Source: Actinophytocola algeriensis
GTDB lineage: Bacteria; Actinomycetota; Actinomycetes; Mycobacteriales; Pseudonocardiaceae
Assembly (NCBI RefSeq): GCF_014203735.1
Contig: NZ_JACHJQ010000006.1
Span: 753,698-817,697 of the forward strand
Direction: 5' to 3'
Length of the DNA: 64,000 bases
Shown piece by piece: positions 1-64,000 of this stretch (positions are counted from its first letter, which is position 1; every line of letters starts with the position of its first letter). A model generated the notes under the pieces. It saw only the letters and a list, made by a program, of their open reading frames with translations, did no database searches and was not told the DNA's origin. A program made the translations under genes and the position numbers.

Positions 1-600
1 TGCCTGCTCGACGAGGGGGTCGAGGAGGTCGTGTCGATCGGGCGCCGCGCGAGCGGGGTGACCGACCGCAAGTTCCGCGAGGTGCTCACGGACGACCTGT
101 TCGACCTGTCCCCGCTCGCGGCCGAGCTGGCCGGGGTGGACGCGTGCTTCTTCTGCCTCGGCGTGTCGTCGACGGGCATGAACGAGGACGACTACCGCGA
201 GGTCACCTACGACATCACCATGGCAGCCGCGGCCGCTGTCGCGGCGCAGAACCCGAAGGCGGTGTTCGTGTACGTGTCGGGAGCGGGTGCCGACGCCGAC
301 AGCCGCACCATGTGGGCGCGGGTGCGCGGCGAGACGGAGAACGCGCTGTTCGCGACGTCCCTCGACGCGTACGTGCTGCGGCCGGGCTTCATCCAGTCGC
401 GGCACGGCGCCCGGTCCAGGACGCTGCTGTACCGGGTGGCGTACCCGGTGTTCGCGCTGCTGTTCCCGCTGCTGCGGCGGGTGGCGCCGAAGTACGTGTC
501 GTCGACCGAGCAGATCGGGCTGGCCATGCTCGGCATCGCCCGCCACGGCGCGCCGGAACGCGTCCTGTACAGCGACGCGTTCAACGCCATCACCCCATAG
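1..600 (+). CDS. NAD(P)-binding epimerase/dehydratase-like protein (5' partial)
   Basis: The reading frame is open from base 1, so the N-terminal Rossmann motif lies outside the window; about 199 residues are visible. The segment with FFCLGVSSTG followed by VFVYVSGAGAD and a downstream VLRPGFI is typical of atypical short-chain dehydrogenases of the NAD(P)H-binding/HTATIP2-like group, which act on small metabolites in the cytosol. The substrate cannot be told. It ends tail to tail with the FUSC-family gene on the other strand, overlapping it by about 11 bases. Confidence 0.8.
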   Translation, partial: CLLDEGVEEVVSIGRRASGVTDRKFREVLTDDLFDLSPLAAELAGVDACFFCLGVSSTGMNEDDYREVTYDITMAAAAAVAAQNPKAVFVYVSGAGADADSRTMWARVRGETENALFATSLDAYVLRPGFIQSRHGARSRTLLYRVAYPVFALLFPLLRRVAPKYVSSTEQIGLAMLGIARHGAPERVLYSDAFNAITP

Positions 601-1699
601 CCGGCAGGAACCCGCGGGCCTGCTCGTGGCTGAGCCCGGTGGCCTGCAACAGGTCGACGGCGATCGACCGGAACTGCGCGGTGACGACGGTCGCGGAGAA
701 CCCGGTGTGCTCGATCCCGCCCGCGTCGATGATCGTCACCGCGGCCTTGACCCGTTCCCGCACGTCACCGAGGTCACCGTCGGTACCCAGCGCGTCGGCC
801 AACGCTGCGGCGGCCTCCGCGAGCCGCCGCAGCGCGACGGGCAACGTCTGGGGGAACGTCTCGTCGTCGGTGAGCGCCGTCCGCGTCCGCCGCAGGAGGA
901 CCCGGCTGTTGCGCAGGGCCAGGTCGACGGGTTCGGTGGCCCGCGTGTACCGCTCGATCATGGTGCGCTGCCGCCGGTGCAGTGGCGAGATGGCGGCGAT
1001 CTCCCGCGCGGCCCGCAACGCGTCACGGTAGTCGTCACCGGCCTTCTGGGTACGGGCGCGGCGCAGGGCCTCCTGCGCGACCTCCCGATCCCGGTGGTCG
1101 ATGGCGTCCGCGGTGGCGGTGAGCGCGGCGGCCAGCTCCCCGAGCAGCTCTTGGCCCCGCCGCCGCACGATCTCGGGTGGGTCACCGGGCAGGAGCGCGA
1201 TGGCCGCGAGCCCGAGCAACCCGCCGATCAACGCGTCGAGCATCCGGTCGAGCCCACCGGTGCCACCCGGCGGCAGCAACGTGGCGACCAGGATCGCGGA
1301 GGACGCGGCCTGCAACGTGACCAGCGTGCCCCCACCGAGCATGACGGAGATCATCATGGCCAGCCCGAGCACGAGCGCGAGTTGCCACCACCCGGCGCCG
1401 ATCGCCGAGATCAGCAGGTCCCCGACCCCGATCCCGACACTGACCCCGACGACGAGTTCGACCACCCGCCGCAACCGCTGCTGCCCGAACCCGACCCCGA
1501 TGCAGATGACCACGGCGATGGGCGCGAAGAACGGCCGCGCGTGCCCGAACACCTCGGTCGCGACGAGCCACGCGAGCGCGGCGGCGACCGAACACTGCAG
1601 GATGGGCAGCCCCATCAGCCGCAGCGCATGCCCACGCCGCCGAACCGTCGCCCACATCCGAGCCCTGCTCACCCGCACGGCGATCACGCTATTGGACAC
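590..1699 (-). CDS. FUSC/aromatic acid exporter-like membrane protein
   Basis: A membrane protein with a hydrophobic N-terminal half carrying about six predicted membrane segments (starting ILQCSVAAALAWLVATEVFG) and the characteristic run FFAPIAVVICIGVGFGQ, followed by a soluble helical C-terminal half. This is the layout of FUSC/ArAE proteins, thought to export aromatic acids or similar compounds. The frame is open further upstream to 1852, but that part is arginine/proline-rich and covers a dispersed repeat, so I place the start at the GTG at 1699 (alternatives 1687 and 1657). The substrate is unknown. Confidence 0.75.
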   Translation of the reverse strand: MSNSVIAVRVSRARMWATVRRRGHALRLMGLPILQCSVAAALAWLVATEVFGHARPFFAPIAVVICIGVGFGQQRLRRVVELVVGVSVGIGVGDLLISAIGAGWWQLALVLGLAMMISVMLGGGTLVTLQAASSAILVATLLPPGGTGGLDRMLDALIGGLLGLAAIALLPGDPPEIVRRRGQELLGELAAALTATADAIDHRDREVAQEALRRARTQKAGDDYRDALRAAREIAAISPLHRRQRTMIERYTRATEPVDLALRNSRVLLRRTRTALTDDETFPQTLPVALRRLAEAAAALADALGTDGDLGDVRERVKAAVTIIDAGGIEHTGFSATVVTAQFRSIAVDLLQATGLSHEQARGFLPAMG

Positions 1700-1810
1700 A
1701 CCGGCCAAACGCACACAACCGCGGTGCCGTACCCCGCCAAGGCGCCCTGACCAGCGCAAACGTGGCTCGCGCGGCCCAGCGCAGTAACGAAACCCCACCA
1801 TCCCGGCGGG

Positions 1811-1850
1811 AGGAGCCACCGGAGGCAGAGCCCGTCCGGCGAGGACGAAC
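1811..1850. repeat. Dispersed intergenic repeat, copy A
   Basis: This 40-base segment (starting aggagccaccggaggca) matches 39173-39213 with one indel and a handful of substitutions. Both copies lie outside genes. See the composite copy at 38942-39213. Confidence 0.6.
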
Positions 1851-1981
1851 ACCTCGTGGAGAAACCGGCCGGACCACGATCAGCTCGCGCGCGCGTTACC
1901 CAACCCCCACCCATCCCGGGGGCGTCCCGCCTTGCCATTCTATCGGCTGGTACCGACCTCCAGGCCGTTGTCGATCTTGCC

Positions 1982-2009
1982 TGTGGATAACTCGGGTGGC
2001 TGTGGACAA
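1982..2009 (+). promoter_or_regulatory. Pair of DnaA-box-like 9-mers
   Basis: TGTGGATAA at 1982-1990 and TGTGGACAA at 2001-2009 are reverse complements of TTATCCACA and TTGTCCACA, the classical and the high-GC actinobacterial DnaA boxes. They have the same orientation and are 19 bases apart. No dnaA, dnaN or AT-rich unwinding region is nearby, so this is not oriC; it may titrate DnaA or affect the downstream gene. Confidence 0.4.
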
Positions 2010-2198
2010 GTCCGCTCGGCGCACTGCTGCCCTTCAGATCAGTCCATTCAGGACGAGCGAGCGCGGTCGCCGCACAGGCTCCCGTAAGGCGCAACCGCCA
2101 CGCGCGGTGATCGGGAGGGGTTTCGGTTACCGCTCGTTCGGGTAGTACCTGGGTGGTTGCGGTCACGCAGCAGGATCGGTCACGAGAGGTCGCTCCCC

Positions 2199-2639
2199 AT
2201 GAACCAGCCAGTGGATCCGGACAGAACTCGCCTCGATCTGAATCCGGCCGACCCCCCGTCCGCGGTTGCCCAACCAGTCGCCGCGGAGGAGATCGCCGAT
2301 GCCGATCACTCGCGCCGGCGCACGGTCAACGTGGTGTGCACGATCATCAACGCCGTGTGCGCCATCTTCGCCGTCGTACTCGCTCTGCACATCATTCTCG
2401 TGATCGGCGAGGCCAACCAGGGCAACGGGTTCGCGGCGCTCATCAACGACTGGTCGAGCGCGGTGTCGCTCGGTCTGCGTGATCTGTTCGTGCCGGAGAA
2501 CCTGAAGGTGCGCACGTTCCTGAACGACGGCCTCGCCGCCATCGCGTGGCTCGTCATCGGCGGGCTGCTCACCTACCTGATCCGCAGGCTCGCACTGCCA
2601 GGGCCGCGGCGCGTGCAGCGGCGCTACCTCGTGCGCTGA
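2199..2639 (+). CDS. Small two-helix membrane protein, function unknown
   Basis: A 146-residue protein with a hydrophilic N-terminal 40 residues, a membrane helix (VVCTIINAVCAIFAVVLALH), a loop and a second helix (IAWLVIGGLLTYLI) with a basic tail. I chose the ATG at 2199, preceded by a gagagg-type ribosome site, over an in-frame upstream start at 2157. Similar proteins are common as hypotheticals in actinomycetes. Its 3' end overlaps udgX by 16 bases, tail to tail. Confidence 0.7.
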   Translation: MNQPVDPDRTRLDLNPADPPSAVAQPVAAEEIADADHSRRRTVNVVCTIINAVCAIFAVVLALHIILVIGEANQGNGFAALINDWSSAVSLGLRDLFVPENLKVRTFLNDGLAAIAWLVIGGLLTYLIRRLALPGPRRVQRRYLVR

Positions 2640-3256
2640 CGTCCGCTGAGGACGGAGGCGGCGGACCGGAGATCGGCCACCAGGTCCCGGTACGCCGCCT
2701 CGCGGTCGTCCGACCGCAGCACCGACGACGGGTGCACGGTCGCGACCGCGCGCTCGGCGCGGTCCGGCAGTTCGACGACCTTGCCGCGCTCCTGCGTGAC
2801 CTTGAACGTGGTGCCCAGCAACGACTGCGCCGCCGTCGCGCCGAGGAGCACCACCAGGTCCGGCCGCACCGTGTCCAGCTCGGCGATGAGCCACGGCCGG
2901 CACGCGACGACCTCGGTCCGCCCGGGCTTCTGGTGGATCCGCCGCTTGCCGCGCTCGGCGGGCTTGTACTTGAAGTGCTTGACCGCGTTGGTGACGTACA
3001 CCTGCGTCCGGTCGATGCCCGCTTCGACGAGCGCCTTGTCGAGCAGCTTCCCGGCGGGCCCCACGAACGGGTGCCCCTGACGGTCCTCCTGATCGCCCGG
3101 TACCTCGCCGACGACCAGCACGGCCGCGTCCGCGGGTCCTTCGCCGAACACCGCCTGCGTCGCGTTCTTGTACAGGTCGCAGCCCCGGCAGTCGTGCACG
3201 GCCTTCCGCAGCTGCTGGATGCCCGCCTTGTCCGGTACGTACTCCTCTGCGCCCAT
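2624..3256 (-). CDS. udgX: UdgX-type uracil-DNA glycosylase superfamily protein
   Basis: 210 residues, the normal UdgX length. It shows the family 4-like motif GEVPGDQEDRQG (residues ~50-61), the Fe-S cysteines in CRGC near the N-terminus and in VVACRPW, and above all the R-loop KRRIHQKP (~residues 107-114) whose His distinguishes UdgX. UdgX of Mycobacterium smegmatis binds uracil in DNA and becomes covalently linked through that His; its Fe-S cluster uses three Cys and one His, and three Cys are indeed all that is present here. The C-terminal VATVHPSS motif is intact. Confidence 0.93.
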   Translation of the reverse strand: MGAEEYVPDKAGIQQLRKAVHDCRGCDLYKNATQAVFGEGPADAAVLVVGEVPGDQEDRQGHPFVGPAGKLLDKALVEAGIDRTQVYVTNAVKHFKYKPAERGKRRIHQKPGRTEVVACRPWLIAELDTVRPDLVVLLGATAAQSLLGTTFKVTQERGKVVELPDRAERAVATVHPSSVLRSDDREAAYRDLVADLRSAASVLSGRQRTR

Positions 3257-3290
3257 GCCGACGGCTACCCGCGACGCGGCCGGCGAAAAC

Positions 3291-3653
3291 TCAGTGCGCG
3301 ACGATGGTGAGCACCAACGCGACCGCGGCGGGCAACGCCTGCACGACGATGATCCGCTTGTTCGCGGTGGCCGCGCCGTAGAGCCCGGCGATGATCACGC
3401 ATGCCAGGAAGAACACGGTCACCGGGAAGCCGACCGCGCCACCCGCGACGATGCCGAAGACCAGGCCCGCGGCCAGGAACCCGTTGTAGAGGCCCTGGTT
3501 CGCGGCGAGCACCGCGGTCTCCTCGGCGAACTCCGGCGTCGTGCCGAAGGCCTTGCGCACCCTCGGGGTGCGCCACAGGAACATCTCGAGCACGAGGATG
3601 TACACGTGGATCAGCGCCACGAGGGCGACAAAGATCTTGGCGACGACGTCCAT
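3291..3653 (-). CDS. DUF1304 family membrane protein
   Basis: 120 residues with four predicted membrane helices; the N-terminal stretch IHVYILVLEMFLW and central ANQGLYNGFLAAGL are hallmarks of DUF1304 integral membrane proteins, whose role is unknown. It follows the symporter gene and its small partner on the same strand with only 9 bases between it and the latter, so the three may be cotranscribed. Confidence 0.8.
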   Translation of the reverse strand: MDVVAKIFVALVALIHVYILVLEMFLWRTPRVRKAFGTTPEFAEETAVLAANQGLYNGFLAAGLVFGIVAGGAVGFPVTVFFLACVIIAGLYGAATANKRIIVVQALPAAVALVLTIVAH

Positions 3654-3662
3654 CGCCGAAGC

Positions 3663-3926
3663 CTAGTGTGGCGCGCTCGTGTCCTCCTCGTCGTGGTGCA
3701 CCGGGATGCGCAGCGGCCGCAGCCGCACCCACACCACGAACAGCAGCGTCACGACGATCAGCGCGAGCCCGGTCCACAGGTTGATGTTCACACCGGCCGA
3801 CTTGTCGATCTCGTCGGCGGAGGTGACGAACAGCCCGAGCACCGTCAGGACGATGCCGTAGACCCCGGTCAGCACGGCGATGATCAGCCGGATGTCGAAG
3901 GCGGACGTGCGTGTTTCCGTACTCAT
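3663..3926 (-). CDS. Small membrane protein beside the symporter
   Basis: 87 residues with two membrane helices (LIIAVLTGVYGIVLTVLGLFV and LWTGLALIVVTLLFVVWV) and a His/Asp/Glu-rich tail. It starts 10 bases after the symporter stop on the same strand. Small two-helix proteins often accompany SSS-family transporters in actinomycetes and may be accessory subunits; that is inference from position only. Confidence 0.7.
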   Translation of the reverse strand: MSTETRTSAFDIRLIIAVLTGVYGIVLTVLGLFVTSADEIDKSAGVNINLWTGLALIVVTLLFVVWVRLRPLRIPVHHDEEDTSAPH

Positions 3927-3936
3927 CGGCCCTCTC

Positions 3937-5634
3937 TCAGAAGATGAAGTTCAGCACGATCGTGATGACCAGGACGATGCCGGCGAGCAGGCCGGGTTTG
4001 CGGTACCAGCCGGCGTCCTCTCCGGTGGTTTCGTGCGTGCGCGTCTCCTTGGGTGTGAGCGAGTAGACGAGACCGGCCAGCTCCGACGCCGGCTTCGGTT
4101 GGGTCACCATCGTCACCGCGACGCTGACCGCGATGTCGACCACGAACGCGGCACCCGCACCGACGAACGCACCACCCTGGCCGGGCAGGTTCCAGACACC
4201 GCTCTCGGTCAGGATGAACACGGTGACCGCCGACAGTGTGCCCGCGACGAGACCGGTCCAGCCCGCTGTCGGTGTCATGCGCCGCCAGAACATACCCAGG
4301 ATGAACGTGGCGAACAGCGGCGCGTTGAAGAACGAGAACAGCTGTTGCAGGTAGTCCATCAGGTTCGCGTAGGAGGAGGCGATGAACGCGGTGCCGATGG
4401 CCAGCACGGTCGCGATCGCCGTCACCACCCGGCCGACCGTCAGGTAGTAGCCGTCCGGCCGGTCCTTGCGCAGGTAGGATTGCCAGATGTCGTAGGTGAA
4501 GACCGTGTTGAACGAGCTCAGGTTGGCCGCCATGCCCGCCATGAACGACGCGAGCAGACCCGCGATCGCGATGCCGAGCATGCCGTTGGGCAACAGGTCA
4601 CGCATGAGCAGCAGCAGCGCGTTGTTGAACGTGGCGCCGCTGGGTGCCTCGTCACCGGCCATGAGCGCTGCCTTGTTCTCGCCCTGCAGCTCGGTGACCG
4701 CGACACCGGCGATCATGCCGGGGATGATCACGATGAACGGGATCAGCAGCTTCGGGAACGCGCCGATGATCGGCGTGCGGCGGGCCGCGGACATGCTGCG
4801 GGCCGCCATCGCGCGCTGCACCTCGACGAAGTTCGTGGTCCAGTAACCGAAGGACAGGACGAACCCGAGACCGAACACGAGGCCGAGCACGGACAGGAAG
4901 TTGTCGGTGAAGCCGGTCAGCTGGTTACCCGGCCAGCTGTCGAGCTGCTCGGGCCCGCCCGGGCCCGCGGACACCTTGTCGACGAGCCCCTGCCAGCCAC
5001 CGACCTTGTACAGGCCGACGATCGTCAGCGGCAGCAGCGCCGCCACGATGACCACGAACTGCAGCACCTCGTTGTAGATCGCCGCGGAGAGCCCGCCAAG
5101 CGCGGTGTAGCTGAGCACGATCACCGCCGCGACGATCACCGAGACCCAGATCGGCCAGCCGAGCAACAGGTTCACGACGGAGGCGAGCAGGAAGAGGTTG
5201 GCGCCCGCGATCAGCACCTGCGCGACCGCGAAGCTGATGCCGTTCACGAGGTGCGCCGGTTTGCCGAAGCGGCGGAGCATGAACTCCGGGACGCTGCGCA
5301 CCTTCGAGCCGTAGTAGAACGGCATCATCACGATACCGAGGAACAGCATCGCCGGTACCGCGCCGATCCAGAAATAATGTGCCGTCGGCATGCCGTACTC
5401 GGCGCCGTTGGCGGACATGCCCATGACCTCGATCGCACCGAGGTTCGCCGAGATGAAGGCAAGTCCGGTGACCCACGCCGGCAACGACCGCCCGGAGAGG
5501 AAGAAGTCGATACTCGACGACACGTGTCGTCTGGCCATGTACCCGATACCGAGCACGAGCGCGAAGTAGACCGCCAGCAGGACGTAGTCGACCGCGTTGG
5601 CGTCCAGGCGCAGATCCGCCGCAACCACCTGCAA
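3937..5634 (-). CDS. Sodium/solute symporter (SSS family)
   Basis: 565 residues with about 14 membrane helices. After a short periplasmic N-terminus come YVLLAVYFALVLGIGYMARR, the SSS signature-like FISANLGAIEVMGMSANGAEYG (helix 2 region) and a conserved SVPEFMLRRFG loop. The resemblance is to the SGLT-like branch that takes up sugars or other polar solutes with Na+. Substrate not determinable. It heads a likely three-gene transcript with the two small membrane proteins downstream. Confidence 0.85.
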   Translation of the reverse strand: MQVVAADLRLDANAVDYVLLAVYFALVLGIGYMARRHVSSSIDFFLSGRSLPAWVTGLAFISANLGAIEVMGMSANGAEYGMPTAHYFWIGAVPAMLFLGIVMMPFYYGSKVRSVPEFMLRRFGKPAHLVNGISFAVAQVLIAGANLFLLASVVNLLLGWPIWVSVIVAAVIVLSYTALGGLSAAIYNEVLQFVVIVAALLPLTIVGLYKVGGWQGLVDKVSAGPGGPEQLDSWPGNQLTGFTDNFLSVLGLVFGLGFVLSFGYWTTNFVEVQRAMAARSMSAARRTPIIGAFPKLLIPFIVIIPGMIAGVAVTELQGENKAALMAGDEAPSGATFNNALLLLMRDLLPNGMLGIAIAGLLASFMAGMAANLSSFNTVFTYDIWQSYLRKDRPDGYYLTVGRVVTAIATVLAIGTAFIASSYANLMDYLQQLFSFFNAPLFATFILGMFWRRMTPTAGWTGLVAGTLSAVTVFILTESGVWNLPGQGGAFVGAGAAFVVDIAVSVAVTMVTQPKPASELAGLVYSLTPKETRTHETTGEDAGWYRKPGLLAGIVLVITIVLNFIF

Positions 5635-5702
5635 CTCCAGTCACCTCCCAGATTCGCTGTATAAAGCAAACACCACAAGTGATCTCCGCGCTTGACGAGC
5701 GA

Positions 5703-5721
5703 GTCGCCGTGATTCGGCGAC
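5703..5721. promoter_or_regulatory. Inverted repeat upstream of symporter gene
   Basis: GTCGCCG, a TGATT centre, then CGGCGAC: a perfect dyad about 70 bases before the symporter start, in promoter position. No cognate regulator is adjacent. Confidence 0.35.
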
Positions 5722-6099
5722 GATCGCGGGTCGGTTTGCGACCGTCCGGGCCGGGCGGGGCATGACCGGCGGGACTCGAACCGGAAAGCCGACCGGCTTG
5801 CACGGAATGGGCGAAATGAACGCCGTGGCACGGTCCGCCGGGCTCGAACTGGCACGGCGTGGTGCGGCTTGGCGCGGCACCGTTAGCGCCCTGGGCGGTC
5901 AGCAAGATCCGACCCGAGCACGACCCGGGCGAGCCCGACGGGATGGGAAATTCGGACGACCCACATGAGCGTCACTGCGCGGCCCGGTACGGCACGGCGC
6001 GGCCCGGCAGTCACAGTCCGGCAGTCCGGCGCGGTCTGCCCGGGCGCGGTCGGCTCCATGCATCCTGATCCGCGGGCCCGGTCCAGCCCATCCGGCGCC

Positions 6100-6118
6100 C
6101 CGGCCCCGGCGAGGCCGG
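6100..6118 (-). terminator. GC-rich hairpin after dinB
   Basis: CCGGCC and GGCCGG arms with a 7-base loop lie 19 bases past the dinB stop. There is no T-tract, so this is only a possible terminator. Confidence 0.3.
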
Positions 6119-6136
6119 ACCCGGTGCGGTGCGGGC

Positions 6137-7330
6137 TCAGTCGGGTAACAAGGGCACTGACAGGCCCGGGTCGCGGCCCAGTAGTACTGCTCGGGTTACC
6201 GCGGTTGTTCCGAAGCGGTCTCGTAGGTCGTCCAGGGCTGTGTCCAGTGCGCCTGGGGGGACCTCGTCGAAGGGGAGCATCAGTTGTAGTGCATCCTTGT
6301 CGTCCAGGTTGGTCAGTGAGATGCCCACCAGGGTGCAGCCCCGGTCGTAGATCGTTGGCATGGCGGTGCGTAGCAGGGTTCGTGCTGTTGCCAGCAGTAC
6401 TTCGGTGTCTGTGGTCGGGTGCACCAGCGTGTGGGAGCGGGTCGCTCTGGCGAAGTCGGCGAAACGCAGGCGTAGCACTACTGTTCGGCACGAGCGCTTT
6501 GCCTTGCGCATGCGTTTTGCCACTCGGTCGATCAGTTGTGCCAGTGTCGCTTCCAGGTCCTCTGCCGGCCTTGGTCTGCTGCCCAGCGCGCGTTGTGCTC
6601 CGATCGACCGTCGTCGTCTGCCTACTCGTACTGGGCGGGGATCCTGGTTGTGCGCCAGCGCGTGCAGGTGCCTGCCCGACGCCCTGCCCAGCATGGCGGT
6701 CAGTGTCGACTCGCTCAGCTTCGCGACCTGTCCGACCGTGGTGATGCCGCGGTCGCGCAGTTTCGCGGACGTCACCTTGCCGACGCCCCACAGCCGCTCG
6801 ACCGGCAGCGGGTGCAGGAACTCCAGTTCCCCGGCCGGCGGCACGACCAGCAGACCGTCCGGCTTCGCTACTGCGCTGGCGACCTTCGCCAGGAACTTCG
6901 TGCGTGCCACGCCGACGGTGATCGGGAGCCCCACCCGCTCCAGCACCGCCTTGCGCAACCGCTCGGCGATCACCTCCGGTGGGCCCGCGATCTTGCGCAG
7001 GCCGCCCACCTCCAGGAACGCCTCGTCGATCGACAGGCCTTCGACGAGCGGCGTGGTGTCCCGGAACACCTCGAACACGGCCTTGCTCGCCGCCGAGTAG
7101 GCCGACATCCTCGGCGGCACCACGATCGCGTGCGGGCACAGCCGTAACGCGCGGCCGCCGCCCATCGCGGTCCGCACCCCGAAGCGCTTCGCCTCGTAGC
7201 TCGCTGCCAGCACCACGCCACCGCCCACGATCACCGGGCGGCCGCGCAGCGCGGGGTTGTCCCGCTGTTCGACCGACGCGTAGAACGCGTCCAGGTCCGC
7301 GTGGAGGATCGTCGCCGCTGTCACGAACAT
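6137..7330 (-). CDS. dinB: DNA polymerase IV (Y family)
   Basis: 397 residues. N-terminal HADLDAFYASVEQ carries the first catalytic Asp; GLSIDEAFLEV carries the second Asp-Glu pair; the thumb GVGKVTSAKLRDRGI helix-hairpin-helix and the C-terminal little-finger domain (SIGAQRALG onward) follow. It performs error-prone translesion synthesis. The ATG at 7330 lies inside a perfect LexA box; GTG at 7324 is an alternative start and neither has a strong ribosome site, so a leaderless transcript is possible. The terminal QLMLPF may be the beta-clamp-binding motif. Confidence 0.93.
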   Translation of the reverse strand: MFVTAATILHADLDAFYASVEQRDNPALRGRPVIVGGGVVLAASYEAKRFGVRTAMGGGRALRLCPHAIVVPPRMSAYSAASKAVFEVFRDTTPLVEGLSIDEAFLEVGGLRKIAGPPEVIAERLRKAVLERVGLPITVGVARTKFLAKVASAVAKPDGLLVVPPAGELEFLHPLPVERLWGVGKVTSAKLRDRGITTVGQVAKLSESTLTAMLGRASGRHLHALAHNQDPRPVRVGRRRRSIGAQRALGSRPRPAEDLEATLAQLIDRVAKRMRKAKRSCRTVVLRLRFADFARATRSHTLVHPTTDTEVLLATARTLLRTAMPTIYDRGCTLVGISLTNLDDKDALQLMLPFDEVPPGALDTALDDLRDRFGTTAVTRAVLLGRDPGLSVPLLPD

Positions 7331-7337
7331 ATGTTCG
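7324..7337. promoter_or_regulatory. LexA (SOS) box over the dinB start
   Basis: CGAACATATGTTCG is a perfect palindrome matching the actinobacterial LexA consensus (GAAC-N4-GTTC). It overlaps the dinB start codon, so LexA would block transcription of dinB until DNA damage. Confidence 0.75.
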
Positions 7338-7482
7338 CATCGACCACCGACAAAAACACGTCCTCGGGGTCGAACGGCGGTGGCTCGATCGGCTGTGGGA
7401 CGACTCGGGGGTGGTGACGCGGTGAGGAAGATCGCCAGGTCGGGAGTGGGTTTTCGGGGCTTTGCACGGGTAAAGTCGAGCG

Positions 7483-8283
7483 GTGGACATCGATCCCCGG
7501 ACCAACGTTGTGGTGTTCCAATTGCGGAAGGGGCAGGAAAAGCACCTCGTCGGGCGGGTGCCCACGCTCGCCGAGGACGGGGTCCGGCAGGCCTGGGACG
7601 CCGTTGGGCAGGAACATCAGGCTCGCGCCCGGCACGTCGTGGGTCTGCACACCGAGTGGGAGCCCACCCCCGCCGACGCGGCGTTCATCGCCGCCACCTT
7701 TCCCGGGATCACCGCCACCCATCACTTCGTTCGGCCCGGGCCCGAGGGGTGGGATGACGCGCTCGCCGCCGCTCGGATCATCCTGCAAGCCGAGTTGCGG
7801 CCCGTGCTCTGGAGCGAGTCGTCTTCCTTGGCTGGTCAGCTCGTGGACATCCCGCACTGGCCCGTCGCGTCCGGACGACTGCATCTCGCGCTTGCCGTTG
7901 TCACGCCCTCCGGGACCTACCACGTGACCCACGAACAGCTTGGGGACGCCTCCTTCGACTCGCTCATGGCTGACGTCTGCCGGAATCTCGTCGGGGACCT
8001 TGCCATCGACAGCCGCCACGACGGGGTGCTGGTCGTGGACGGGCGGCTTGTTGCCGCCGTCGCTTGTCTGCCCGGGTTCTACCAGCGGGTTTCCGAGCAC
8101 CTCGGTGCCGAGCGGCTCGTCGTGGGGGTGCTCTCCGCTGATCTCGTCCACGTCGCCGCCGCTGATGGCGAGGCTGCGGACGTTGTCGCTAGAGCGGTCC
8201 GGGACGCTGAGACTCCCCCGGCCGAGGTCGTCCCCTGCCTCTTGTCGATCCTCGGGGACCGGATCGAGGTCGTCGGGTCGTGA
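7483..8283 (+). CDS. Conserved hypothetical protein
   Basis: 266 residues, GTG start. It is soluble, with no signal peptide, membrane helix or motif I recognise. The C-terminal part (VLSADLVHVAAADGEA and so on) looks like a small alpha/beta domain. It overlaps the next gene by four bases (GTGA), so the two are translationally coupled. Function unknown. Confidence 0.7.
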   Translation: MDIDPRTNVVVFQLRKGQEKHLVGRVPTLAEDGVRQAWDAVGQEHQARARHVVGLHTEWEPTPADAAFIAATFPGITATHHFVRPGPEGWDDALAAARIILQAELRPVLWSESSSLAGQLVDIPHWPVASGRLHLALAVVTPSGTYHVTHEQLGDASFDSLMADVCRNLVGDLAIDSRHDGVLVVDGRLVAAVACLPGFYQRVSEHLGAERLVVGVLSADLVHVAAADGEAADVVARAVRDAETPPAEVVPCLLSILGDRIEVVGS

Positions 8284-8669
8284 GCCGGCCAGGGCCGCTG
8301 CGGTGGGCGCTCTTCCAGTACGGCGTTCGGCTGCCTGATCGGCATCGGGACTGGGTGCTGCACGACGCCACCAGTCGCAGCTGGCTGGCCCGCGTTCTCA
8401 TCCGTACGCTCGTCCAGCTCGCGCCCGCCTTCGCCGTGGTGCTCGTCGTTCTCCTCCAGTTCGACGGTGGCTGGGCCATCGCTCTCGGGGCGCTGTTGCT
8501 CGGGGTTCTCGTCAGCCTGCGGCTCACCTTGGCCAACGCCGTCGAGAGCGTCGACGCGCGGCTCGTCCGGTACGGGTTCCCCGGCGGGCACGCGTCCGCG
8601 GTCCGGAAACGAGCCGATGCGGTCGCGCATGCCGAGGAGGAGAAGCGTTACCGGGACAGGTGGCAGTAA
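8280..8669 (+). CDS. DUF5313 family membrane protein
   Basis: 129 residues. The N-terminal RPGPLRWALFQYGVRLPDR and WVLHDAT are typical of DUF5313 actinobacterial proteins; two adjacent membrane helices follow (LAPAFAVVLVVLLQF; AIALGALLLGVLVSLRL) and the C-terminus is charged. GTG start overlaps the upstream stop. Role unknown. Confidence 0.75.
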   Translation: MSRPGPLRWALFQYGVRLPDRHRDWVLHDATSRSWLARVLIRTLVQLAPAFAVVLVVLLQFDGGWAIALGALLLGVLVSLRLTLANAVESVDARLVRYGFPGGHASAVRKRADAVAHAEEEKRYRDRWQ

Positions 8670-8672
8670 CGC

Positions 8673-9164
8673 TCATTCGGCAGCGAACCACCCGACCGCG
8701 TCCACCCGCAGACCGGACGGCACCACCGCACGCAACGCGGCCTCGACCGTCGCCACCTGGTCGGCGCCCAGCGCCCGCACCCACTCCGACCGCAGCTCGT
8801 CGAAGATCGCCGCCGAGCGGTTCAGCAGGTCCAGGCCGAGCGGCGTCAGCCGGACCACCTTCGCGCGGGCGTCCGCCTCCGACGCCGCGCGCTCGACATA
8901 CCCGAGCCGCACCAGCCGGTCCACCGTCTTGCCCGCCGCCTGCTTCGACACGCCGAGCCGCCGCCCCAGCTCCGACGCGGTGACGCCCGCCGGGCCGATG
9001 GCCTGCAGCGCGAAACCGTGCGCCGGCCGCGCATCCGCGTGCCCCTGCCGCGCCAGCTCCTCGTGGAGCCGGTCGATCAGCGTGCGGAAGCCGCCGAACA
9101 ACAGCAGCGGCAGCTCGTAGCCGGGAGGCACGGGGGGCACAAGGGGGTTTGTCAACTTAGACAA
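8673..9164 (-). CDS. MarR family transcriptional regulator
   Basis: About 150-163 residues with a winged helix-turn-helix: VTASELGRRLGVSKQAAGKTVDRL is the recognition region and VVRLTPLGLDLL the wing. Start is uncertain: TTG at 9164 (used here), GTG at 9140 or 9131. It is divergent from a carboxymuconolactone-decarboxylase gene, and inverted repeats in the shared region suggest it represses both genes. The ligand is unknown. Confidence 0.85.
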   Translation of the reverse strand: MSKLTNPLVPPVPPGYELPLLLFGGFRTLIDRLHEELARQGHADARPAHGFALQAIGPAGVTASELGRRLGVSKQAAGKTVDRLVRLGYVERAASEADARAKVVRLTPLGLDLLNRSAAIFDELRSEWVRALGADQVATVEAALRAVVPSGLRVDAVGWFAAE

Positions 9165-9195
9165 CCTCGTTTACTATTTGGTCAACAACGTTGTC
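9149..9195. promoter_or_regulatory. Putative MarR operators
   Basis: TTGTC-N6-GACAA at 9149-9164 and the 10-bp palindrome ACAACGTTGT at 9185-9194 (followed by another TTGTC half at 9191-9195) occupy the AT-rich divergent promoter region. This is the size and place expected for a MarR dimer site. Confidence 0.55.
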
Positions 9196-9211
9196 CATCT
9201 TAAGGGGAGAC

Positions 9212-9760
9212 ATGTTCGTCGACCACACCGCCGAGACGGCGCCGGAGGCCGCACGCCGCACGCTCGCCGCCACGGAGAAGAAGTTCGGCTACCTGCCCGC
9301 CGCCGTCGCGCGCCTCGCCGAGGCACCGCAGCTGCTCGACGGGTTCCTCAAGCTCAGCGCCATGTTCGACACCACGAGCCTCGATCCGGTCGCCCGCGAG
9401 ACCGTGATCATGACGATGGCGACCCACCACGGCTGCCACGTCTGCGTGGCGATGCACACCGCGGCGCTGCAGCGGCTCGGCGCGGACCCCGCCCTTGTCA
9501 CGGCGCTGCGGGAGGACAAACCGCTGCCGGACGAACGGTTGCGGGCCCTGCGGGACTTCACGCTGACCGCGCTGGCCACGAGCGGCGAGGTGCCGGACGC
9601 CGACCTGGCCGCGTTCGTCGCGGCGGGCTACACCACGAGACAGGCGCTCGAGGTGGTGCTGGGCATCGGCGCCTACACGCTGTCGACGTTCGCGAACCGC
9701 CTCACCCGCGCGCCACTCGACGAGCCGATGACCCCGTTCGCCTGGGCGCCTGCCACGTGA
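9212..9760 (+). CDS. Carboxymuconolactone decarboxylase/AhpD-like protein
   Basis: 182 residues. HHGCHVCVAMH contains the CxxC-x3-H redox motif of AhpD-like proteins, in the all-alpha CMD fold. Such proteins usually act as peroxidase partners or thiol-dependent antioxidants rather than true decarboxylases. ATG at 9212 follows a strong AAGGGGAG ribosome site. Divergent from the MarR gene, which likely controls it. Its 3' end overlaps the opposite-strand acetyltransferase gene by about 59 bases. Confidence 0.85.
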   Translation: MFVDHTAETAPEAARRTLAATEKKFGYLPAAVARLAEAPQLLDGFLKLSAMFDTTSLDPVARETVIMTMATHHGCHVCVAMHTAALQRLGADPALVTALREDKPLPDERLRALRDFTLTALATSGEVPDADLAAFVAAGYTTRQALEVVLGIGAYTLSTFANRLTRAPLDEPMTPFAWAPAT

Positions 9761-10283
9761 ACACCACCATCGGGTAGTACTCCACGGAGAACTCGCACTC
9801 CTGCCGCCACCCTTCCTGCCGGTACAGGATGGCGGCCGGCGCCTCCGGATGGGTCGCGAGCCAGGCGGCGGGCCACTCCTCGACGTAGCGGGTGAGCAGT
9901 GCGCGGCCGATGCCACGCCGCTGGTAGCTGGGCTCGACCATCAGCTCGGCCACGACCAGCGCGGGCGCGACGAGCCTGCGGGCGATGTCCGGGGTGACGG
10001 CGGCGGCCAGCGCGTCGTCGAACGGTGAGCCGCTCGCGAGCTCCGGGCCCGCGGGCCAGCCGTAGATGACACCGACGAGCTCGTCCACGTCGGCCACGAC
10101 GACCCCGCCCGCGCCGCTGTTGGACAGGTGCCGGTCGAGCCTGCCCTGGAAGGCCGCCAGCCGTTCCTCCGACTCGTGCCACGGCGGCGCGGAGAAGCAC
10201 TTCCGGTAGAGGCGTTCGAGCTGATCGCGGTAGGCGGCCAACTCGAACGCGCCCACGGAACGGACGGCGATGTCACGGCTCAC
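9702..10283 (-). CDS. GNAT family N-acetyltransferase
   Basis: 193 residues, GTG start. The acetyl-CoA-binding motif A is clear as VAELMVEPSYQRRGIGRALL (~residues 112-131), preceded by the beta-hairpin GVVVADVDELVGVIYGW. The acceptor substrate is unknown. The C-terminus runs about 59 bases into the convergent CMD gene. Confidence 0.85.
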   Translation of the reverse strand: MSRDIAVRSVGAFELAAYRDQLERLYRKCFSAPPWHESEERLAAFQGRLDRHLSNSGAGGVVVADVDELVGVIYGWPAGPELASGSPFDDALAAAVTPDIARRLVAPALVVAELMVEPSYQRRGIGRALLTRYVEEWPAAWLATHPEAPAAILYRQEGWRQECEFSVEYYPMVVFTWQAPRRTGSSARRVARG

Positions 10284-10303
10284 ACCCGCAGGTTAACGCG
10301 GAC

Positions 10304-10831
10304 TCAGTCGTCGTCGCGGTCCCCGCCGTGGTCGTCATACCTGTCGTCATACCTGTCGTCATCGCCACCGTGGCGGTCGTCGTCGTCCCTGCCGCCGTCC
10401 TTGTCGTCCTGGTCGATGCGAGTGACGTCACCGGTGGCGGCGTCGACGCGGACGTCGTAGGTGATCCCGTCGCGTGCGGTGAGCTCGACCTTCCACTCGA
10501 GCCTGCCGTGCTCGACCTCACGCTCGATCTCGTGGACCGTGCCGCCCATGCGCTCCTGCACGAGGCGGGCCGCGTCGGCGGCGGACAACTGGCCGGGCGC
10601 CGGGGCACCGCCGGCGGAAGAAGTGGGCGAAGGCGACGAGGTCGACGAGGTCGCTGAAGGCGACGAGGGCGACGTCGAGTCCGACGTGCTCGATGTCGGT
10701 GTGCTGGTCGAGGTCGGTGTGGTCGTCGCGGTCGGCGACGGCTGGTCGTTCGACGTGAGGGCGAACGCGGTGCCCGCGGTGACGGCCAGCGCGCCCGCCA
10801 CGACCGCACCGACGAGCAGCTTCCTGGTCAT
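10304..10831 (-). CDS. Exported PepSY domain protein
   Basis: 175 residues from the ATG at 10831 (ggaagg ribosome site). An N-terminal signal sequence (LLVGAVVAGALAVTAGTAFA) is followed by a long Ser/Thr/Pro linker, one PepSY domain (LSAADAARLVQERMGG to DAATGDVTRID) and an Asp/Arg/His-rich tail with a short tandem repeat (DDRY). PepSY domains act extracytoplasmically, often as inhibitors or sensors. It lies just after the histidine kinase gene, and a copy of the presumed response-regulator box sits in front of it, so it is probably a target of that system. Confidence 0.85.
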   Translation of the reverse strand: MTRKLLVGAVVAGALAVTAGTAFALTSNDQPSPTATTTPTSTSTPTSSTSDSTSPSSPSATSSTSSPSPTSSAGGAPAPGQLSAADAARLVQERMGGTVHEIEREVEHGRLEWKVELTARDGITYDVRVDAATGDVTRIDQDDKDGGRDDDDRHGGDDDRYDDRYDDHGGDRDDD

Positions 10832-10899
10832 GCCGGTTCCTTCCGTTGCTGTTTCAGGTATCTGCAACGGTGCCGCCGCGCGGCCTATGGGCGCGCTTC

Positions 10900-10921
10900 C
10901 CGACGGTTAACGCGGGCCTAA
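10900..10921 (-). promoter_or_regulatory. Response-regulator box upstream of PepSY gene
   Basis: On the minus strand this reads TTAGG, six bases, TTAACC, one base, TCGG, identical in layout and fixed bases to 12910-12931. TTA repeats 11 bases apart are the usual arrangement for OmpR/PhoB-family dimers. The box overlaps the kinase stop codon. Confidence 0.6.
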
Positions 10922-12172
10922 GAGTTCGACGACCACGCGCAGGCCGCCCGTGCCGGCGCGGTCGAACCGCACCGTGCCGCCGGTCCGTTCCGCCGCGCGC
11001 CGCACGATGTCGAGACCGAGGCCACTGGAGCCGGAACCGCTGACCCCGCGCAGCAACGCGTCACCACCGGGCAGGCCGGGGCCCGCGTCCTCGACGGTGA
11101 GCACCGCCCCGGCCGGCCGCGCGGCGAGCGCGACCCGGAACGCCGTGCCGTGCGGGGTGTGCGCGAAGACGTTGCCCAGCAGGGCATCCACGCACGCCTC
11201 CAGGTCGGTGCGCGGCAGCGCGACCGGCAGCGGTCCTGCCGCGACGTCGACGGTCAGGTCGCGTTCGGTGTCCTCGGCGAGCACCGCCCAGAACGCGACC
11301 CGGTCGGTGACGACCTCGGCCGCGTCGGCCACGGCCGGTGGGTCGCCGCGCCGGCGGGCCTGGTGGATGACGTCGGTGACCACCCGGTTGACGGCGTCGA
11401 CGCGTGCGCCGATGCGTTCCGCCGCCTCGGGATCGCCCAGCGCGTCGGCCTCCATCTTCAGCGAGGTCAGCGGGGTGCGGACGCGGTGGGACAGGTCGGC
11501 GATCGTCTCGCGTTCCTCGCGCAGCAGACCGTCGATGCGGCCCGCCAGCCCGTTGAGGGCGGTCGCGACGACACCCAGTTCGCCGGGGGCGGACGTGTCG
11601 GCCCTGGCGGCCAGCTCACCGCGGCCGAGCCGGTGCGACACCGCCGCGAGGTCCACTGTGGACCGGACGAACGTGCGGGCGAGCCGGTCCGCGACGAGCA
11701 GGCTCACGAGCAGCAGCGCCACGCCTAGCGCGCCGAGCAGCAGCCACGCGCGCGGCACCCCGGCCGCCAGTTCGGTGTCGGACACGAACGTGCGGATCAC
11801 GGCGGTCGGCCCGTCGCTCCGGTCGACGGCGAACACGATCTCGCGGCCGCCCGCCACCGCACCGGACTGGCTGACGCCGCTTTCGGCGAGCGTGACCAGC
11901 GGCGACCGGGAGGCGGGCGCGCCGAGCACCTCCCCGTCGACGAACACGGACACGTCGTAGGCGGAGCTCGAGTCGACCTCCCGGACGCTCGCGGCGAGCG
12001 CCTGCCGGTCGGTGGTGGCGACGAACGAGGTCATGGCCTGCGCCTCGACGGTGGCGCGCTGGACGGCCCGGTCGGCGGCGACGTTCTTCACCAGCAACGC
12101 CAGCGGCACGAGGAACGCGACCAGCACGAGTGTGGTGGTGGCCGCGACCAGCAGCAGCACACGGCGCCGCAC
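10907..12172 (-). CDS. Sensor histidine kinase
   Basis: 421 residues: N-terminal membrane helix (LVLVAFLVPLALLV), extracytoplasmic sensor of about 120 residues, second helix (LLGALGVALLLVSLLVA), HAMP domain, dimerisation domain with phospho-acceptor His in DLSHRVRTPL, and an ATPase domain with N-box (LLGNVFAH), G1 (VEDAGPGLP) and a G2-like loop (GSSGLGLDI). GTG start. It begins just after the response-regulator stop, forming a two-gene operon. Confidence 0.92.
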   Translation of the reverse strand: MRRRVLLLVAATTTLVLVAFLVPLALLVKNVAADRAVQRATVEAQAMTSFVATTDRQALAASVREVDSSSAYDVSVFVDGEVLGAPASRSPLVTLAESGVSQSGAVAGGREIVFAVDRSDGPTAVIRTFVSDTELAAGVPRAWLLLGALGVALLLVSLLVADRLARTFVRSTVDLAAVSHRLGRGELAARADTSAPGELGVVATALNGLAGRIDGLLREERETIADLSHRVRTPLTSLKMEADALGDPEAAERIGARVDAVNRVVTDVIHQARRRGDPPAVADAAEVVTDRVAFWAVLAEDTERDLTVDVAAGPLPVALPRTDLEACVDALLGNVFAHTPHGTAFRVALAARPAGAVLTVEDAGPGLPGGDALLRGVSGSGSSGLGLDIVRRAAERTGGTVRFDRAGTGGLRVVVELLGPR

Positions 12173-12173
12173 G

Positions 12174-12857
12174 TCACGCCTCCGGGGCCGCGAGCCGGAC
12201 GCCGACGCCGCGGACCGCGTGCAGGTAGCGGGGCTGCTGCGCGGTCTCGCCGAGCTTGCGGCGCAGCCAGGACAGGTGGACGTCGACGGTCTTGTCGGCC
12301 CCGCCGTAGGGCAGCTGCCAGACCTCGGTGAGCAGCTCGCGCTTCGAGACCACCTCGCCCGCGCGCACGGCCAGGTAGTGCAACAGGTCGAACTCGCGCG
12401 GTGTCAGCTCCAGCACCTGCTCGCCCAGCGCCGCGCGGCGGGCACGCGGGTCGACGGTCAGGCCGCCGACGGTGACGGACGCGTCGGCCTGCTCCTCACC
12501 GCCGCGCCGCAGCACCGCGCGGATGCGGGCGTCGAGCTGGGCGACGCCGAACGGCTTCACCACGTAGTCGTCGGCACCCGCGTCGAGGACGGCGACGATC
12601 TCGGCCTCGTCGTCGCGAGCGGTCGCCACGACGACGGGGACGTCGGACACGCCACGCAGCATCCGCAGCACGGCTTTGCCGTCCAGATCGGGCAGGCCGA
12701 GGTCGAGCACGACGACGTCCGGGCGGGCGCTCACCGCCTGTTCGAGCCCGGCCATCGCGGTCGGCGCCGAGACCACCGCGTGCCCGCGGTCGGTGAGCCC
12801 GCGGATGATCGACGAGCGGATCGTCGCGTCGTCCTCGACGACGAGTACCTGGGCCAT
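12174..12857 (-). CDS. OmpR/PhoB family response regulator
   Basis: 227 residues. The receiver domain has the acidic pair near the N-terminus (VEDDATI), the phospho-acceptor Asp in VVLDLGLPD and the Lys in VVKPFG. The C-terminal winged helix (LTPREFDLLHYLA; DVHLSWLRRKLG; VRGVGVRL) binds DNA. It is transcribed first in the operon with the kinase. The divergent gene at 12950 and the nearby PepSY gene both carry the same direct-repeat box, suggesting a local regulon. Confidence 0.93.
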   Translation of the reverse strand: MAQVLVVEDDATIRSSIIRGLTDRGHAVVSAPTAMAGLEQAVSARPDVVVLDLGLPDLDGKAVLRMLRGVSDVPVVVATARDDEAEIVAVLDAGADDYVVKPFGVAQLDARIRAVLRRGGEEQADASVTVGGLTVDPRARRAALGEQVLELTPREFDLLHYLAVRAGEVVSKRELLTEVWQLPYGGADKTVDVHLSWLRRKLGETAQQPRYLHAVRGVGVRLAAPEA

Positions 12858-12909
12858 GGGTGCGACCGTAGCCGGTGCCAGGGGCGGAGTCCTGGGCGAT
12901 AGGGACGCG

Positions 12910-12931
12910 TTAGGAGTGTCTTAACCATCGG
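12910..12931 (+). promoter_or_regulatory. Response-regulator box upstream of 12950 gene
   Basis: TTAGG-N6-TTAACC-N-TCGG on the plus strand, followed by a -10-like CATACT at 12937-12942 and the ATG at 12950, so transcription may be leaderless. The site is also in the promoter region of the divergent regulator gene, so it could serve autoregulation. Confidence 0.6.
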
Positions 12932-12949
12932 CTGGGCATACTGGCCGGC

Positions 12950-13381
12950 ATGCGTCTGACGACCGGGTTCGCCCTGTGGGTGGTGGCCGCCGTGGCCGCG
13001 ACCGCGGTCGGGCTGGTCGCCGTGTCCGCGATCGGCACCGACATCTTCGGCGCCGGGCAGGACCCGCTCAGCCAGTCCGAAGTGGATGATCTGCTGGCGA
13101 GCAGGCCGTCGTCGCCACCGGCGGCCACCACGTCGTCGACACCCCCGCCGCCGGAGGAGAAGACGACCAAGACCGAGGGCGGCACGGTGATCGCCCGCTG
13201 CGAGGGCGCGCTCGTGCGGATCATGTCGGCGAGTCCCGCGCAGGGCTTCCGGGTCGATCCGGACGACGACGAGGTGGACGACCACCCTTCGGTGAAGTTC
13301 CAGTCCGGTGAGCGGGAGATCGAGGTGCGGCTGCGGTGCGTCGACGGCACCCCGTCCGCCGAGATCCGCTACGACGACTGA
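12950..13381 (+). CDS. Membrane-anchored extracytoplasmic protein, unknown
   Basis: 143 residues: an N-terminal hydrophobic helix (LWVVAAVAATAVGLVAVSAI), a Pro/Ser/Thr linker (~residues 50-75), then a small acidic domain with two cysteines (IARCEGALV and LRCVDG) that could form a disulfide outside the membrane. No known family recognised. The response-regulator box in its promoter suggests it belongs to the adjacent two-component system. Confidence 0.7.
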   Translation: MRLTTGFALWVVAAVAATAVGLVAVSAIGTDIFGAGQDPLSQSEVDDLLASRPSSPPAATTSSTPPPPEEKTTKTEGGTVIARCEGALVRIMSASPAQGFRVDPDDDEVDDHPSVKFQSGEREIEVRLRCVDGTPSAEIRYDD

Positions 13382-13390
13382 CCCGGCTGG

Positions 13391-14065
13391 TTACTTGAGG
13401 CCGGCGTTCGCCTCGAGGCGGTCGAGGCGCTGCAGCACCGGCTCCAGCAGTTGGCCCATCGCCGCGGCCAGTCCGCCCTCGTTGGCACGCAGGTGCACGT
13501 AACCCGCCAGTGCCGCCATCACCACCTGCCGCACCTGGCGTGGTTCCGCACCGAGGCCGCGCAACACCTGCCCCGCCGTGCCCTCCGGTTCCGCCACCAG
13601 ACCGAGCAGCAGGTGTTCGCAGCCGACGTAGTTGTGGCCCAGCGTCAGGGCCTCCATCACGGTCAACTCCAGTGCGTTCGCCGCGGTCGCGCTCATCCGC
13701 GTCGCGGTTCCCTCTTCGGCGGCCGGCAGTGCGCCGGCCACCGCCGCCGGGTCGATGTCGATCGAGCGCAGCACGTGCAGAGCCAGGTTCGTGCCCTCGT
13801 CGAGCATGGCGCGCAGCAGGTCACGCGTGCCCACCTCACCCGACGCCGACGCGATCGCCGCCTTCAGCACGTCCTTCGCGCGCTGGGTGAACGACGTCAG
13901 GCTCGCGGTCGGGTCGGCGGCGGTCAGGTCGCCGATGGCGCGGATCGCGGTCACGCGTTTGACCGACTGCTCCAGCGCGCGCTGGCAGATGGCCGAGACC
14001 GGGAGGCCGGTGTCCTTCACGGTCTCGGCCAGGTCGTCGGGGAGGTACACGTTTATCTTCGGCAT
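13391..14065 (-). CDS. Clp-N repeat domain protein with short N-terminal extension
   Basis: 224 residues from the ATG at 14065. Residues 1-60 (MPKINVYLPDDLAETVKD..) resemble the strand-helix-helix start of ribbon-helix-helix proteins. Residues ~70-190 form a Clp N-terminal domain with the repeated pattern HVLRSIDIDPAAV and VGCEHLLLGLVAEPEG. It lacks AAA+ ATPase modules, so it is not a ClpA/C chaperone; proteins of this type may be adaptors. The frame continues upstream to 14524, but that region overlaps the MerR gene. A G/C-run dyad and TATATA sit just upstream. Confidence 0.75.
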   Translation of the reverse strand: MPKINVYLPDDLAETVKDTGLPVSAICQRALEQSVKRVTAIRAIGDLTAADPTASLTSFTQRAKDVLKAAIASASGEVGTRDLLRAMLDEGTNLALHVLRSIDIDPAAVAGALPAAEEGTATRMSATAANALELTVMEALTLGHNYVGCEHLLLGLVAEPEGTAGQVLRGLGAEPRQVRQVVMAALAGYVHLRANEGGLAAAMGQLLEPVLQRLDRLEANAGLK

Positions 14066-14072
14066 GACCCCA

Positions 14073-14094
14073 TATATACCCCCCTCGGGGGTTA
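14073..14094 (-). promoter_or_regulatory. G-run dyad and -10 box upstream of Clp-N gene
   Basis: ACCCCC-N3-GGGGGT at 14078-14092 next to TATATA, only about 10 bases before the start codon. The shape recalls CsoR/RcnR-family operators (TACCCC..GGGGTA), but no such regulator is in the window; the RHH-like N-terminus of the downstream protein is another candidate. Confidence 0.4.
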
Positions 14095-14112
14095 CACGAC
14101 AACGTCCAGGCG

Positions 14113-14508
14113 TCAGCCGGTTCTCCTGGCGACCCACGCCTCGTACTCGGTGTTGTCCGGCGGCGTGGCGGAGATGACGCCGTCGAGGAGGGTGCGTGCG
14201 GTGGCGAGGCCGTCGATCGACATCGTGATGCGGGCGCGTTCCTTCTGGAGGTGCGGCAGCAGTTCGGGACACCCGGGCGCGAGCCCCTCGCCGGTGTCGA
14301 CCATGCAGGGCAGGACCTCTTTGATGAACGCGGTGTTCAACCCGGCGGCCAGCAGCGTCTGCACGTGCCGCACGACGTCCACATCGGACTCGGCGTAGAT
14401 CCGGTAGCCGGCGGGGGTGCGGGACGGCGACAGCAGACCCTGCGCCTCGTAGTAGCGCAGCGACCGCTCGCTGGCCCCGGTCCGCTTCGCGAGCTCCCCG
14501 ATCCGCAT
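14113..14508 (-). CDS. MerR family transcriptional regulator
   Basis: 131 residues. The N-terminal winged helix MRIGELAKRTGASERSLRYYE and AGYRIYAESDVD are diagnostic. A dimerisation helix follows, with a C-terminal region bearing two cysteines (LPCMVD; GCPELL). It is divergent from the imine-reductase-like gene with 42 bases between them containing a MerR-style dyad, so it probably controls that gene and itself. Confidence 0.92.
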   Translation of the reverse strand: MRIGELAKRTGASERSLRYYEAQGLLSPSRTPAGYRIYAESDVDVVRHVQTLLAAGLNTAFIKEVLPCMVDTGEGLAPGCPELLPHLQKERARITMSIDGLATARTLLDGVISATPPDNTEYEAWVARRTG

Positions 14509-14512
14509 GACT

Positions 14513-14540
14513 TGACCTTAACACCGGTGTCAGGCTTTAC
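14513..14540 (+). promoter_or_regulatory. MerR-type promoter/operator
   Basis: TTGACC (-35-like) is followed by a long spacer centred on the palindrome ACACCGGTGT (14521-14530) and TTTACC (-10-like). A regulator dyad inside an over-long spacer is the hallmark of MerR-activated promoters; it faces the oxidoreductase gene. Confidence 0.6.
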
Positions 14541-14550
14541 CGTCGCGCTC

Positions 14551-15396
14551 ATGACCGAAGCAGTGACAGTTCTGGGCCTCGGCCCGATGGGATACGCCCT
14601 GGCCGCGGCGTTCGCACAGGCGGGCCACCCCACCACGACGTGGAACCGGACGACGACCCGGCCGACCCCGCACGGCACCACCCGGGCCGCGTCGGTGGCG
14701 GAGGCGGTGGCGGCGAGCCCGCTCACCGTGGTGTGCCTGATCGACTACGACGCCACGCGCGCGGTGCTGGCGCAGGCCGAGGACAAGCTGAAGGGCCGCC
14801 ACCTGGTCGTCCTGACCAGCGGCTCCCCCGAGTCGGCGCGCGAGCTGGCGGCATGGGCGGCCGATCACGGCATCACCTACACCGACGGCGCGATCATGAC
14901 GCCGACCGAGTCCATCGGCACCGACGCGGCCACGATCCTCCACAGTGGACACGAGGTCGACCTGGCCGCACTCGGCGGCACACAGCGGTTCCTCGGCGAG
15001 GACCCCGGCCGGGCCGCGGGATACGACGTCGCACTGCTGGACCTGTTCTGGACCTCTGTGGCGGGTGTGATCCACTCGTTCGCCATGGCACGCGCCGAGA
15101 ACATCACCCCGGCGGAACTCGCCCCGTTCGCCAACGGCATCGGCACGCTGATCCCGTGGGTGGTCGACGAGATCGCCGGCCGCCTGGAGACGGACCAGCA
15201 CGGCGACGGCTCGTCGAACATCAGCTCCGCGGCGGCAGGCATGGCCCACATCATCGAGACCGCGGCGGCGCACGAGATCGACGCGAGCGTCCTGCGCGCC
15301 GTGCACGCACTGGCCACGCGCGCCATCGACGCGGGTCACGGCGCCGACGACGTGTCCCGGCTGACACGGGAACTGGAGCGCACGTCGGGTTCCTGA
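14551..15396 (+). CDS. NAD(P)-dependent imine reductase/6PGDH-like oxidoreductase
   Basis: 281 residues. The N-terminal Rossmann motif VLGLGPMGYALAAAF with NRT after strand 2 indicates NADP(H) binding. The long central helix and C-terminal helical domain match the 6PGDH/imine reductase/beta-hydroxyacid dehydrogenase superfamily. Substrate unknown. It is divergent from and probably controlled by the MerR regulator. Confidence 0.82.
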   Translation: MTEAVTVLGLGPMGYALAAAFAQAGHPTTTWNRTTTRPTPHGTTRAASVAEAVAASPLTVVCLIDYDATRAVLAQAEDKLKGRHLVVLTSGSPESARELAAWAADHGITYTDGAIMTPTESIGTDAATILHSGHEVDLAALGGTQRFLGEDPGRAAGYDVALLDLFWTSVAGVIHSFAMARAENITPAELAPFANGIGTLIPWVVDEIAGRLETDQHGDGSSNISSAAAGMAHIIETAAAHEIDASVLRAVHALATRAIDAGHGADDVSRLTRELERTSGS

Positions 15397-15409
15397 CCCA
15401 TGGCCCCAC

Positions 15410-15428
15410 CGGGTTAGGGTGACCTAAC
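15410..15428. promoter_or_regulatory. Iron-box (DtxR/IdeR)-like site
   Basis: GTTAGG-N4-CCTAAC is a perfect dyad matching 14 of 19 positions of the IdeR/DtxR consensus TTAGGTTAGGCTAACCTAA. It ends 15 bases before the start of the first ABC-transporter gene, so the pair is probably iron-repressed. Confidence 0.6.
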
Positions 15429-15443
15429 ACCTGGAGGGGGATC

Positions 15444-17117
15444 ATGACAGCACTCACGGGCGGGCAACTGCTCCGCCGTTCGTTCCGACGGCACCGGGGC
15501 AGGCTGACCGCGACGACAGCCCTCCTCTGCGGGCACCAGGCGGCGGAAACCCTGGTCCCGGTGCTGATCGGCGTGACGATCGACCAGGCCGTGAGCACCG
15601 GTGACACCACGCGGATCCTGCTGTGGCTCGGAGTGCTGGCCGCACTGTTCACCAGTCTCACGCTGTGCTGGCGGTTCGGGGCACGGCTCGGTGTGGTGGC
15701 ACAGCAACGGGAAACCCACCAGCTCCGCATCGAGGTGGTGTCGCGGGTGCTGGACCCGCGCGGCCACCGCACCGGCCGGCGCGCGGGCGAGATCATGCAG
15801 GTCGCGACGTCCGACGCCGAACGCGCCATGTACGCCATGCACGCGCTCACGCTGGTGCCTGCCGCGGCGACCGCGCTGGCCGTCGCCGCGGTCGTACTGC
15901 TCACGATCCACGTCCCGCTCGGGCTCGCCGTGCTCATCGGGGTGCCGGTGCTGGTCGCGGTGCTGCAGGTGCTCGGACCGCTGCTCACCCGCCGCGCCAC
16001 CGCCGCGCAGGAGGCGGCCGGCCACACCACCGCGCTCGCGACCGACCTCGTGCGCGGGGTGCGTGCGCTGCGGGGCATCGGCGCGCAGGACAGCGCCGCC
16101 GCCTCGTACCGCCGCTCCAGCCGCGCCACGCTGGGGGCGAGCCTGCGTGCCGCCACCACCAACGGCGTCTACCAGGGCACGTCGGCCGCGGTCAGCGGGC
16201 TGTTCCTCGCCGCGGTCGCGGGGTTCGCGGGCTGGCTGGCGGTCGACGGGACGCTCACGATCGGTGAGCTGATCACGGTCGTCGGGCTCGCGCAGTTCAT
16301 CGCAGAGCCGGTGCGCCTCTTCGCCATCGCGGGCCAGATGCTCGCGAACGCCCGCGCGTCGGCGAACCGGGTGGCCGACCTGCTGTCCGCGCCGACGGTC
16401 CTGACGCCGGGCACGCGCACCGGACCGCTCCCCGACCGCGGCGTCACCCTCCGCGGCGTCACCTACCGCACGCTGACCGGCCTCGACCTCACGGTCGGAC
16501 CAGGCGAGACGGTCGGCGTCGTCGGCTACGAGCAACGCGACTGCGACGCGCTCGTCGAGCTGTTGTCCGGCGCGGTGCCGCCGGAGGATTACGAGGGCAC
16601 GATCACGGTCGGCGGGGTGCCCGCGCCGGAGCTGGACCTCGCCACCGGACGGCGCGAAGTGCTGGTCGAACACCACGACGTGGCCTTGTTCGAGGGCACG
16701 CTGCGCACGAACCTCATGGTCGAGGACCCGGCGCCCGCGCTGCGGGCGGCCGCTGCGGAGGACATCGTGGCCGCGCACCCCGACGGGCTCGACCACCCCG
16801 TCGCCGACCGCGGCACCACGCTGTCCGGCGGGCAGCGGCAACGCATCGGGCTCGCCCGCGCGCTCGCCGCGGACCCGCCGGTGCTGGTGCTGCGCGACCC
16901 GACCACGGCCGTCGACGCCATGACCGAGGAGCGGATCGCCCACGGGATCGCGGAGCTGCGCCGGGACGCGAGCACGGTGGTGATCACGTCGAGCCCCGCG
17001 CTGCTCGCCGTCGCCGACCGGGTGGTGGTGATCGCCGACGGCCACGTCATCGCGTCCGGCACGCACACCGAGCTGTCCGAAGTGGACGCTCGCTACCAGG
17101 AGGCCGTGCTGCGGTGA
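15444..17117 (+). CDS. ABC transporter half, degenerate ATPase (subunit 1)
   Basis: 557 residues: an exporter-type six-helix membrane domain (~1-300) fused to a nucleotide-binding domain. The signature LSGGQRQR (~residue 459) is intact, but the Walker A position reads GYEQRDCDA with no GKT/S, the Walker B region is LVLRDPTTAVD (Asp to Arg, catalytic Glu to Asp) and the H-loop His is replaced by Ser (VVITSSPAL). It therefore supplies only a signature motif to the partner encoded just downstream. An iron-box-like site upstream recalls IrtAB, a siderophore importer with exporter fold; that parallel is inference. Confidence 0.88.
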   Translation: MTALTGGQLLRRSFRRHRGRLTATTALLCGHQAAETLVPVLIGVTIDQAVSTGDTTRILLWLGVLAALFTSLTLCWRFGARLGVVAQQRETHQLRIEVVSRVLDPRGHRTGRRAGEIMQVATSDAERAMYAMHALTLVPAAATALAVAAVVLLTIHVPLGLAVLIGVPVLVAVLQVLGPLLTRRATAAQEAAGHTTALATDLVRGVRALRGIGAQDSAAASYRRSSRATLGASLRAATTNGVYQGTSAAVSGLFLAAVAGFAGWLAVDGTLTIGELITVVGLAQFIAEPVRLFAIAGQMLANARASANRVADLLSAPTVLTPGTRTGPLPDRGVTLRGVTYRTLTGLDLTVGPGETVGVVGYEQRDCDALVELLSGAVPPEDYEGTITVGGVPAPELDLATGRREVLVEHHDVALFEGTLRTNLMVEDPAPALRAAAAEDIVAAHPDGLDHPVADRGTTLSGGQRQRIGLARALAADPPVLVLRDPTTAVDAMTEERIAHGIAELRRDASTVVITSSPALLAVADRVVVIADGHVIASGTHTELSEVDARYQEAVLR

Positions 17118-17119
17118 AC

Positions 17120-17138
17120 GGAGCTTGCGGAGTGAACC
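17120..17138 (+). repeat. 19-bp gene-junction motif, copy 1
   Basis: GGAGCTTGCGGAGTGAACC, just after the stop of the first ABC gene. It matches 42035-42053, 42068-42086 and 44895-44913 with 2-4 differences. Confidence 0.6.
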
Positions 17139-17190
17139 AGACATTGCGGGGCGGCCGCGAGCGGCGGCTCGGAGCCTGCGAGGAGCGGTC

Positions 17191-18939
17191 GTGAGCGAGC
17201 TTCTCCCGATCGCTTCCGCGCGGCGGACCGCCGCCGCGCTGTGGACCGAGGTCCGCGCTCTTCCTGTGCTGGGCGTCCTCACCGCGGTCGCCGCCGTCAC
17301 CGCGAGTGCCGCCGGGCTCGTCGCGCCCTGGGTGCTCGGCCTGCTCGTCGACGACATCTCGGCGGGCGCGGACCGCGGCGACGTGCTGACCTACGCCGCG
17401 GTCATCGGCGGCGCTGCACTGCTGGCCGGGGTGCTGACCGGCCTGTCCGCGGTCCTGATCTCCCGGCTCGGCGAGACGGTCCTCGCGCGGCTGCGGGAAC
17501 GGGTCCTCGACCGCACGCTGCACCTGCCCGCGCCGACGCTCGACAAGGTCAAGTCCGGTGACCTGCTGTCGCGCGTCGGCGACGACGTGTCGGTGGTGAC
17601 GACCGCGATCAGCCAGACCGGGCCGACGCTCGCGGCCGCGCTGCTGACCGTCGTGCTCACCGGCGGCGGCATGTTCGCGCTCGACTGGCGCCTCGGCCTC
17701 GCCGGGCTGGCGGCCGCACCGTTCTACGTGCTCGCGGTCCGCTGGTACCTGCCGCGCTCGGGTCCCTTCTACGCCAAGGAAAGGGTCGCGATCGGCGACC
17801 GCGCACAGGCCATGGTGTCCGCGCTGCAGTCGGCGCCGACCGTGCGCGCCTACCGGCTCGAGGCCGGTCACACGGCCGCGATCAACGACCGCTCCCGCGC
17901 CGCGATGGACCTGTCGATCGGGGTGTTCCGGCTGTTCACACGGCTGGTCGCACGGATGAACCGGGCCGAGTTCGTCGGCCTCGGCGTGATCCTCGCGACC
18001 GGGTTCCTGCTGGTGCGCGAGGACCTGGTGACGGTGGGCGCGGTGACCGCGGCGGCGCTGTACTTCCACCGGCTGTTCAACCCGGTCGGCGCGCTGATCA
18101 TGGAGTTCGACGAGGTGCAGGCCGCGGGTGCGAGCCTCGCGCGGCTCGTCGGGGTGGCGGACCTCGACCGTCCCACCGGACCGGCTGAGGTCCGGGAGCC
18201 CGCCGACGGCACGCTCGCGCTGACCGGGATCGCCCACCGCTACGAGGAACCGCTCGTGCTGGACGACGTGTCGACGACCGTGCCCGCCGGGACGCGGCTC
18301 GCGGTCGTGGGTGCGAGCGGTGCGGGCAAGACGACGCTCGCCGGGATCGCGGCCGGGTTGCTGGAGCAGGAACGCGGCACGGTCGTGCTCGGCGGGGTGC
18401 CGATCGGTGAGCTGGACCGGGCGCGGCACGTCGCGATGCTGAGCCAGGAGGTGCACGTGTTCTCCGGGCCGCTGATCGAGGACCTGCGGCTCGCGAAACC
18501 GGACGCGACCGAGGAGGAGGTCTGGGCGGCGCTCGCGGTGGTGGGCGCGGACGGCTGGGCGCGGGCACTGGAGTCCGGTGTGGACACCGTGGTCGGGGAG
18601 AGCGCGCACGCGCTCACCGCCGCGCAGGCGCAGCAGGTGGCGCTGGCGCGGCTCGTGCTGGCCGACCCGACGGTCGCGATCCTCGACGAGGCCACCGCGG
18701 AGGCGGGCAGCGCGGGTGCGCGTGACCTGGAGCGGGCCGCGCTCGCGGCCACCGAGGGCCGCACGACGGTGATCGTGGCGCACCGGCTGACGCAGGCGGT
18801 GATGGCGGACCGGATACTGGTGCTGGACCACGGGAAGGTGGTCGAGAGCGGCACCCACGACGAGTTGGTCGCCGCAGGCGGGCGTTACGCTGAGCTGTGG
18901 CGCTCGTGGCATGTTGCCGACCTGGGGGTACAGCGGTAG
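17191..18939 (+). CDS. ABC transporter half, catalytic subunit 2
   Basis: 582 residues from the GTG at 17191, preceded by AGGAG; the frame is open upstream to 17125 but that part covers a repeat. Membrane domain residues ~1-310, ATPase domain after that with canonical Walker A (GASGAGKTT, ~373), Walker B AILDEATAEAG and H-loop VIVAHRL. The signature is degenerate: LTAAQAQQ in place of LSGGQ. It complements subunit 1 exactly, so the heterodimer would have one working ATP site (this Walker A with the partner's signature) and one dead site. Confidence 0.9.
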   Translation: MSELLPIASARRTAAALWTEVRALPVLGVLTAVAAVTASAAGLVAPWVLGLLVDDISAGADRGDVLTYAAVIGGAALLAGVLTGLSAVLISRLGETVLARLRERVLDRTLHLPAPTLDKVKSGDLLSRVGDDVSVVTTAISQTGPTLAAALLTVVLTGGGMFALDWRLGLAGLAAAPFYVLAVRWYLPRSGPFYAKERVAIGDRAQAMVSALQSAPTVRAYRLEAGHTAAINDRSRAAMDLSIGVFRLFTRLVARMNRAEFVGLGVILATGFLLVREDLVTVGAVTAAALYFHRLFNPVGALIMEFDEVQAAGASLARLVGVADLDRPTGPAEVREPADGTLALTGIAHRYEEPLVLDDVSTTVPAGTRLAVVGASGAGKTTLAGIAAGLLEQERGTVVLGGVPIGELDRARHVAMLSQEVHVFSGPLIEDLRLAKPDATEEEVWAALAVVGADGWARALESGVDTVVGESAHALTAAQAQQVALARLVLADPTVAILDEATAEAGSAGARDLERAALAATEGRTTVIVAHRLTQAVMADRILVLDHGKVVESGTHDELVAAGGRYAELWRSWHVADLGVQR

Positions 18940-18953
18940 CTTGACCGCGTTGA

Positions 18954-18965
18954 ATGCGCTTACAT
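18954..18965 (+). promoter_or_regulatory. LacI-type operator upstream of lacI gene
   Basis: ATGCGCTTACAT matches the sites at 20106-20132 and 31068-31096, consistent with autoregulation by the adjacent LacI protein. Confidence 0.65.
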
Positions 18966-19021
18966 CCGGGAGCGGAGCGACGGAGCGCGAAGCGACCCAT
19001 TGAACACCGGAGGGTTCCGCC

Positions 19022-20065
19022 GTGGGGGCACCGACTGTGTACGACGTCGCCGAGAAGGCGAACGTCTCGATCGCGACCGTGTCCCGCGTGTACCGCAACC
19101 CGGAGACGGTCCGTGAGCAGACGCGGGACCGGGTGCTCGCGGCGGCACGCGAGCTGGGTTACGTGCCGAGCGGCAACGCCCGCGGTCTCGCCTCCCGCAG
19201 CACCGGTGTGCTCGGCCTGTGCTTCCCGGACTACGCGGACCCCGAGCTCGAGGACGACGACTCCGAGCAGACCCTGTACGCCGACGAGATCACCCGGGGC
19301 ATGGAGCGGGCGGCGCGGCGGCACGGGTACGCGCTGCTGATCGCGGCGTCGCTGGAGGGTGGCCCGGAGAGCCTCGTCGCGTCGGTGGCCGGTCGGGTCG
19401 ACGGGTTCGCGGTGCTGGCGAGGACCGTCGCCACCGAGGACCTGGAGCTGATGTCGCGACGGCTGCCGGTCGTGATGATCGCCGGACCGCGCGAGATCGA
19501 CCACCTCGACCACCTCGAGGTCGCGAACCGCGACGGCGAGTTCGCGCTGACCACGCACCTGATCGCCGACCACGGCCTGCGCAGGCTGGCGTTCGTCGCG
19601 GGCGGCGAGGACTCCCCCGACGCGCAGGCCCGGTTCGCCGGGTTCCAGCAGGCGCTGCGCGCCGCGGACCTGCCGGTGCCGTCCGAGCCCGACGCGCGCG
19701 GCGACTTCACGCAGGCCGGTGGCCGCGAGGCCGCGCGCCGCCTGCTGGAGCGGGGCACCCAGCCGCAGGCGATGGTGTTCGCGAACGACCAGATGGCGAT
19801 CGGCGGGCTGGAAACGCTGGAGCGCCGCGGCGTGCGCGTCCCGGCGGACATGGCGGTCGTCGGGTTCGACGGCATCCCGCTCGGCCGGGTCGTCCGCCCG
19901 AGCCTCACGACGGTCACCCAGCCGATGCGCCGCCTCGGCGAGACGGCCGTCGACCTGCTGGTCGAGCGCCTGGCCGACCCGGACCGCGAGCCGCGCTCGG
20001 AGATGCTCCCGGTCACGCAGACCCGCCGCGCGAGCTGTGGCTGCCCGGAGCCCCCACCTCGCTGA
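19022..20065 (+). CDS. LacI family transcriptional regulator
   Basis: 347 residues, GTG start. The helix-turn-helix TVYDVAEKANVSIATVSRV with hinge helix GNARGLASRS is diagnostic, followed by a periplasmic-binding-protein-like sensor domain (VLGLCFPDYAD; VVGFDGIPLGR; TTVTQPMRRLGETAV). It likely represses the sugar locus: ATGCGCTTACA-type sites occur before its own gene, before the GH39 gene and twice between the transporter and GH35 genes. An oligosaccharide breakdown product is the probable inducer. Confidence 0.92.
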   Translation: MGAPTVYDVAEKANVSIATVSRVYRNPETVREQTRDRVLAAARELGYVPSGNARGLASRSTGVLGLCFPDYADPELEDDDSEQTLYADEITRGMERAARRHGYALLIAASLEGGPESLVASVAGRVDGFAVLARTVATEDLELMSRRLPVVMIAGPREIDHLDHLEVANRDGEFALTTHLIADHGLRRLAFVAGGEDSPDAQARFAGFQQALRAADLPVPSEPDARGDFTQAGGREAARRLLERGTQPQAMVFANDQMAIGGLETLERRGVRVPADMAVVGFDGIPLGRVVRPSLTTVTQPMRRLGETAVDLLVERLADPDREPRSEMLPVTQTRRASCGCPEPPPR

Positions 20066-20105
20066 TCACCCGTTCTCTCTTGCGACGGCCCTGCGACCCA
20101 CCTAG

Positions 20106-20132
20106 TGTATGCGCTTACAGACAGCGCTTACA
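20106..20132 (+). promoter_or_regulatory. Two LacI-type operators before GH39
   Basis: TGTATGCGCTTACA (20106-20119; TGTA/TACA arms around GCGC) and, immediately after, an imperfect second copy GACAGCGCTTACA (20120-20132). They sit 19-45 bases before the GH39 start. Confidence 0.75.
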
Positions 20133-20150
20133 TCGCCAAGGGGGCCGAGC

Positions 20151-21986
20151 GTGACCGACACGACCGCACGTCAGGACTGGGAGCAGCGCATCGGCCTGCC
20201 CAGCGACATACCCGCCGGCCAGCCGCTGACCGGCATCGGCGAGCTGCCGCCGCCGTCGGGGCTCACGGCCACCCCGGGCACCGCGCTCGTGCACCTCGAC
20301 TGGACGCCGGTCGATGGCTCGCTCGGCTACCTCGTGCACCGCGCCACCAGCGCGGACGGTCCGTTCACGCCGCTCGACCACCTCGGCGGCGACGTGCTCG
20401 CGGTCCCCGGCCCGCCCTACGCCGACACCATGGTCGAACCGGGCCGGACCTACCACTACAAGGTCGCGACCTGGAGCGACAGCGGCGCCGGCGCGCTGTC
20501 GGACGGCGTGTCGGCGGCACCTGGTGGCGGCACGGGCGCGGTGTCCGTCGCCGTCGACGCCACCGCGACGCCCACACCGCTGCCGGACGTGTGGCGGCGC
20601 ATGATCGGCGCCGAGCACTTCTCGCTCCTGATCTGGGACAAGCCCGGCGCTGGTGGGTCGGACGTCGCCGCCGAGTACGCCGAGGCGCTGCGGATCATGA
20701 AGGACGAGCTGGGGGTGCGGTCCGTCCGCGCGCACGGCACGTTCCTGCCCGAGACCGTCACGGTCAACGCCGACGGCGGCTTCGACTTCGCCGGGCTGGA
20801 CGAGGTGTACGACCGCTTCCTCGCCACCGGGCTGAAGCCGGTGGTCGAGTTGTCCTTCATCCCCAAGGAACTCACCGCCGACCCGGACTACACGGTCTTC
20901 GAGTACCACGCGCAGGTGTCCGTGCCGCGCGAGTGGGAGCGCTGGGGTGACCTCGTGCGCGCGCTGACCGAACACCTCCGCGAGCGCTACGGCGCCGACG
21001 AAGTCGCGACCTGGGAGTTCGAGGTCTGGAACGAGGCCAACCTCGAGGTGTTCTGGAACGGCACGCAGGACGACTACCACCGGCTGTACGAGATCGCCGT
21101 GCGTGAGATCAAGGCGGTCGACGAGCGCATCCGCGTCGGCGGCCCGTCGTCGGCGGCCGCGGGCTGGGTCGGGGCGCTGCTGGAGTACTGCCGCGAGCAC
21201 GACGTGCCGGTCGACTTCGTCTCCACCCACACCTACGGCAACGCGCCGCTGGACATGCGGCCGCTGACCAGGTCGTTCGCGCAGGCGACCGGCAAGGCCG
21301 AGCCGGAGATCCTGTGGACCGAGTGGGGTGTCACACCGACGCACTTCCACCGCGTCAGCGACTCGGTGTTCTCCGCGCCGTTCGTGTTGCACGGCATGAA
21401 GAGCGCGCTCGCGTCGACCGACTGCCTCGCGTACTGGGTGTGCTCGGACCAGTTCGAGGAGCTGGGCTGGCCGCCCCGGTTGCTGCACGGCGGGTTCGGC
21501 CTGCTGACCGTCGGCAACCTGCGCAAGCCGCGGTTCTGGGCGCTGTACCTGCTGTCGCGGCTGGCGGGCGGCCGGATTCCGGCGACCTGCACCGGTGACG
21601 GCGGCGAGTCGCTCGTCGAGGCACTCGCGACGCGGACGGACGACAGCGTGGATGTGCTGGTGTGGAACGGAACCCTCGACCAGTCCAAGATAGACGGTGC
21701 GGCGGACCTGGCGCGGGAGGTGACGGTGACGGTGTCCGGTCTCGCGCCCGGCACGTACGCGGTCGAGTCGGCGCGGGTGGACGAGGAACACGCGAACATC
21801 GGCCGCGTGTGGCGCGAACTCTCCGACGCCGACTGGCCGACCGCTGAGCAGTGGGCCACGTTGCGATCCTCCGACACGCTCCCGATCGAGTACCTTGCGA
21901 AGGTGGTGGTCGGCGACGACGGTGTCGCGTCGGTCACCGTGGAGCTGCCCATGCCCGGGATCCGGTCACTGCGCCTGACCCGGTAG
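20151..21986 (+). CDS. GH39 family glycosidase (beta-xylosidase type)
   Basis: 611 residues, GTG start after aaggggg. Residues ~28-115 form a fibronectin-III-like domain (LTATPGTALVHLDWTPV; YHYKVATWSDSGAG). The TIM barrel follows, with the acid/base Glu295 in WNEAN and the nucleophile Glu391 in ILWTEWG, the GH39 catalytic pair. No signal peptide, so it should act inside the cell on imported xylo- or similar oligosaccharides. It lies 17 bases before the GH13 gene and behind two LacI operators. Confidence 0.87.
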   Translation: MTDTTARQDWEQRIGLPSDIPAGQPLTGIGELPPPSGLTATPGTALVHLDWTPVDGSLGYLVHRATSADGPFTPLDHLGGDVLAVPGPPYADTMVEPGRTYHYKVATWSDSGAGALSDGVSAAPGGGTGAVSVAVDATATPTPLPDVWRRMIGAEHFSLLIWDKPGAGGSDVAAEYAEALRIMKDELGVRSVRAHGTFLPETVTVNADGGFDFAGLDEVYDRFLATGLKPVVELSFIPKELTADPDYTVFEYHAQVSVPREWERWGDLVRALTEHLRERYGADEVATWEFEVWNEANLEVFWNGTQDDYHRLYEIAVREIKAVDERIRVGGPSSAAAGWVGALLEYCREHDVPVDFVSTHTYGNAPLDMRPLTRSFAQATGKAEPEILWTEWGVTPTHFHRVSDSVFSAPFVLHGMKSALASTDCLAYWVCSDQFEELGWPPRLLHGGFGLLTVGNLRKPRFWALYLLSRLAGGRIPATCTGDGGESLVEALATRTDDSVDVLVWNGTLDQSKIDGAADLAREVTVTVSGLAPGTYAVESARVDEEHANIGRVWRELSDADWPTAEQWATLRSSDTLPIEYLAKVVVGDDGVASVTVELPMPGIRSLRLTR

Positions 21987-22003
21987 CGAAGCGAGGAGTG
22001 TTC

Positions 22004-23539
22004 ATGGCCGTACCGGCTTGGTTGCCCGATGCCGTGCTGTACCAGATCTACCCGCAGAGCTACGCCGACAGCAACGGCGACGGCATCGGTGACCTGAACG
22101 GCATCGAGTCCAAACTGGACTATCTGGCCTGGCTGGGAGTGAACACGGTCTGGCTCAACCCGTGCTTCGCCTCCCCGATGCGTGACGCGGGCTACGACGT
22201 GGCCGACTACTACGCGATCGACCCGCGCTACGGCAGCCGCGACGACCTGGCGAAGCTCGTGGACTCCGCGGGCCGCAAGGGAATCCGGGTGCTGCTGGAC
22301 CTGGTGGCCGGGCACACGTCCGATCAGCACGAGTGGTTCGTCCGGTCGGCGGACGACCCGTCGGACGACCGCTATGTCTGGGCGGACCGGCAGGCGCCGG
22401 GCTTCCAGCCGTCGCCGGGCCGGCGCGAGGGGTTCTACCTGCCGAACTTCTTCCCGGTGCAGCCGGCCCTGAACTTCGGGTACGGGCGGATGGACCCGGC
22501 AGAGCCGTGGCGGCAGCCGGTCGACGCCCCGGGACCGAGGGAGAACCGCCAGGCCCTGCGCGACATCATGGACTACTGGCTGCGGACCGGGGTCGCGGGA
22601 TTCCGGGTGGACATGGCGTCGTCGCTGGTCAAGGACGACCCCGGCAAGAAGGAAACGGCCGCGCTGTGGCGGGAGCTGCGCGACTGGCTCGACCACACGC
22701 ACCCGGAGGCCGCGCTGTTCAGTGAGTGGGCGCAGCCGCAGGTATCGGTGCCGTCGGGGTTCCACGCGGACTTCTTCCTGCACTTCGGCACCAGCCAGGC
22801 GTACCGGTCGCTGTTCCACAACGGCGCCGTCCACGACCACTCGTACCGGACGAGGCCGTGCTTCTTCGACGCGTCGGGCGAAGGCAGCGTGTACGACTTC
22901 CTCGCCGAGTGGGCGACGGCGACGAGTGTGATCGGCGACGACGGGTACGTCGTCCTGCCGTCGGCGAACCACGACTTCCCGCGCCTGGTCGCGGGCGCGC
23001 GCACCGCGGACCACGCCCGTGCGGCGATGGTGTTCATCCTGACGTGGCCCACGCTGCCCGCGATCTACTACGGCGACGAGATCGGCATGCAGTACCAGCC
23101 AGGGCTGCCGGACCTGGAGGGCAGCGTCCTCGGCGGTATGCGGGCCGGCTACAACCGGGCTGGCTCGCGCACGCCGATGCAGTGGGAGAAGGCGGACCCC
23201 GAGGTGACGTACCTGCCGCCGCACCCGTCGCCGACCCGCCCGAACGTGGCCGACGCGCAGCAGGACCCGGAGTCGCTGCTGAACCTGGTGCGCGAGCTGA
23301 TCGCGCTGCGGAAGTCGGATCCCGCGTTCGGCCCGTCCGGCGCCGTGGAGATCATCAACCCGGGCTACCCGTTCGTCTACCGCCGCGGCGGCAAGTTCAC
23401 GGTCGCGGTCAACCCGGCGTTCGAGGCGGCCGTGACCGACATCCCGGTGCCGGGCACCCAGGTGCTCGGCCGCGACACCACGCTGGACGACGGCCGGCTG
23501 CGGATGGCGGGCTTCAGCTACGCGGTGTTCGCCGACTGA
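22004..23539 (+). CDS. GH13 alpha-glucosidase/amylase family enzyme
   Basis: 511 residues from the ATG at 22004 (gaggag ribosome site). The (beta/alpha)8 motifs are clear: YQIYPQSYADSNGDG at the N-terminus, nucleophile Asp203 in GFRVDMAS, acid/base Glu241 in LFSEWAQ and the transition-state Asp324 in SANHDF. No signal sequence, so probably intracellular cleavage or transfer of alpha-glucosides. Cotranscribed with GH39. Exact specificity is not determinable. Confidence 0.88.
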   Translation: MAVPAWLPDAVLYQIYPQSYADSNGDGIGDLNGIESKLDYLAWLGVNTVWLNPCFASPMRDAGYDVADYYAIDPRYGSRDDLAKLVDSAGRKGIRVLLDLVAGHTSDQHEWFVRSADDPSDDRYVWADRQAPGFQPSPGRREGFYLPNFFPVQPALNFGYGRMDPAEPWRQPVDAPGPRENRQALRDIMDYWLRTGVAGFRVDMASSLVKDDPGKKETAALWRELRDWLDHTHPEAALFSEWAQPQVSVPSGFHADFFLHFGTSQAYRSLFHNGAVHDHSYRTRPCFFDASGEGSVYDFLAEWATATSVIGDDGYVVLPSANHDFPRLVAGARTADHARAAMVFILTWPTLPAIYYGDEIGMQYQPGLPDLEGSVLGGMRAGYNRAGSRTPMQWEKADPEVTYLPPHPSPTRPNVADAQQDPESLLNLVRELIALRKSDPAFGPSGAVEIINPGYPFVYRRGGKFTVAVNPAFEAAVTDIPVPGTQVLGRDTTLDDGRLRMAGFSYAVFAD

Positions 23540-24300
23540 CAGGTCTTGCGGCACGTGGTCGGGCTGATGCCGTGGTGCCGTTTGAACGCGCTGCTGAAGC
23601 CGAACGCGTCCGCGTAACCGACCTGGCGGGCCACCGCGGCGACCGTCGCGGTGGTCTCCGCCAGGAGGTCGGCGGCCAGGGTCATGCGCCAGTCGGTGAG
23701 GTAGGTCAGCGGCGGCGTGCCGACGAGCCTCGTGAACCGGGTGGCGAGGGTCGTGCGGGACACCCCGGCCTCGCGGGCCAGGGTGACGAGCGTCCACGGC
23801 CGGTCCGGTGACTCGTGCATCGCGCGCAGCGCCGGGCCGACCGTGTCGTCGCCCAGCGCGTGGAACCAGTCGGGGGCGTCGCTCCGGTCGAACCACTCGC
23901 GCAGGGTGCAGACCACGAGCCAGTCGACGAGCCGGTCCATCACGACCTGGGCGCCGTGGTCCTGCGTGTCGAGGAAGGTCCGCAGCGATGCGCACTCGTC
24001 GACGGGGTCGGGCACGACGATCACCGGTGGCAGCACGCTGAGCAGCCTCCTGGCGGCCGAGCCGTAGGTGCCGGTGACCACGACCGCGGGCACGTCGCCC
24101 TCGGCGGTGGCCTCGCCGCGGACGATGGCGGTGTCACCGACGCGCACGGTCGTCCCGCCGATCCGCCCTTCGCCCCGCAGTGGTGTGAACAGCGTCAGCC
24201 CGTCGGCGAACCGCAGCGCCCAGGGCGGGGTCAGTTCGATGCGCTCGAGGCCCACACCGGTCGCGCGGACTCCACGCAGCAGGTCGTCGAACGGGTCCAT
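23518..24300 (-). CDS. AraC family regulator with cupin domain
   Basis: 260 residues from the ATG at 24300. An N-terminal cupin-like sensor (~1-110) is followed by a C-terminal double helix-turn-helix: TLVTLAREAGVSRTTLATRFTRLVG and VAAVARQVGYADAFGFSSAFKRHHG. AraC regulators of this type usually control a divergent NAD(P)-dependent oxidoreductase gene, as found here 89 bases away. Overlaps the GH13 3' end by 22 bases, convergently. Confidence 0.9.
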   Translation of the reverse strand: MDPFDDLLRGVRATGVGLERIELTPPWALRFADGLTLFTPLRGEGRIGGTTVRVGDTAIVRGEATAEGDVPAVVVTGTYGSAARRLLSVLPPVIVVPDPVDECASLRTFLDTQDHGAQVVMDRLVDWLVVCTLREWFDRSDAPDWFHALGDDTVGPALRAMHESPDRPWTLVTLAREAGVSRTTLATRFTRLVGTPPLTYLTDWRMTLAADLLAETTATVAAVARQVGYADAFGFSSAFKRHHGISPTTCRKTCQSANTA

Positions 24301-24389
24301 GGCTCCCAAGATAGCCGTGAACGATCGGACATGGCCCCGGTACGGCCGCCCATGGTCGCGGCCGTCGGGGCGGCGGTTGACTGCTGTGC

Positions 24390-25193
24390 ATGACGACAGT
24401 GGTTCTCGGTGGCACGGGCAAGACGGGACGACGGCTGGTACAGGCGCTGCGGGGCACCCCGGTGCGGCCGGTGTCCCGGTCGACGGAGGTGCGGTTCGAC
24501 TGGTCCGATCAGGACACGTGGCCCGGCGCGCTGGCGGGCGCGACGGCGGTGTACGTGGTGGCGCCCGCCGACCCGGCCGCGGCCGGGCCGTTCGTGAAGC
24601 AGGCGACGGCGGCCGGGGTCGGGCGGTTCGTCGTGTTGTCGGCGCGCGGGATCGATCAGGTGCCGGACGCGTTCCACGGGATGGCCGCGGCGGAACAGGC
24701 CGTGCGGGAGTCCGGTGTGGAGTGGACGATCCTGCGACCGAACAACTTCAACCAGAACTTCGACGAGGACCTGTGGCACGCCCCGCTGATGGCGGGCAGG
24801 CTCGCGCTGCCGATGGGTGCGGTGCCGGAACCGTTCGTCGACGTGCGGGACGTCGCCGACGTGGCCGCGGCAGCGCTGACGACCGACGGGCACCACGGCC
24901 AGGTGTACGACCTGTCCGGCCCGCGTGGGCTGACCTTCGCCGATGCGGTCGCGACCATCGCGGCGGCGGCCGGGCTGCAGATCCGGTACGAGGAGCTCAC
25001 ACCCGCGCAGTACCGGGCGGAGTTGCTGGCCGAGGGCGTACCCGAGGAGTTCACGGACGAGCTGGACGCGATGTTCGCCGCCATGCGGGCGGGTCGCCTG
25101 GCGCCCCCCGCTGACGGGGTACGGCGAGTGCTCGGCCGGGAGCCGATCGCCTTCGCGGACTACGCCGCTGCCGCGTGGCCTGCCCGCTTGTGA
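24390..25193 (+). CDS. NmrA-like NAD(P)-binding protein
   Basis: 267 residues. N-terminal VVLGGTGKTGRRLVQAL is the atypical SDR dinucleotide motif; VEWTILRPNNFNQN and VDVRDVADVAAAAL are typical of the NmrA/quinone-reductase-like group. No catalytic YxxxK pair is obvious, so it may be a redox sensor or reductase. Divergent from the AraC regulator, its likely controller. Confidence 0.85.
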   Translation: MTTVVLGGTGKTGRRLVQALRGTPVRPVSRSTEVRFDWSDQDTWPGALAGATAVYVVAPADPAAAGPFVKQATAAGVGRFVVLSARGIDQVPDAFHGMAAAEQAVRESGVEWTILRPNNFNQNFDEDLWHAPLMAGRLALPMGAVPEPFVDVRDVADVAAAALTTDGHHGQVYDLSGPRGLTFADAVATIAAAAGLQIRYEELTPAQYRAELLAEGVPEEFTDELDAMFAAMRAGRLAPPADGVRRVLGREPIAFADYAAAAWPARL

Positions 25194-25654
25194 CGCCGGA
25201 CCATCCGTGCCAGCAACACCGCCGTCACCAGGCAGAACACCAGCAGGAACCCGCCGATGACGATCCCCGGGACCGGGTTGTAGTCGTCGGTGTAGGCGGT
25301 GGGGCGCTCGGGGTCGTCGTGCAGGCGCACGTTGTCGATCCCGCTCGGCATGGGGTCGCCCCTGCGGACCGTCTCGGCGTCGCGCAGCACGACACCGCTC
25401 CGGGTGATCGCGCCGTCCTCGCTGACGAACTCGCCGATCCACCAGCAGCTTACGTCGCCACACTCGCGGTCGGTGGGGGTGAGGGTGCCGACCGGCCCGT
25501 CGGCCAGGGCATCGCCGCCGTCGACTCCATCGGCGATCACGGCGATGCCACCGAACACGCCGAGCGTGACGATGAACATGATCAGGGTCCAGATGACCAC
25601 CCTGCCGCCCTTGGACAGCGGTTTCGATGGTTTCGGTGGCTTCGGCGTGGTCAT
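25160..25654 (-). CDS. Hypothetical membrane protein
   Basis: 164 residues: proline/lysine-rich N-terminus, membrane helix (VVIWTLIMFIVTLGVFGGIAVI), an external loop of ~75 residues with two Cys (CGDVSCWW) and a second helix (GIVIGGFLLVFCLVTAVLLA). Both ends would face the cytoplasm. No family recognised. Its 3' end overlaps the NmrA gene by 34 bases. Confidence 0.7.
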   Translation of the reverse strand: MTTPKPPKPSKPLSKGGRVVIWTLIMFIVTLGVFGGIAVIADGVDGGDALADGPVGTLTPTDRECGDVSCWWIGEFVSEDGAITRSGVVLRDAETVRRGDPMPSGIDNVRLHDDPERPTAYTDDYNPVPGIVIGGFLLVFCLVTAVLLARMVRRHKRAGHAAAA

Positions 25655-25682
25655 GGTGTGCAGCCTGCCATGTGCCGCGACG

Positions 25683-27458
25683 TCACCGCGGCGGGTTCGG
25701 CAGGGCGTCCAGCAGGAGTTTCGTGTACGGGGCCTGCGCGTTGCGGATCACCTCGATGGTCGGGCCGTCCTCGACCACCGTGCCCTTGTTCAGCACCAGC
25801 ACCTCGTCGGCCAGCAGCCTGGCCGACAGCAGGTCGTGGGTGATGTACAGCATCGCCAGGTCGCGGTGGTGCACCAGGCGGTCCAGCAGCTCGACGATCT
25901 CCGCGCGGATCGACACGTCCAGCATGGAGATCGGTTCGTCGGCGATCAGGATCGACGGTTCCGGGGCCAGGGCCCGCGCCACCACCACGCGTTGTCGTTG
26001 TCCGCCGGACAGTTGGTGCGGGTAGCGGTCCAGGAAGGCCGGTGCCAGCCCCACCGTGTCCACCAGGGATTCGAGTCGTGCCCGTGCGTCCTTTTCGGAC
26101 AGACCAAGGTGGTTGCGCAGCGGGCGGACCAGTGTCTGCCGCACCGTGCGGACCGGGTTCAGTGCCGCGAACGGGTCCTGGAACACCAGTTGCACGTCCT
26201 TGCGGTACCGCCGCATCGCCCGCCCCCGCAGGCGGTGCACCGGCACGTCGCCGAACATGACGGTGCCGGTGTCCGGGCGTTCGATGCCGGTGAGCAACTT
26301 GGCGATCGTCGACTTGCCGCTGCCGCTCTGGCCCACCAGCGCGGTGACCCGGCCGCGCCGCAGCGCGAACGACACGTCGTCCACCGCGGTCACCGACGTC
26401 CGGCGCCGCGTGTACGTCTTGTGCACACCCGTCACCTCGAGCACCGGCGGGGCCTCGGCCACCGCACGTACCGAGCGCACGAACGTCGAGTCCGCGAAAT
26501 CGGCCTTCGTCGACGGCGCCACGTGGCACGCCACCAGGCCGTCGCCCACCGGCGCCAATGGCGGCTTCTCCGTGGCGCACTTCGGCAGCGCCACCGGGCA
26601 GCGGTCCACGAACAGGCACCCGTCCTGGAACCGCGACAGATCCGGTGGGCGGCCCGGGATGTAGGTGACGTCAACGGTTTCCGCGCGTGGGTCGGCGTAG
26701 CTGCCCAGCAGCCCGCGCGAGTACGGGTGCAGCATCTCACCCGCGGGCCTCGACTCCACGACGGAACCGGCGTACATCACCATGACCCGGTCCGCGATCT
26801 CCATGACCGTGCCAAGGTCGTGGCTGATCAGCAACACCGCGAACCCCTGCTCGCGCTGCAGCGTCCTGACACTGTCCATGATGGACTTCTGCACCACCAC
26901 GTCCAGCCCGGTCGTCGGCTCGTCGAGCACCACCAGCTTCGGGCGGAGCGCCAGCGCGAGGGCCAGCGCCACCCGCTGCTTCATCCCGCCGGACAGCTCG
27001 TGCGGGTGGAACCGCATGTACGACGGGTCGATCAGCACCATCTCGAGCAGCTCGGCGGTGCGCCGCCGGATCTCCCCGGACGTCATGTCGGTGTGCGTGC
27101 GGAACATGTCGCGGAACTGCGCCTCGACCGTCAGCACCGGGTTGAGCGAGTTCATCGACGACTGGAACACAGTGGACAGTGCACGCCACCGCAGCGGCCG
27201 CAGCGCGTTCTCGTCCAGCGCCGTGATGTCCGTGCCGTCGAACCGGATCGTGCCGCCCGTGATGCGCGCCGGCCGGTCGAGCAGCCGGAGCAGCGCGGTG
27301 CCCAGTGTGGACTTCCCGCAGCCCGACTCGCCGAGCAGGCCGACGCACTCCCCTTCCGCCATGGAGAAGCTGACGTTCCGCACCGCGTGCGTCGGCGGGG
27401 AGTTCTTCGTCGCGTACGCGACCGACAGGTCCGCGACCTCCAGCAGGGACACGTTCAC
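25683..27458 (-). CDS. Fused double ATPase of a Dpp/Opp-type ABC importer
   Basis: 591 residues: two complete nucleotide-binding domains in tandem. NBD1 has Walker A GESGCGKST, signature LSGGMKQR and DEPTTGLD; it ends with the oligopeptide-type C-terminal CPVALPKC cysteine region. NBD2 has GQSGSGKST, LSGGQRQR and DEPISMLD. These are DppD and DppF fused. The GTG start at 27458 overlaps the permease stop. It powers uptake by the permeases and lipoprotein upstream; LacI operators and glycosidases around the operon point to oligosaccharides, not peptides. Confidence 0.92.
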   Translation of the reverse strand: MNVSLLEVADLSVAYATKNSPPTHAVRNVSFSMAEGECVGLLGESGCGKSTLGTALLRLLDRPARITGGTIRFDGTDITALDENALRPLRWRALSTVFQSSMNSLNPVLTVEAQFRDMFRTHTDMTSGEIRRRTAELLEMVLIDPSYMRFHPHELSGGMKQRVALALALALRPKLVVLDEPTTGLDVVVQKSIMDSVRTLQREQGFAVLLISHDLGTVMEIADRVMVMYAGSVVESRPAGEMLHPYSRGLLGSYADPRAETVDVTYIPGRPPDLSRFQDGCLFVDRCPVALPKCATEKPPLAPVGDGLVACHVAPSTKADFADSTFVRSVRAVAEAPPVLEVTGVHKTYTRRRTSVTAVDDVSFALRRGRVTALVGQSGSGKSTIAKLLTGIERPDTGTVMFGDVPVHRLRGRAMRRYRKDVQLVFQDPFAALNPVRTVRQTLVRPLRNHLGLSEKDARARLESLVDTVGLAPAFLDRYPHQLSGGQRQRVVVARALAPEPSILIADEPISMLDVSIRAEIVELLDRLVHHRDLAMLYITHDLLSARLLADEVLVLNKGTVVEDGPTIEVIRNAQAPYTKLLLDALPNPPR

Positions 27459-28327
27459 TCCTCCCGCAGCGCCGGGTTGCTCAGCGCGTCCACGCCGAAG
27501 TTGATCAGGGTCATGGCGGTCACGAGCATCGTCAGCGCGAGACCCGGCGCGATGAGCCACGGCCACTGGCCGGTCAGCAGCGCACCGCCGTTGTCGGCCC
27601 AGTACAGCATCGTGCCCCAGCTGATCGTGGTCGGGTCGCCGAGCCCGAGGAACTCCAGCCCCGCCTCGGCGCCGATCGCGGCGGTCGCCGCGCCCATGAA
27701 ACCGACCACCACGAGCGAGGTCATGTTCGGCATGATCTCGCGGAACACGATCCGCATCGGGCCGTCGCCCGCGAGCTTCGCCGCGGTCACGTAGTCCCTG
27801 GTGCGCAACGTGATGATCTGTGCGCGCTTGATCTTCGCGCCGTAGGCCCAGCCGGTCACGCTGATCACGAAGATGATCAGCCACACGCCGCGCACCGGCG
27901 CGTAGGCGGCCAGCGTGATCATCAGCGGCAGCACCGGGATCACGAGCGCGAGGTTCGTCAGGCCGGACAGGAACTCGTCGACCCAGCCCCGCAGGTAGCC
28001 CGCGGTCATGCCGATCAACAGCGCGATGATCGTCGAGAACACCCCGGCCACCAGACCGACCAGCAGTGACGTGCGCGCGCCGTGGATCAGCTGCGAGAAC
28101 ACGTCCTGGCCCTGCTGCGTGGTGCCGAGCCAGTGGTCGCCGCTCGCCGGGAGCGCCGCCGCGAAGTCCGTCGACTCCGGGTCGTACGGCGCGAGCACCG
28201 GTGCGAAGACCGCGGTCAGCACGAACACGGACAGCAACACGACACCGACGCGGGACTTCTTGTTCGCCCACAGAATGCGCAACCACTGCGGCACCCGCGA
28301 CGGCTTGGTGAGCAGTTCCACTGTCAT
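27455..28327 (-). CDS. Dpp/Opp-type ABC permease (DppC-like)
   Basis: 290 residues with about six membrane helices, the N-terminal APYDPES region and the HWLGTTQQGQDVFSQLIHGARTSL segment typical of DppC/OppC permeases; the cytoplasmic coupling loop is at KLAGDGPMRIVFREIMPN. ATG at 28327 overlaps the DppB-like stop (tgatg). Confidence 0.92.
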   Translation of the reverse strand: MTVELLTKPSRVPQWLRILWANKKSRVGVVLLSVFVLTAVFAPVLAPYDPESTDFAAALPASGDHWLGTTQQGQDVFSQLIHGARTSLLVGLVAGVFSTIIALLIGMTAGYLRGWVDEFLSGLTNLALVIPVLPLMITLAAYAPVRGVWLIIFVISVTGWAYGAKIKRAQIITLRTRDYVTAAKLAGDGPMRIVFREIMPNMTSLVVVGFMGAATAAIGAEAGLEFLGLGDPTTISWGTMLYWADNGGALLTGQWPWLIAPGLALTMLVTAMTLINFGVDALSNPALREE

Positions 28328-29316
28328 CACGCCGCCTCCTTCCGCACGCGCGGGTCCAGCACACCGAGCAGGAAGTCCGCCAGGAGGTTCGCCAGCAGCA
28401 CACCGATCGTGATGAACAGGAACAGCGCCTGCATCAACGGGTAGTCCCGCGCGCCCACCGCCTCCATCAGCAGCCTGCCCAGCCCCGGGTAGTCGAAGAT
28501 CGTCTCGACGAGCACGGTGCCGCCGAGGATGCCGCCCAGCGCGAGCGCGAACCCGGTGACGTTCGGCAGGATCGCGACCCGCGCGCCGTACGCGAGCGCG
28601 ACCCGCCGCACCGAAAGTCCCTTCGCCCGCGCGAGCCGCGTGTAGTCCTCGCCGAGCGACTGCACCATGTTGTTGCGCATCCCGATGATCCAGCCCGCGG
28701 GTGCGGTGACCAGAATGGACAGTGCGGGCAGGATGCCGTGGTAGATCGCGTCTCCGGCGAACGCCCACGACCACGACGGCGTCACGTCCACCGCGTGGCC
28801 ACCCGAGTCCGGGAACCACCCCGCGAGGAACGCCAGCAGGTACAGCAACAGCAGCGCGATCCAGAAGAACGGCAGCGAGCCGACGAACTGCGACCCGAGC
28901 GTCACGAACGAGTCGAACCGCGAGTTGCGCCGCCACGCCGCGAACGCGCCCAGCACCGTGCCGATGAGGAACCCGAGGACCTGGGTGACTCCGACCAGCA
29001 CCAGCGTCCACGGCAGCGCCTCGGAGATCATGTGCGTGACGGGGTACGGGAAGTACGTGTAGCTGATCCCGAAGTCACCGCGCACGAGACTGCCGAGGTA
29101 GTCCCAGTACTGCGACAACAACGAGGTGTCCGGCACGCCGAGCATCAGCCGCACCGCGCGGATCTGGTCCGGGTCGACCGGCCCCTGCCCGGTGAGCTGC
29201 CCGACGATCGCCTCCGCCGGGTCCCCCGGCTGGAGCCGGGGGATGACGAAGTTGAGGGTCACCGCCGCCCACAGGGTGATGACGAAGAACGCGGTGCGGC
29301 GGAGGAAGTACCTCAT
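28327..29316 (-). CDS. Dpp/Opp-type ABC permease (DppB-like)
   Basis: 329 residues, six membrane helices, N-terminal FVIPRLQPGDPAEAIVGQ and the coupling loop YTRLARAKGLSVRRVALAYGAR. ATG at 29316 overlaps the binding-protein stop (ATGA). Paired with the DppC-like permease. Confidence 0.92.
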   Translation of the reverse strand: MRYFLRRTAFFVITLWAAVTLNFVIPRLQPGDPAEAIVGQLTGQGPVDPDQIRAVRLMLGVPDTSLLSQYWDYLGSLVRGDFGISYTYFPYPVTHMISEALPWTLVLVGVTQVLGFLIGTVLGAFAAWRRNSRFDSFVTLGSQFVGSLPFFWIALLLLYLLAFLAGWFPDSGGHAVDVTPSWSWAFAGDAIYHGILPALSILVTAPAGWIIGMRNNMVQSLGEDYTRLARAKGLSVRRVALAYGARVAILPNVTGFALALGGILGGTVLVETIFDYPGLGRLLMEAVGARDYPLMQALFLFITIGVLLANLLADFLLGVLDPRVRKEAA

Positions 29317-30965
29317 GACCCCGCTGGCTGGAGCCGGGTCACGATCAGCAGCACGTCGGTCGAGGTCGCGTACGGGTCCTCGGCGCTCGGCCACCCGGTG
29401 ACGCGCTTGGTCCGGTACTGGAACCACTTCGCGCCGTACCACAGCGGGATGTTCGGCACCTCGTCCATCATCACCTGCTGCAGCCCGCGCACGGCGTCCT
29501 TCTGCGCCTGCTCGTCACCGGCCGACGCGAGCGTGTTCAGCAGCTGGTCGGTCGTGTCGTCGCGCCAGCGCGAGAAGTTCGACACCGCGGGCTTGCCGAT
29601 CTCGGCCGACTGCCCGGACGCGAGCGGGTCGGCGAAGTCCTTGTGGATGTTGCAGTCCCCGCCGTACACGCCGAACAGCAGGTCGTAGTTGCCGACCGCG
29701 CGGTCGGCCTCGTACGTGGCCTGCTGCGGGGTGGCCACGTCGACCTGGATGCCGAGCTCGCGGAAGTCGTCCTTGACGATCTGCGCGGCCTGGATCCAGT
29801 CGTTCCAGCCGGTCGGCACCTTGAACTCGAACGAGAGCGGCTTGCCGTCCTTGCCGAGCCTGCGGTTCTCACCGTCCACCTCGTACCCGGCGTCGTCGAG
29901 GGCCTTCCTGGCCTTGTCGACGTCGTAGGCGATCCTGCCGCCGTCCGGGAAGTCATTGTCGAGCCACTCCTCCTGGTTGGGCAGGATCAGCCCGGTCTGG
30001 CTCGCGGTCTCCACGTACCCGAACTGCGCCTTGTCCGCGATGCCCTGCCGGTCGAACGCCGACGTCAGCGCCCTGCGGAACTCGACGTCGTCGAACGGCG
30101 CCTTCGTGAGGTTGGGGTACAGGCTGATCACGCCACCCGGCGCGAACCAGTACTTGTTGTGCTCGGGGTCCTTCGCGACGTAGACCTTCTCGATGTCCGG
30201 CACGAACATGGAGTTCATGTCGTACTCGCCGCGCTCCAGCCGCAGCTGGTCGACCTGGCCCTCCGGCGAGTGCGTGAACCGCAGCTCCTTGACCTTGACC
30301 TTGTCGGCCTGCCAGTAGCCGGGGTCGCGCTCGAGCACCATCTGCCTGGCGTTGAACGTCTTCACGCGGTACGGGCCGGTGCCGATCGCGTCGTTGTTGG
30401 TGAACCGGACCGGGTCGCCCGCGGACTCCCAGATGTGCTTGGGCACGATCTCGACCTTGGCGATCTTGGAGAACAGCAGCGCGGCCGGGGAGTTGAACTC
30501 CATGGTGACCGTGCTGCCCTGGCCGGTGACCGACTTCAGGATCGGGCCGACGCCCATCAGGTCCAGCGCCGGGTTCGCCTTGATCATCTCGTAGGTGAAC
30601 ACGACGTCGTCGGCGGTGAACGGCCTGCCGTCGTGCCACCGCACGCCATCGCGCAGCGTGAAGGTCAGCTTCTGCGTGCCCTCCCACTGGTAGGCGGTGG
30701 CGAGCCACGGCGTCTCCGCGCAGTTGAAGCCGTCCACCTGGTACAGCGTCTCGAACGTGAACCCGACGACCGCCTTGTTCGGCGAGAACGGGTTGAAGTT
30801 CCGCTGCGGGGACGCGCCCGGCGCGTAGTCACCCATGTTGATGAACGGGACCAGGCCGTCCGCGGTCAGTCCCTCCGCCTCGGTCGGACCGGCCGAACAA
30901 GAGACCGTTCCCATGCCCACCGCGGCGGCCATCGCCACCACAAGAAGACGCCAGCGACGTGCCAC
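29313..30965 (-). CDS. Family 5 solute-binding lipoprotein
   Basis: 550 residues from the GTG at 30965 (GGAGG ribosome site); the frame is open to 31079 but that stretch contains operators. A signal sequence ends in the lipobox-like TVSC. The SBP_bac_5 motif area FTLRDGVRWHDGRPFTADDVVFT is clear. It captures the substrate outside the membrane for the importer. Its promoter holds LacI-type sites shared with the divergent GH35 gene, so an oligosaccharide ligand is inferred. Confidence 0.92.
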   Translation of the reverse strand: MARRWRLLVVAMAAAVGMGTVSCSAGPTEAEGLTADGLVPFINMGDYAPGASPQRNFNPFSPNKAVVGFTFETLYQVDGFNCAETPWLATAYQWEGTQKLTFTLRDGVRWHDGRPFTADDVVFTYEMIKANPALDLMGVGPILKSVTGQGSTVTMEFNSPAALLFSKIAKVEIVPKHIWESAGDPVRFTNNDAIGTGPYRVKTFNARQMVLERDPGYWQADKVKVKELRFTHSPEGQVDQLRLERGEYDMNSMFVPDIEKVYVAKDPEHNKYWFAPGGVISLYPNLTKAPFDDVEFRRALTSAFDRQGIADKAQFGYVETASQTGLILPNQEEWLDNDFPDGGRIAYDVDKARKALDDAGYEVDGENRRLGKDGKPLSFEFKVPTGWNDWIQAAQIVKDDFRELGIQVDVATPQQATYEADRAVGNYDLLFGVYGGDCNIHKDFADPLASGQSAEIGKPAVSNFSRWRDDTTDQLLNTLASAGDEQAQKDAVRGLQQVMMDEVPNIPLWYGAKWFQYRTKRVTGWPSAEDPYATSTDVLLIVTRLQPAGS

Positions 30966-31067
30966 CTTGCACCTCCCGCGCAGAACCTGACCGGCGTGTG
31001 TGCGGACACCCCCGACCGGTGTCCGCGCGTGCCTTGTCCGTAGCGGCCCCGACCAGTACGGTTGCCG

Positions 31068-31096
31068 ATGTAAGCGCATCCTGTATGCGCTTCCAT
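31068..31096. promoter_or_regulatory. Two LacI-type operators between importer and GH35
   Basis: ATGTAAGCGCAT at 31068-31079 and TGTATGCGCTTCCAT at 31082-31096, in opposite orientation, occupy the divergent promoter region. They match the sites at the lacI and GH39 genes 11-12 kb away. Confidence 0.75.
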
Positions 31097-31164
31097 TCGC
31101 CGGAGGTTAGCCCTCTATCAGCGCCTACCGCAATAGGCGGGCCGAGCGATCGGGAGCCGAGAGC

Positions 31165-33519
31165 GTGGTCGACACCGTGCACTACCAGGGCAAGCGAATC
31201 CTCGTGGACGAGCAGGAGGTCCTCCTGCTGTCCGGGGAGGTGCACTACTTCCGGCTCGCCAGAGCGGACTGGCAGGACCGGCTCGACAAGGCGAAGGCCG
31301 CGGGGCTGAACACGATCGCCACCTACATCCCCTGGCTGTGGCACGAGCTGCCGGACGGCACGGTCGACGTCACCGGCCGGACCCGGCCCGAACGCGACCT
31401 CGGCGCCTTCCTGGACCTGTGCCACGGATGCGGTTTCCACGTGATCGCGCGGCCCGGCCCGTTCGTGATGGCGGAGATGAAGAACGAGGGCCTGCCCTAC
31501 CGCCTCTACCGCGACCACCCGGAGATCGTGCCCACGGGGTGGGATGGCAGGCCGGCGCCGACGAGGACGGTCGACTACCTCGCGCCCGCGTTCCTCGCCG
31601 CCGCACGCGAGTGGTACCGGGCGGTCATGCCGGTGATCGCGGAACGGTTGCGCGGCAACGGCGGCCCGGTGATCGCGGTGCAGCTCGACAACGAGGTGGG
31701 CATGCTCGCGTGGGTCACCAACTCCCCCGACCTGACCGACCACCTGCTCTCCGACTTCCGCGGCTGGCTCACGAAACAGGGCCGGGAGTACCCGTTCATC
31801 ATGGACTTCCGCTCCCCGGACGAGGAGCACGCGGCGGGGCTGATGCGTGACCTCGGCGAGTTCATGCGCGACCGGTTCGCCAGGTACTTCCAGGAGCTGC
31901 GCACCTACGCCGAGGAGTCCGGCGTCACCGGCGTGCCGTTCGTGGTGAACATCCACGGCACCGACGGCGGCAAGGCCGAGACGTTCCCGATCGGCATCAG
32001 CCAGCTGATGGACAGCTACTCGGGCGTGCCGGGCATGCTCTCCGGCACGGACCTCTACCTCGGCGAGCTGACCGTCACCAACGCCGCCGACCTGTACCTG
32101 GTCAACGCGTTCTGCGACGCCGTGCACGACGGCGACCAGCCACTCACGTCGATGGAGTTCGAGGCGGGCACCGGCGACTACGGTTCGGACCTGTCCCGCC
32201 AGTACGACCCGTCCGCGGTCGACCTCAAGACGCGGATGTGCCTGGCGCAGGGCAACAAGCTGCTCAACTACTACCTGTTCACCGGCGGGGTGAACCCACC
32301 GCTGGACGAACCCGTCGGCGACGGCAACGACCGGATCGCGTTCACCGGTGAGCGGCACGGGTTCGCCGCGCCGGTGGGCCCGGAGGGGCAGCTCAACCCG
32401 GTGTACGGGCCGACGAAACGGGTGCTGCGGGCGGCACGCGCGGTCGCGCCCGTGCTGGCGGGCATGTGGGAGGAGCACGACGAGGTCGCGATCGGCTTCG
32501 TGCCCGACCACTACCTGACCGAGTACCACTACCCGGGCAGCGCATCCGTCCGCTCGGTGCTGGACGACGTGGTCGGCACCCGTGGCGCCGGGCCGCGCGG
32601 GATCCTCGCGCGGGCCATGCTGCTCGGCGGGTTCCGCTTCGGCGCGGTGAACGTCCAGAAGGGACTCGACCCGGCCGCCACCCCCGTGCTCGCGATGGCC
32701 GGCACGACCCACCTGCCCGCCGAGGTACAGCAGACGCTGGCCGAGTACCTCACCTCGGGCGGCAGGCTCCTGCTCGCAGGCCGGGTGCCGTCGCGCGACA
32801 TGGCAGGGGCACCGTGCACGGTGCTGCGTGACGCGCTCGGCCTGCGTCCACTCGGCACGGTCGAGGGCACGCACGCCTTCTTCGCCTCGGTCACCGCGCA
32901 CGGGTGGGCGTCGCCCCGGCCGGAGACCCGGGTCGGCTGGGCGGAGCTGTACGAGCCCGCCGCGGGCGACACCGTGCTGCGTGAGCTGTCGACGGGCCAC
33001 GGCTGCGGGTTCGACGTGCCCATGGGGGCGGGCCGCGCGGTCGTGCTGTCCACCGACTACGAGTGCGACCTCGGCCTGTGGCGGACGGCGTTCTCCGCGC
33101 TGGGCGCGGAGCCCGGGCTGCGGCACAACGCGGCGGTGCCCGGCGTCATCCTGCTGACCACCGCGGACGACCAGGGCGCCAGGATCCTGCACGCGCTCAA
33201 CGTGTCCGGGTACGACCAGCGGTTCACGGTCACCGAGGCCGGGCTGCCGCTGTTCGGCGGCGAGCCGCTGCAACTGCCCGGGCGCCGGGCGCTGATGCTG
33301 CCGCTCGGCGTGACGGCCGGCGGCCTGCGCATCGCGTACGCGACGGCCGAGATCATCGCCGCCGAGAACGGGACGGTGACCTTCCGCGCCCCGTCCGGTG
33401 ACGCGGTGGTCGCCGTCGACGGCGACGTGACGTGCCCCGGCGCGGAGACGGTGGCCCGCAACGGGGTCACCGTGCTCCGCAGCCGGGGCACGGTCGAGTT
33501 CACCGTCCGGCGGAACTGA
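31165..33519 (+). CDS. GH35 beta-galactosidase
   Basis: 784 residues, GTG start. The GH35 start motif LLSGEVHYFRL with YIPWLWHE leads a TIM barrel; acid/base Glu177 lies in QLDNEVGM and the nucleophile should be a Glu in SMEFEAG (331-333). Beta-sandwich domains fill the C-terminal half. No signal peptide, so it would release galactose (or related sugars) from imported oligosaccharides. Divergent from the importer and sharing LacI-type operators. Confidence 0.9.
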   Translation: MVDTVHYQGKRILVDEQEVLLLSGEVHYFRLARADWQDRLDKAKAAGLNTIATYIPWLWHELPDGTVDVTGRTRPERDLGAFLDLCHGCGFHVIARPGPFVMAEMKNEGLPYRLYRDHPEIVPTGWDGRPAPTRTVDYLAPAFLAAAREWYRAVMPVIAERLRGNGGPVIAVQLDNEVGMLAWVTNSPDLTDHLLSDFRGWLTKQGREYPFIMDFRSPDEEHAAGLMRDLGEFMRDRFARYFQELRTYAEESGVTGVPFVVNIHGTDGGKAETFPIGISQLMDSYSGVPGMLSGTDLYLGELTVTNAADLYLVNAFCDAVHDGDQPLTSMEFEAGTGDYGSDLSRQYDPSAVDLKTRMCLAQGNKLLNYYLFTGGVNPPLDEPVGDGNDRIAFTGERHGFAAPVGPEGQLNPVYGPTKRVLRAARAVAPVLAGMWEEHDEVAIGFVPDHYLTEYHYPGSASVRSVLDDVVGTRGAGPRGILARAMLLGGFRFGAVNVQKGLDPAATPVLAMAGTTHLPAEVQQTLAEYLTSGGRLLLAGRVPSRDMAGAPCTVLRDALGLRPLGTVEGTHAFFASVTAHGWASPRPETRVGWAELYEPAAGDTVLRELSTGHGCGFDVPMGAGRAVVLSTDYECDLGLWRTAFSALGAEPGLRHNAAVPGVILLTTADDQGARILHALNVSGYDQRFTVTEAGLPLFGGEPLQLPGRRALMLPLGVTAGGLRIAYATAEIIAAENGTVTFRAPSGDAVVAVDGDVTCPGAETVARNGVTVLRSRGTVEFTVRRN

Positions 33520-35506
33520 ACCAGAAGGAGTACAGGTCCCCACCCGCCAGGTGGAACCGGAGCCGGACCTGGCGGTCGCCGAGGGAGGCGAGCGACGCGC
33601 CGCCGCGCCACGTGACCTTCGCCGCGAGCTGGTCACCGCTGACCACCACCGCGTCCGCCTCGGTGAAGCCCGGGATCGGCGCGCCGGTGGCCGCGTCCAG
33701 CACCTCGACGGCGAGCGAGCCACGCACGTCGGCGTTGACGTACAACGTGTCCGCGTTGCGGTCCAACGGTTTCGTGGTGACGGTGCCCGGGTCGCCGAGC
33801 CCGGGCAGCGCGCCGTTGGACAGCGAGACGAACCCGTCGCGGCGCCACACGGCCCGGCCGATCGACGCGTGCTGGACCTCCCGTGACGGGCCACCCGCGA
33901 TGGCGCCGCCGTGCCAGGTGTTGAACCCGCCGTACAGCAACGCGGCCTGCTCGCCGGTGACGTCGAAGTGGTTGCCGGTGTAGATGGCACCATCGTTCCA
34001 CGCGCCCGGTGTGCCGGGTTCGATCAGCGCGCCACGCGTGGACCGGTCCCAGTGCAGCAGGTCGCGGGACGCGACGAGCGACGGGATGACCGGCCCGTCG
34101 GCGGCGGTCCGGTACTGGCCCTTCGCGAAGTCGGTCAGCAGGAACATCCAGGGGATGCCGAGGTACTGGTTCTCGTACCGGGTGACCGGCATGCCGTAGA
34201 CCTGGCCCTCGACCCCGCCGTAGGTCGCGGCCCAGCCGTCGTCGGCGACGTCACCGCTGACCGCGAGCACGCGCGGTGTCCACGTGAGACCGTCGGCGCT
34301 GACGGACACGAACGCGGACCGGTCGTAGGTGCCCGGGGTGCGCGCGGTGAACAGCCGGTCCTTGAAGGTGGCGACGAACTTCTTCGTGCGGTCGTCGAAG
34401 GAGACGTTGACGACGTCACCGCCCGGCAGCAGCGCGCCGCCACCGGCCGCGGGTGTCCACCGTTTGCCGTCCGGTGAGAAGTAGCCCACGTACACGGGTG
34501 GGGAGCTGCCCGGCTTGAACGCGAGCATCAGGTACCTGCGGTCGGCGGGGCCGTCCGGGTCGTAGGCGACGGACGAGCCGCCCGCGAACACGATGTTGTT
34601 GGCCGTCGAGCCCTGGAACTCGACCAGTCCGACGTTCGGTTTGGTCCAGTGGACGAAGTCGGTGCTCTCGGCGAGACACGTGTGGTAGTTGGGCGCGACA
34701 TCGTTGTAGCAGGTGTAGAACAGCTGGTATTGCTGCGGCCCTTTCCGTACCAGTGCCGAGTAGTAGACGGTCTTCTCCCACGGCCTGTCGGCGACGATCA
34801 GCGGCCGCTCGTCCTTGACCCCCGGATGCGTCACGCGGTCCACATCGGACAGCTCGGCGATGCGGTAGCTGTCGACGAACAGCTCCCGGCCGTCCGCCAC
34901 CACCGGGTCGTACGGCGCGGGTGCCGCGGTGAGCCGCGCCTCGTCCCAGTAGGACACTCCGGCGGCGGCCAGGGTGCCGTAGACGAGCATCGTCACCTGG
35001 ACCGTGCCCGCCGGCGCGACCGCCGACACCCGCGCGTCCTGCCAGCCGGTCGAGAACGCGGGGGCGGTCTGCACCGCGAGCAGGCGTGGCGCGTCCCGTT
35101 CGATGCCCCAGAACTCCAGGTACAGCGACGCGGGCGTGCCGCTGCGGCCCTTGACCTTCGCGGTCGCCGTGTACTCGACACCGGCGAGCGCGGGGACCTT
35201 CTCGCTGCGGACGTAGACGTTCGTCCCCGCCTTGTCGTCGATCTCCAGTGATGTCAGCCCCGAGGTCCGGTACGCCGACAGGTTGACCACGTTCGCGCCG
35301 GACTCGTCGCCCTCGACCGACCAGCCGTGCGGGTGCCCGGCCTGGTCGGCGACGTCGAAGTCGCCGTTCCAGACGACGCTGCCGCGCAGCACGTCCTGCG
35401 GGTTCGGCGCCGGGTCAGCGGCCGCGCCGCCAGTCAGGCCAAGCGCCGTCACCAGCAGGATCACGCACGCGGGCACGCCTCTGCGCCGGGTGCTCCTTCT
35501 GTCCAC
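33500..35506 (-). CDS. Secreted beta-propeller glycosidase-like protein
   Basis: 668 residues from the GTG at 35506, behind GGAGG (GTG at 35527 is possible). A signal sequence (CVILLVTALGLTGGAAA) is followed by a beta-sandwich, CBM-like domain (~35-180, VVWNGDFDVADQAGHPHGWSV), a five-bladed-propeller-type domain with DFVHWTKPN and DLLHWDRST repeats (~190-540), as in GH32/43/62-like enzymes, and a C-terminal sandwich. The catalytic acids were not assigned. It is probably an extracellular enzyme acting on plant polysaccharide. Tail-to-tail overlap of 20 bases with GH35. Confidence 0.75.
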   Translation of the reverse strand: MDRRSTRRRGVPACVILLVTALGLTGGAAADPAPNPQDVLRGSVVWNGDFDVADQAGHPHGWSVEGDESGANVVNLSAYRTSGLTSLEIDDKAGTNVYVRSEKVPALAGVEYTATAKVKGRSGTPASLYLEFWGIERDAPRLLAVQTAPAFSTGWQDARVSAVAPAGTVQVTMLVYGTLAAAGVSYWDEARLTAAPAPYDPVVADGRELFVDSYRIAELSDVDRVTHPGVKDERPLIVADRPWEKTVYYSALVRKGPQQYQLFYTCYNDVAPNYHTCLAESTDFVHWTKPNVGLVEFQGSTANNIVFAGGSSVAYDPDGPADRRYLMLAFKPGSSPPVYVGYFSPDGKRWTPAAGGGALLPGGDVVNVSFDDRTKKFVATFKDRLFTARTPGTYDRSAFVSVSADGLTWTPRVLAVSGDVADDGWAATYGGVEGQVYGMPVTRYENQYLGIPWMFLLTDFAKGQYRTAADGPVIPSLVASRDLLHWDRSTRGALIEPGTPGAWNDGAIYTGNHFDVTGEQAALLYGGFNTWHGGAIAGGPSREVQHASIGRAVWRRDGFVSLSNGALPGLGDPGTVTTKPLDRNADTLYVNADVRGSLAVEVLDAATGAPIPGFTEADAVVVSGDQLAAKVTWRGGASLASLGDRQVRLRFHLAGGDLYSFWFSSAGR

Positions 35507-35528
35507 CTCTGCCTCCTTCGCCCCCACC

Positions 35529-35543
35529 CTCCTTCAAGGAGGT
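35529..35543. repeat. Short inverted repeat CCTCCTT-C-AAGGAGG
   Basis: A perfect 7-bp dyad around one base, close upstream of the propeller gene and beside the IclR-like operators. One arm doubles as a ribosome-site-like AAGGAGG, so it could hide translation signals or bind a protein. Confidence 0.35.
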
Positions 35544-35546
35544 AAT

Positions 35547-35597
35547 TGGAACCCCGTTCCATGTCAATGGCGGAGAGGCACTTGAAACGAGATTCCA
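35547..35597. promoter_or_regulatory. Two IclR-like 15-bp operators
   Basis: TGGAAC-N3-GTTCCA (35547-35561, perfect) and TGAAAC-N3-ATTCCA (35583-35597, near-perfect), 36 bases apart, between divergent genes. The size and layout fit IclR-family sites; the IclR gene at 46443 in the same island is the natural candidate. Confidence 0.55.
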
Positions 35598-35644
35598 CAT
35601 GTAGCACGATCGGCATCCGGGTCCCCGCTACCAACAGGAGTGAT

Positions 35645-36940
35645 ATGGCCGAGTCGTCGTTTCCGGCCGGCGCCGATTGGGCCCGCCGGGCCGAGCAGGT
35701 CATCCCGGGCGGGCTCAACTCGTTCAGCCGGTACCTCGGCGAGCCGTACGGGTTCGCGCGCTCGTCGGGCGCGTACGTGTGGGACTTCGACGGCAACCGG
35801 TACGTCGACTACCACGCCGCGTTCGGCGCGATCGTGCTCGGCCACAACGACCCGGACGTGGACCGGGCGGTCGCCGGGGCGCTGAACCCCGTCGACCTGG
35901 TGGGCATCGGCATCACCCGGCCCGAGGTCGAGCTGGCCGAGCTCGTGTGCGCGGCCATCCCGTCGGCGGACCAGATGATCTGCTGCACCAGCGGCAGCGA
36001 GGCCACGTTCCACGCGGTGCGGCTGTCCCGCGCGGTCACCGGCCGGGACCTGATCGTCAAGGTGCAGGGCGGCTACCACGGCTGGCACGACGCCGTGGCG
36101 CGCAACGTGATCTCCCCGCCGGAGCTGGCGTACGGCATGGACCCGATGAGCGCGGGCATCCTGCCGGAGAACCTCTCCTCGACGCTGATCGCCGAGTTCA
36201 ACGACCTGACCTCGCTCGAGGAGCTGTACACCCGCCACCAGGACCGGATCGCGGCGGTGATCGTCGAGCCGATCCCCCACAACGTCGGCGCGCTGCTGCC
36301 CAACCCCGGCCACCTCGAGGGGCTGCGGAAGCTCACCGAGGCGCAGGGCAGCCTGCTGATCTTCGACGAGGTGATCACCGGTTTCCGGCACGCACTCGGT
36401 GGCTGGCAGGAGATCTCCGGCGTCACCCCGGACCTGACGAGCTTCGGCAAGGCCATGGGCAACGGCCACCCGATCGCCGGGCTCGCGGGCAAGGCGGAGC
36501 ACCTGCGGCACTTCAACTCGGCGGGCGGTTCGGTGCTGCTGGCAGGCACGTTCACCGGTCACCCGACAGGTTGCGCGGCGGCGGTCGCGACGATCACGAA
36601 ACTGCGTGACGCGGAGGTGTTCGCACACACCGCCGCACTGGGACAGCGGATGCGGGACGGCCTGACGGGGATCGTCGACGAGCTCGGTGTGCCCGCGCAG
36701 GTCCGCGGCTACGGCTCGGTGTTCTGCCTGTACTTCCTCGAGGGTGAGATCAACGGTTACCGCGACCTGATGCGCAACGACGACGTCCGGTACCGCGAGT
36801 TCCACCGCCGCATGACCGACCGGGGGTTCCTGATGTTGCCGATGTCGTTGAAGCGCAACCACATCTCGTTCGCGCACACCGAGGAGGACGTGGACCGCAC
36901 CCTCGACGCGGCGCGCGAGGTGCTGAGGACGCTCCCGTGA
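35645..36940 (+). CDS. Class III aminotransferase, GSA aminomutase-like
   Basis: 431 residues. The fold-type I PLP enzyme shows TSGSEATFHAVRLSRA, GGYHGWHD, the PLP-aspartate segment LLIFDEVITGFR and the Schiff-base Lys in SFGKAMGNGHPIAG. It resembles glutamate-1-semialdehyde aminomutase but sits in a catabolic operon, so it more likely transaminates or isomerises an amino-sugar or amino-acid intermediate. GTG of the next gene overlaps its stop. Confidence 0.87.
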   Translation: MAESSFPAGADWARRAEQVIPGGLNSFSRYLGEPYGFARSSGAYVWDFDGNRYVDYHAAFGAIVLGHNDPDVDRAVAGALNPVDLVGIGITRPEVELAELVCAAIPSADQMICCTSGSEATFHAVRLSRAVTGRDLIVKVQGGYHGWHDAVARNVISPPELAYGMDPMSAGILPENLSSTLIAEFNDLTSLEELYTRHQDRIAAVIVEPIPHNVGALLPNPGHLEGLRKLTEAQGSLLIFDEVITGFRHALGGWQEISGVTPDLTSFGKAMGNGHPIAGLAGKAEHLRHFNSAGGSVLLAGTFTGHPTGCAAAVATITKLRDAEVFAHTAALGQRMRDGLTGIVDELGVPAQVRGYGSVFCLYFLEGEINGYRDLMRNDDVRYREFHRRMTDRGFLMLPMSLKRNHISFAHTEEDVDRTLDAAREVLRTLP

Positions 36941-37776
36941 AGATCATGACCATCTTCGCCCACCCGGCGGACACGATCACCAACTGCGGCGGCACGCTCG
37001 CCCGGCACGCGGACCGGGGCGACGAGATCGTCGCGCTGATCCTCACGCACGGCGGCCGGATCCACGCGAACTCCTGGGTCGAGGAGTGGCGCAAGGACGA
37101 ACCGGACCAGGCGGTCACGTCGGCGGGACTCGCCGAGGTCGTCGCGAACAAGAAGGCGGAGCTGGCACGTGCGGCGGAGATCGTCGGCATCGGCCGGGTG
37201 ATCACCCTCGACCACGACGACGCCCGGTGCACGGTCGACGAGGACATCGTGGACCAGATCGCCGCGCACGTCGCGGACTTCGCGCCGGACGTGGTGATCA
37301 TGGACTACCCGAAGAACCCGGTGGTGCCGGACTCGCACACCACGGCGAGCGTGATGGCGCTGAACGGCGTCAACCGCGCGGCGACCTACCTGCGCAACCT
37401 CGACGGCCGCGACGAGTTCTGGGTCAAGCAGATCTTCTTCGCAGGCCTGCCGGTGACGGTGACCGAGGTGCTGTCGCTGCACGGCATCCGCAACGACACC
37501 TATGTGGACATCACACCGGTCGTGGGCCGCAAGGTGGCCGCCATGGACCAGTTCGTGAGCCAGGCGTACGACGGGTTGTTCGCGCGGAAGCTGATCGAGT
37601 CGTGGAACGGCGAGTGCGGGCGCGCGGCGGGAGTGAACTTCGCCGAGGCGTTCTGCCGGTACTACAACGAGACGCACCCCCACCTGCCCGTCACCGACCA
37701 CGCGCTCGCCGTTGACCCGGTGACGCGGCACGTCGAGTACTCGCGGGTCGGCCTGCGGGCGGAGTACCCGTGCTGA
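36937..37776 (+). CDS. PIG-L family deacetylase-like protein
   Basis: 279 residues. The N-terminal FAHPADTITNCGG corresponds to the AHPDDE motif of PIG-L/LmbE deacetylases; Zn-binding His and Asp remain but the first Asp, the usual general base, is Ala. PDSHTTAS supplies the third Zn-ligand region. Family members remove N-acetyl groups from sugars (MshB, GlcNAc-PI deacetylase). The altered motif may mean a different mechanism or lost activity. Translationally coupled to both neighbours. Confidence 0.83.
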   Translation: MKIMTIFAHPADTITNCGGTLARHADRGDEIVALILTHGGRIHANSWVEEWRKDEPDQAVTSAGLAEVVANKKAELARAAEIVGIGRVITLDHDDARCTVDEDIVDQIAAHVADFAPDVVIMDYPKNPVVPDSHTTASVMALNGVNRAATYLRNLDGRDEFWVKQIFFAGLPVTVTEVLSLHGIRNDTYVDITPVVGRKVAAMDQFVSQAYDGLFARKLIESWNGECGRAAGVNFAEAFCRYYNETHPHLPVTDHALAVDPVTRHVEYSRVGLRAEYPC

Positions 37777-38861
37777 TCAAGGGCGCGGTGCTGCGGACTG
37801 CCGGCGCGAGCAGGCCGTACCGGTCGACACGGCCGTTGTCCATCGAGGACGTGACGCTGGCGCCGCCCGGCGAGGACGAGGTGCTGGTCGAGATCGAGGC
37901 GGCCGGGGTCTGCCACTCCGACCTGTCGGTGATCGACGGCAACCGGCCCCGGCCGGTGCCGATGCTGCTCGGTCACGAGGCGGCGGGCCGGGTGGTGACG
38001 CCGGGTGCCGGGTTCGACGTGGGTGACCGGGTGGTGCTGTCGTACCTGCCGAGATGCGGTTCGTGTGCCGGGTGCGCGTCGGCGGGGCGGTTCCCGTGCG
38101 CACCGGGCTCGCAGGCCAACGCGGCGGGCACGTTGTTCGGCGGCGAGCGCCGGTTGTCCGTGGCCGGGGCGCCGGTGCACCACCACCTGGGTGTGTCGGC
38201 GTTCGCGACGCACGCGGTGGTGGACCGGCGGTCGCTGGTCCGGGTGCCGGACTCGGTGCCCGCGGAGGTCGCGGCGCTGCTCGGGTGCGCGGTGCTGACC
38301 GGCGGCGGGGCACTGCTGAACGCGGCGTCGTTGCGGGCCGGGGAGTCGGTGGCGGTGGTCGGCCTGGGCGGGGTCGGCCTGGCCGCGGTGCTGACGGCCG
38401 CCGCACTGGGCGCCGGCGAGATCGTCGCGATCGACCCGGTGGCGGCGAAACGCGCGACGGCGGCCGCGCTCGGCGCGACCCGGACGATGTCACCCGAGCA
38501 GGCGGCGGGGCTGGCGGTGGACGTCGCGGTGGAGGCCGCCGGCGCGGGTGCGGCGGTGTCGACGGCGCTCGCGGTCACGGGTCCGGGCGGCCGGACGGTG
38601 ATCGCGGGGCTGACGCATCCGGACGTGCGGGTGCCGGTGTCGCCGCTGGACCTGGTCGCGAACGGGCGGAGCGTGATCGGGAGCTACATGGGTTCCTCGG
38701 TGCCCGCGCGGGACGTACCCCGGTTCGTGGAGCTGTGGCAGGCGGGACGGCTGCCGGTCGAGCGGCTGATCAGCGCCCGCATCGGCCTGGCCGACCTGAA
38801 CGAGGCCATGGACGACCTGGCCGACGCGACCGCGCTACGACAGGTGGTGCTTCCTGGCTAG
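37770..38861 (+). CDS. Zinc-dependent alcohol dehydrogenase (MDR)
   Basis: 363 residues, GTG start overlapping the previous gene by 7 bases. Catalytic-Zn ligands in AGVCHSD and LLGHEAAG, structural-Zn cysteines CGSCAGCASAGRFPC, and the NAD-binding VGLGGVGLAAVL are all present. It probably oxidises a polyol or hydroxy intermediate made by the pathway encoded here. Confidence 0.92.
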   Translation: MLIKGAVLRTAGASRPYRSTRPLSIEDVTLAPPGEDEVLVEIEAAGVCHSDLSVIDGNRPRPVPMLLGHEAAGRVVTPGAGFDVGDRVVLSYLPRCGSCAGCASAGRFPCAPGSQANAAGTLFGGERRLSVAGAPVHHHLGVSAFATHAVVDRRSLVRVPDSVPAEVAALLGCAVLTGGGALLNAASLRAGESVAVVGLGGVGLAAVLTAAALGAGEIVAIDPVAAKRATAAALGATRTMSPEQAAGLAVDVAVEAAGAGAAVSTALAVTGPGGRTVIAGLTHPDVRVPVSPLDLVANGRSVIGSYMGSSVPARDVPRFVELWQAGRLPVERLISARIGLADLNEAMDDLADATALRQVVLPG

Positions 38862-39250
38862 TGCTGTGTCCACCAGCGTTTGCCGGGTCCTCCGGCAGGT
38901 CCGGCCAAGCCGACGGTGATCGTCGTACCGGGTGGGCTGGTGTGCCGCGAAAGGCGCGTTCAGGACATCGCCGGTGCCGTGAAAGGCGCGTTGAGGACGT
39001 TGAGTGCCCTGAAAGCGCCTTTCACAGCATGGCCAACGCCGCGAACGCGCCTTTCACAGCACAACGGACACCGTGAAGGCGCGCAGGCGCGAAGGGGCGC
39101 AGGCGCGAAGGGGCGCGAGCCCCACACCACACCCGAGGCTGCCTGCCATCCCGGAGACCTGCCCCTCCGGCGAGGAGCCGCCGGAGGCAAAACCCCGTCC
39201 GGCAAGGACAAACCACGAACCCACCCCGGCCAACGCAAGTGGACACAGCA
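38862..39250. other. Repeat-filled intergenic region
   Basis: 389 bases with no gene. It holds the composite repeat 38942-39213. The frame on the minus strand looks repetitive (AVKGAF.. units) only because the DNA repeats. Confidence 0.7.
38942..39213. repeat. Composite intergenic repeat (REP-like)
   Basis: Two forward units of GYGAAAGGCGCGTT (about 38946 and 38977) face two reverse units (around 39010 and 39045), enough for a cruciform. A 16-bp exact tandem (39085-39100, 39101-39116) follows. Then come 39122-39152, matching 48945-48975 (reverse strand) with 2 of 31 mismatches, and 39173-39213, matching 1811-1850. Confidence 0.7.
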
Positions 39251-40225
39251 CTAGACGCAGCGCCACACGGTGGCCACGGCATCACCGCTCGCCGTGGTGC
39301 TGATGCCCGCGACCTCGGTGCCGTCGCCGTTCACCGCGGTCGCCTCGCGGGTCGTCAGCCCGGCGGGCGCGGGCAGGACCGTCGCGCCGGTCGAGCGCCA
39401 CATCGTCGCGCCCTGCGGCCCCTTGCCCACGACCACGCCGTTCTCGATCTCCAGCGGGGTCCCCGACGCCGAGCCCGGCAGCGCGGTCACCGCACCGGTG
39501 GCGGCGTCGATCAGCACCACCTCGAAGCGGCCGTCCGGGCGGGTGCGCTTGGCGGCCACCGTGCCGTCGTCGATGTCCGCCAGGTCGATCGACGAGCCGC
39601 TGGGCGGGTACGGGCCGTAGTTCCACACGACCGTGCCGTCCAGGCGCCAGATCCGCTGCGGCTGCGCGGGGTCCTGCGGCTCGCCGATGGCGTACCCCTG
39701 GTCGTCGACGTCGAGCGGGATGTACCAGTACGGGTCCAGGACCTCGAACGACGTCGAGCCCGCAGGCCACACCGCCGCGAAGTGGATCACCGGGTGCTCG
39801 GGGTGCAGCCAGCCGACGCTGTCACCGTTCTCGTTCAGTCCCGCCGCCGCCACCGAGTACGCCGTGCTCAGGTACGTGATCGTGCCGTCGGCCGTCATGA
39901 GTGCCGCACGCTGGTAGTCCGAGATGAGGTCGGCCACCGGCACGTTGCCGGACATGACCCCCGAGCGGTTCATGTCGTACGGCACGAAGTCGTTCGGCAG
40001 GATCGCCGGCTCACCGTCCTGCCAGATCACCCCGGCCTGGCCGTCGGCGTCGGCGCCACGGGCGACGTAGGTCCCCGCGTAGTCGGTGCCCGTCACCTCG
40101 TACAGCGTCACGCCAGGGATGCCGGGCAGCGCGGCCGGTGTGCACACCGCAACCACCGCGGCGGCGGGGGCCACCAGCGCACCGAACACGGACAGGACAG
40201 CGGCGCAGGACAATGACCGACGCAT
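39251..40225 (-). CDS. Secreted protein with repeat-like beta structure, unknown
   Basis: 324 residues from the ATG at 40225 (ggggg ribosome site; TTG at 40228 rejected). A signal peptide (LSCAAVLSVFGALVAPAAA) is followed by repeats of the kind VWPAGSTSFEVLDP, IWRLDGTVVWNYG, MWRSTGATVLPAP, each with a W..G pattern, suggesting a beta-propeller with kelch/HAF-like blades. Enzyme motifs are absent. It follows a long repeat region and ends at a cysteine. Confidence 0.7.
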   Translation of the reverse strand: MRRSLSCAAVLSVFGALVAPAAAVVAVCTPAALPGIPGVTLYEVTGTDYAGTYVARGADADGQAGVIWQDGEPAILPNDFVPYDMNRSGVMSGNVPVADLISDYQRAALMTADGTITYLSTAYSVAAAGLNENGDSVGWLHPEHPVIHFAAVWPAGSTSFEVLDPYWYIPLDVDDQGYAIGEPQDPAQPQRIWRLDGTVVWNYGPYPPSGSSIDLADIDDGTVAAKRTRPDGRFEVVLIDAATGAVTALPGSASGTPLEIENGVVVGKGPQGATMWRSTGATVLPAPAGLTTREATAVNGDGTEVAGISTTASGDAVATVWRCV

Positions 40226-40256
40226 CAAACCCCCAAGGTCCGACGAACACGATAAC

Positions 40257-41948
40257 TCAGTGCGACTCCCTCGTGGGCGTGGCTTGTCCGCCGCCGGTCA
40301 GGAAGTCCAGGTCCACGCCGCGGTCGGCCTGCAGCACGTGGTCGACGTACAGCCGCTGCCAGCCCCGCTCCGGTGCCGCGAACGCCGCCGACGCCTCCTC
40401 CGACACCGGGCGCGCCGACAGGTCCGCCGCCACCTCCAGCCGCCGGTTCGGCACGTCCAGCACCACGATGTCGCCGGTCCGCACCCGGCCCAGCGGGCCA
40501 CCCGCCGCCGCCTCCGGGGCCACGTGCAGCACGACCGTGCCGTACGCCGTGCCGCTCATCCGCGCGTCGCTGATCCGCACCATGTCCCGCACGCCCTTCG
40601 CCAGCAGCGGCGCGGGCAGCGGGAAGTTGCCCACCTCCGGCATCCCCGGGTAGCCCTTCGGGCCGCACCCGCGCAGCACCAGGACCGCGTTCTCGTCGTC
40701 GACCGTGTCGATGCGGGCGTTGAGGTCCTCGATGGAGTCGAACACGACCGCCGGGCCGCGGTGGGTGAGCAGTTCCGGCGTGGCCGCCGCCGGTTTGATC
40801 ACCGCGCCGGACGGGGCGAGGTTGCCGCGCAGCACGGCGATGCCCGCCGAGTCCTGCAGTGGCGCCGACCTCGGGTGGATCACCGACTCGTCCCAGATCT
40901 TCGCCGCGTCCAGGTACGACACCAGCGGTTCGCCGGTGACCGTGATCGGCTCCGGTGACAGCAGGTCCGCCACCTCGCGGAGCACGGCGAGCAGCCCGCC
41001 TGCGCGGTGCAGGTCGTCCATCAGGTGCTTGCCCGCGGGCTGCAGGTCGACCAGCAGCGGCACCCCGGAACCCACCTTGTCGAAGTCCTCCAGTTCGAGC
41101 GGCACCCCCAGCCGCCCGGCGATCGCGAGCAGGTGCACGACCGCGTTCGTCGACCCGCCGATCGCCGCCAGCGCCACGATCGCGTTCAGGAACGACTCGC
41201 GCGTGAGCACGGTGCTGGGCTTGCGGTCGTCCGCCACCATCGACACCGACAGCCTGCCCGACTGGTGCGCCATCTCCAGCAGCCCGCTGTCCGGCGCGGG
41301 TGTGCCTGCGAGGCCCGGGATCGTCATGCCCAGCGCCTCGGTCACGCACGCCATGGTCGACGCGGTGCCCATCGTGTTGCAGTGGCCGCGGCTGCGGATC
41401 ATCGACGACTCGGAGCGCATGAAGTCCTCTCGCGACAGCGTGCCTGCGCGGACCTCTTCGGACAGTCGCCACACGTCGGTGCCGCAGCCGAGCGGCACAC
41501 CGCGGAAGTGCCCGGTCAGCATCGGCCCGCCGGGCACCACCAGCGCGGGCAGGTCGACCGAGCACGCCGCCATCAGCAGCGCGGGGATCGTCTTGTCACA
41601 GCCGCCGAGCAGCACCACCCCGTCGATCGGGTTGGCGCGCAGCATCTCCTCGGTCGCCATCGCCGCGAGGTTGCGGAACAGCATGGCGGTCGGGCGCATC
41701 AGCGTCTCGCCCAGCGACACCACCGGCAGGTGCAGCGGCACGCCACCGGCCGCCCAGATGCCGTCGGCCACCGACTTCGCGACCTCGGTCAGGTGGGCGT
41801 TGCACGGCGTGAGGTCCGACGCGGTGTTGGCGATCGCGATGTGCGGCCGCCCGTCGAAGGCGTCCCTCGGCAGACCCCGCCGCATCCACGCACGGTGGAT
41901 GTAGGCGTTGCGGTCGTCCCCGGCGTACCACGCTTGCGAACGAGACAT
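40257..41948 (-). CDS. IlvD/EDD family sugar-acid dehydratase
   Basis: 563 residues from the ATG at 41948. Fe-S ligand cysteines are in TPCNAH, GGCDKT and GHCNTMGTAST, and the active-site loop GGSTNAVVH is conserved. The N-terminal FDGRPHIAIANTASDL groups it with aldonate dehydratases rather than branched-chain IlvD. It would dehydrate an aldonate to a 2-keto-3-deoxy acid. It is divergent from the oxidoreductase/FAH operon across a palindromic site, so it is probably part of the same pathway. Confidence 0.88.
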   Translation of the reverse strand: MSRSQAWYAGDDRNAYIHRAWMRRGLPRDAFDGRPHIAIANTASDLTPCNAHLTEVAKSVADGIWAAGGVPLHLPVVSLGETLMRPTAMLFRNLAAMATEEMLRANPIDGVVLLGGCDKTIPALLMAACSVDLPALVVPGGPMLTGHFRGVPLGCGTDVWRLSEEVRAGTLSREDFMRSESSMIRSRGHCNTMGTASTMACVTEALGMTIPGLAGTPAPDSGLLEMAHQSGRLSVSMVADDRKPSTVLTRESFLNAIVALAAIGGSTNAVVHLLAIAGRLGVPLELEDFDKVGSGVPLLVDLQPAGKHLMDDLHRAGGLLAVLREVADLLSPEPITVTGEPLVSYLDAAKIWDESVIHPRSAPLQDSAGIAVLRGNLAPSGAVIKPAAATPELLTHRGPAVVFDSIEDLNARIDTVDDENAVLVLRGCGPKGYPGMPEVGNFPLPAPLLAKGVRDMVRISDARMSGTAYGTVVLHVAPEAAAGGPLGRVRTGDIVVLDVPNRRLEVAADLSARPVSEEASAAFAAPERGWQRLYVDHVLQADRGVDLDFLTGGGQATPTRESH

Positions 41949-41971
41949 GAAATGCCCTTCCAGACAAGGGA

Positions 41972-41986
41972 GTGCAACCATTGCAC
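41972..41986. promoter_or_regulatory. 15-bp palindrome in divergent promoter
   Basis: GTGCAA-CCA-TTGCAC, perfect 6-bp arms and 3-base centre, the same layout as 35547-35561. It lies between the dehydratase and the first oxidoreductase gene and probably controls both. Confidence 0.55.
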
Positions 41987-42017
41987 CGTACCAACGACTC
42001 CCTTAGAGTCCCCCAAC

Positions 42018-43079
42018 ATGGAACGCTGTTTCGCAGAGCTTGCGGAGCGAACATCGAGCACAGACGCGGAGCTCGCGGAACGAACACCGAACACAGACGC
42101 GAATGCGTTCGGGGTCGTCATCGTCGGCACCGGCATGATCGCGGGGCTGCACATCGCGGCACTGCGGTCCTCCACCCGGGCGCGGCTGGTCGGCCTGGTC
42201 GACACCGATCCTGCCCGCGCGGCGGCCGCGTCGCTCGCCAACGGTGGCGTGCGGGCGACCACCGACCTGGCCGAGGCGCTGGCGTGGCCCGGCGTCGACG
42301 GCGCGATCGTCTGCACCCCCAACGGCAGCCACGGCGCGATCGCGATGGCGGTCGCGGCGGCCGGCAAGCACCTGATGATCGAGAAGCCCCTCGCGACCTC
42401 CACCGCGGAGGCCACGGCGGTGGTCGACGCGTTCCGCGAGCGCGGGCTCGTGCTCGCCACCGCGCACACACACCGCGTCTACGACTACTCGATGGCCGTG
42501 AAGGCCGCGCTGGACTCCGGTCAGGTCGGCGAGCCGCAGGTGATCAGGGCGACGCTGCTCGGCGGCTGGATCTGGGGCGACTGGAACGCGTGGGTGCTCG
42601 ACCCGGCCCGCTCCGGCGGCCACCAGCTGCACAACGGCGTGCACCTGCTCGACCTGGTCACCTGGTGGATGGGCGCGACCCCGGACAGCGTGTACGCGCG
42701 CGGCCGCCGCCAGACCGCCACCGAGCTGCCGATCTACGACTACCTGGAGATGGTGCTGCGGTTCCCGGGCGACCGGGTCGCGGTCTGCGAGATGAGCCGC
42801 GCGCACCGGCCGAGCACGACCGGTCACCGCGACGTGCTGGTGATCGGCACCGAGGGCACGGTCGCGCTGCCGTGGGACGCCGAGCCGAGCCTGGTGTTCG
42901 GCGAGCAGGGCGTCACCGCGCTGCCGCCGGTCAGCGGGTCGGCGTTCACCCGCCAGCTCGACGCGTGGCTCGACGGCACGCCGGTCGCGGGTGGCGCCGA
43001 GGGCCTGGCCGCGGTGGCGATGGCCGAGGCGGCGGAGCAGTCGATGGCTTCTGGGCAGCCCGTGGAGTTGACGTCATGA
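42018..43079 (+). CDS. Gfo/Idh/MocA family oxidoreductase 1
   Basis: 353 residues. The Rossmann motif VIVGTGMIAGLHIAAL begins only at residue ~34; before it lies an extra segment made of two 11-codon tandem copies (42035-42100) that is probably repeat DNA read as protein. EKPLATSTAEA carries the conserved Lys-Pro of the family. Members oxidise or isomerise sugars and inositols with NAD(P). First gene of a chain of ATGA-coupled genes. No other start codon would keep the Rossmann fold intact. Confidence 0.87.
   Translation: MERCFAELAERTSSTDAELAERTPNTDANAFGVVIVGTGMIAGLHIAALRSSTRARLVGLVDTDPARAAAASLANGGVRATTDLAEALAWPGVDGAIVCTPNGSHGAIAMAVAAAGKHLMIEKPLATSTAEATAVVDAFRERGLVLATAHTHRVYDYSMAVKAALDSGQVGEPQVIRATLLGGWIWGDWNAWVLDPARSGGHQLHNGVHLLDLVTWWMGATPDSVYARGRRQTATELPIYDYLEMVLRFPGDRVAVCEMSRAHRPSTTGHRDVLVIGTEGTVALPWDAEPSLVFGEQGVTALPPVSGSAFTRQLDAWLDGTPVAGGAEGLAAVAMAEAAEQSMASGQPVELTS
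42035..42100 (+). repeat. 33-bp tandem duplication inside a coding 5' end
   Basis: Units 42035-42067 and 42068-42100 differ at 5 of 33 positions. The first 19 bases of each unit match the junction motif at 17120 and 44895. The duplication keeps the reading frame. Confidence 0.75.
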
Positions 43080-44044
43080 TCAACGTGCTCCTGGCCGGGT
43101 TCGGCGGGCTCGGCGACCAGGACCACCAGACCGCCATGTACCTGCCCGCCTTCACCGCGCACCCGGCGTTCCGCATCGCCGGGGTCGCGGCCACGCACCC
43201 GGCCGACGAACCCCGTGCGCTGGCGGCCGCCGAGAGTGCTGGCGTCCCGTACCACGCCGACCTCGCCACCGCGTTGTCCACAGTGGACGCGCCAGTGGTG
43301 AGCGTCGCCGCCCCCGCCCAGACCAGGACCGACGCGCTCCTCACGGCCGTCCGCGCGGGCAGGCACGTGCTCGCCGACAAGCCGTTCACCCCCACGCGCG
43401 CCGAGGCCGAGCAGGTGGTCGCGGCGGCGGAGGGCACCGGCATCGTCGTGGCGCAGCACCACCGGTACCACCCGATGGTCACGGCCGGGGTGGCCGCGCT
43501 GCGCGGTGGCACGGTCGGGCTGCCGTGGAACGTGCAGGTCGACTTCGTGGTCGCGGGTGGCCACCCGTGCCAGGACGAGCTGCTGAACTTCGGCGGCTAC
43601 CCGGTCGACGTGGTGGCGGCGCTGACCAACCTGCCCGTCCTGCGCGTCCACGCCACCGCGGCGGGCCCGCTGACCGTGCTGGCGCTCGGCCACGAGCACG
43701 GCATGACCAGCACGATCGTCGTCGGCCGCACCGCGCCGAGGGCCGGCGTGCCGGAGGGCAGGCTCGCCCACCACCGCTACCGGGTCAGCGGCTCGCACGG
43801 CGTGCTGGTGCTCGACGCGACCAAACCCGCCGTCACCGTGTCGACGGCGAGCGGCCTGGACCGGCAGTGGCTGCCCGTCGACACGCTCACCGGCCTGCTC
43901 GACGACCTGCACGCGGTCGTCACCGGCGCGAAACCGGCAGGCCCCACCCTCGACGACGCACTGCGGACCGCGGCCGTGCTCGACGCGGCCCGGCGTTCAC
44001 TGACCGAAGGCGTACCGGTCGCCACCGACGGAGGAACCGCATGA
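43076..44044 (+). CDS. Gfo/Idh/MocA family oxidoreductase 2
   Basis: 322 residues; ATG overlaps the previous stop. The Rossmann motif LLAGFGGLGDQDH is unusual, with Asp-His replacing small residues; DKPFTPTRAEAE is the family's Lys-Pro motif and AQHHRYHP the following loop. It may act in sequence with oxidoreductase 1 on the same sugar. Confidence 0.85.
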   Translation: MINVLLAGFGGLGDQDHQTAMYLPAFTAHPAFRIAGVAATHPADEPRALAAAESAGVPYHADLATALSTVDAPVVSVAAPAQTRTDALLTAVRAGRHVLADKPFTPTRAEAEQVVAAAEGTGIVVAQHHRYHPMVTAGVAALRGGTVGLPWNVQVDFVVAGGHPCQDELLNFGGYPVDVVAALTNLPVLRVHATAAGPLTVLALGHEHGMTSTIVVGRTAPRAGVPEGRLAHHRYRVSGSHGVLVLDATKPAVTVSTASGLDRQWLPVDTLTGLLDDLHAVVTGAKPAGPTLDDALRTAAVLDAARRSLTEGVPVATDGGTA

Positions 44045-44892
44045 AGCTCGTGACGTTCCGGCACGACGGACACGTCCGCCACGGCAGGCTCATCGAGAAC
44101 GGCACGATCGTGCAGCCCCTCGGCGACGGCGACGTGACCGCGTCGCTCGGCGGGGCGGCGACCGCGGCCGGGCCCGCGTTCCCGCTCGCGGACGTCGAGC
44201 TGCTGGCGCCACTGCTGCGGCCCGGCAAGCTCCTGGCGGCCGCCGCGAACTACCAGGACCACGTGACCGAGGCGGGCGGCGAACCGCTCGACAAGTCCCG
44301 CCTGTCGCCGCGCCTGTTCCTCAAGCCGCCCACCGGCATCGTCGGCCCCGGCGCGGACATCCCGATGCCGTCGGTCAGCAGGGAGGTCGACTGGGAGGCC
44401 GAACTGGCCGTGGTGATCGGCACGACCGCGCGGAACGTGCCGATCGCGAAGGCGCTCGACATCGTCGGCGGTTACGTCACGTCGAACGACGTGTCCGCGC
44501 GGTCGATGGACTTCGGCTACGAACGCGACACCGGTGACTCGCACGTGTGGTTCTTCGACTGGCTGGCCGGCAAGTTGCTCGACGGGTTCGCGCCCATGGG
44601 CCCGTGGCTCGTGACGGCCGACGAGGTGCCCGACCCGCAGGCCCTGCACATCACGCTCGACGTGAACGGCGAGCGCCGCCAGGACGGGTCCACCAAGGAC
44701 ATGATCTTCTCGGTCGCCGAGCTGGTGTCGTTCGCGTCGACGCTGATGACGCTCGAGCCGGGCGACGTGATCATGACCGGCACCCCGTCCGGCGTCGGTG
44801 CCGCCACCGGCCAGTACCTCAAGGCCGGTGACCGGATGTCGGTGACCATCGGCGACCTGGGCACGCTCACCAACCGCATGGTGGCGTCGTGA
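44041..44892 (+). CDS. Fumarylacetoacetate hydrolase family protein
   Basis: 283 residues; ATGA overlap. FAH motifs: AAANYQDHVTE, metal ligands in DWEAELAVVIG, SNDVSARSMDF and VIMTGTPSGVG. Relatives hydrolyse acylpyruvates, including 2,4-diketo-3-deoxy acids in non-phosphorylative sugar-acid routes. That fits the dehydratase and dehydrogenases nearby. Confidence 0.9.
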   Translation: MKLVTFRHDGHVRHGRLIENGTIVQPLGDGDVTASLGGAATAAGPAFPLADVELLAPLLRPGKLLAAAANYQDHVTEAGGEPLDKSRLSPRLFLKPPTGIVGPGADIPMPSVSREVDWEAELAVVIGTTARNVPIAKALDIVGGYVTSNDVSARSMDFGYERDTGDSHVWFFDWLAGKLLDGFAPMGPWLVTADEVPDPQALHITLDVNGERRQDGSTKDMIFSVAELVSFASTLMTLEPGDVIMTGTPSGVGAATGQYLKAGDRMSVTIGDLGTLTNRMVAS

Positions 44893-44894
44893 GC

Positions 44895-44913
44895 GGAGCT
44901 CGCGGAGCGAACC
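44895..44913 (+). repeat. 19-bp gene-junction motif, copy 4
   Basis: GGAGCTCGCGGAGCGAACC fills the gap between the FAH-family stop and the deacylase ATG at 44915. Its second GGAG is the only ribosome-site-like sequence for that gene. Confidence 0.6.
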
Positions 44914-44914
44914 G

Positions 44915-46438
44915 ATGACGTCGAGTGACCTCCTGCTCGCCGGCGGCACGCTCGTCGACGGCACTGGCGCGGCGCCGAGAGCGGCCGACGTGCTCGTGCG
45001 CGGCGAGTGGATCGCCGGGGTGCTCGCGCCGGGCGCGACGGTGTCCGGCGCGCGGACGATCGACGTGTCCGGGCGCGTGGTGTGCCCGGGTTTCGTCGAC
45101 ATCCACACCCACTCCGACCTGGCGCTGCTGTCGAACCCGAAGGCGCACAGCAAGGTCCGGCAGGGCGTGACGACCGAGGTCGTCGGCAACTGCGGGCTCG
45201 GCGTGGCACCCGTTGGCACCGACGTGGCGGGCCTGCGGTCGGCGGTCGCCTACCTCGACCTCGACCCGGCCGTCGAGATCGCGTGGCGCACGGTCGGCGA
45301 GTACCTCGACGCGGTCGCGGGCACGTCCGTCCACGTCGCGACCCTCGCAGGCCACATCCCGCTCCGCGCAGCGGTCATGGGCCTCGCCGACCGGCCCGCG
45401 ACCACCGCCGAGATCGACGACATGTGCGCGCTGCTCACGAACGCGCTCGCGGACGGCGCGCTGGGGCTGTCGACGGGGCTGGTCTACCCGCCGCTGCGGG
45501 CAGCGCGCACCGCCGAACTGCGGGCGCTGGCCGAGGTGGTCGCCGACCACGACGCGGTGTTCGCGTGGCACCTGCGGGACTACGGCGACGACCTCGTGCC
45601 GTCCGCGACCGAGGCGGTGCGCATCGCCCAGCTGACCGGCGCCCGCACGCAGATCTCGCACCTTGCCGCGGTGGGCAAGCGCAACTGGGGCCGGGTGCGG
45701 GACGTGCTGGCGATGGCGGGGCCGCTGATCGGGTTCGACGCCTACCCCTACCTCGCGGGCAACGCGCCGCTGTCGCAGCTGCTGCCGGACCAGGTCACGG
45801 TGGACGACCTCGCCGATCCCGTGGTGCGAGAACGGGTCGAGGTGGCGTGGCGCGGCAACCCCGTGCCGTGGACCGAGATCACCGTCGCGGGTGGCGCGAC
45901 CGACGCCGTGCTGGGCCGCACTATCGCCTCACTCGCCGGCGAATCCCGTTCCGCGAGCGCGGTGGCCATGGACCTCATCGCGGCGTACGGCCACGCCGTG
46001 ATCATGACCGCCGGCGGCCGCAGCGAGACCGATCTCCGCACGGTGCTCGGCCACCCGGCGACGGTCGTCGCGTCCGACGGGCTCGCGCTCGACCCGGACG
46101 GCCCGACCGGGCACGGCTTCCCGCACCCGCGTTCGTTCGGGACATTTCCACGAGCTGTGGCCAAGTTCGGTGCGAATCTGGCGGCGATCGTCCACAAGTG
46201 CACGCGGCAACCGGCGGAACAGGTAGGACTCACCGACCGCGGTGTCGTCGCGCCAGGACGACGTGCCGATCTGGTGGTACTGGACATGGAACGCCTTGCC
46301 GACCGCGCTACCTTCACCCGGCCGCACCGTTTCCCCGGTGGCGTCGATCTGGTACTCGTCGCCGGGACGACGGTCGTCACGGGGGAAGAACACACCGGCG
46401 CCACGCCGGGCACCGTCGTGCGACGAGCTGAGAGGTAA
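44915..46438 (+). CDS. N-acyl-D-amino-acid deacylase family amidohydrolase
   Basis: 507 residues. The metal-binding HxH in VDIHTHSD, VVGNCGLGV, QISHLAAVGKRNWG and ASDGLALDPDG fit the D-aminoacylase group. Relatives remove acyl groups from N-acyl-D-amino acids, and some act on N-acetylated amino-sugar acids. Within this operon an N-acyl aldosaminate is an attractive substrate, but that is inference. It is followed at 46443 by the IclR gene. Confidence 0.87.
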   Translation: MTSSDLLLAGGTLVDGTGAAPRAADVLVRGEWIAGVLAPGATVSGARTIDVSGRVVCPGFVDIHTHSDLALLSNPKAHSKVRQGVTTEVVGNCGLGVAPVGTDVAGLRSAVAYLDLDPAVEIAWRTVGEYLDAVAGTSVHVATLAGHIPLRAAVMGLADRPATTAEIDDMCALLTNALADGALGLSTGLVYPPLRAARTAELRALAEVVADHDAVFAWHLRDYGDDLVPSATEAVRIAQLTGARTQISHLAAVGKRNWGRVRDVLAMAGPLIGFDAYPYLAGNAPLSQLLPDQVTVDDLADPVVRERVEVAWRGNPVPWTEITVAGGATDAVLGRTIASLAGESRSASAVAMDLIAAYGHAVIMTAGGRSETDLRTVLGHPATVVASDGLALDPDGPTGHGFPHPRSFGTFPRAVAKFGANLAAIVHKCTRQPAEQVGLTDRGVVAPGRRADLVVLDMERLADRATFTRPHRFPGGVDLVLVAGTTVVTGEEHTGATPGTVVRRAER

Positions 46439-46442
46439 GACC

Positions 46443-47300
46443 ATGGCCACCAAGACCCGTGGGGCGCGTCCGACGAGGACCGACGACCAGCTCGGCCCGA
46501 AGAGCGCGAACTACCACACCCACGCGCTGACCCGTGGGCTCGTGCTGCTGGACCTGCTCGCGTCGGTGCCGCCGCCGGTGACGCTGACCGGCATGCACGA
46601 GCACACCGGGCTGCCCAAGAGCACGCTGGTGCGCCTGCTGGCCGCGCTGACCGAGATGCGGTTCGTGGTCCGGGTGGACGAACGGCCCGCCTACCGGCTG
46701 GGCCACAAGGTGATGGCGCTCGCCGACGCCTATGTGTCCAGTTTGGACCTGTCCGCCGCGGCCGGGTCCTACCTGGACGAGTTGGCGCGCGAGACGCAGC
46801 AGACGTCCAACCTCGGCCTGCTGGACGGCCGGGAGGTCGTGCACGTGTGCGTGCGGCAGCCCGACCGGCCCCTGCGGTTCGAGACCAGCCCAGGCGCGCG
46901 GGACAGCACGCACTCGACGGGTCTCGGCAAGATGCTGCTCGCCGGGGTCGCACCCGAGGCCCTGGCCGCCTACCTGCCTGCCGAGCCCTTCCCCGCACGC
47001 ACCGACCGCACGATCACCTCGCTCGACGAGATGACGAAGGAGGTCAGGCGGACGCAGCGGCGCGGGTACGCGATCGACGACAACGAGAGCAGCGCGGGGC
47101 TGAAGTGCCTCGCGGTGCCGGTGACGGTGGCAGACCAGACCCTGGCGGCGCTGTCGGTGTCCGGCCCGGCGGGCGAGTTCACGCCGAAGAAGCAGAAGGA
47201 GTACCTGGAGCGGCTGACCACGGCCGCGGCGGCGCTCGCGGCCGACCACGACGTGGTGGCGGTGCTGTCCCGGATGCACGAGTCGATGGGCGAACCATGA
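46443..47300 (+). CDS. IclR family transcriptional regulator
   Basis: 285 residues from the ATG at 46443 (gagagg ribosome site). The winged helix-turn-helix VTLTGMHEHTGLPKSTLVRLLAAL is preceded by a basic tail; the effector domain has NLGLLDGREVVHV and HSTGLGKMLLA. It lies inside the catabolic operon and likely controls it through the 15-bp palindromes at 35547, 35583 and 41972. Confidence 0.9.
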   Translation: MATKTRGARPTRTDDQLGPKSANYHTHALTRGLVLLDLLASVPPPVTLTGMHEHTGLPKSTLVRLLAALTEMRFVVRVDERPAYRLGHKVMALADAYVSSLDLSAAAGSYLDELARETQQTSNLGLLDGREVVHVCVRQPDRPLRFETSPGARDSTHSTGLGKMLLAGVAPEALAAYLPAEPFPARTDRTITSLDEMTKEVRRTQRRGYAIDDNESSAGLKCLAVPVTVADQTLAALSVSGPAGEFTPKKQKEYLERLTTAAAALAADHDVVAVLSRMHESMGEP

Positions 47301-48133
47301 TCGATGTCCACACGCACTGCCTGCAGCACACCCACTGGGGTCCCGAGTGGGACACCAACTGGAAGCCGGTCTACCAGCGCGAATGGGTGGACGTGACCCC
47401 CGCCGACTTCGACGAGGCCATGGCCGACGGCGGCGTCGACCTGGCGTTCGTGTTCGGCATGCGGGCCACCAAGCAGGGCGTGCGGACGCCGAACGAGTTC
47501 GTGGCCCGGTTCTGCCGCGAGACCACGACCGAGACCGTCGGGTTCATGTCGCTTGACCTGTCGGACCCGGACGCCATGGACCAGCTGGCCGAGGGCCTGT
47601 CGCTGGGGCTGCGCGGCGTGAAGCTGTACCCGGTGCTGGCCGGTTTCGACCCGCGCTCGCCGTCGCACGACCCGTTCTACCGGGAAGCCACCCGCCAGGG
47701 GCTGGTGGTGCTGTGGCACATGGGCGCCACCCCGTCGCCCGCCGGGAACCTGACGTTGTCCAATCCGCTTCTGGTCGACGACGTGGCCACCCGGCACCCC
47801 GATCTGGTGCAGATCATCGCCCACATGGGGCACCCGTGGCAACGGGAGAGCATCGTGACCTGCCGGAAGAACCGGAACGTGTTCACCGACGTGTCGGCGT
47901 CGTGGGCGCGGCCGCTCGACGGGTACCTCGCGCTGGTGCGCGCGCAGGAGTGGGGCATCGTCGACCGGCTGCTTTTCGGGTCCGACTATCCGATGTGGAC
48001 GCCTCGCGAAGCCACCGAGGGACTGCGGGAGCTGGCCCGCTCGGGGGGCGCCGGGTTACCGCGTGTCGGCGACGAAACCCTCGACTGGTTGCTGAACGGG
48101 AACCCTCTGGCGGAGCTCGGCCTCGGTGCGTAG
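47297..48133 (+). CDS. Amidohydrolase-2 family metal-dependent hydrolase
   Basis: 278 residues; ATG overlaps the IclR stop (ATGA). The metal-binding residues are in MIDVHTHC, the His of VVLWHMGA, AHMGHPW and the Asp of LLFGSDYPMW. Relatives hydrolyse lactones or decarboxylate. It might open a sugar lactone produced by the upstream dehydrogenases. Last gene of the operon. Confidence 0.87.
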   Translation: MIDVHTHCLQHTHWGPEWDTNWKPVYQREWVDVTPADFDEAMADGGVDLAFVFGMRATKQGVRTPNEFVARFCRETTTETVGFMSLDLSDPDAMDQLAEGLSLGLRGVKLYPVLAGFDPRSPSHDPFYREATRQGLVVLWHMGATPSPAGNLTLSNPLLVDDVATRHPDLVQIIAHMGHPWQRESIVTCRKNRNVFTDVSASWARPLDGYLALVRAQEWGIVDRLLFGSDYPMWTPREATEGLRELARSGGAGLPRVGDETLDWLLNGNPLAELGLGA

Positions 48134-48298
48134 CCCATTCGGGCAGAGCGCGTATCTGAGTGGACGGCGGGTACTCCTGTTGGTAACAATCCGTGAGAAA
48201 GACCGATGAAACCGAATAGGTCCATCACACGTCCCACGAATTGTCGGTGCCGAGTGATAGACATAACTCCGCAGGAAACGCCAACGCAGGGGAACACG

Positions 48299-48562
48299 AT
48301 GTCCGCACTACCAGAAGGTCTGAACCACAGAGCTCTGTCCATGCTGAGAGCGGTTGTCGCAGGTCGTGCACAACTCAGCTGCTCGTCCGAGCCCGACCTG
48401 TTCATCGACGGTGTGCCGTGCTGTGACCAGTACCTGGCCCACACGCTCGCGCACGAAGGCCTCGTCGAGCCTGCGCACCAGGGCACCTGGGGGGAACTCG
48501 TGCCCGCGGCGCTGACCGACGCGGGTGTCGCCGCCCTCGCCCCGGCGCCTGCCGCGGCCTGA
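48299..48562 (+). CDS. Small hypothetical protein
   Basis: 87 residues from the ATG at 48299 with a good aggggaa ribosome site. It is soluble, with three Cys (SCSSE; VPCCDQ). It has winged-helix-like features but no recognised family. Preceded by a 165-base gap after the amidohydrolase, so it has its own promoter. Confidence 0.6.
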   Translation: MSALPEGLNHRALSMLRAVVAGRAQLSCSSEPDLFIDGVPCCDQYLAHTLAHEGLVEPAHQGTWGELVPAALTDAGVAALAPAPAAA

Positions 48563-48856
48563 AACTGATTAGGCCGATTGCCAGATCAACCGGGAAAACG
48601 GTAATAACACTCCTGGTGATCGATCCGGCACTCGGCGCCGACGTGCTTGGCGGCATCAAGTAACGCGCCGCCACCGTTTGATCATGGAATTTCCCACCCG
48701 ATTCATCCAGATTGTCCTGGCGCGTCCGGTTGGTGAACTTCTGACGTGCACGCATCGCACCCGGTCGGAAACTCACCGTGACGTCTCTGTTTCGGTTCGC
48801 TGTTTTCGCTGGTCAGCGCTGGTTCAGGGCACTGGGGCTGGTCCGGCCCGGGCCCT

Positions 48857-48923
48857 CACACCGCGCCAAGGGGCCGGAGCTTTGGCGATCTTGTGCTCCT
48901 TGCAGGCCCCTCGACGCGGTGTG
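48857..48923. repeat. Long imperfect hairpin downstream of tuf
   Basis: Arms 48857-48875 and 48905-48923 pair at 17 of 19 positions; inside, GGAGC and GCTCC pair again. It lies about 95 bases past the tuf stop with no T-tract: a REP-like element or messenger-stabilising stem. Confidence 0.5.
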
Positions 48924-48944
48924 ATCGGGCTTCGCCAGGTCGAC

Positions 48945-48975
48945 GGGATGGCGGGCAGCCTCGGGTGTGGCGTGG
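48945..48975. repeat. Dispersed intergenic repeat, copy C
   Basis: Matches the reverse complement of 39122-39152 with 2 mismatches in 31. Confidence 0.6.
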
Positions 48976-49018
48976 CTTGCGCCCGCTTCTCTCGTCGTGG
49001 CGTCCGGGTCTGGTCGCG

Positions 49019-50206
<1,188 letters not shown>

Positions 50207-50470
50207 GACTTTCCCTTGGTGTGGAACGACGTCCGGAGAACCACGTGGTAGACCCACCCTCCCCGGCGGGTTCCCCGTGCAGGCCACGCGGAGGAGGGTC
50301 AGAGTCGGGCGCCGTCCAGCAAGGAAAGGGCGGCCACGACCGAGTCCACGGGGGCGAACCCCATGGACGCATCGATCATGGCCAGCCGGAACATGATCAC
50401 AGGGTGACACGCGAACCGGGGCCCGTCACCCGATTTTCGAAGCCCGGCCCGCACAGCGAGACCGGGGAGG

Positions 50471-52531
50471 TCAGCCCAGCGGGAGGTCCACCGGCAACCC
50501 GGGTTGCCCGACATGTGCGCCAAGCACCTGATCGGCGCCGACCGCCCGCCACCACTCGAACTGGTCCGCACCGTCGACGTCCCCGACGATGACCGCCGCC
50601 CCGCTCCCCCGCACCAGCGGGACCAGGTCGCGGACCGCGCGGGTGAACAGGGACCCTTCGTCGGCAACCCGGGACACCACACGGGAAGCCATCTTCACCG
50701 CCCGGACCGGCAGGTCCTCGAGACAGGCCAGGTCCCCGGTGGTGGTCCCGAACTCGTACAGCACCACCGACACCCCGATGTCCACCAGCACGTGCAGGTT
50801 GTCCTCGGCCAGCCCGTCCAGCATGCACAGCGCCTGCACCGGAATCCCGACCTGCAGCTGGTCCGGCGCGAGGCCCGCGTCCGCGAGCACCGCCTGCACG
50901 GTCGACACCAGGTCCGGGTCGCCGGCGAACTCGCGGGTCAGCTCCACGTACAGGACCGGGCGGCCGGGCATGTCCTTGAGGTCGGCGCAGGCGCGGCCGA
51001 GCATCCACCGGCCGATCGGCAGTGAGAAACCGGTCTCCGCCAGCACCTGCAGGCAACGCTCGTGGTCGAGGGCGCCTTCCGCGTGGTCCCACCGGAGCAG
51101 CGCCCGCACCGCGGCGACCTTCCCGGACGCCACGGCCACCACCGGCTGGTACTCGAGTGAGATCTCGCCGTTCTCCCAGGCACCGGGCATCGAGCCGGCC
51201 AGGTTGAAGCGTTCGCGGTCGGCCTTGTTCTGCTGTTCGTCGACCAGGCCCCACTGGCGGCGGCCGGTCTGCTTGAGCCTGCGCAGTGTGATGTCGGTGG
51301 CGCGCAACAGTTCCTGGGGCGTGGTCCCCGGGGACGGCTGGTGCAGCACGGCGATGGTGGCCGTCGCGGCGACGCCGTGTTCGCCGACGAAGATCGGTTC
51401 CGCCAGCTCTTCGTTGATGCGGGTGGCCATCGCGGCACACGTCGGGGTGGTCGCCTTGTGTTCCACGAGCACGCCGAACTCGTCGCCGTCGAACCGCGCC
51501 ACCGTCGCGTTCTCCTCGGCGAACACGTCGGCCAGGCGCATCGCGACGGTCTGCAGCAGGCGGTCGCCCACGTCCCGGCCGAGGCCGTCGTTCACCGCGT
51601 GGAAGCCGTCGAGGTCCAGGTGCAGCACCGTGAACTCGTCGGCGGTGTGCTGACCGGACAGCGCTTCCTCCAGCTTGCCGACGAACCGCTGCCGGTTCGC
51701 GAGCCCGGTCAGCGCGTCGTGCGTGGCCTGGAACTGGAGCCGGTTCTCCAGGAAGTGGCGGTCCGACACGTCCTCGACGGTCGTGACGTAATAGGTGGGC
51801 GCACCCGACGGCGACCGCAGCACCGACGCGGACAGGAAGACCAGCGCGTCCTCGCCGTCGCTCTTCACGAGTCTTCGCCGCTCGCGGAACGGGAGCGAGT
51901 TCTCCTCGAGGAGGACCTGGTAGCGCAGCTTCAGGTAGTCGGCGTCGTCCGGGTGGAAGATCTCGTCGAGCCGGCCTGCGGGGAACTTGCCGCGCCGGTG
52001 CTCGAGGATGTCGGTGAGCGCGCGGTTGGTGCGGATCACGCCGAGGTCCAGATCGGTGATCGCCATGCCGACGCTGGCGGTCGAGAAGACCTCCTCGAAC
52101 CGCGCCTCGCTGTCCCGCAACGCGTTCTCCGCGTTCTCGCGGGCGCGGATCAGCGCGAGCGTCAGGCCTTCCTGCTCGGAGAACAGCTTGTGGCGCATGC
52201 CTTCCGCGATGCCCTTGGCGAGCGAGCCGAACACGACCACGAGACGCCCTGGCAGCCCGAAGAGGTCCGAGACCCCGGACAGCTTCGGCATCTGCTCACC
52301 CAGTACGTTGATCGTCACGTCGAGACATTCGGATCCGGCCAAACCCAGTGCCACCAAATGGTTCGCGACGTCCAGGACCGGCCGCTCGTCGTACGGCTCC
52401 GCTCGGGCGGCGTCCACGAGCGCGTCGAGGGCCGTTGCCAGCTCACCCTCGACGTGATCGCGCGCGTGCGCCACGTAGATGACCTGTGCCAGCGCCCCCG
52501 CCCATTCACGCGCAAGCTCAGATCGATCCAC
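50471..52531 (-). CDS. PAS-GGDEF-EAL protein with degenerate active sites
   Basis: 686 residues, GTG start. An N-terminal helical region (~1-130), PAS domain (~138-260, FEEVFSTASVGMAITD), GGDEF domain (~270-430) with RFDGDEFG in place of GGDEF, and an EAL domain (~440-686) with VRALLRW in place of EALLRW, YVELTREF instead of the VNLS-type ligand and YEFGTTTG for DDFGTG. The phosphodiesterase should be inactive and the cyclase is doubtful, so it may act as a c-di-GMP or protein-binding switch. Confidence 0.88.
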   Translation of the reverse strand: MDRSELAREWAGALAQVIYVAHARDHVEGELATALDALVDAARAEPYDERPVLDVANHLVALGLAGSECLDVTINVLGEQMPKLSGVSDLFGLPGRLVVVFGSLAKGIAEGMRHKLFSEQEGLTLALIRARENAENALRDSEARFEEVFSTASVGMAITDLDLGVIRTNRALTDILEHRRGKFPAGRLDEIFHPDDADYLKLRYQVLLEENSLPFRERRRLVKSDGEDALVFLSASVLRSPSGAPTYYVTTVEDVSDRHFLENRLQFQATHDALTGLANRQRFVGKLEEALSGQHTADEFTVLHLDLDGFHAVNDGLGRDVGDRLLQTVAMRLADVFAEENATVARFDGDEFGVLVEHKATTPTCAAMATRINEELAEPIFVGEHGVAATATIAVLHQPSPGTTPQELLRATDITLRRLKQTGRRQWGLVDEQQNKADRERFNLAGSMPGAWENGEISLEYQPVVAVASGKVAAVRALLRWDHAEGALDHERCLQVLAETGFSLPIGRWMLGRACADLKDMPGRPVLYVELTREFAGDPDLVSTVQAVLADAGLAPDQLQVGIPVQALCMLDGLAEDNLHVLVDIGVSVVLYEFGTTTGDLACLEDLPVRAVKMASRVVSRVADEGSLFTRAVRDLVPLVRGSGAAVIVGDVDGADQFEWWRAVGADQVLGAHVGQPGLPVDLPLG

Positions 52532-52679
52532 CGGAGCCTTCCAGCGGCCAAGTCATTCGGGGTTGTCCTTCTCCGGTTCAAGCGGGTTGTGACATTACCA
52601 GTGAATGCGCAACCCCTCTGCACCCAAAAGGGGACCGATCACCGCCAACGTGAACACCCTATGTGTTTAGTTCTAGGCT

Positions 52680-52703
52680 GTTCGAGTGAACTACCGTCGG
52701 TAG
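52680..52703. promoter_or_regulatory. Two adjoining dyads upstream of GGDEF-EAL gene
   Basis: GTTC-GAGT-GAAC (52680-52691) abuts CTACCG-T-CGGTAG (52691-52703), about 150 bases before the start. The 52532-52820 gap has no gene. No regulator assigned. Confidence 0.35.
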
Positions 52704-52820
52704 CGATCATTGCCGCACGCTGGGCGTGCACAGAACGCGACTGCCCTCCACTGATGGCGGAACGTAATCACCACACTACTCACGAACATATCTTGTTAGG
52801 CGTTGCCGACCGCCGTTTCG

Positions 52821-55112
52821 TCACGCTCCGACGATGTGCTCCGGCCGCACCGGCACCCGTGACAGCGCCAGGCCGGTCGCCGCGCGGATGGCCGCCGCGA
52901 TCGCGGGCGTCGACGACAGCGTCGGCGGCTCCCCTACGCCCCGCAACCCGTACGGCGCATGGGGGTCCGCGCGTTCGAGCACGTCGATCGTCATCGGCGG
53001 CATGTCCAGCACGGTCGGGATGAGGTAGTCGGTGAACGACGGGTTGCGCACCACGCCGTCGACGACCTGGATCTCCTCCATCACCGCGAGCCCGAGGCCC
53101 TGCGCGGACCCGCCCTGGATCTGCCCGAGCACCGCGTCCGGGTTCATGGCACGGCCGACGTCCTGCGCGCACGCCAGCTCCACGACCCGCACGAGCCCCA
53201 GCTCGACGTCGACGTCGACCACTGCCCGGTGCGCGGCGAACGCGTACTGCACGTGCGCGAAACCCTGCCCGGTCACGGGATCCAGCGGCGCAGTCGGCCG
53301 GTGCCGCCACTCGACGGTCCGCTCGACGACCTCGTCGCCGAGCACGTCGACGAGGTCCGCGAGCACCTCGTTCGTCGCGGACACCACCTTGCCACCCGCG
53401 AGCCCGGTCGCGGCGAACCCACGTGCGGCGGCCAGCTCCAGCACGCCCGCGCGGACCTCCTCGCACGCCGCCCTGACCGCGCCGCCCGTGACGTAACTCT
53501 GCCGCGACGCCGAGGACGACCCGGCAGAGCCGACGAAGGTGTTCGACGGCTGGATCTGCACCCGCTGCACACCCAGCTCGGTCCGCGCGATCTGCGCCTT
53601 CAGCGTCACCAGGCCCTGCCCGACCTCCGCGGCGGCGGTGTGCACGGACACCACCGGCTCGCCCGCGATGACCTCGAGCCGAACCCTGGCGGTCGAGTAG
53701 TCGTCGAAACCCTCGGAGAACCCGACGTTCTTGATGCCGACGCCGTACCCGACCCCGCGCACGACCCCTTCGCCGTGCGTCGTGTTGGACACGCCGCCGG
53801 GCAGCTCACGCAGGTCGCGCGGCCCGGTCGGGATCGCGGGCAGCGGCTTGGCGCGCACGAGCTCCAGCAGCTCGGCGACCGGTGCGGGTGAGTCGATCAC
53901 CTGACCGGTCGGCATGACCGTGCCGCGTTCGGCGGCGTTGCGGATGCGCAGGTCGACCGGGTCCATGTCGAGCGCGGCCGCGAGCTTGTCCATCTGCGAC
54001 TCGTACGCGAAGCACGCCTGCACCGCGCCGAAGCCGCGCATCGCGCCGCACGGCGGGTTGTTCGTGTAGACGCCGTAGCCGTCGATCCGCACGTTCGGCA
54101 CCCGGTAGGGGCCCGCGCCGAGCGTGGCCGCGTTGCCGGTGACGGCCGCGGTGGTGGACGCGTAGGCACCGCCGTCGAGGATGATCTCCGCCTTGACGTA
54201 GACGAGATCGCCGTCGCGGGTGGCGCCGTGCTCGTACCGCATCAGCGCGGGATGCCGGTGCACGTGCCCGAAGAACGACTCCTCGCGACCGTAGACGATC
54301 TTGACCGGCTTGCGCGTGTGCAGCGCGAGCAGGCAGGCGTGGACCTGCATCGACAGGTCCTCCCGCGCACCGAACGCGCCGCCGACACCCGCGAGGTGCA
54401 GGCGCACCTTGTCCTCGGGCATCGCCAGCGCCTTCGTGAGCTGCCGCTGGTCGGCGTGCAGCCACTGCGTGGCGATGTAGAGGTCGACACCGCCGTCCTC
54501 GGCGGGCACCGCGAGCCCGGACTCCGGGCCGAGGAAGGCCTGGTCCTGCATGCCGACCGTGTACTCGCCGGTGACCACGACGTCCGCGACCGGGTTCTCC
54601 TCGCCGAAGCGGATCGGCGCGTGGCGGACGATGTTGCCGCCCTCGTGCGCCGGGTGCAGGACCGGCGCGTCGGGACGCATCGCGGCCTCCGCGTCGGTGA
54701 CCGGCGTCAGCACCTCGTAGTCGACGACGATGCGGTCCGCGGCGCGGCGGGCGGTCTCGGGGTGGTCGGCGGCGACGATCGCGACCGGTTCCCCCTGGTA
54801 GCGCACGATGTCCACGGCGAGCACCGGCTGGTCCGGGTGCTCGAGACCGTAGATGTTGTCGGGCACGTCCTCGTGGGTGAGCACGGCGTGCACCCCGGGG
54901 AGCTTGAGCGCCTCGGTGATGTCGAGGCCCTTGACGCGCGCGTACGGGTGCGGGCTGCGCAGCGTGGCGCCCCACAGCATGTCGTCGGCCCACAGGTCGG
55001 ACGAGTACGCGAACTCGCCGCGGGTCTTCTGCGCGCCGTCCGGCCGCATCGGGCTGTCCCCGACCCCACCGGTGACATTGGTGATGAGCGGCTGCTGGGT
55101 GGTGGTGGTCAT
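52821..55112 (-). CDS. xdhA: Xanthine dehydrogenase, molybdopterin subunit
   Basis: 763 residues from the ATG at 55112 (ATGA overlap with the deaminase gene). Moco-binding segments GGAFGARED, GAMRGFGAVQ and GQGLVTLKAQIARTELG, plus the catalytic Glu in GVGEPPTLSS, are present; PDGAQKTRGEFAYSSDL starts the first domain. It oxidises hypoxanthine/xanthine to urate with the FAD and Fe-S subunits encoded in the same operon. Confidence 0.92.
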   Translation of the reverse strand: MTTTTQQPLITNVTGGVGDSPMRPDGAQKTRGEFAYSSDLWADDMLWGATLRSPHPYARVKGLDITEALKLPGVHAVLTHEDVPDNIYGLEHPDQPVLAVDIVRYQGEPVAIVAADHPETARRAADRIVVDYEVLTPVTDAEAAMRPDAPVLHPAHEGGNIVRHAPIRFGEENPVADVVVTGEYTVGMQDQAFLGPESGLAVPAEDGGVDLYIATQWLHADQRQLTKALAMPEDKVRLHLAGVGGAFGAREDLSMQVHACLLALHTRKPVKIVYGREESFFGHVHRHPALMRYEHGATRDGDLVYVKAEIILDGGAYASTTAAVTGNAATLGAGPYRVPNVRIDGYGVYTNNPPCGAMRGFGAVQACFAYESQMDKLAAALDMDPVDLRIRNAAERGTVMPTGQVIDSPAPVAELLELVRAKPLPAIPTGPRDLRELPGGVSNTTHGEGVVRGVGYGVGIKNVGFSEGFDDYSTARVRLEVIAGEPVVSVHTAAAEVGQGLVTLKAQIARTELGVQRVQIQPSNTFVGSAGSSSASRQSYVTGGAVRAACEEVRAGVLELAAARGFAATGLAGGKVVSATNEVLADLVDVLGDEVVERTVEWRHRPTAPLDPVTGQGFAHVQYAFAAHRAVVDVDVELGLVRVVELACAQDVGRAMNPDAVLGQIQGGSAQGLGLAVMEEIQVVDGVVRNPSFTDYLIPTVLDMPPMTIDVLERADPHAPYGLRGVGEPPTLSSTPAIAAAIRAATGLALSRVPVRPEHIVGA

Positions 55113-56470
55113 GATTTCTCCGCCAGCGCTCGGGACGCGGCGCCCAGTGCCGTGGCGGCGTCCGCCTCGGACACGGTGCGGACCTCGTCGTCCTCGACGA
55201 TCACGTTGCCGCCCGCGAGCAGCAGCGCGAGCGGCGGCAGCGCGCCGAACACCAGTGCCGCCACCGGATCGGTGATGCCCGCGTGGTTCATGCCGGTCAG
55301 CCGCCACACGGCCAGGTCGGCCTGCTTGCCCGCCTCGAGCGAGCCGATCTCGGCCTCGCGGCCCAGGACACGCGCGCCGCCTCGGGTGGCGAGCCACAGC
55401 CCGTCGCGGGCGGTGGCCGAGTGCGGGCCGTTCTTCTGCCTGGCCAGGTACACCGCCTGGCGCAGCTCGATCCCGAGCCCACCGTCCTCATTGGACGCGG
55501 CACCGTCGACGCCGAGGCCGACCGGGCACCCGGCGTGCACCAGGTCCTGCACCCGGGCGATGCCGGCACCGAGGCGGGAGTTGGAGGTCGGGCAGTGCGC
55601 GACGCCCGTGCCGGTCGCGCCGAGCCGGGCGACCGCGTCGTCGGAGAAGTGGATGCCGTGCGCGAACCACACGTCCTCGCCGAGCCAGTCGAGCCGGTCG
55701 GCCAGCTCGGCCGGGGTGCAGCCGTACTCGTCGAGGCACTGGCGTTCCTCGTCGAGGGTCTCCGCGAGGTGGGTGTGGAGGCGGACACCCTTGTCCCGCG
55801 CCAGTTCCGTCGCCTTGCGCATCAGGTCCTCGCTCACCGAGAACGGCGAGCACGGCCCGACCGCGATCCGCGTGAACGAACCCGGCGACGGGTCGTGGAA
55901 CGCGTCGATGGCGGCCGCGGTGCCGGTGAGCGCGCCGTCCAGGGTCTCGACGATCGAGTCCGGCGGCAGACCGCCCTGCGACTCGCCGCGGTCCATGGAC
56001 CCGCGCACACCGTGCAGCCGGATGCCGACCGTGCGCGCGGCCTCGACGGTCGCGCCGAAGGTGTCACCGGCGTTCCGCGGGATGACGTAGTGGTGGTCGG
56101 CGGCGGTCGTGCAACCGGTGCGGGCGAGCCGGGTGAGGCCCGCGACCGCCGCGGTGTGGACGATCGTCTCGTCGATGCCGGCCCACACCGGGTACAGCGC
56201 GGTCAGCCACTCGTACAGCGTGGCGTCCTGCGCGTAGCCGCGGGTGGCCCACTGGTAGAGGTGGTGGTGGGTGTTGACGAAGCCCGGCGTGACGAGGCAG
56301 CCGGTGCCGTCGATCCACCGGTCGGCCGCCGGCCCGGGTGGCGCGGCGCCGTCGCCGACCGCCTCGATGATCCCGTCGGTCACGACGACGTGCCCGTAGC
56401 GGTACTCGGTGCCCGCGCCTTCGCCGCCGTCGACGGTGGCGATGGCGGCGTTCTCGATGATGGTCCTCAT
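55109..56470 (-). CDS. Amidohydrolase: 8-oxoguanine/guanine-type deaminase
   Basis: 453 residues; ATG at 56470 overlaps the Fe-S subunit stop. The metal-binding HxH (VNTHHHLYQW), LHTHLAET, the His of WFAHGIHF and VDGAASNEDG match the 8-oxoguanine deaminase/chlorohydrolase branch of cytosine-type amidohydrolases. It would form urate from 8-oxoguanine, or xanthine from guanine, feeding this operon; the choice between these is open. Confidence 0.87.
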   Translation of the reverse strand: MRTIIENAAIATVDGGEGAGTEYRYGHVVVTDGIIEAVGDGAAPPGPAADRWIDGTGCLVTPGFVNTHHHLYQWATRGYAQDATLYEWLTALYPVWAGIDETIVHTAAVAGLTRLARTGCTTAADHHYVIPRNAGDTFGATVEAARTVGIRLHGVRGSMDRGESQGGLPPDSIVETLDGALTGTAAAIDAFHDPSPGSFTRIAVGPCSPFSVSEDLMRKATELARDKGVRLHTHLAETLDEERQCLDEYGCTPAELADRLDWLGEDVWFAHGIHFSDDAVARLGATGTGVAHCPTSNSRLGAGIARVQDLVHAGCPVGLGVDGAASNEDGGLGIELRQAVYLARQKNGPHSATARDGLWLATRGGARVLGREAEIGSLEAGKQADLAVWRLTGMNHAGITDPVAALVFGALPPLALLLAGGNVIVEDDEVRTVSEADAATALGAASRALAEKS

Positions 56471-56943
56471 GACCGCTGCTCCTTCACGGCCACCGCGGCC
56501 ATCCGCACCGCGTCGAGGATCTTCTCGTACCCCGTGCAGCGGCACAGGTTCCCGGCCAGCGCCTCGCGGATCTCGGCGTCACTCGCGTCCGGCTTGCGGT
56601 GCACGAGGTCGTGCGCGGCGACCACCAGCCCCGGCGTGCAGAAGCCGCACTGGACCGCGCCGGTGCGGACGAACGCGTCCTGCACCGGGTCCAGCTCCTC
56701 CGCGCTGCCGAGCCCTTCGACGGTCCGCACCGACCGGCCCTCGACCTGGCCGGCGGCGACGAGACACGCGCACACCGGCGTGCCGTCGAGGTAGACCGTG
56801 CAGGAGCCGCATTCCCCCTGTTCACAGGCGTTCTTGGCGCCAGGCAGACCGAGGCGCTCACGCAGGACGTACAGCAGGCTCTCGCCCGGCCACACGTCGT
56901 CCGCGGTGCGCTGCTCGCCGTTGACCTCCACATTGACCCGCAT
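56467..56943 (-). CDS. xdhC: Xanthine dehydrogenase, [2Fe-2S] subunit
   Basis: 158 residues. The first cluster is bound by CEQGECGSC plus the later CAC; the second by QCGFCTPG and LCRCTGY. ATG overlaps the FAD-subunit stop (taatg). Transfers electrons from Mo to FAD. Confidence 0.94.
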   Translation of the reverse strand: MRVNVEVNGEQRTADDVWPGESLLYVLRERLGLPGAKNACEQGECGSCTVYLDGTPVCACLVAAGQVEGRSVRTVEGLGSAEELDPVQDAFVRTGAVQCGFCTPGLVVAAHDLVHRKPDASDAEIREALAGNLCRCTGYEKILDAVRMAAVAVKEQRS

Positions 56944-57806
56944 TACTTCGCAACCTCCTGCGGTACCGATCGCCACGCCCAGCCGAGTGTGCGGCGGGCG
57001 AGCACGGACAGCGCGTGGCGGCGGTAGGCCGCGGTCCCGCGCACGTCGTCTATGGGGCGCGCGGCGGCGCCGACCAGTTCGCCGAACGCCCGCACGATGT
57101 TCTCCTGCAACGGTTCGCCTGACCCCCACGGCAGCTCGGCGGCCGCGAACCGCTCGGCCTCCAGCGCCCGCAACGGGGTCGGCCCCGCGGATCCGATGCC
57201 GGTGCCGACACCCTTGCCGGCCACGTCGAGCGTGACCGCGAACGAGCAGACCGCGATGACCATCGCGTTGCGGGTGCCGACCTTCGCGAACTGCTGCGGC
57301 CCGGCGGCCTCCGGCACCTGGATGGCCACGATCAGCTCGTCCGGTTCGAGCGCGGACTTCTTGGGCGCGGTGAAGAACTCCCGCGCGGGCACGGTCCTGC
57401 TGCCCCTGGTGGAGGCCACCTCGATGTCGGCGCCGACGGCGACCAGCGGCGGGTGCGCGTCCCCGGCGGGCGACGCGGAGCCGAGGTTGCCGCCGACCGT
57501 GCCCCGGTTGCGGATCTGTGGTGACCCGACGGTCCGCGCCGCCATCGCGAGCCCGGGCAGGACGTCACCCAGCTCGGTCACGATCCGCGTGTACGGCACG
57601 GTCGCGCCGAGCCGGACGTGCCCGTTCTCCCGGGTCCACCCGGACAGCTCGGTGACCAGGCCGAGGTCGAGCAGAGCGGGCGGGCGGCGGACGTCGAAGT
57701 TCAGCTCCACCATCACGTCCGTGCCACCCGCGATCGGCACGGCGTCCGGGAACTCCGCCTTCATCGCCAGTGCTTCGTCCAATGTGGACGGTCGAAGGAA
57801 GTCCAT
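56943..57806 (-). CDS. xdhB: Xanthine dehydrogenase, FAD subunit
   Basis: 287 residues from the ATG at 57806. FAD-binding IAGGTDVMVELNFDV and the TVGGNLGSASPAGD loop are characteristic of CO-DH/XDH medium subunits. Starts 2 bases after the uricase stop. Confidence 0.93.
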   Translation of the reverse strand: MDFLRPSTLDEALAMKAEFPDAVPIAGGTDVMVELNFDVRRPPALLDLGLVTELSGWTRENGHVRLGATVPYTRIVTELGDVLPGLAMAARTVGSPQIRNRGTVGGNLGSASPAGDAHPPLVAVGADIEVASTRGSRTVPAREFFTAPKKSALEPDELIVAIQVPEAAGPQQFAKVGTRNAMVIAVCSFAVTLDVAGKGVGTGIGSAGPTPLRALEAERFAAAELPWGSGEPLQENIVRAFGELVGAAARPIDDVRGTAAYRRHALSVLARRTLGWAWRSVPQEVAK

Positions 57807-57808
57807 GG

Positions 57809-58672
57809 TCACCACCACGCGAGCCCGGGGTCGGGCGCGCCGTCCCGTACCACCCCGCCCTCGATGAGCCCGTACGGCCGGTCGGCGGCGAAGAACACCT
57901 CGCCGGGGTTGTCCAGCTCGAACGGTGACAGGTCGACGAGGAAGTGGTGCTTGTTCGGCAGCGACAGCCGCACCTCGGCCAGTTCCTCGCGGTGCCGCAG
58001 CACCCGCTCGCCCATCGCGTGCAGGGTCTGTTGCAGCGAAAGGGAGTGCGTGTCGGCGAACGCCTCGACGAGGTGACGAGCGGCCTCCCGGTGCGAGGTG
58101 TTCCAGTCCGTGTCAGCGGCGGACGCGTGCCGCCAGTCGGCGCGCACGGCGGTGGCGAGGATGCGGTCGTGCGTCTCGGGCAGCGTGGTGTACCGGTCGG
58201 AGTGGAAGCCGTGGAACTCCGACCCGGTCGTGTTCATGACCACGAGGTCGTCCACGCCGGACACCACGGTCGCCGCGGTGCCGTCGTAGGTGACGGTCGT
58301 CGTGCGGGTGCCCGAGTCGCGGACGAACGAGTGGTCCGCGACCCGTGCCCAGCTGTACTGCTCGATCCGCACGCGGGCGCGGTGGATCGTGGGCGTGGCG
58401 TCGACGAAGTGCCGCGCGAGCCGCAGCGCGAACGCCTCGATCGAGGAGATCCCGTCGCGGGCGAACGCGAAGACCGTGTTCTTCTGCGTGTCGGTGGGCA
58501 GCACGCCCGCGTTGTCGCCGGTCAGGTGCGTGGCGGCGAGGTCGCCGGCCAGCGCGGTGCTGACGTTGAGGTCGGTGACCTCGTGGCGGTCGTCGTGCCG
58601 GTCGACCCGAACGAGTCGGGTCTCGGCTTTGCCGTACTGGTTGTCGCCGAGGCGGATGTCGTGATCGGTCAA
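57809..58672 (-). CDS. Urate oxidase (uricase), cofactor-independent
   Basis: 287 residues with a TTG start (gggag ahead of it). Residues NQYGKAETRLVRV, the catalytic TDTQKNT motif and SLPNKHHFLVDLSPF are conserved; two T-fold domains. Oxidises urate to 5-hydroxyisourate. Placed between hydroxyisourate hydrolase and XDH genes. Confidence 0.94.
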   Translation of the reverse strand: MTDHDIRLGDNQYGKAETRLVRVDRHDDRHEVTDLNVSTALAGDLAATHLTGDNAGVLPTDTQKNTVFAFARDGISSIEAFALRLARHFVDATPTIHRARVRIEQYSWARVADHSFVRDSGTRTTTVTYDGTAATVVSGVDDLVVMNTTGSEFHGFHSDRYTTLPETHDRILATAVRADWRHASAADTDWNTSHREAARHLVEAFADTHSLSLQQTLHAMGERVLRHREELAEVRLSLPNKHHFLVDLSPFELDNPGEVFFAADRPYGLIEGGVVRDGAPDPGLAWW

Positions 58673-58678
58673 CGTGGG

Positions 58679-58975
58679 TCAGCTCCCGCGGTAGGTCGAG
58701 TAGCCGTACGGGCTGATGAGCAGCGGCACGTGGTAGTGGCTGTCGTCGGTGACCCGGAAGGCGACGGTGACCTCGGGGTAGAACTCACCGCGGATCTCGA
58801 AGACGAGCCGGTACACACCGGGCTCGGCGGTGTCCCAGCCGGAGATGCGCCCGTCGTCGTCGGTGTGCCCGTCGGCGATGGTGCGCCAGCCGTCGTCGTG
58901 CAGTTCGAGCCGCACGGGCACACCCGTGGCGGGCCGCCCCTCGCTCGTGTCGAGGACGTGGGTGGAGAGACTCAT
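58679..58975 (-). CDS. uraH: 5-hydroxyisourate hydrolase
   Basis: 98 residues, transthyretin-like. LSTHVLDTSEGRPA and the C-terminal YRGS are the enzyme's signatures. Converts 5-hydroxyisourate to OHCU. Start overlaps the uraD stop (ATGA). Confidence 0.95.
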   Translation of the reverse strand: MSLSTHVLDTSEGRPATGVPVRLELHDDGWRTIADGHTDDDGRISGWDTAEPGVYRLVFEIRGEFYPEVTVAFRVTDDSHYHVPLLISPYGYSTYRGS

Positions 58976-59463
58976 CCGAACGCCTTCCCGAGCCGCAGGT
59001 CCACGATCTTGCGCAGCTCCTCGCGGACCACGTCGCGTTCGGCCGCCGGGTCGTTGCCGAGGCGGGCGCGCAGGGCGGCCAGCATCTCCTCGCCCGTCAG
59101 CCCGGTGGCACAGATGAGGAAGACGTGCCCGAACCGCTCCTCGTAGACGACGTTGCCCGCCGCCAGGTCCTCGTCCGGGGTGGCGCCCGCCTGCTCCTCA
59201 CGGGACCAGGCGGCCTCCGGCCCGGGCCCGGTCGCGCGCTCCCCGATGCGCGGGTGGGCGGCGAGCGCGTGCTCGACGTCGGCCCAGTCGAGCGCGCGGA
59301 GGACCTGCTCGGAGACACTCCGCAGCTGGGCGAGGTCGTGGTACGGGCGCCGGGCGAGGATCTCGTCGGCCCAGCGGCGGGACGCGCAGCAGGCGAGCAG
59401 GTCGTGCTCCGCGGCCGCGGCCTCCTCGGCGTTCAGCCGGTCGAGTGGTGAGTCGTCGGACAT
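58972..59463 (-). CDS. uraD: OHCU decarboxylase
   Basis: 163 residues, all-helical. The catalytic His lies in AHPRIGER; RPYHDLAQL and EERFGHVFLICATG are conserved. Produces S-allantoin from OHCU. First gene of the seven-gene operon, so the promoter should be in 59464-59510. Confidence 0.94.
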   Translation of the reverse strand: MSDDSPLDRLNAEEAAAAEHDLLACCASRRWADEILARRPYHDLAQLRSVSEQVLRALDWADVEHALAAHPRIGERATGPGPEAAWSREEQAGATPDEDLAAGNVVYEERFGHVFLICATGLTGEEMLAALRARLGNDPAAERDVVREELRKIVDLRLGKAFG

Positions 59464-59510
59464 CCTCGGGACTGTACCGGCGTTGTGGCTGGCTGACAGA
59501 CTCTTCCGCC

Positions 59511-59774
59511 GTGGACGGTTTGGTCACGACTCTGGTCGCCGTGGGCGGCACCCTGGCCGGGTCGGGCCTCACTTACCTGTTCGGGTGGTTCACCGCCCGG
59601 CGGGCGGAGCGCGTCGGGCGCGCGGAACGCCTCCGGCAGGACCGGATCGCGGCGTTCACTTCCTTTGCTGGTGCGATCACCGGACTCCGCCAGTCGGTGG
59701 TCACGGCGTGGTTCGCACGGCGTGACGGCCCCGCGCCCACGGAGCAGACGGAGGCCGACCGCCTCGTCAGGTAG
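59511..59774 (+). CDS. Short membrane-anchored protein, possibly truncated
   Basis: 87 residues from GTG. One N-terminal helix (LVTTLVAVGGTLAGSGLTYLFGW) then a basic coiled-coil-like stretch (RRAERVGRAERLRQDR). Similar actinobacterial proteins run well past the point where this one stops (EADRLVR), so the C-terminus may have been lost. Overlaps the XRE gene by 8 bases, tail to tail. Confidence 0.5.
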   Translation: MDGLVTTLVAVGGTLAGSGLTYLFGWFTARRAERVGRAERLRQDRIAAFTSFAGAITGLRQSVVTAWFARRDGPAPTEQTEADRLVR

Positions 59775-59988
59775 GCGGCTCCTCCTCGTCCACCCATTCG
59801 AGGAGGTCGCCCGGCTGGCACTGCAGCACCCGGCACATCGCCTCCAGCGTGGAGAAGCGCACCGCCTTCGCGCGGCCGTTCTTCAGTACCGCCACGTTCG
59901 CCGGGGTGAGGCCCACCTTCTCGGCGAACTCCCCCACGCTCATCTTCCGTTTGGCCAGTTCGACGTCGATGCGCACGACGATCGGCAT
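59767..59988 (-). CDS. XRE family transcriptional regulator (small)
   Basis: 73 residues, almost all helix-turn-helix: VELAKRKMSVGEFAEKVGLTP and NVAVLKNGRAKAVRFSTLEAMCRVL, then CQPGDLLEW. This YozG-like type typically pairs with DUF2975. ATG overlaps the DUF2975 stop. Confidence 0.92.
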   Translation of the reverse strand: MPIVVRIDVELAKRKMSVGEFAEKVGLTPANVAVLKNGRAKAVRFSTLEAMCRVLQCQPGDLLEWVDEEEPPT

Positions 59989-60470
59989 CAGATCACCGAC
60001 TCCATGTCGCTGCGCAGCGTCGTGGCCTGGCGCAGCAGTGCGCGCATCACCACCATCAGCAGTCCCAGCACGGTGACCCCCGTCGTCAGCAGGAACAGCA
60101 CGAGGGGGACGCCGGGGTCGTCGGCGTTGAACCCCACGAACAGGAACACGCCGACGAGCACCACCCAGCCCGCGGCGATGGCCCACACGATCGCGTTCAC
60201 CCACCTCATCGCGTCCTCGGTGAAGATGCGGTCCTTCTGGACCATGGTGAGCAGCTTCCAGGTCGCCACGATCACCACCTGCACGCACAGCACGAGGAAG
60301 ATTGCGATCACGGTCGCAGGCCACCGGAAGGGTGCGGCGTCCGGGTTCTCCCTGGCCATGTCCGCGAACTGCCCGGGCAGCGACATCACCTGGAACAGGA
60401 CGAGAATCCCGAACAACACCACGAGGAACACGCGGAGCGGGACCACGACGGCCCGATGCACACCGATCAT
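59988..60470 (-). CDS. DUF2975 membrane protein
   Basis: 160 residues with four membrane helices (VFLVVLFGILVLFQV; ATVIAIFLVLCVQVVIVATW; AIVWAIAAGWVVLVGVFLFV; VLFLLTTGVTVLGLLMVV) and the loop QKDRIFTEDAMRWVNAI. Cotranscribed with the XRE gene; such pairs probably form a membrane-signal or self-regulating unit of unknown role. Confidence 0.88.
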   Translation of the reverse strand: MIGVHRAVVVPLRVFLVVLFGILVLFQVMSLPGQFADMARENPDAAPFRWPATVIAIFLVLCVQVVIVATWKLLTMVQKDRIFTEDAMRWVNAIVWAIAAGWVVLVGVFLFVGFNADDPGVPLVLFLLTTGVTVLGLLMVVMRALLRQATTLRSDMESVI

Positions 60471-60472
60471 GC

Positions 60473-60509
60473 ATCGAGTATCGACATCTACCTATCGAAA
60501 GTCAATCGA
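60473..60509. promoter_or_regulatory. Four ATCGA repeats before DUF2975/XRE
   Basis: ATCGA occurs at 60473, 60480, 60494 and 60505, the last within ATCGAT, just upstream of the DUF2975 start. Likely site for the XRE protein. Confidence 0.45.
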
Positions 60510-60544
60510 TGGGGTCCCGTGCCGTCACGAGACCCCCACTCACG

Positions 60545-60925
60545 TCAGTCCAGGACGGCCAGCGCGTCGATCTCCACCAGCAGGCCCTCGGGGAGGCCGA
60601 CGTAGACGGTCGTGCGGGCCGGGAAGGACTCCTCGAAGAACTCGCGGTACGCGTCGTTCAGCTCGCCGAAGTGGGCCGTGTCGGTGAGGTAGACGCGGCA
60701 CATGATCACGTCGTCGAGGGTGGCACCGCCCGCCTCGAGGACCCGGCGCACGTTCTGCATGACCTGGCGGGTCTGCTCGGTGACCGTGGTCCCGACGATC
60801 TCGTTCGTCGAGGGGTCGAACGCCACCTGGCCGGCCACCTGCAGGATGTTGCCCTTGCGGATGCCGTGCGTGAGCGGCACCGTCGGGATCTTCGTTCCCT
60901 CCGGGTGGATCGCGACCTTCGCCAT
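60545..60925 (-). CDS. ridA: RidA family enamine/imine deaminase
   Basis: 126 residues from the ATG at 60925 with gaggag upstream. The family pattern VAGQVAFDPSTNE, CRVYLTDTAHF and PARTTVYVGLP with the terminal EIDALA is complete; the Arg that contacts the substrate carboxylate is in CRVYL. It clears reactive enamines left by PLP enzymes, fitting the PLP lyase gene across the divergent promoter. Confidence 0.92.
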   Translation of the reverse strand: MAKVAIHPEGTKIPTVPLTHGIRKGNILQVAGQVAFDPSTNEIVGTTVTEQTRQVMQNVRRVLEAGGATLDDVIMCRVYLTDTAHFGELNDAYREFFEESFPARTTVYVGLPEGLLVEIDALAVLD

Positions 60926-61036
60926 CAGTTGCTCCTCCTCGTTTCCGGGTTGTCGATGTAGATCACCTCGCCGACCTCGCGAGACGCGACGTGCACAGTG
61001 TGGCCCGGCATCAGTTGCTCCTCCTCGTTTCCGGGT
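60923..61036. repeat. Duplication of iclR end plus displaced iclR fragment
   Basis: 28 bases at 60923-60950 are identical to 61009-61036; the stretch between them (60950-61007) is about 88% like 61441-61498 inside iclR. Confidence 0.8.
60925..61011 (-). CDS. 28-residue coupled mini-ORF derived from iclR
   Basis: ATG at 61011 overlaps the iclR stop and the TGA at 60925 overlaps the ridA start, with gaggag in front. The product, GHTVHVASREVGEVIYID followed by NPETRRSN, is an internal IclR segment (~residues 92-110) joined to the IclR C-terminus. Translation is plausible; function is doubtful. Confidence 0.5.
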   Translation of the reverse strand: MPGHTVHVASREVGEVIYIDNPETRRSN

Positions 61037-61769
61037 AACCACACTCGACGGACGCCGCCGACGCCGCGGCCAGCAACGCCGGCACCAGCTCCAGCAGACC
61101 GTCCAGGTCGAGCACGACCTGCGGCACCGACAACGACATCGCCGCGAGCACCTCGCCCCGCGCGCCGCGCACCGGCGCGGCCACGCAGTGGATGTGCTCC
61201 TCGTGCTCCTCGTCGTCGATCGCGTAGCCCCGCGCCGCCACCCGGTCCAGCTCCGCCAGGTACGCGCGTGGCGTGGTGATCGTGTTCGGTGTCATCTTCT
61301 CGTACGTGATCGACGCGGCGATCTCCCTGCGCTGGTCCTCCGGCAACGCGCCGACCAACACCTTCGCCACGGCCGTGCAGTGCAGTGGCGCGCGGCGGCC
61401 GATGCGGGAGTACATCCGCACGTTGTGCCTGCTCTCGTACTTGTCGATGTAGATCACCTCACCGTCCTCGTAGGACGCGAGGTGCACGGTGTGGCCGGTC
61501 TCGGCGTTCAGCGCGCGCAGCGCGGGCTCGACGCTGCGCCGCACGTCCCGCTCGTCGAGCGCCCGGAACGCCAGCTCGAACAGCGACGTGCCGAGCCGGT
61601 AGTACCGGATCCCGTCGCGCTGCACGAACCGGTGCGACTCGAGCGTGCGCAGCAGCCGCAGCACGGTCGTCTTGTGCACGTCGAGCCGCATCGCCAGCTG
61701 GTCGAGGGTCCGCTGCCCGTTGGCCAGCTCGTCGAGCAGCACGAGCGCGCGGTCCAGGCTCTGGCTCAT
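61011..61769 (-). CDS. IclR family transcriptional regulator
   Basis: 252 residues from the ATG at 61769. HTH: RTLDQLAMRLDVHKTTVLRLLRTLE; effector domain: GHTVHLASYEDGEVIYIDKYES, LHCTAVAKVLVGALP and DEEHEEHIHCVAAPV. Starts within the kdgK stop (ATGA). Probably controls this operon and the divergent PLP gene, using KDG or a related sugar acid as effector. Confidence 0.92.
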   Translation of the reverse strand: MSQSLDRALVLLDELANGQRTLDQLAMRLDVHKTTVLRLLRTLESHRFVQRDGIRYYRLGTSLFELAFRALDERDVRRSVEPALRALNAETGHTVHLASYEDGEVIYIDKYESRHNVRMYSRIGRRAPLHCTAVAKVLVGALPEDQRREIAASITYEKMTPNTITTPRAYLAELDRVAARGYAIDDEEHEEHIHCVAAPVRGARGEVLAAMSLSVPQVVLDLDGLLELVPALLAAASAASVECGYPETRRSN

Positions 61770-62725
61770 GACAGGTCCCCGGTCACGTACGCGTCGGCCC
61801 ACTCCGCCTCGGACGCGTGCAGCATCGCGGACACGTACTCCGGCGGCAGCGACGGGCCGACGTCGTGGTGGGTGCGCAGCGCGGTCGCGGCCCGCAGGTG
61901 CCCGGCCCGCAGCCGCGCCCTCGGCGCCCACCCGGCGAGCGTGGCCTGCAGGAACCCGGCGGCGAACGCGTCACCGGCCCCGACCGGCTCGACCACGTCG
62001 ACCTTCAGCGCGGGCTGGCACAGCTCGGCGTCGCCCTCGACGAGCGTCGCACCCTCGGCCCCCTGCTTGACCACGAGCGTCGCCGGTTCCGGCAGCAGCG
62101 CGCGGATCTGTCCCGGCTCCTCGACACCCCACACGAGCTTGGCCTCGTCGGCGCCGACGAACACGACGTCCGCGGCGGCGGCGAGGTCCCGCAGCACCGA
62201 GGGGTCGCGGTCGGCCCAGAGCCGGGGCCGCCAGTTGAGGTCGAACGACAGCGTGAAGTCCCGTGGCCGGTGCACCAGGCGGTCCATCAGCGCGAGGCAG
62301 CTGTCCGACAGCGCGGGCGTGATCCCGCTGGTGTGCACGACCCGCACCTCGTCGAGCGGCAGCTCGTCGAGCAGCGCGGGCCCCATGCCGGAGGCGGCGG
62401 AGCCGCGGCGGTAGTAGCGGACCGGGCTGCCGGAGGCGTCGCGTTCCTTGACGTACAGGCCGGTCGGCCGGTCCTGGTCGACCGCGACGCGGGACACGTC
62501 GACGCCGAACGACGCGACCGCGGCGGTGACGGCCGTGCCGAACGCGTCGTCGCCGACCGCGCTCACCCACGCCGACCGCAGCCCGAGCGCGGCGACGTGG
62601 CAGGCCACATTGGACTCCGCGCCGCCGACCGTCCGGTGCCACGTGGTCACCTCGGCGGGCGGGCCCGGTTCGGCGGGCACGAACATGGCCATGGTCTCGC
62701 CGAGGCACAACACATCGGTACGCAC
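61766..62725 (-). CDS. kdgK: 2-keto-3-deoxygluconate kinase (PfkB family)
   Basis: 319 residues. N-terminal VLCLGETMAMFVP and VGGAESNVACHVAALG, a KDG-type RYYRRGSAASGM substrate loop, and C-terminal VEPVGAGDAFAAGFL with the catalytic Asp are typical of KDG kinases. Makes KDPG for aldol cleavage to pyruvate and glyceraldehyde 3-phosphate. Confidence 0.88.
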   Translation of the reverse strand: MRTDVLCLGETMAMFVPAEPGPPAEVTTWHRTVGGAESNVACHVAALGLRSAWVSAVGDDAFGTAVTAAVASFGVDVSRVAVDQDRPTGLYVKERDASGSPVRYYRRGSAASGMGPALLDELPLDEVRVVHTSGITPALSDSCLALMDRLVHRPRDFTLSFDLNWRPRLWADRDPSVLRDLAAAADVVFVGADEAKLVWGVEEPGQIRALLPEPATLVVKQGAEGATLVEGDAELCQPALKVDVVEPVGAGDAFAAGFLQATLAGWAPRARLRAGHLRAATALRTHHDVGPSLPPEYVSAMLHASEAEWADAYVTGDLS

Positions 62726-62804
62726 GAGTGCCGCGCCTCCTCCGCCGTTGACTGGCCGGCCGAGGAGATGCTACACAACTTCGTGGCACATAGCGCAATA
62801 GCCG

Positions 62805-62819
62805 TTGCAAGATACGCAA
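62805..62819. promoter_or_regulatory. Possible IclR site in kdgK/PLP divergent promoter
   Basis: TTGC-N7-GCAA, 15 bp; CGCAAT also recurs 22 bases apart (62795 and 62815) in the same gap. Confidence 0.35.
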
Positions 62820-62825
62820 TATGAG

Positions 62826-64000
62826 GTGAGCGGATTGCCGCAGATCACTCCGGGCCGGCTGAACCCCGGCGCACTCGACGCGCTCCTCGACGAGCGCATC
62901 GACTGGCGCTTCAAGGGAATTCCGGCCGCACTGTCCGGATTGTCCATACGGGACGCCAGGGCGCGCGGCGTGAACCTCTTCTCCGACGGGTTCCTCCCTC
63001 CGGTCACCGTCCTCGACGAGCCGGCACTCACCCACAACCTCACCACGATGGCCGCCCTGTGCGCACGCCACGGCTTCGCCCACGCGCCGCACGGCAAGAC
63101 CACGATGGCGCCGCAGCTGTTCGCGCGGCAGTTCGAGCACGGCGTGTGGGGGCAGACCACGGCCAACGCGAGCCAGCTGCGGATCTACCGCGCGTTCGGC
63201 GTGAACCGGGTGATCCTCGCGAACGAGCTGGTCGACGCCGCCGCGCTGCGGTGGCTCGCGGGTGAGCTGGACCGCGACCCGGACTTCGAGTTCTGGTGCT
63301 GGGTCGACACCGAACGCGGCGTCGAGCTGATGACCGCCGCACTGCGCGAGGCGGCACCGTCCCGGCCGGTGGACGTGCTGATCGAGCTGGGGGTGGCGGG
63401 TGGCCGCACCGGGTGCCGGGACCGGACCGCGGCGCTGAAGGTCGCGGAGGCCGTCGCGGCGAGCCCGGTGCTGCGGCTGACCGGGGTCGCGAGCTACGAG
63501 GGCGCGGTGTCCCGCAACGCGTCCGCCGACGGGCTCGCCGCCGTGCACGACCACCTGACCGAGCTGCGGTCGCTGGCACTGGACCTCGCGGAACGCGGGC
63601 ACTTCGACGGGGTGGCCCAGGTGGTCGTGACCGCGGGCGGCAGCTCGTTCTTCGACCAGGTCGTCGAGGTGCTCGGCGCGCCGTGGCCGGACGGGCTGCC
63701 CGTGCTGCCGGTGCTGCGCAGCGGTGCGTACCTGACGCACGACGAGGGCTACTACGAGCGCAACTCGCCGCTCGGCGCGACTCCCCGGCTCGACGGCGCG
63801 CGGCTGCGGCCCGCGGTGCGGGCGTGGGCGCAGGTCACCTCGCGCCCGGAGCCGCGGCTCGCGTTCATCACCGCAGGCAAACGGGACGTGCCCTACGACA
63901 TCGATCTGCCGGTGCCGGAGCTGCGGCGGGTGGACGGGGTGACCTCGGAGCTGACCGGCTGCGTGGTCACGTCGGTCAACGACCAGCACGGGTTCGTCAC
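62826..64000 (+). CDS. D-threonine aldolase-fold PLP enzyme (3' partial)
   Basis: GTG at 62826 (TTG at 62835 possible); about 391 residues visible, running off the right edge. APHGKTTMAP contains the PLP-binding Lys of the alanine-racemase-like barrel, and LIELGVAGGRTGCRD, SYEGAVS and VVTAGGSSFFDQV match D-serine dehydratase/D-threonine aldolase relatives. D-glucosaminate dehydratases are reported in this fold. With kdgK, ridA and iclR divergent, conversion of an amino-sugar acid to KDG is the best guess. Confidence 0.85.
   Translation, partial: MSGLPQITPGRLNPGALDALLDERIDWRFKGIPAALSGLSIRDARARGVNLFSDGFLPPVTVLDEPALTHNLTTMAALCARHGFAHAPHGKTTMAPQLFARQFEHGVWGQTTANASQLRIYRAFGVNRVILANELVDAAALRWLAGELDRDPDFEFWCWVDTERGVELMTAALREAAPSRPVDVLIELGVAGGRTGCRDRTAALKVAEAVAASPVLRLTGVASYEGAVSRNASADGLAAVHDHLTELRSLALDLAERGHFDGVAQVVVTAGGSSFFDQVVEVLGAPWPDGLPVLPVLRSGAYLTHDEGYYERNSPLGATPRLDGARLRPAVRAWAQVTSRPEPRLAFITAGKRDVPYDIDLPVPELRRVDGVTSELTGCVVTSVNDQHGFV

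Follow-up and report, generated by a model that had tools for sequence, protein, structure and literature searches.

A 28-codon reading frame formed from a displaced piece of iclR at the iclR-ridA junction of Actinophytocola algeriensis

The window, a stretch of 64,000 nucleotides of the Actinophytocola algeriensis genome (contig NZ_JACHJQ010000006.1, positions 753,698 to 817,697), carries a run of genes on the minus strand in the order PfkB kinase, iclR, a 28-codon mini-ORF and ridA (Table 1). The kinase gene is the upstream neighbour, and its stop overlaps the iclR start through the sequence ATGA. The best match of IclR among solved structures is 1ysp, named 'Transcriptional regulator kdgR', which would suit a sugar-acid operon.

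Table 1. Features of the iclR-ridA locus, in positions of the window.
Feature	Positions	Strand	Basis or remark
PfkB-family sugar kinase gene	61766..62725	-	PF00294, E 4.4e-52, and ORF
iclR, 252 aa, parent of the fragment	61011..61769	-	PF01614 and PF09339 (HTH and C-terminal domain)
iclR segment to which the fragment corresponds (residues 92-109)	61441..61496	-	Falls in a beta-hairpin predicted for the effector-binding domain
First copy of the 28-nt repeat, with the 3' end of iclR, Shine-Dalgarno (61025-61020) and TGATG	61009..61036	-	
Predicted RNA hairpin across the new joint, spanning the mini-ORF Shine-Dalgarno and ATG	60997..61045	-	-18.9 kcal/mol
Mini-ORF, 28 codons, MPGHTVHVASREVGEVIYIDNPETRRSN	60925..61011	-	Sequence reading
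Displaced iclR fragment	60950..61005	-	49/56 identity with parent
Second copy of the 28-nt repeat, with the 3' end of the mini-ORF, Shine-Dalgarno (60939-60934), TGATG and the ridA start	60923..60950	-	
ridA (Ribonuc_L-PSP family), 126 aa	60545..60925	-	PF01042, E 2.5e-31

The junction between iclR and ridA contains an insertion of 86 nt, 56 nt of which are derived from iclR. In self-BLAST the fragment matches its parent segment, 491 nt away, with an E value of 4e-12, a likeness that is not due to chance. The initial annotation had put it at about 88% over 58 nt; the derivation from iclR is correct and the likeness holds (49/56), and extending the span to 58 nt adds one further mismatch. The flanking 28-nt repeat, ACCCGGAAACGAGGAGGAGCAACTGATG, comprises the last iclR codons, the Shine-Dalgarno sequence, the stop and the next start, and is present in two exact copies 86 nt apart. 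With up to 3 mismatches allowed it has only 2 sites in the 9.73-Mb genome, and the control pattern, the same sequence read backwards, has 0. Apart from the fragment pair and the 28-nt pair, self-BLAST of the window (E 1e-3) gave no direct repeats within 14 kb of each other.

The mini-ORF opens with ATG-CCG, continues with the fragment, read as it is in iclR, and closes with the last seven codons of iclR, also in frame, giving 28 aa. It has no Pfam match at E 0.001 and neither the HTH_IclR nor the IclR_C domain, whereas the parent has both of these IclR-family domains. Both joints are TGATG (61013-61009 and 60927-60923) with a spacing of -1, and AGGAGG stands 8 nt before each ATG. A stop/start overlap with a Shine-Dalgarno sequence, the arrangement of a translationally coupled junction, is thus found at each joint, as in the TGATG-coupled gene pairs treated in the excerpted part of PMC12548453. 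Here, unlike in such pairs, the frame between the joints is no conserved gene but a piece of 28 codons that the relatives examined lack. Direct reading confirmed the mini-ORF as first annotated, namely an iclR-like fragment followed by an exact 28-base repeat of the iclR 3' end, with TGATG overlaps kept at both junctions; the interpretation attached to it was partly supported, as discussed below.

The search for the fragment covered 390 genomes of the family, one genome per species. Among five other members of Actinophytocola, the insert is missing in the four that have the locus (G001, G002, G003 and G005); the fifth, G004, yielded no match to ridA at E 1e-30. In the nearest relative, Actinophytocola oryzae, iclR passes to ridA through a single TGATG without the insert. 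The ridA gene lies directly behind iclR in 47 of 48 named loci (L069-L116, with L117 left out), two of which are the A. oryzae and A. xinjiangensis loci already counted within the genus; the gap ranges from -14 to 198 nt. The 13 gaps of at least 31 nt contain nothing resembling the upstream 1.8 kb and no iclR fragment; the remaining gaps, of at most 29 nt, are too short for a 56-nt piece. A recurrent mini-ORF at this junction was considered by comparing 14 relatives (the 13 gaps and locus L112) with their own upstream sequence, and was rejected: the best ungapped scores were 8-12, against 35 in the window. The fragment as DNA, with two candidates scored per genome, had matches in 161 of the 390 genomes, the own genome included, and the fragment peptide in 166; in both searches the own genome gave 2 matches and every other genome 1. 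A plasmid search returned 16 records; coverage of the query stayed below 80% in every one, and in 13 of the 16 the match lay on an IclR or BhcR annotation. Junction alignment in related genomes, the check proposed in the initial annotation, thus found the insert in none of the relatives examined, and the mini-ORF is not kept among them. Searches of open-licence PMC papers, judged by titles and abstract openings, listed nothing on this iclR-ridA junction.

Short tandem repeats occur at this junction elsewhere in the family, direct repeats of at least 10 nt being present in 3 of 47 loci. In Allokutzneria sp. NRRL B-24872 (L112:3770-3806) an independent short duplication includes a Shine-Dalgarno sequence and an ATG at 18-nt spacing and is not seen in the related locus L108. 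In Saccharothrix deserti (L100:2356-2440) there are about five tandem 17-nt units, the first of which, GTCGGCTGACCGGACAA, includes the iclR stop codon. These two look like real duplications, and the repeat in L079 is a CCA run. The ridA gene of G003 (L038) has one internal TAG in the six-frame search, possibly a frame break, an edit or an assembly error.

Among 62 distinct IclR segments, the closest to the fragment are those of A. oryzae (6/56 different) and of the own iclR (7/56). One of the fragment differences (GGC versus GGT) is common to A. oryzae and 38 of the 62 segments; the other 6 of the 7 are found in neither the own nor the A. oryzae iclR. The bases of these six are rare: those at positions 9 and 32 occur in 0 of the 62 segments and those at positions 16, 24, 25 and 26 in 1, 2, 3 and 1. 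The adjacent changes at positions 24-26 may represent one event. They convert TCCTACGAGG to TCTCGCGAGG and so complete a perfect palindrome of 8 nt, as might be expected if a hairpin had served as template for a multinucleotide change, as in template switching (PMC8604942, PMC7202029). Between the own genome and A. oryzae, 46 of 132 fourfold sites differ in iclR and 24 of 68 in ridA, about 35% (JC 0.47-0.48). At 6/56, the fragment has diverged roughly half as much as fourfold sites have along each branch (JC 0.47/2); if it has been neutral and the six differences lie on one branch, it would date from about halfway back to the split from A. oryzae. The age first offered as an explanation of the approximately 12% divergence fits these values, 6 of 7 differences being private while the two genomes differ at about 35% of fourfold sites.

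We consider it probable that the insert is a lineage-specific scar of a partial duplication, likely translated, whose peptide has no selected role. After the split from A. oryzae, a repair or replication error would have placed a copy of 55-58 nt of iclR in the iclR-ridA junction and duplicated 28-31 nt around it. The piece would have landed in frame behind the duplicated Shine-Dalgarno sequence and TGATG, and the 28-codon frame would be readable for that reason. Translation, plausible from the sequence, would most likely be the work of ribosomes moving on from iclR to ridA; the peptide itself most probably has no role under selection, and at most the open frame would carry ribosomes across 86 nt to ridA. 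The route may have been a single step, either a template switch back by about 0.5 kb and return or the uptake of a short copied piece at a staggered break that was then filled in, or two steps, a tandem duplication of about 490 nt followed by an internal deletion of about 405 nt. The one-step and two-step routes yield an identical product and are indistinguishable. The distal joint has a 1-nt overlap, and end joining would be possible because the genome contains two Ku homologues.

The anatomy is that of such a scar, with an insert templated nearby (the 56-nt match 491 nt away) and a flanking 28-nt duplication unique in the genome. Scars of template switching and end joining likewise show a short local direct duplication around a filler copied from nearby, with little microhomology; the difference is that the scar here retained the frame and the ribosome sites. 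Both joints are in frame, an outcome with a chance of 1/9 that speaks mildly for selection on the frame. The open frame itself needs no selection, because it survives six random substitutions without a stop 82% of the time (P = 0.82). Against the scar stands the contrast between the identical 28-nt repeats and the fragment, with its differences at 6-7 of 56 positions. At a rate of 6/56 an unchanged repeat (0/28) has a probability of 0.04, and at 4/56, when the three adjacent changes are counted as one event, of 0.13; the Fisher P is 0.09 for 7/56 versus 0/28 and 0.30 for 4/56. The unchanged repeat is a mild tension and could mean that the donor was another allele, that mutations were clustered or that the ribosome site is constrained. 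The duplication scar is ordinary in kind and neat in detail, and even if it is only a scar it represents a clear, roughly datable case of a partial duplication that created a translatable frame and left the operon unbroken.

The strength of the hairpin predicted at the new joint also counts against a plain scar. It has 12 pairs around the mini-ORF ribosome site within 49 nt, and 11 of 1000 mononucleotide shuffles fold as low, in a comparison made for a feature noticed after the fact. It is stronger than every one of 747 alternatives made by joining this 3' end to positions in iclR, the best of which (-18.7) falls 0.2 kcal/mol short; with unmutated iclR, joins made close to the actual site do no better than -14.6 kcal/mol. 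In longer context the predicted openness (mean unpaired) of the mini-ORF ribosome site is 0.32 versus 0.50 for that of ridA. A structured RNA element was rejected as a candidate: the 141-nt junction folds like its shuffles (z -0.02, 93 of 200 as low). The A. oryzae junction has a z of -0.84, and the window has no Rfam match at gathering scores.

It is possible, if somewhat unlikely, that the peptide sequence is irrelevant and that selection keeps the open frame to pass terminating iclR ribosomes on to ridA, a proposal compatible with the scar origin. Both joints combine TGATG at -1 spacing with a strong Shine-Dalgarno sequence and both are in frame, the same TGATG joins iclR to ridA in A. oryzae, and the spacing would be +85 without the frame. 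The excerpted part of PMC12548453 gives coupling as best at -4 to +3 nt, 3- to 10-fold lower by about +40 nt and, in one case, none at +89 nt. A non-coding insert of 86 nt would weaken coupling, and the open frame could therefore preserve it. However, ridA retains its own AGGAGG and ATG, and coupling may not matter to it. Tight coupling is not kept across the family, since the iclR-ridA gap is long in some relatives and reaches 198 nt; moreover, spacing rules vary, and the same excerpt includes one study in which coupling stayed undiminished between -4 and +25 nt (PMC12548453). Judged from the sequence, the likeliest consequence of the mini-ORF would be a hand-over of ribosomes from iclR to ridA, and preservation of coupling would be its most plausible selected property.

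An origin of the fragment in a paralogue or, by horizontal transfer, in another species is improbable. In its favour, the fragment has 7/56 differences whereas the flanking repeat has 0/28. However, searches of the own genome and of the 390 family genomes gave no nearer source: the closest sequence outside the own genome is the orthologous iclR of A. oryzae, none of the 62 distinct segments has fewer than 6 differences, and the six private bases are as rare in those segments as described above. The paralogous donor suggested in the initial annotation is thus unsupported, and the donor is best read as the iclR of the own lineage.

A functional micropeptide, in which the beta-hairpin of the IclR effector-binding domain would bind and tune IclR as AcnSP does aconitase, is very improbable. 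The precedent is AcnSP of Synechocystis, a protein of 44 aa that is 81% identical to the AcnB N-terminus and, according to excerpts of PMC7336809, probably arose from partial gene duplication; its expression was verified and the mutant grows more slowly. The two cases share a short frame from a fragment of a resident gene for a homodimeric protein, a moderate divergence and an altered end. They differ in that AcnSP lies on a plasmid with sequence like that upstream of its parent (PMC7336809), while the mini-ORF lies directly behind its parent, and in that AcnSP is an expressed protein, while the mini-ORF product is a predicted one. The mini-ORF would thus resemble the starting material of AcnSP-like small proteins, as far as those excerpts describe them. 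In the AlphaFold model of IclR (mean pLDDT 82; 85 for residues 91-100 and 69 for residues 101-110) the fragment residues 92-109 lie in two predicted strands, 94-101 and 104-111, and the mini-ORF peptide would be an isolated hairpin.

The micropeptide is found in no other genome examined, and two of its three changed residues, L97 and Y100, do not vary among 20 aligned orthologues; across the larger set, 61 of 62 segments have the Leu and 57 of 62 the Tyr. Six random substitutions would be expected to change 4.4 residues, against the three seen (P(<=3)=0.17); with so few changes the test is weak. Random substitution had been named at the outset as a pattern that would speak against a role; the pattern found is compatible with no constraint, as far as so weak a test reaches. 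It is similarly improbable that a newborn micropeptide gene arose in one event, with the beta-hairpin piece copied behind a duplicated ribosome site, an RNA hairpin that makes its start depend on iclR translation and a peptide competing within the IclR effector-binding domain. If it did, each regulator would be made along with its own modulator, and a working peptide would mean that a regulator gained a self-derived modulator through one rearrangement.

An assembly or sequencing artefact is extremely unlikely, although the assembly is a draft of 23 contigs and the one genome of the species in the comparison, because the fragment differs at 7/56 from the only other matching site in the genome whereas a misassembly would repeat existing sequence, and the ribosome site and frame are exact; the segment can be taken for real sequence.

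Other repeats were noted in the window. An inverted repeat at 38941-39063 (73% over 123 nt), with units of the GAAAGGCGCGTT type, lies downstream of an ORF at 37770-38861 on the plus strand, presumably an alcohol dehydrogenase gene, and is perhaps an intergenic hairpin repeat. Self-BLAST also gave an inverted repeat of about 55 nt (86%) between 39107-39161 and 48936-48989 and a direct 39-nt repeat (90%) between 1097-1135 and 55904-55942.
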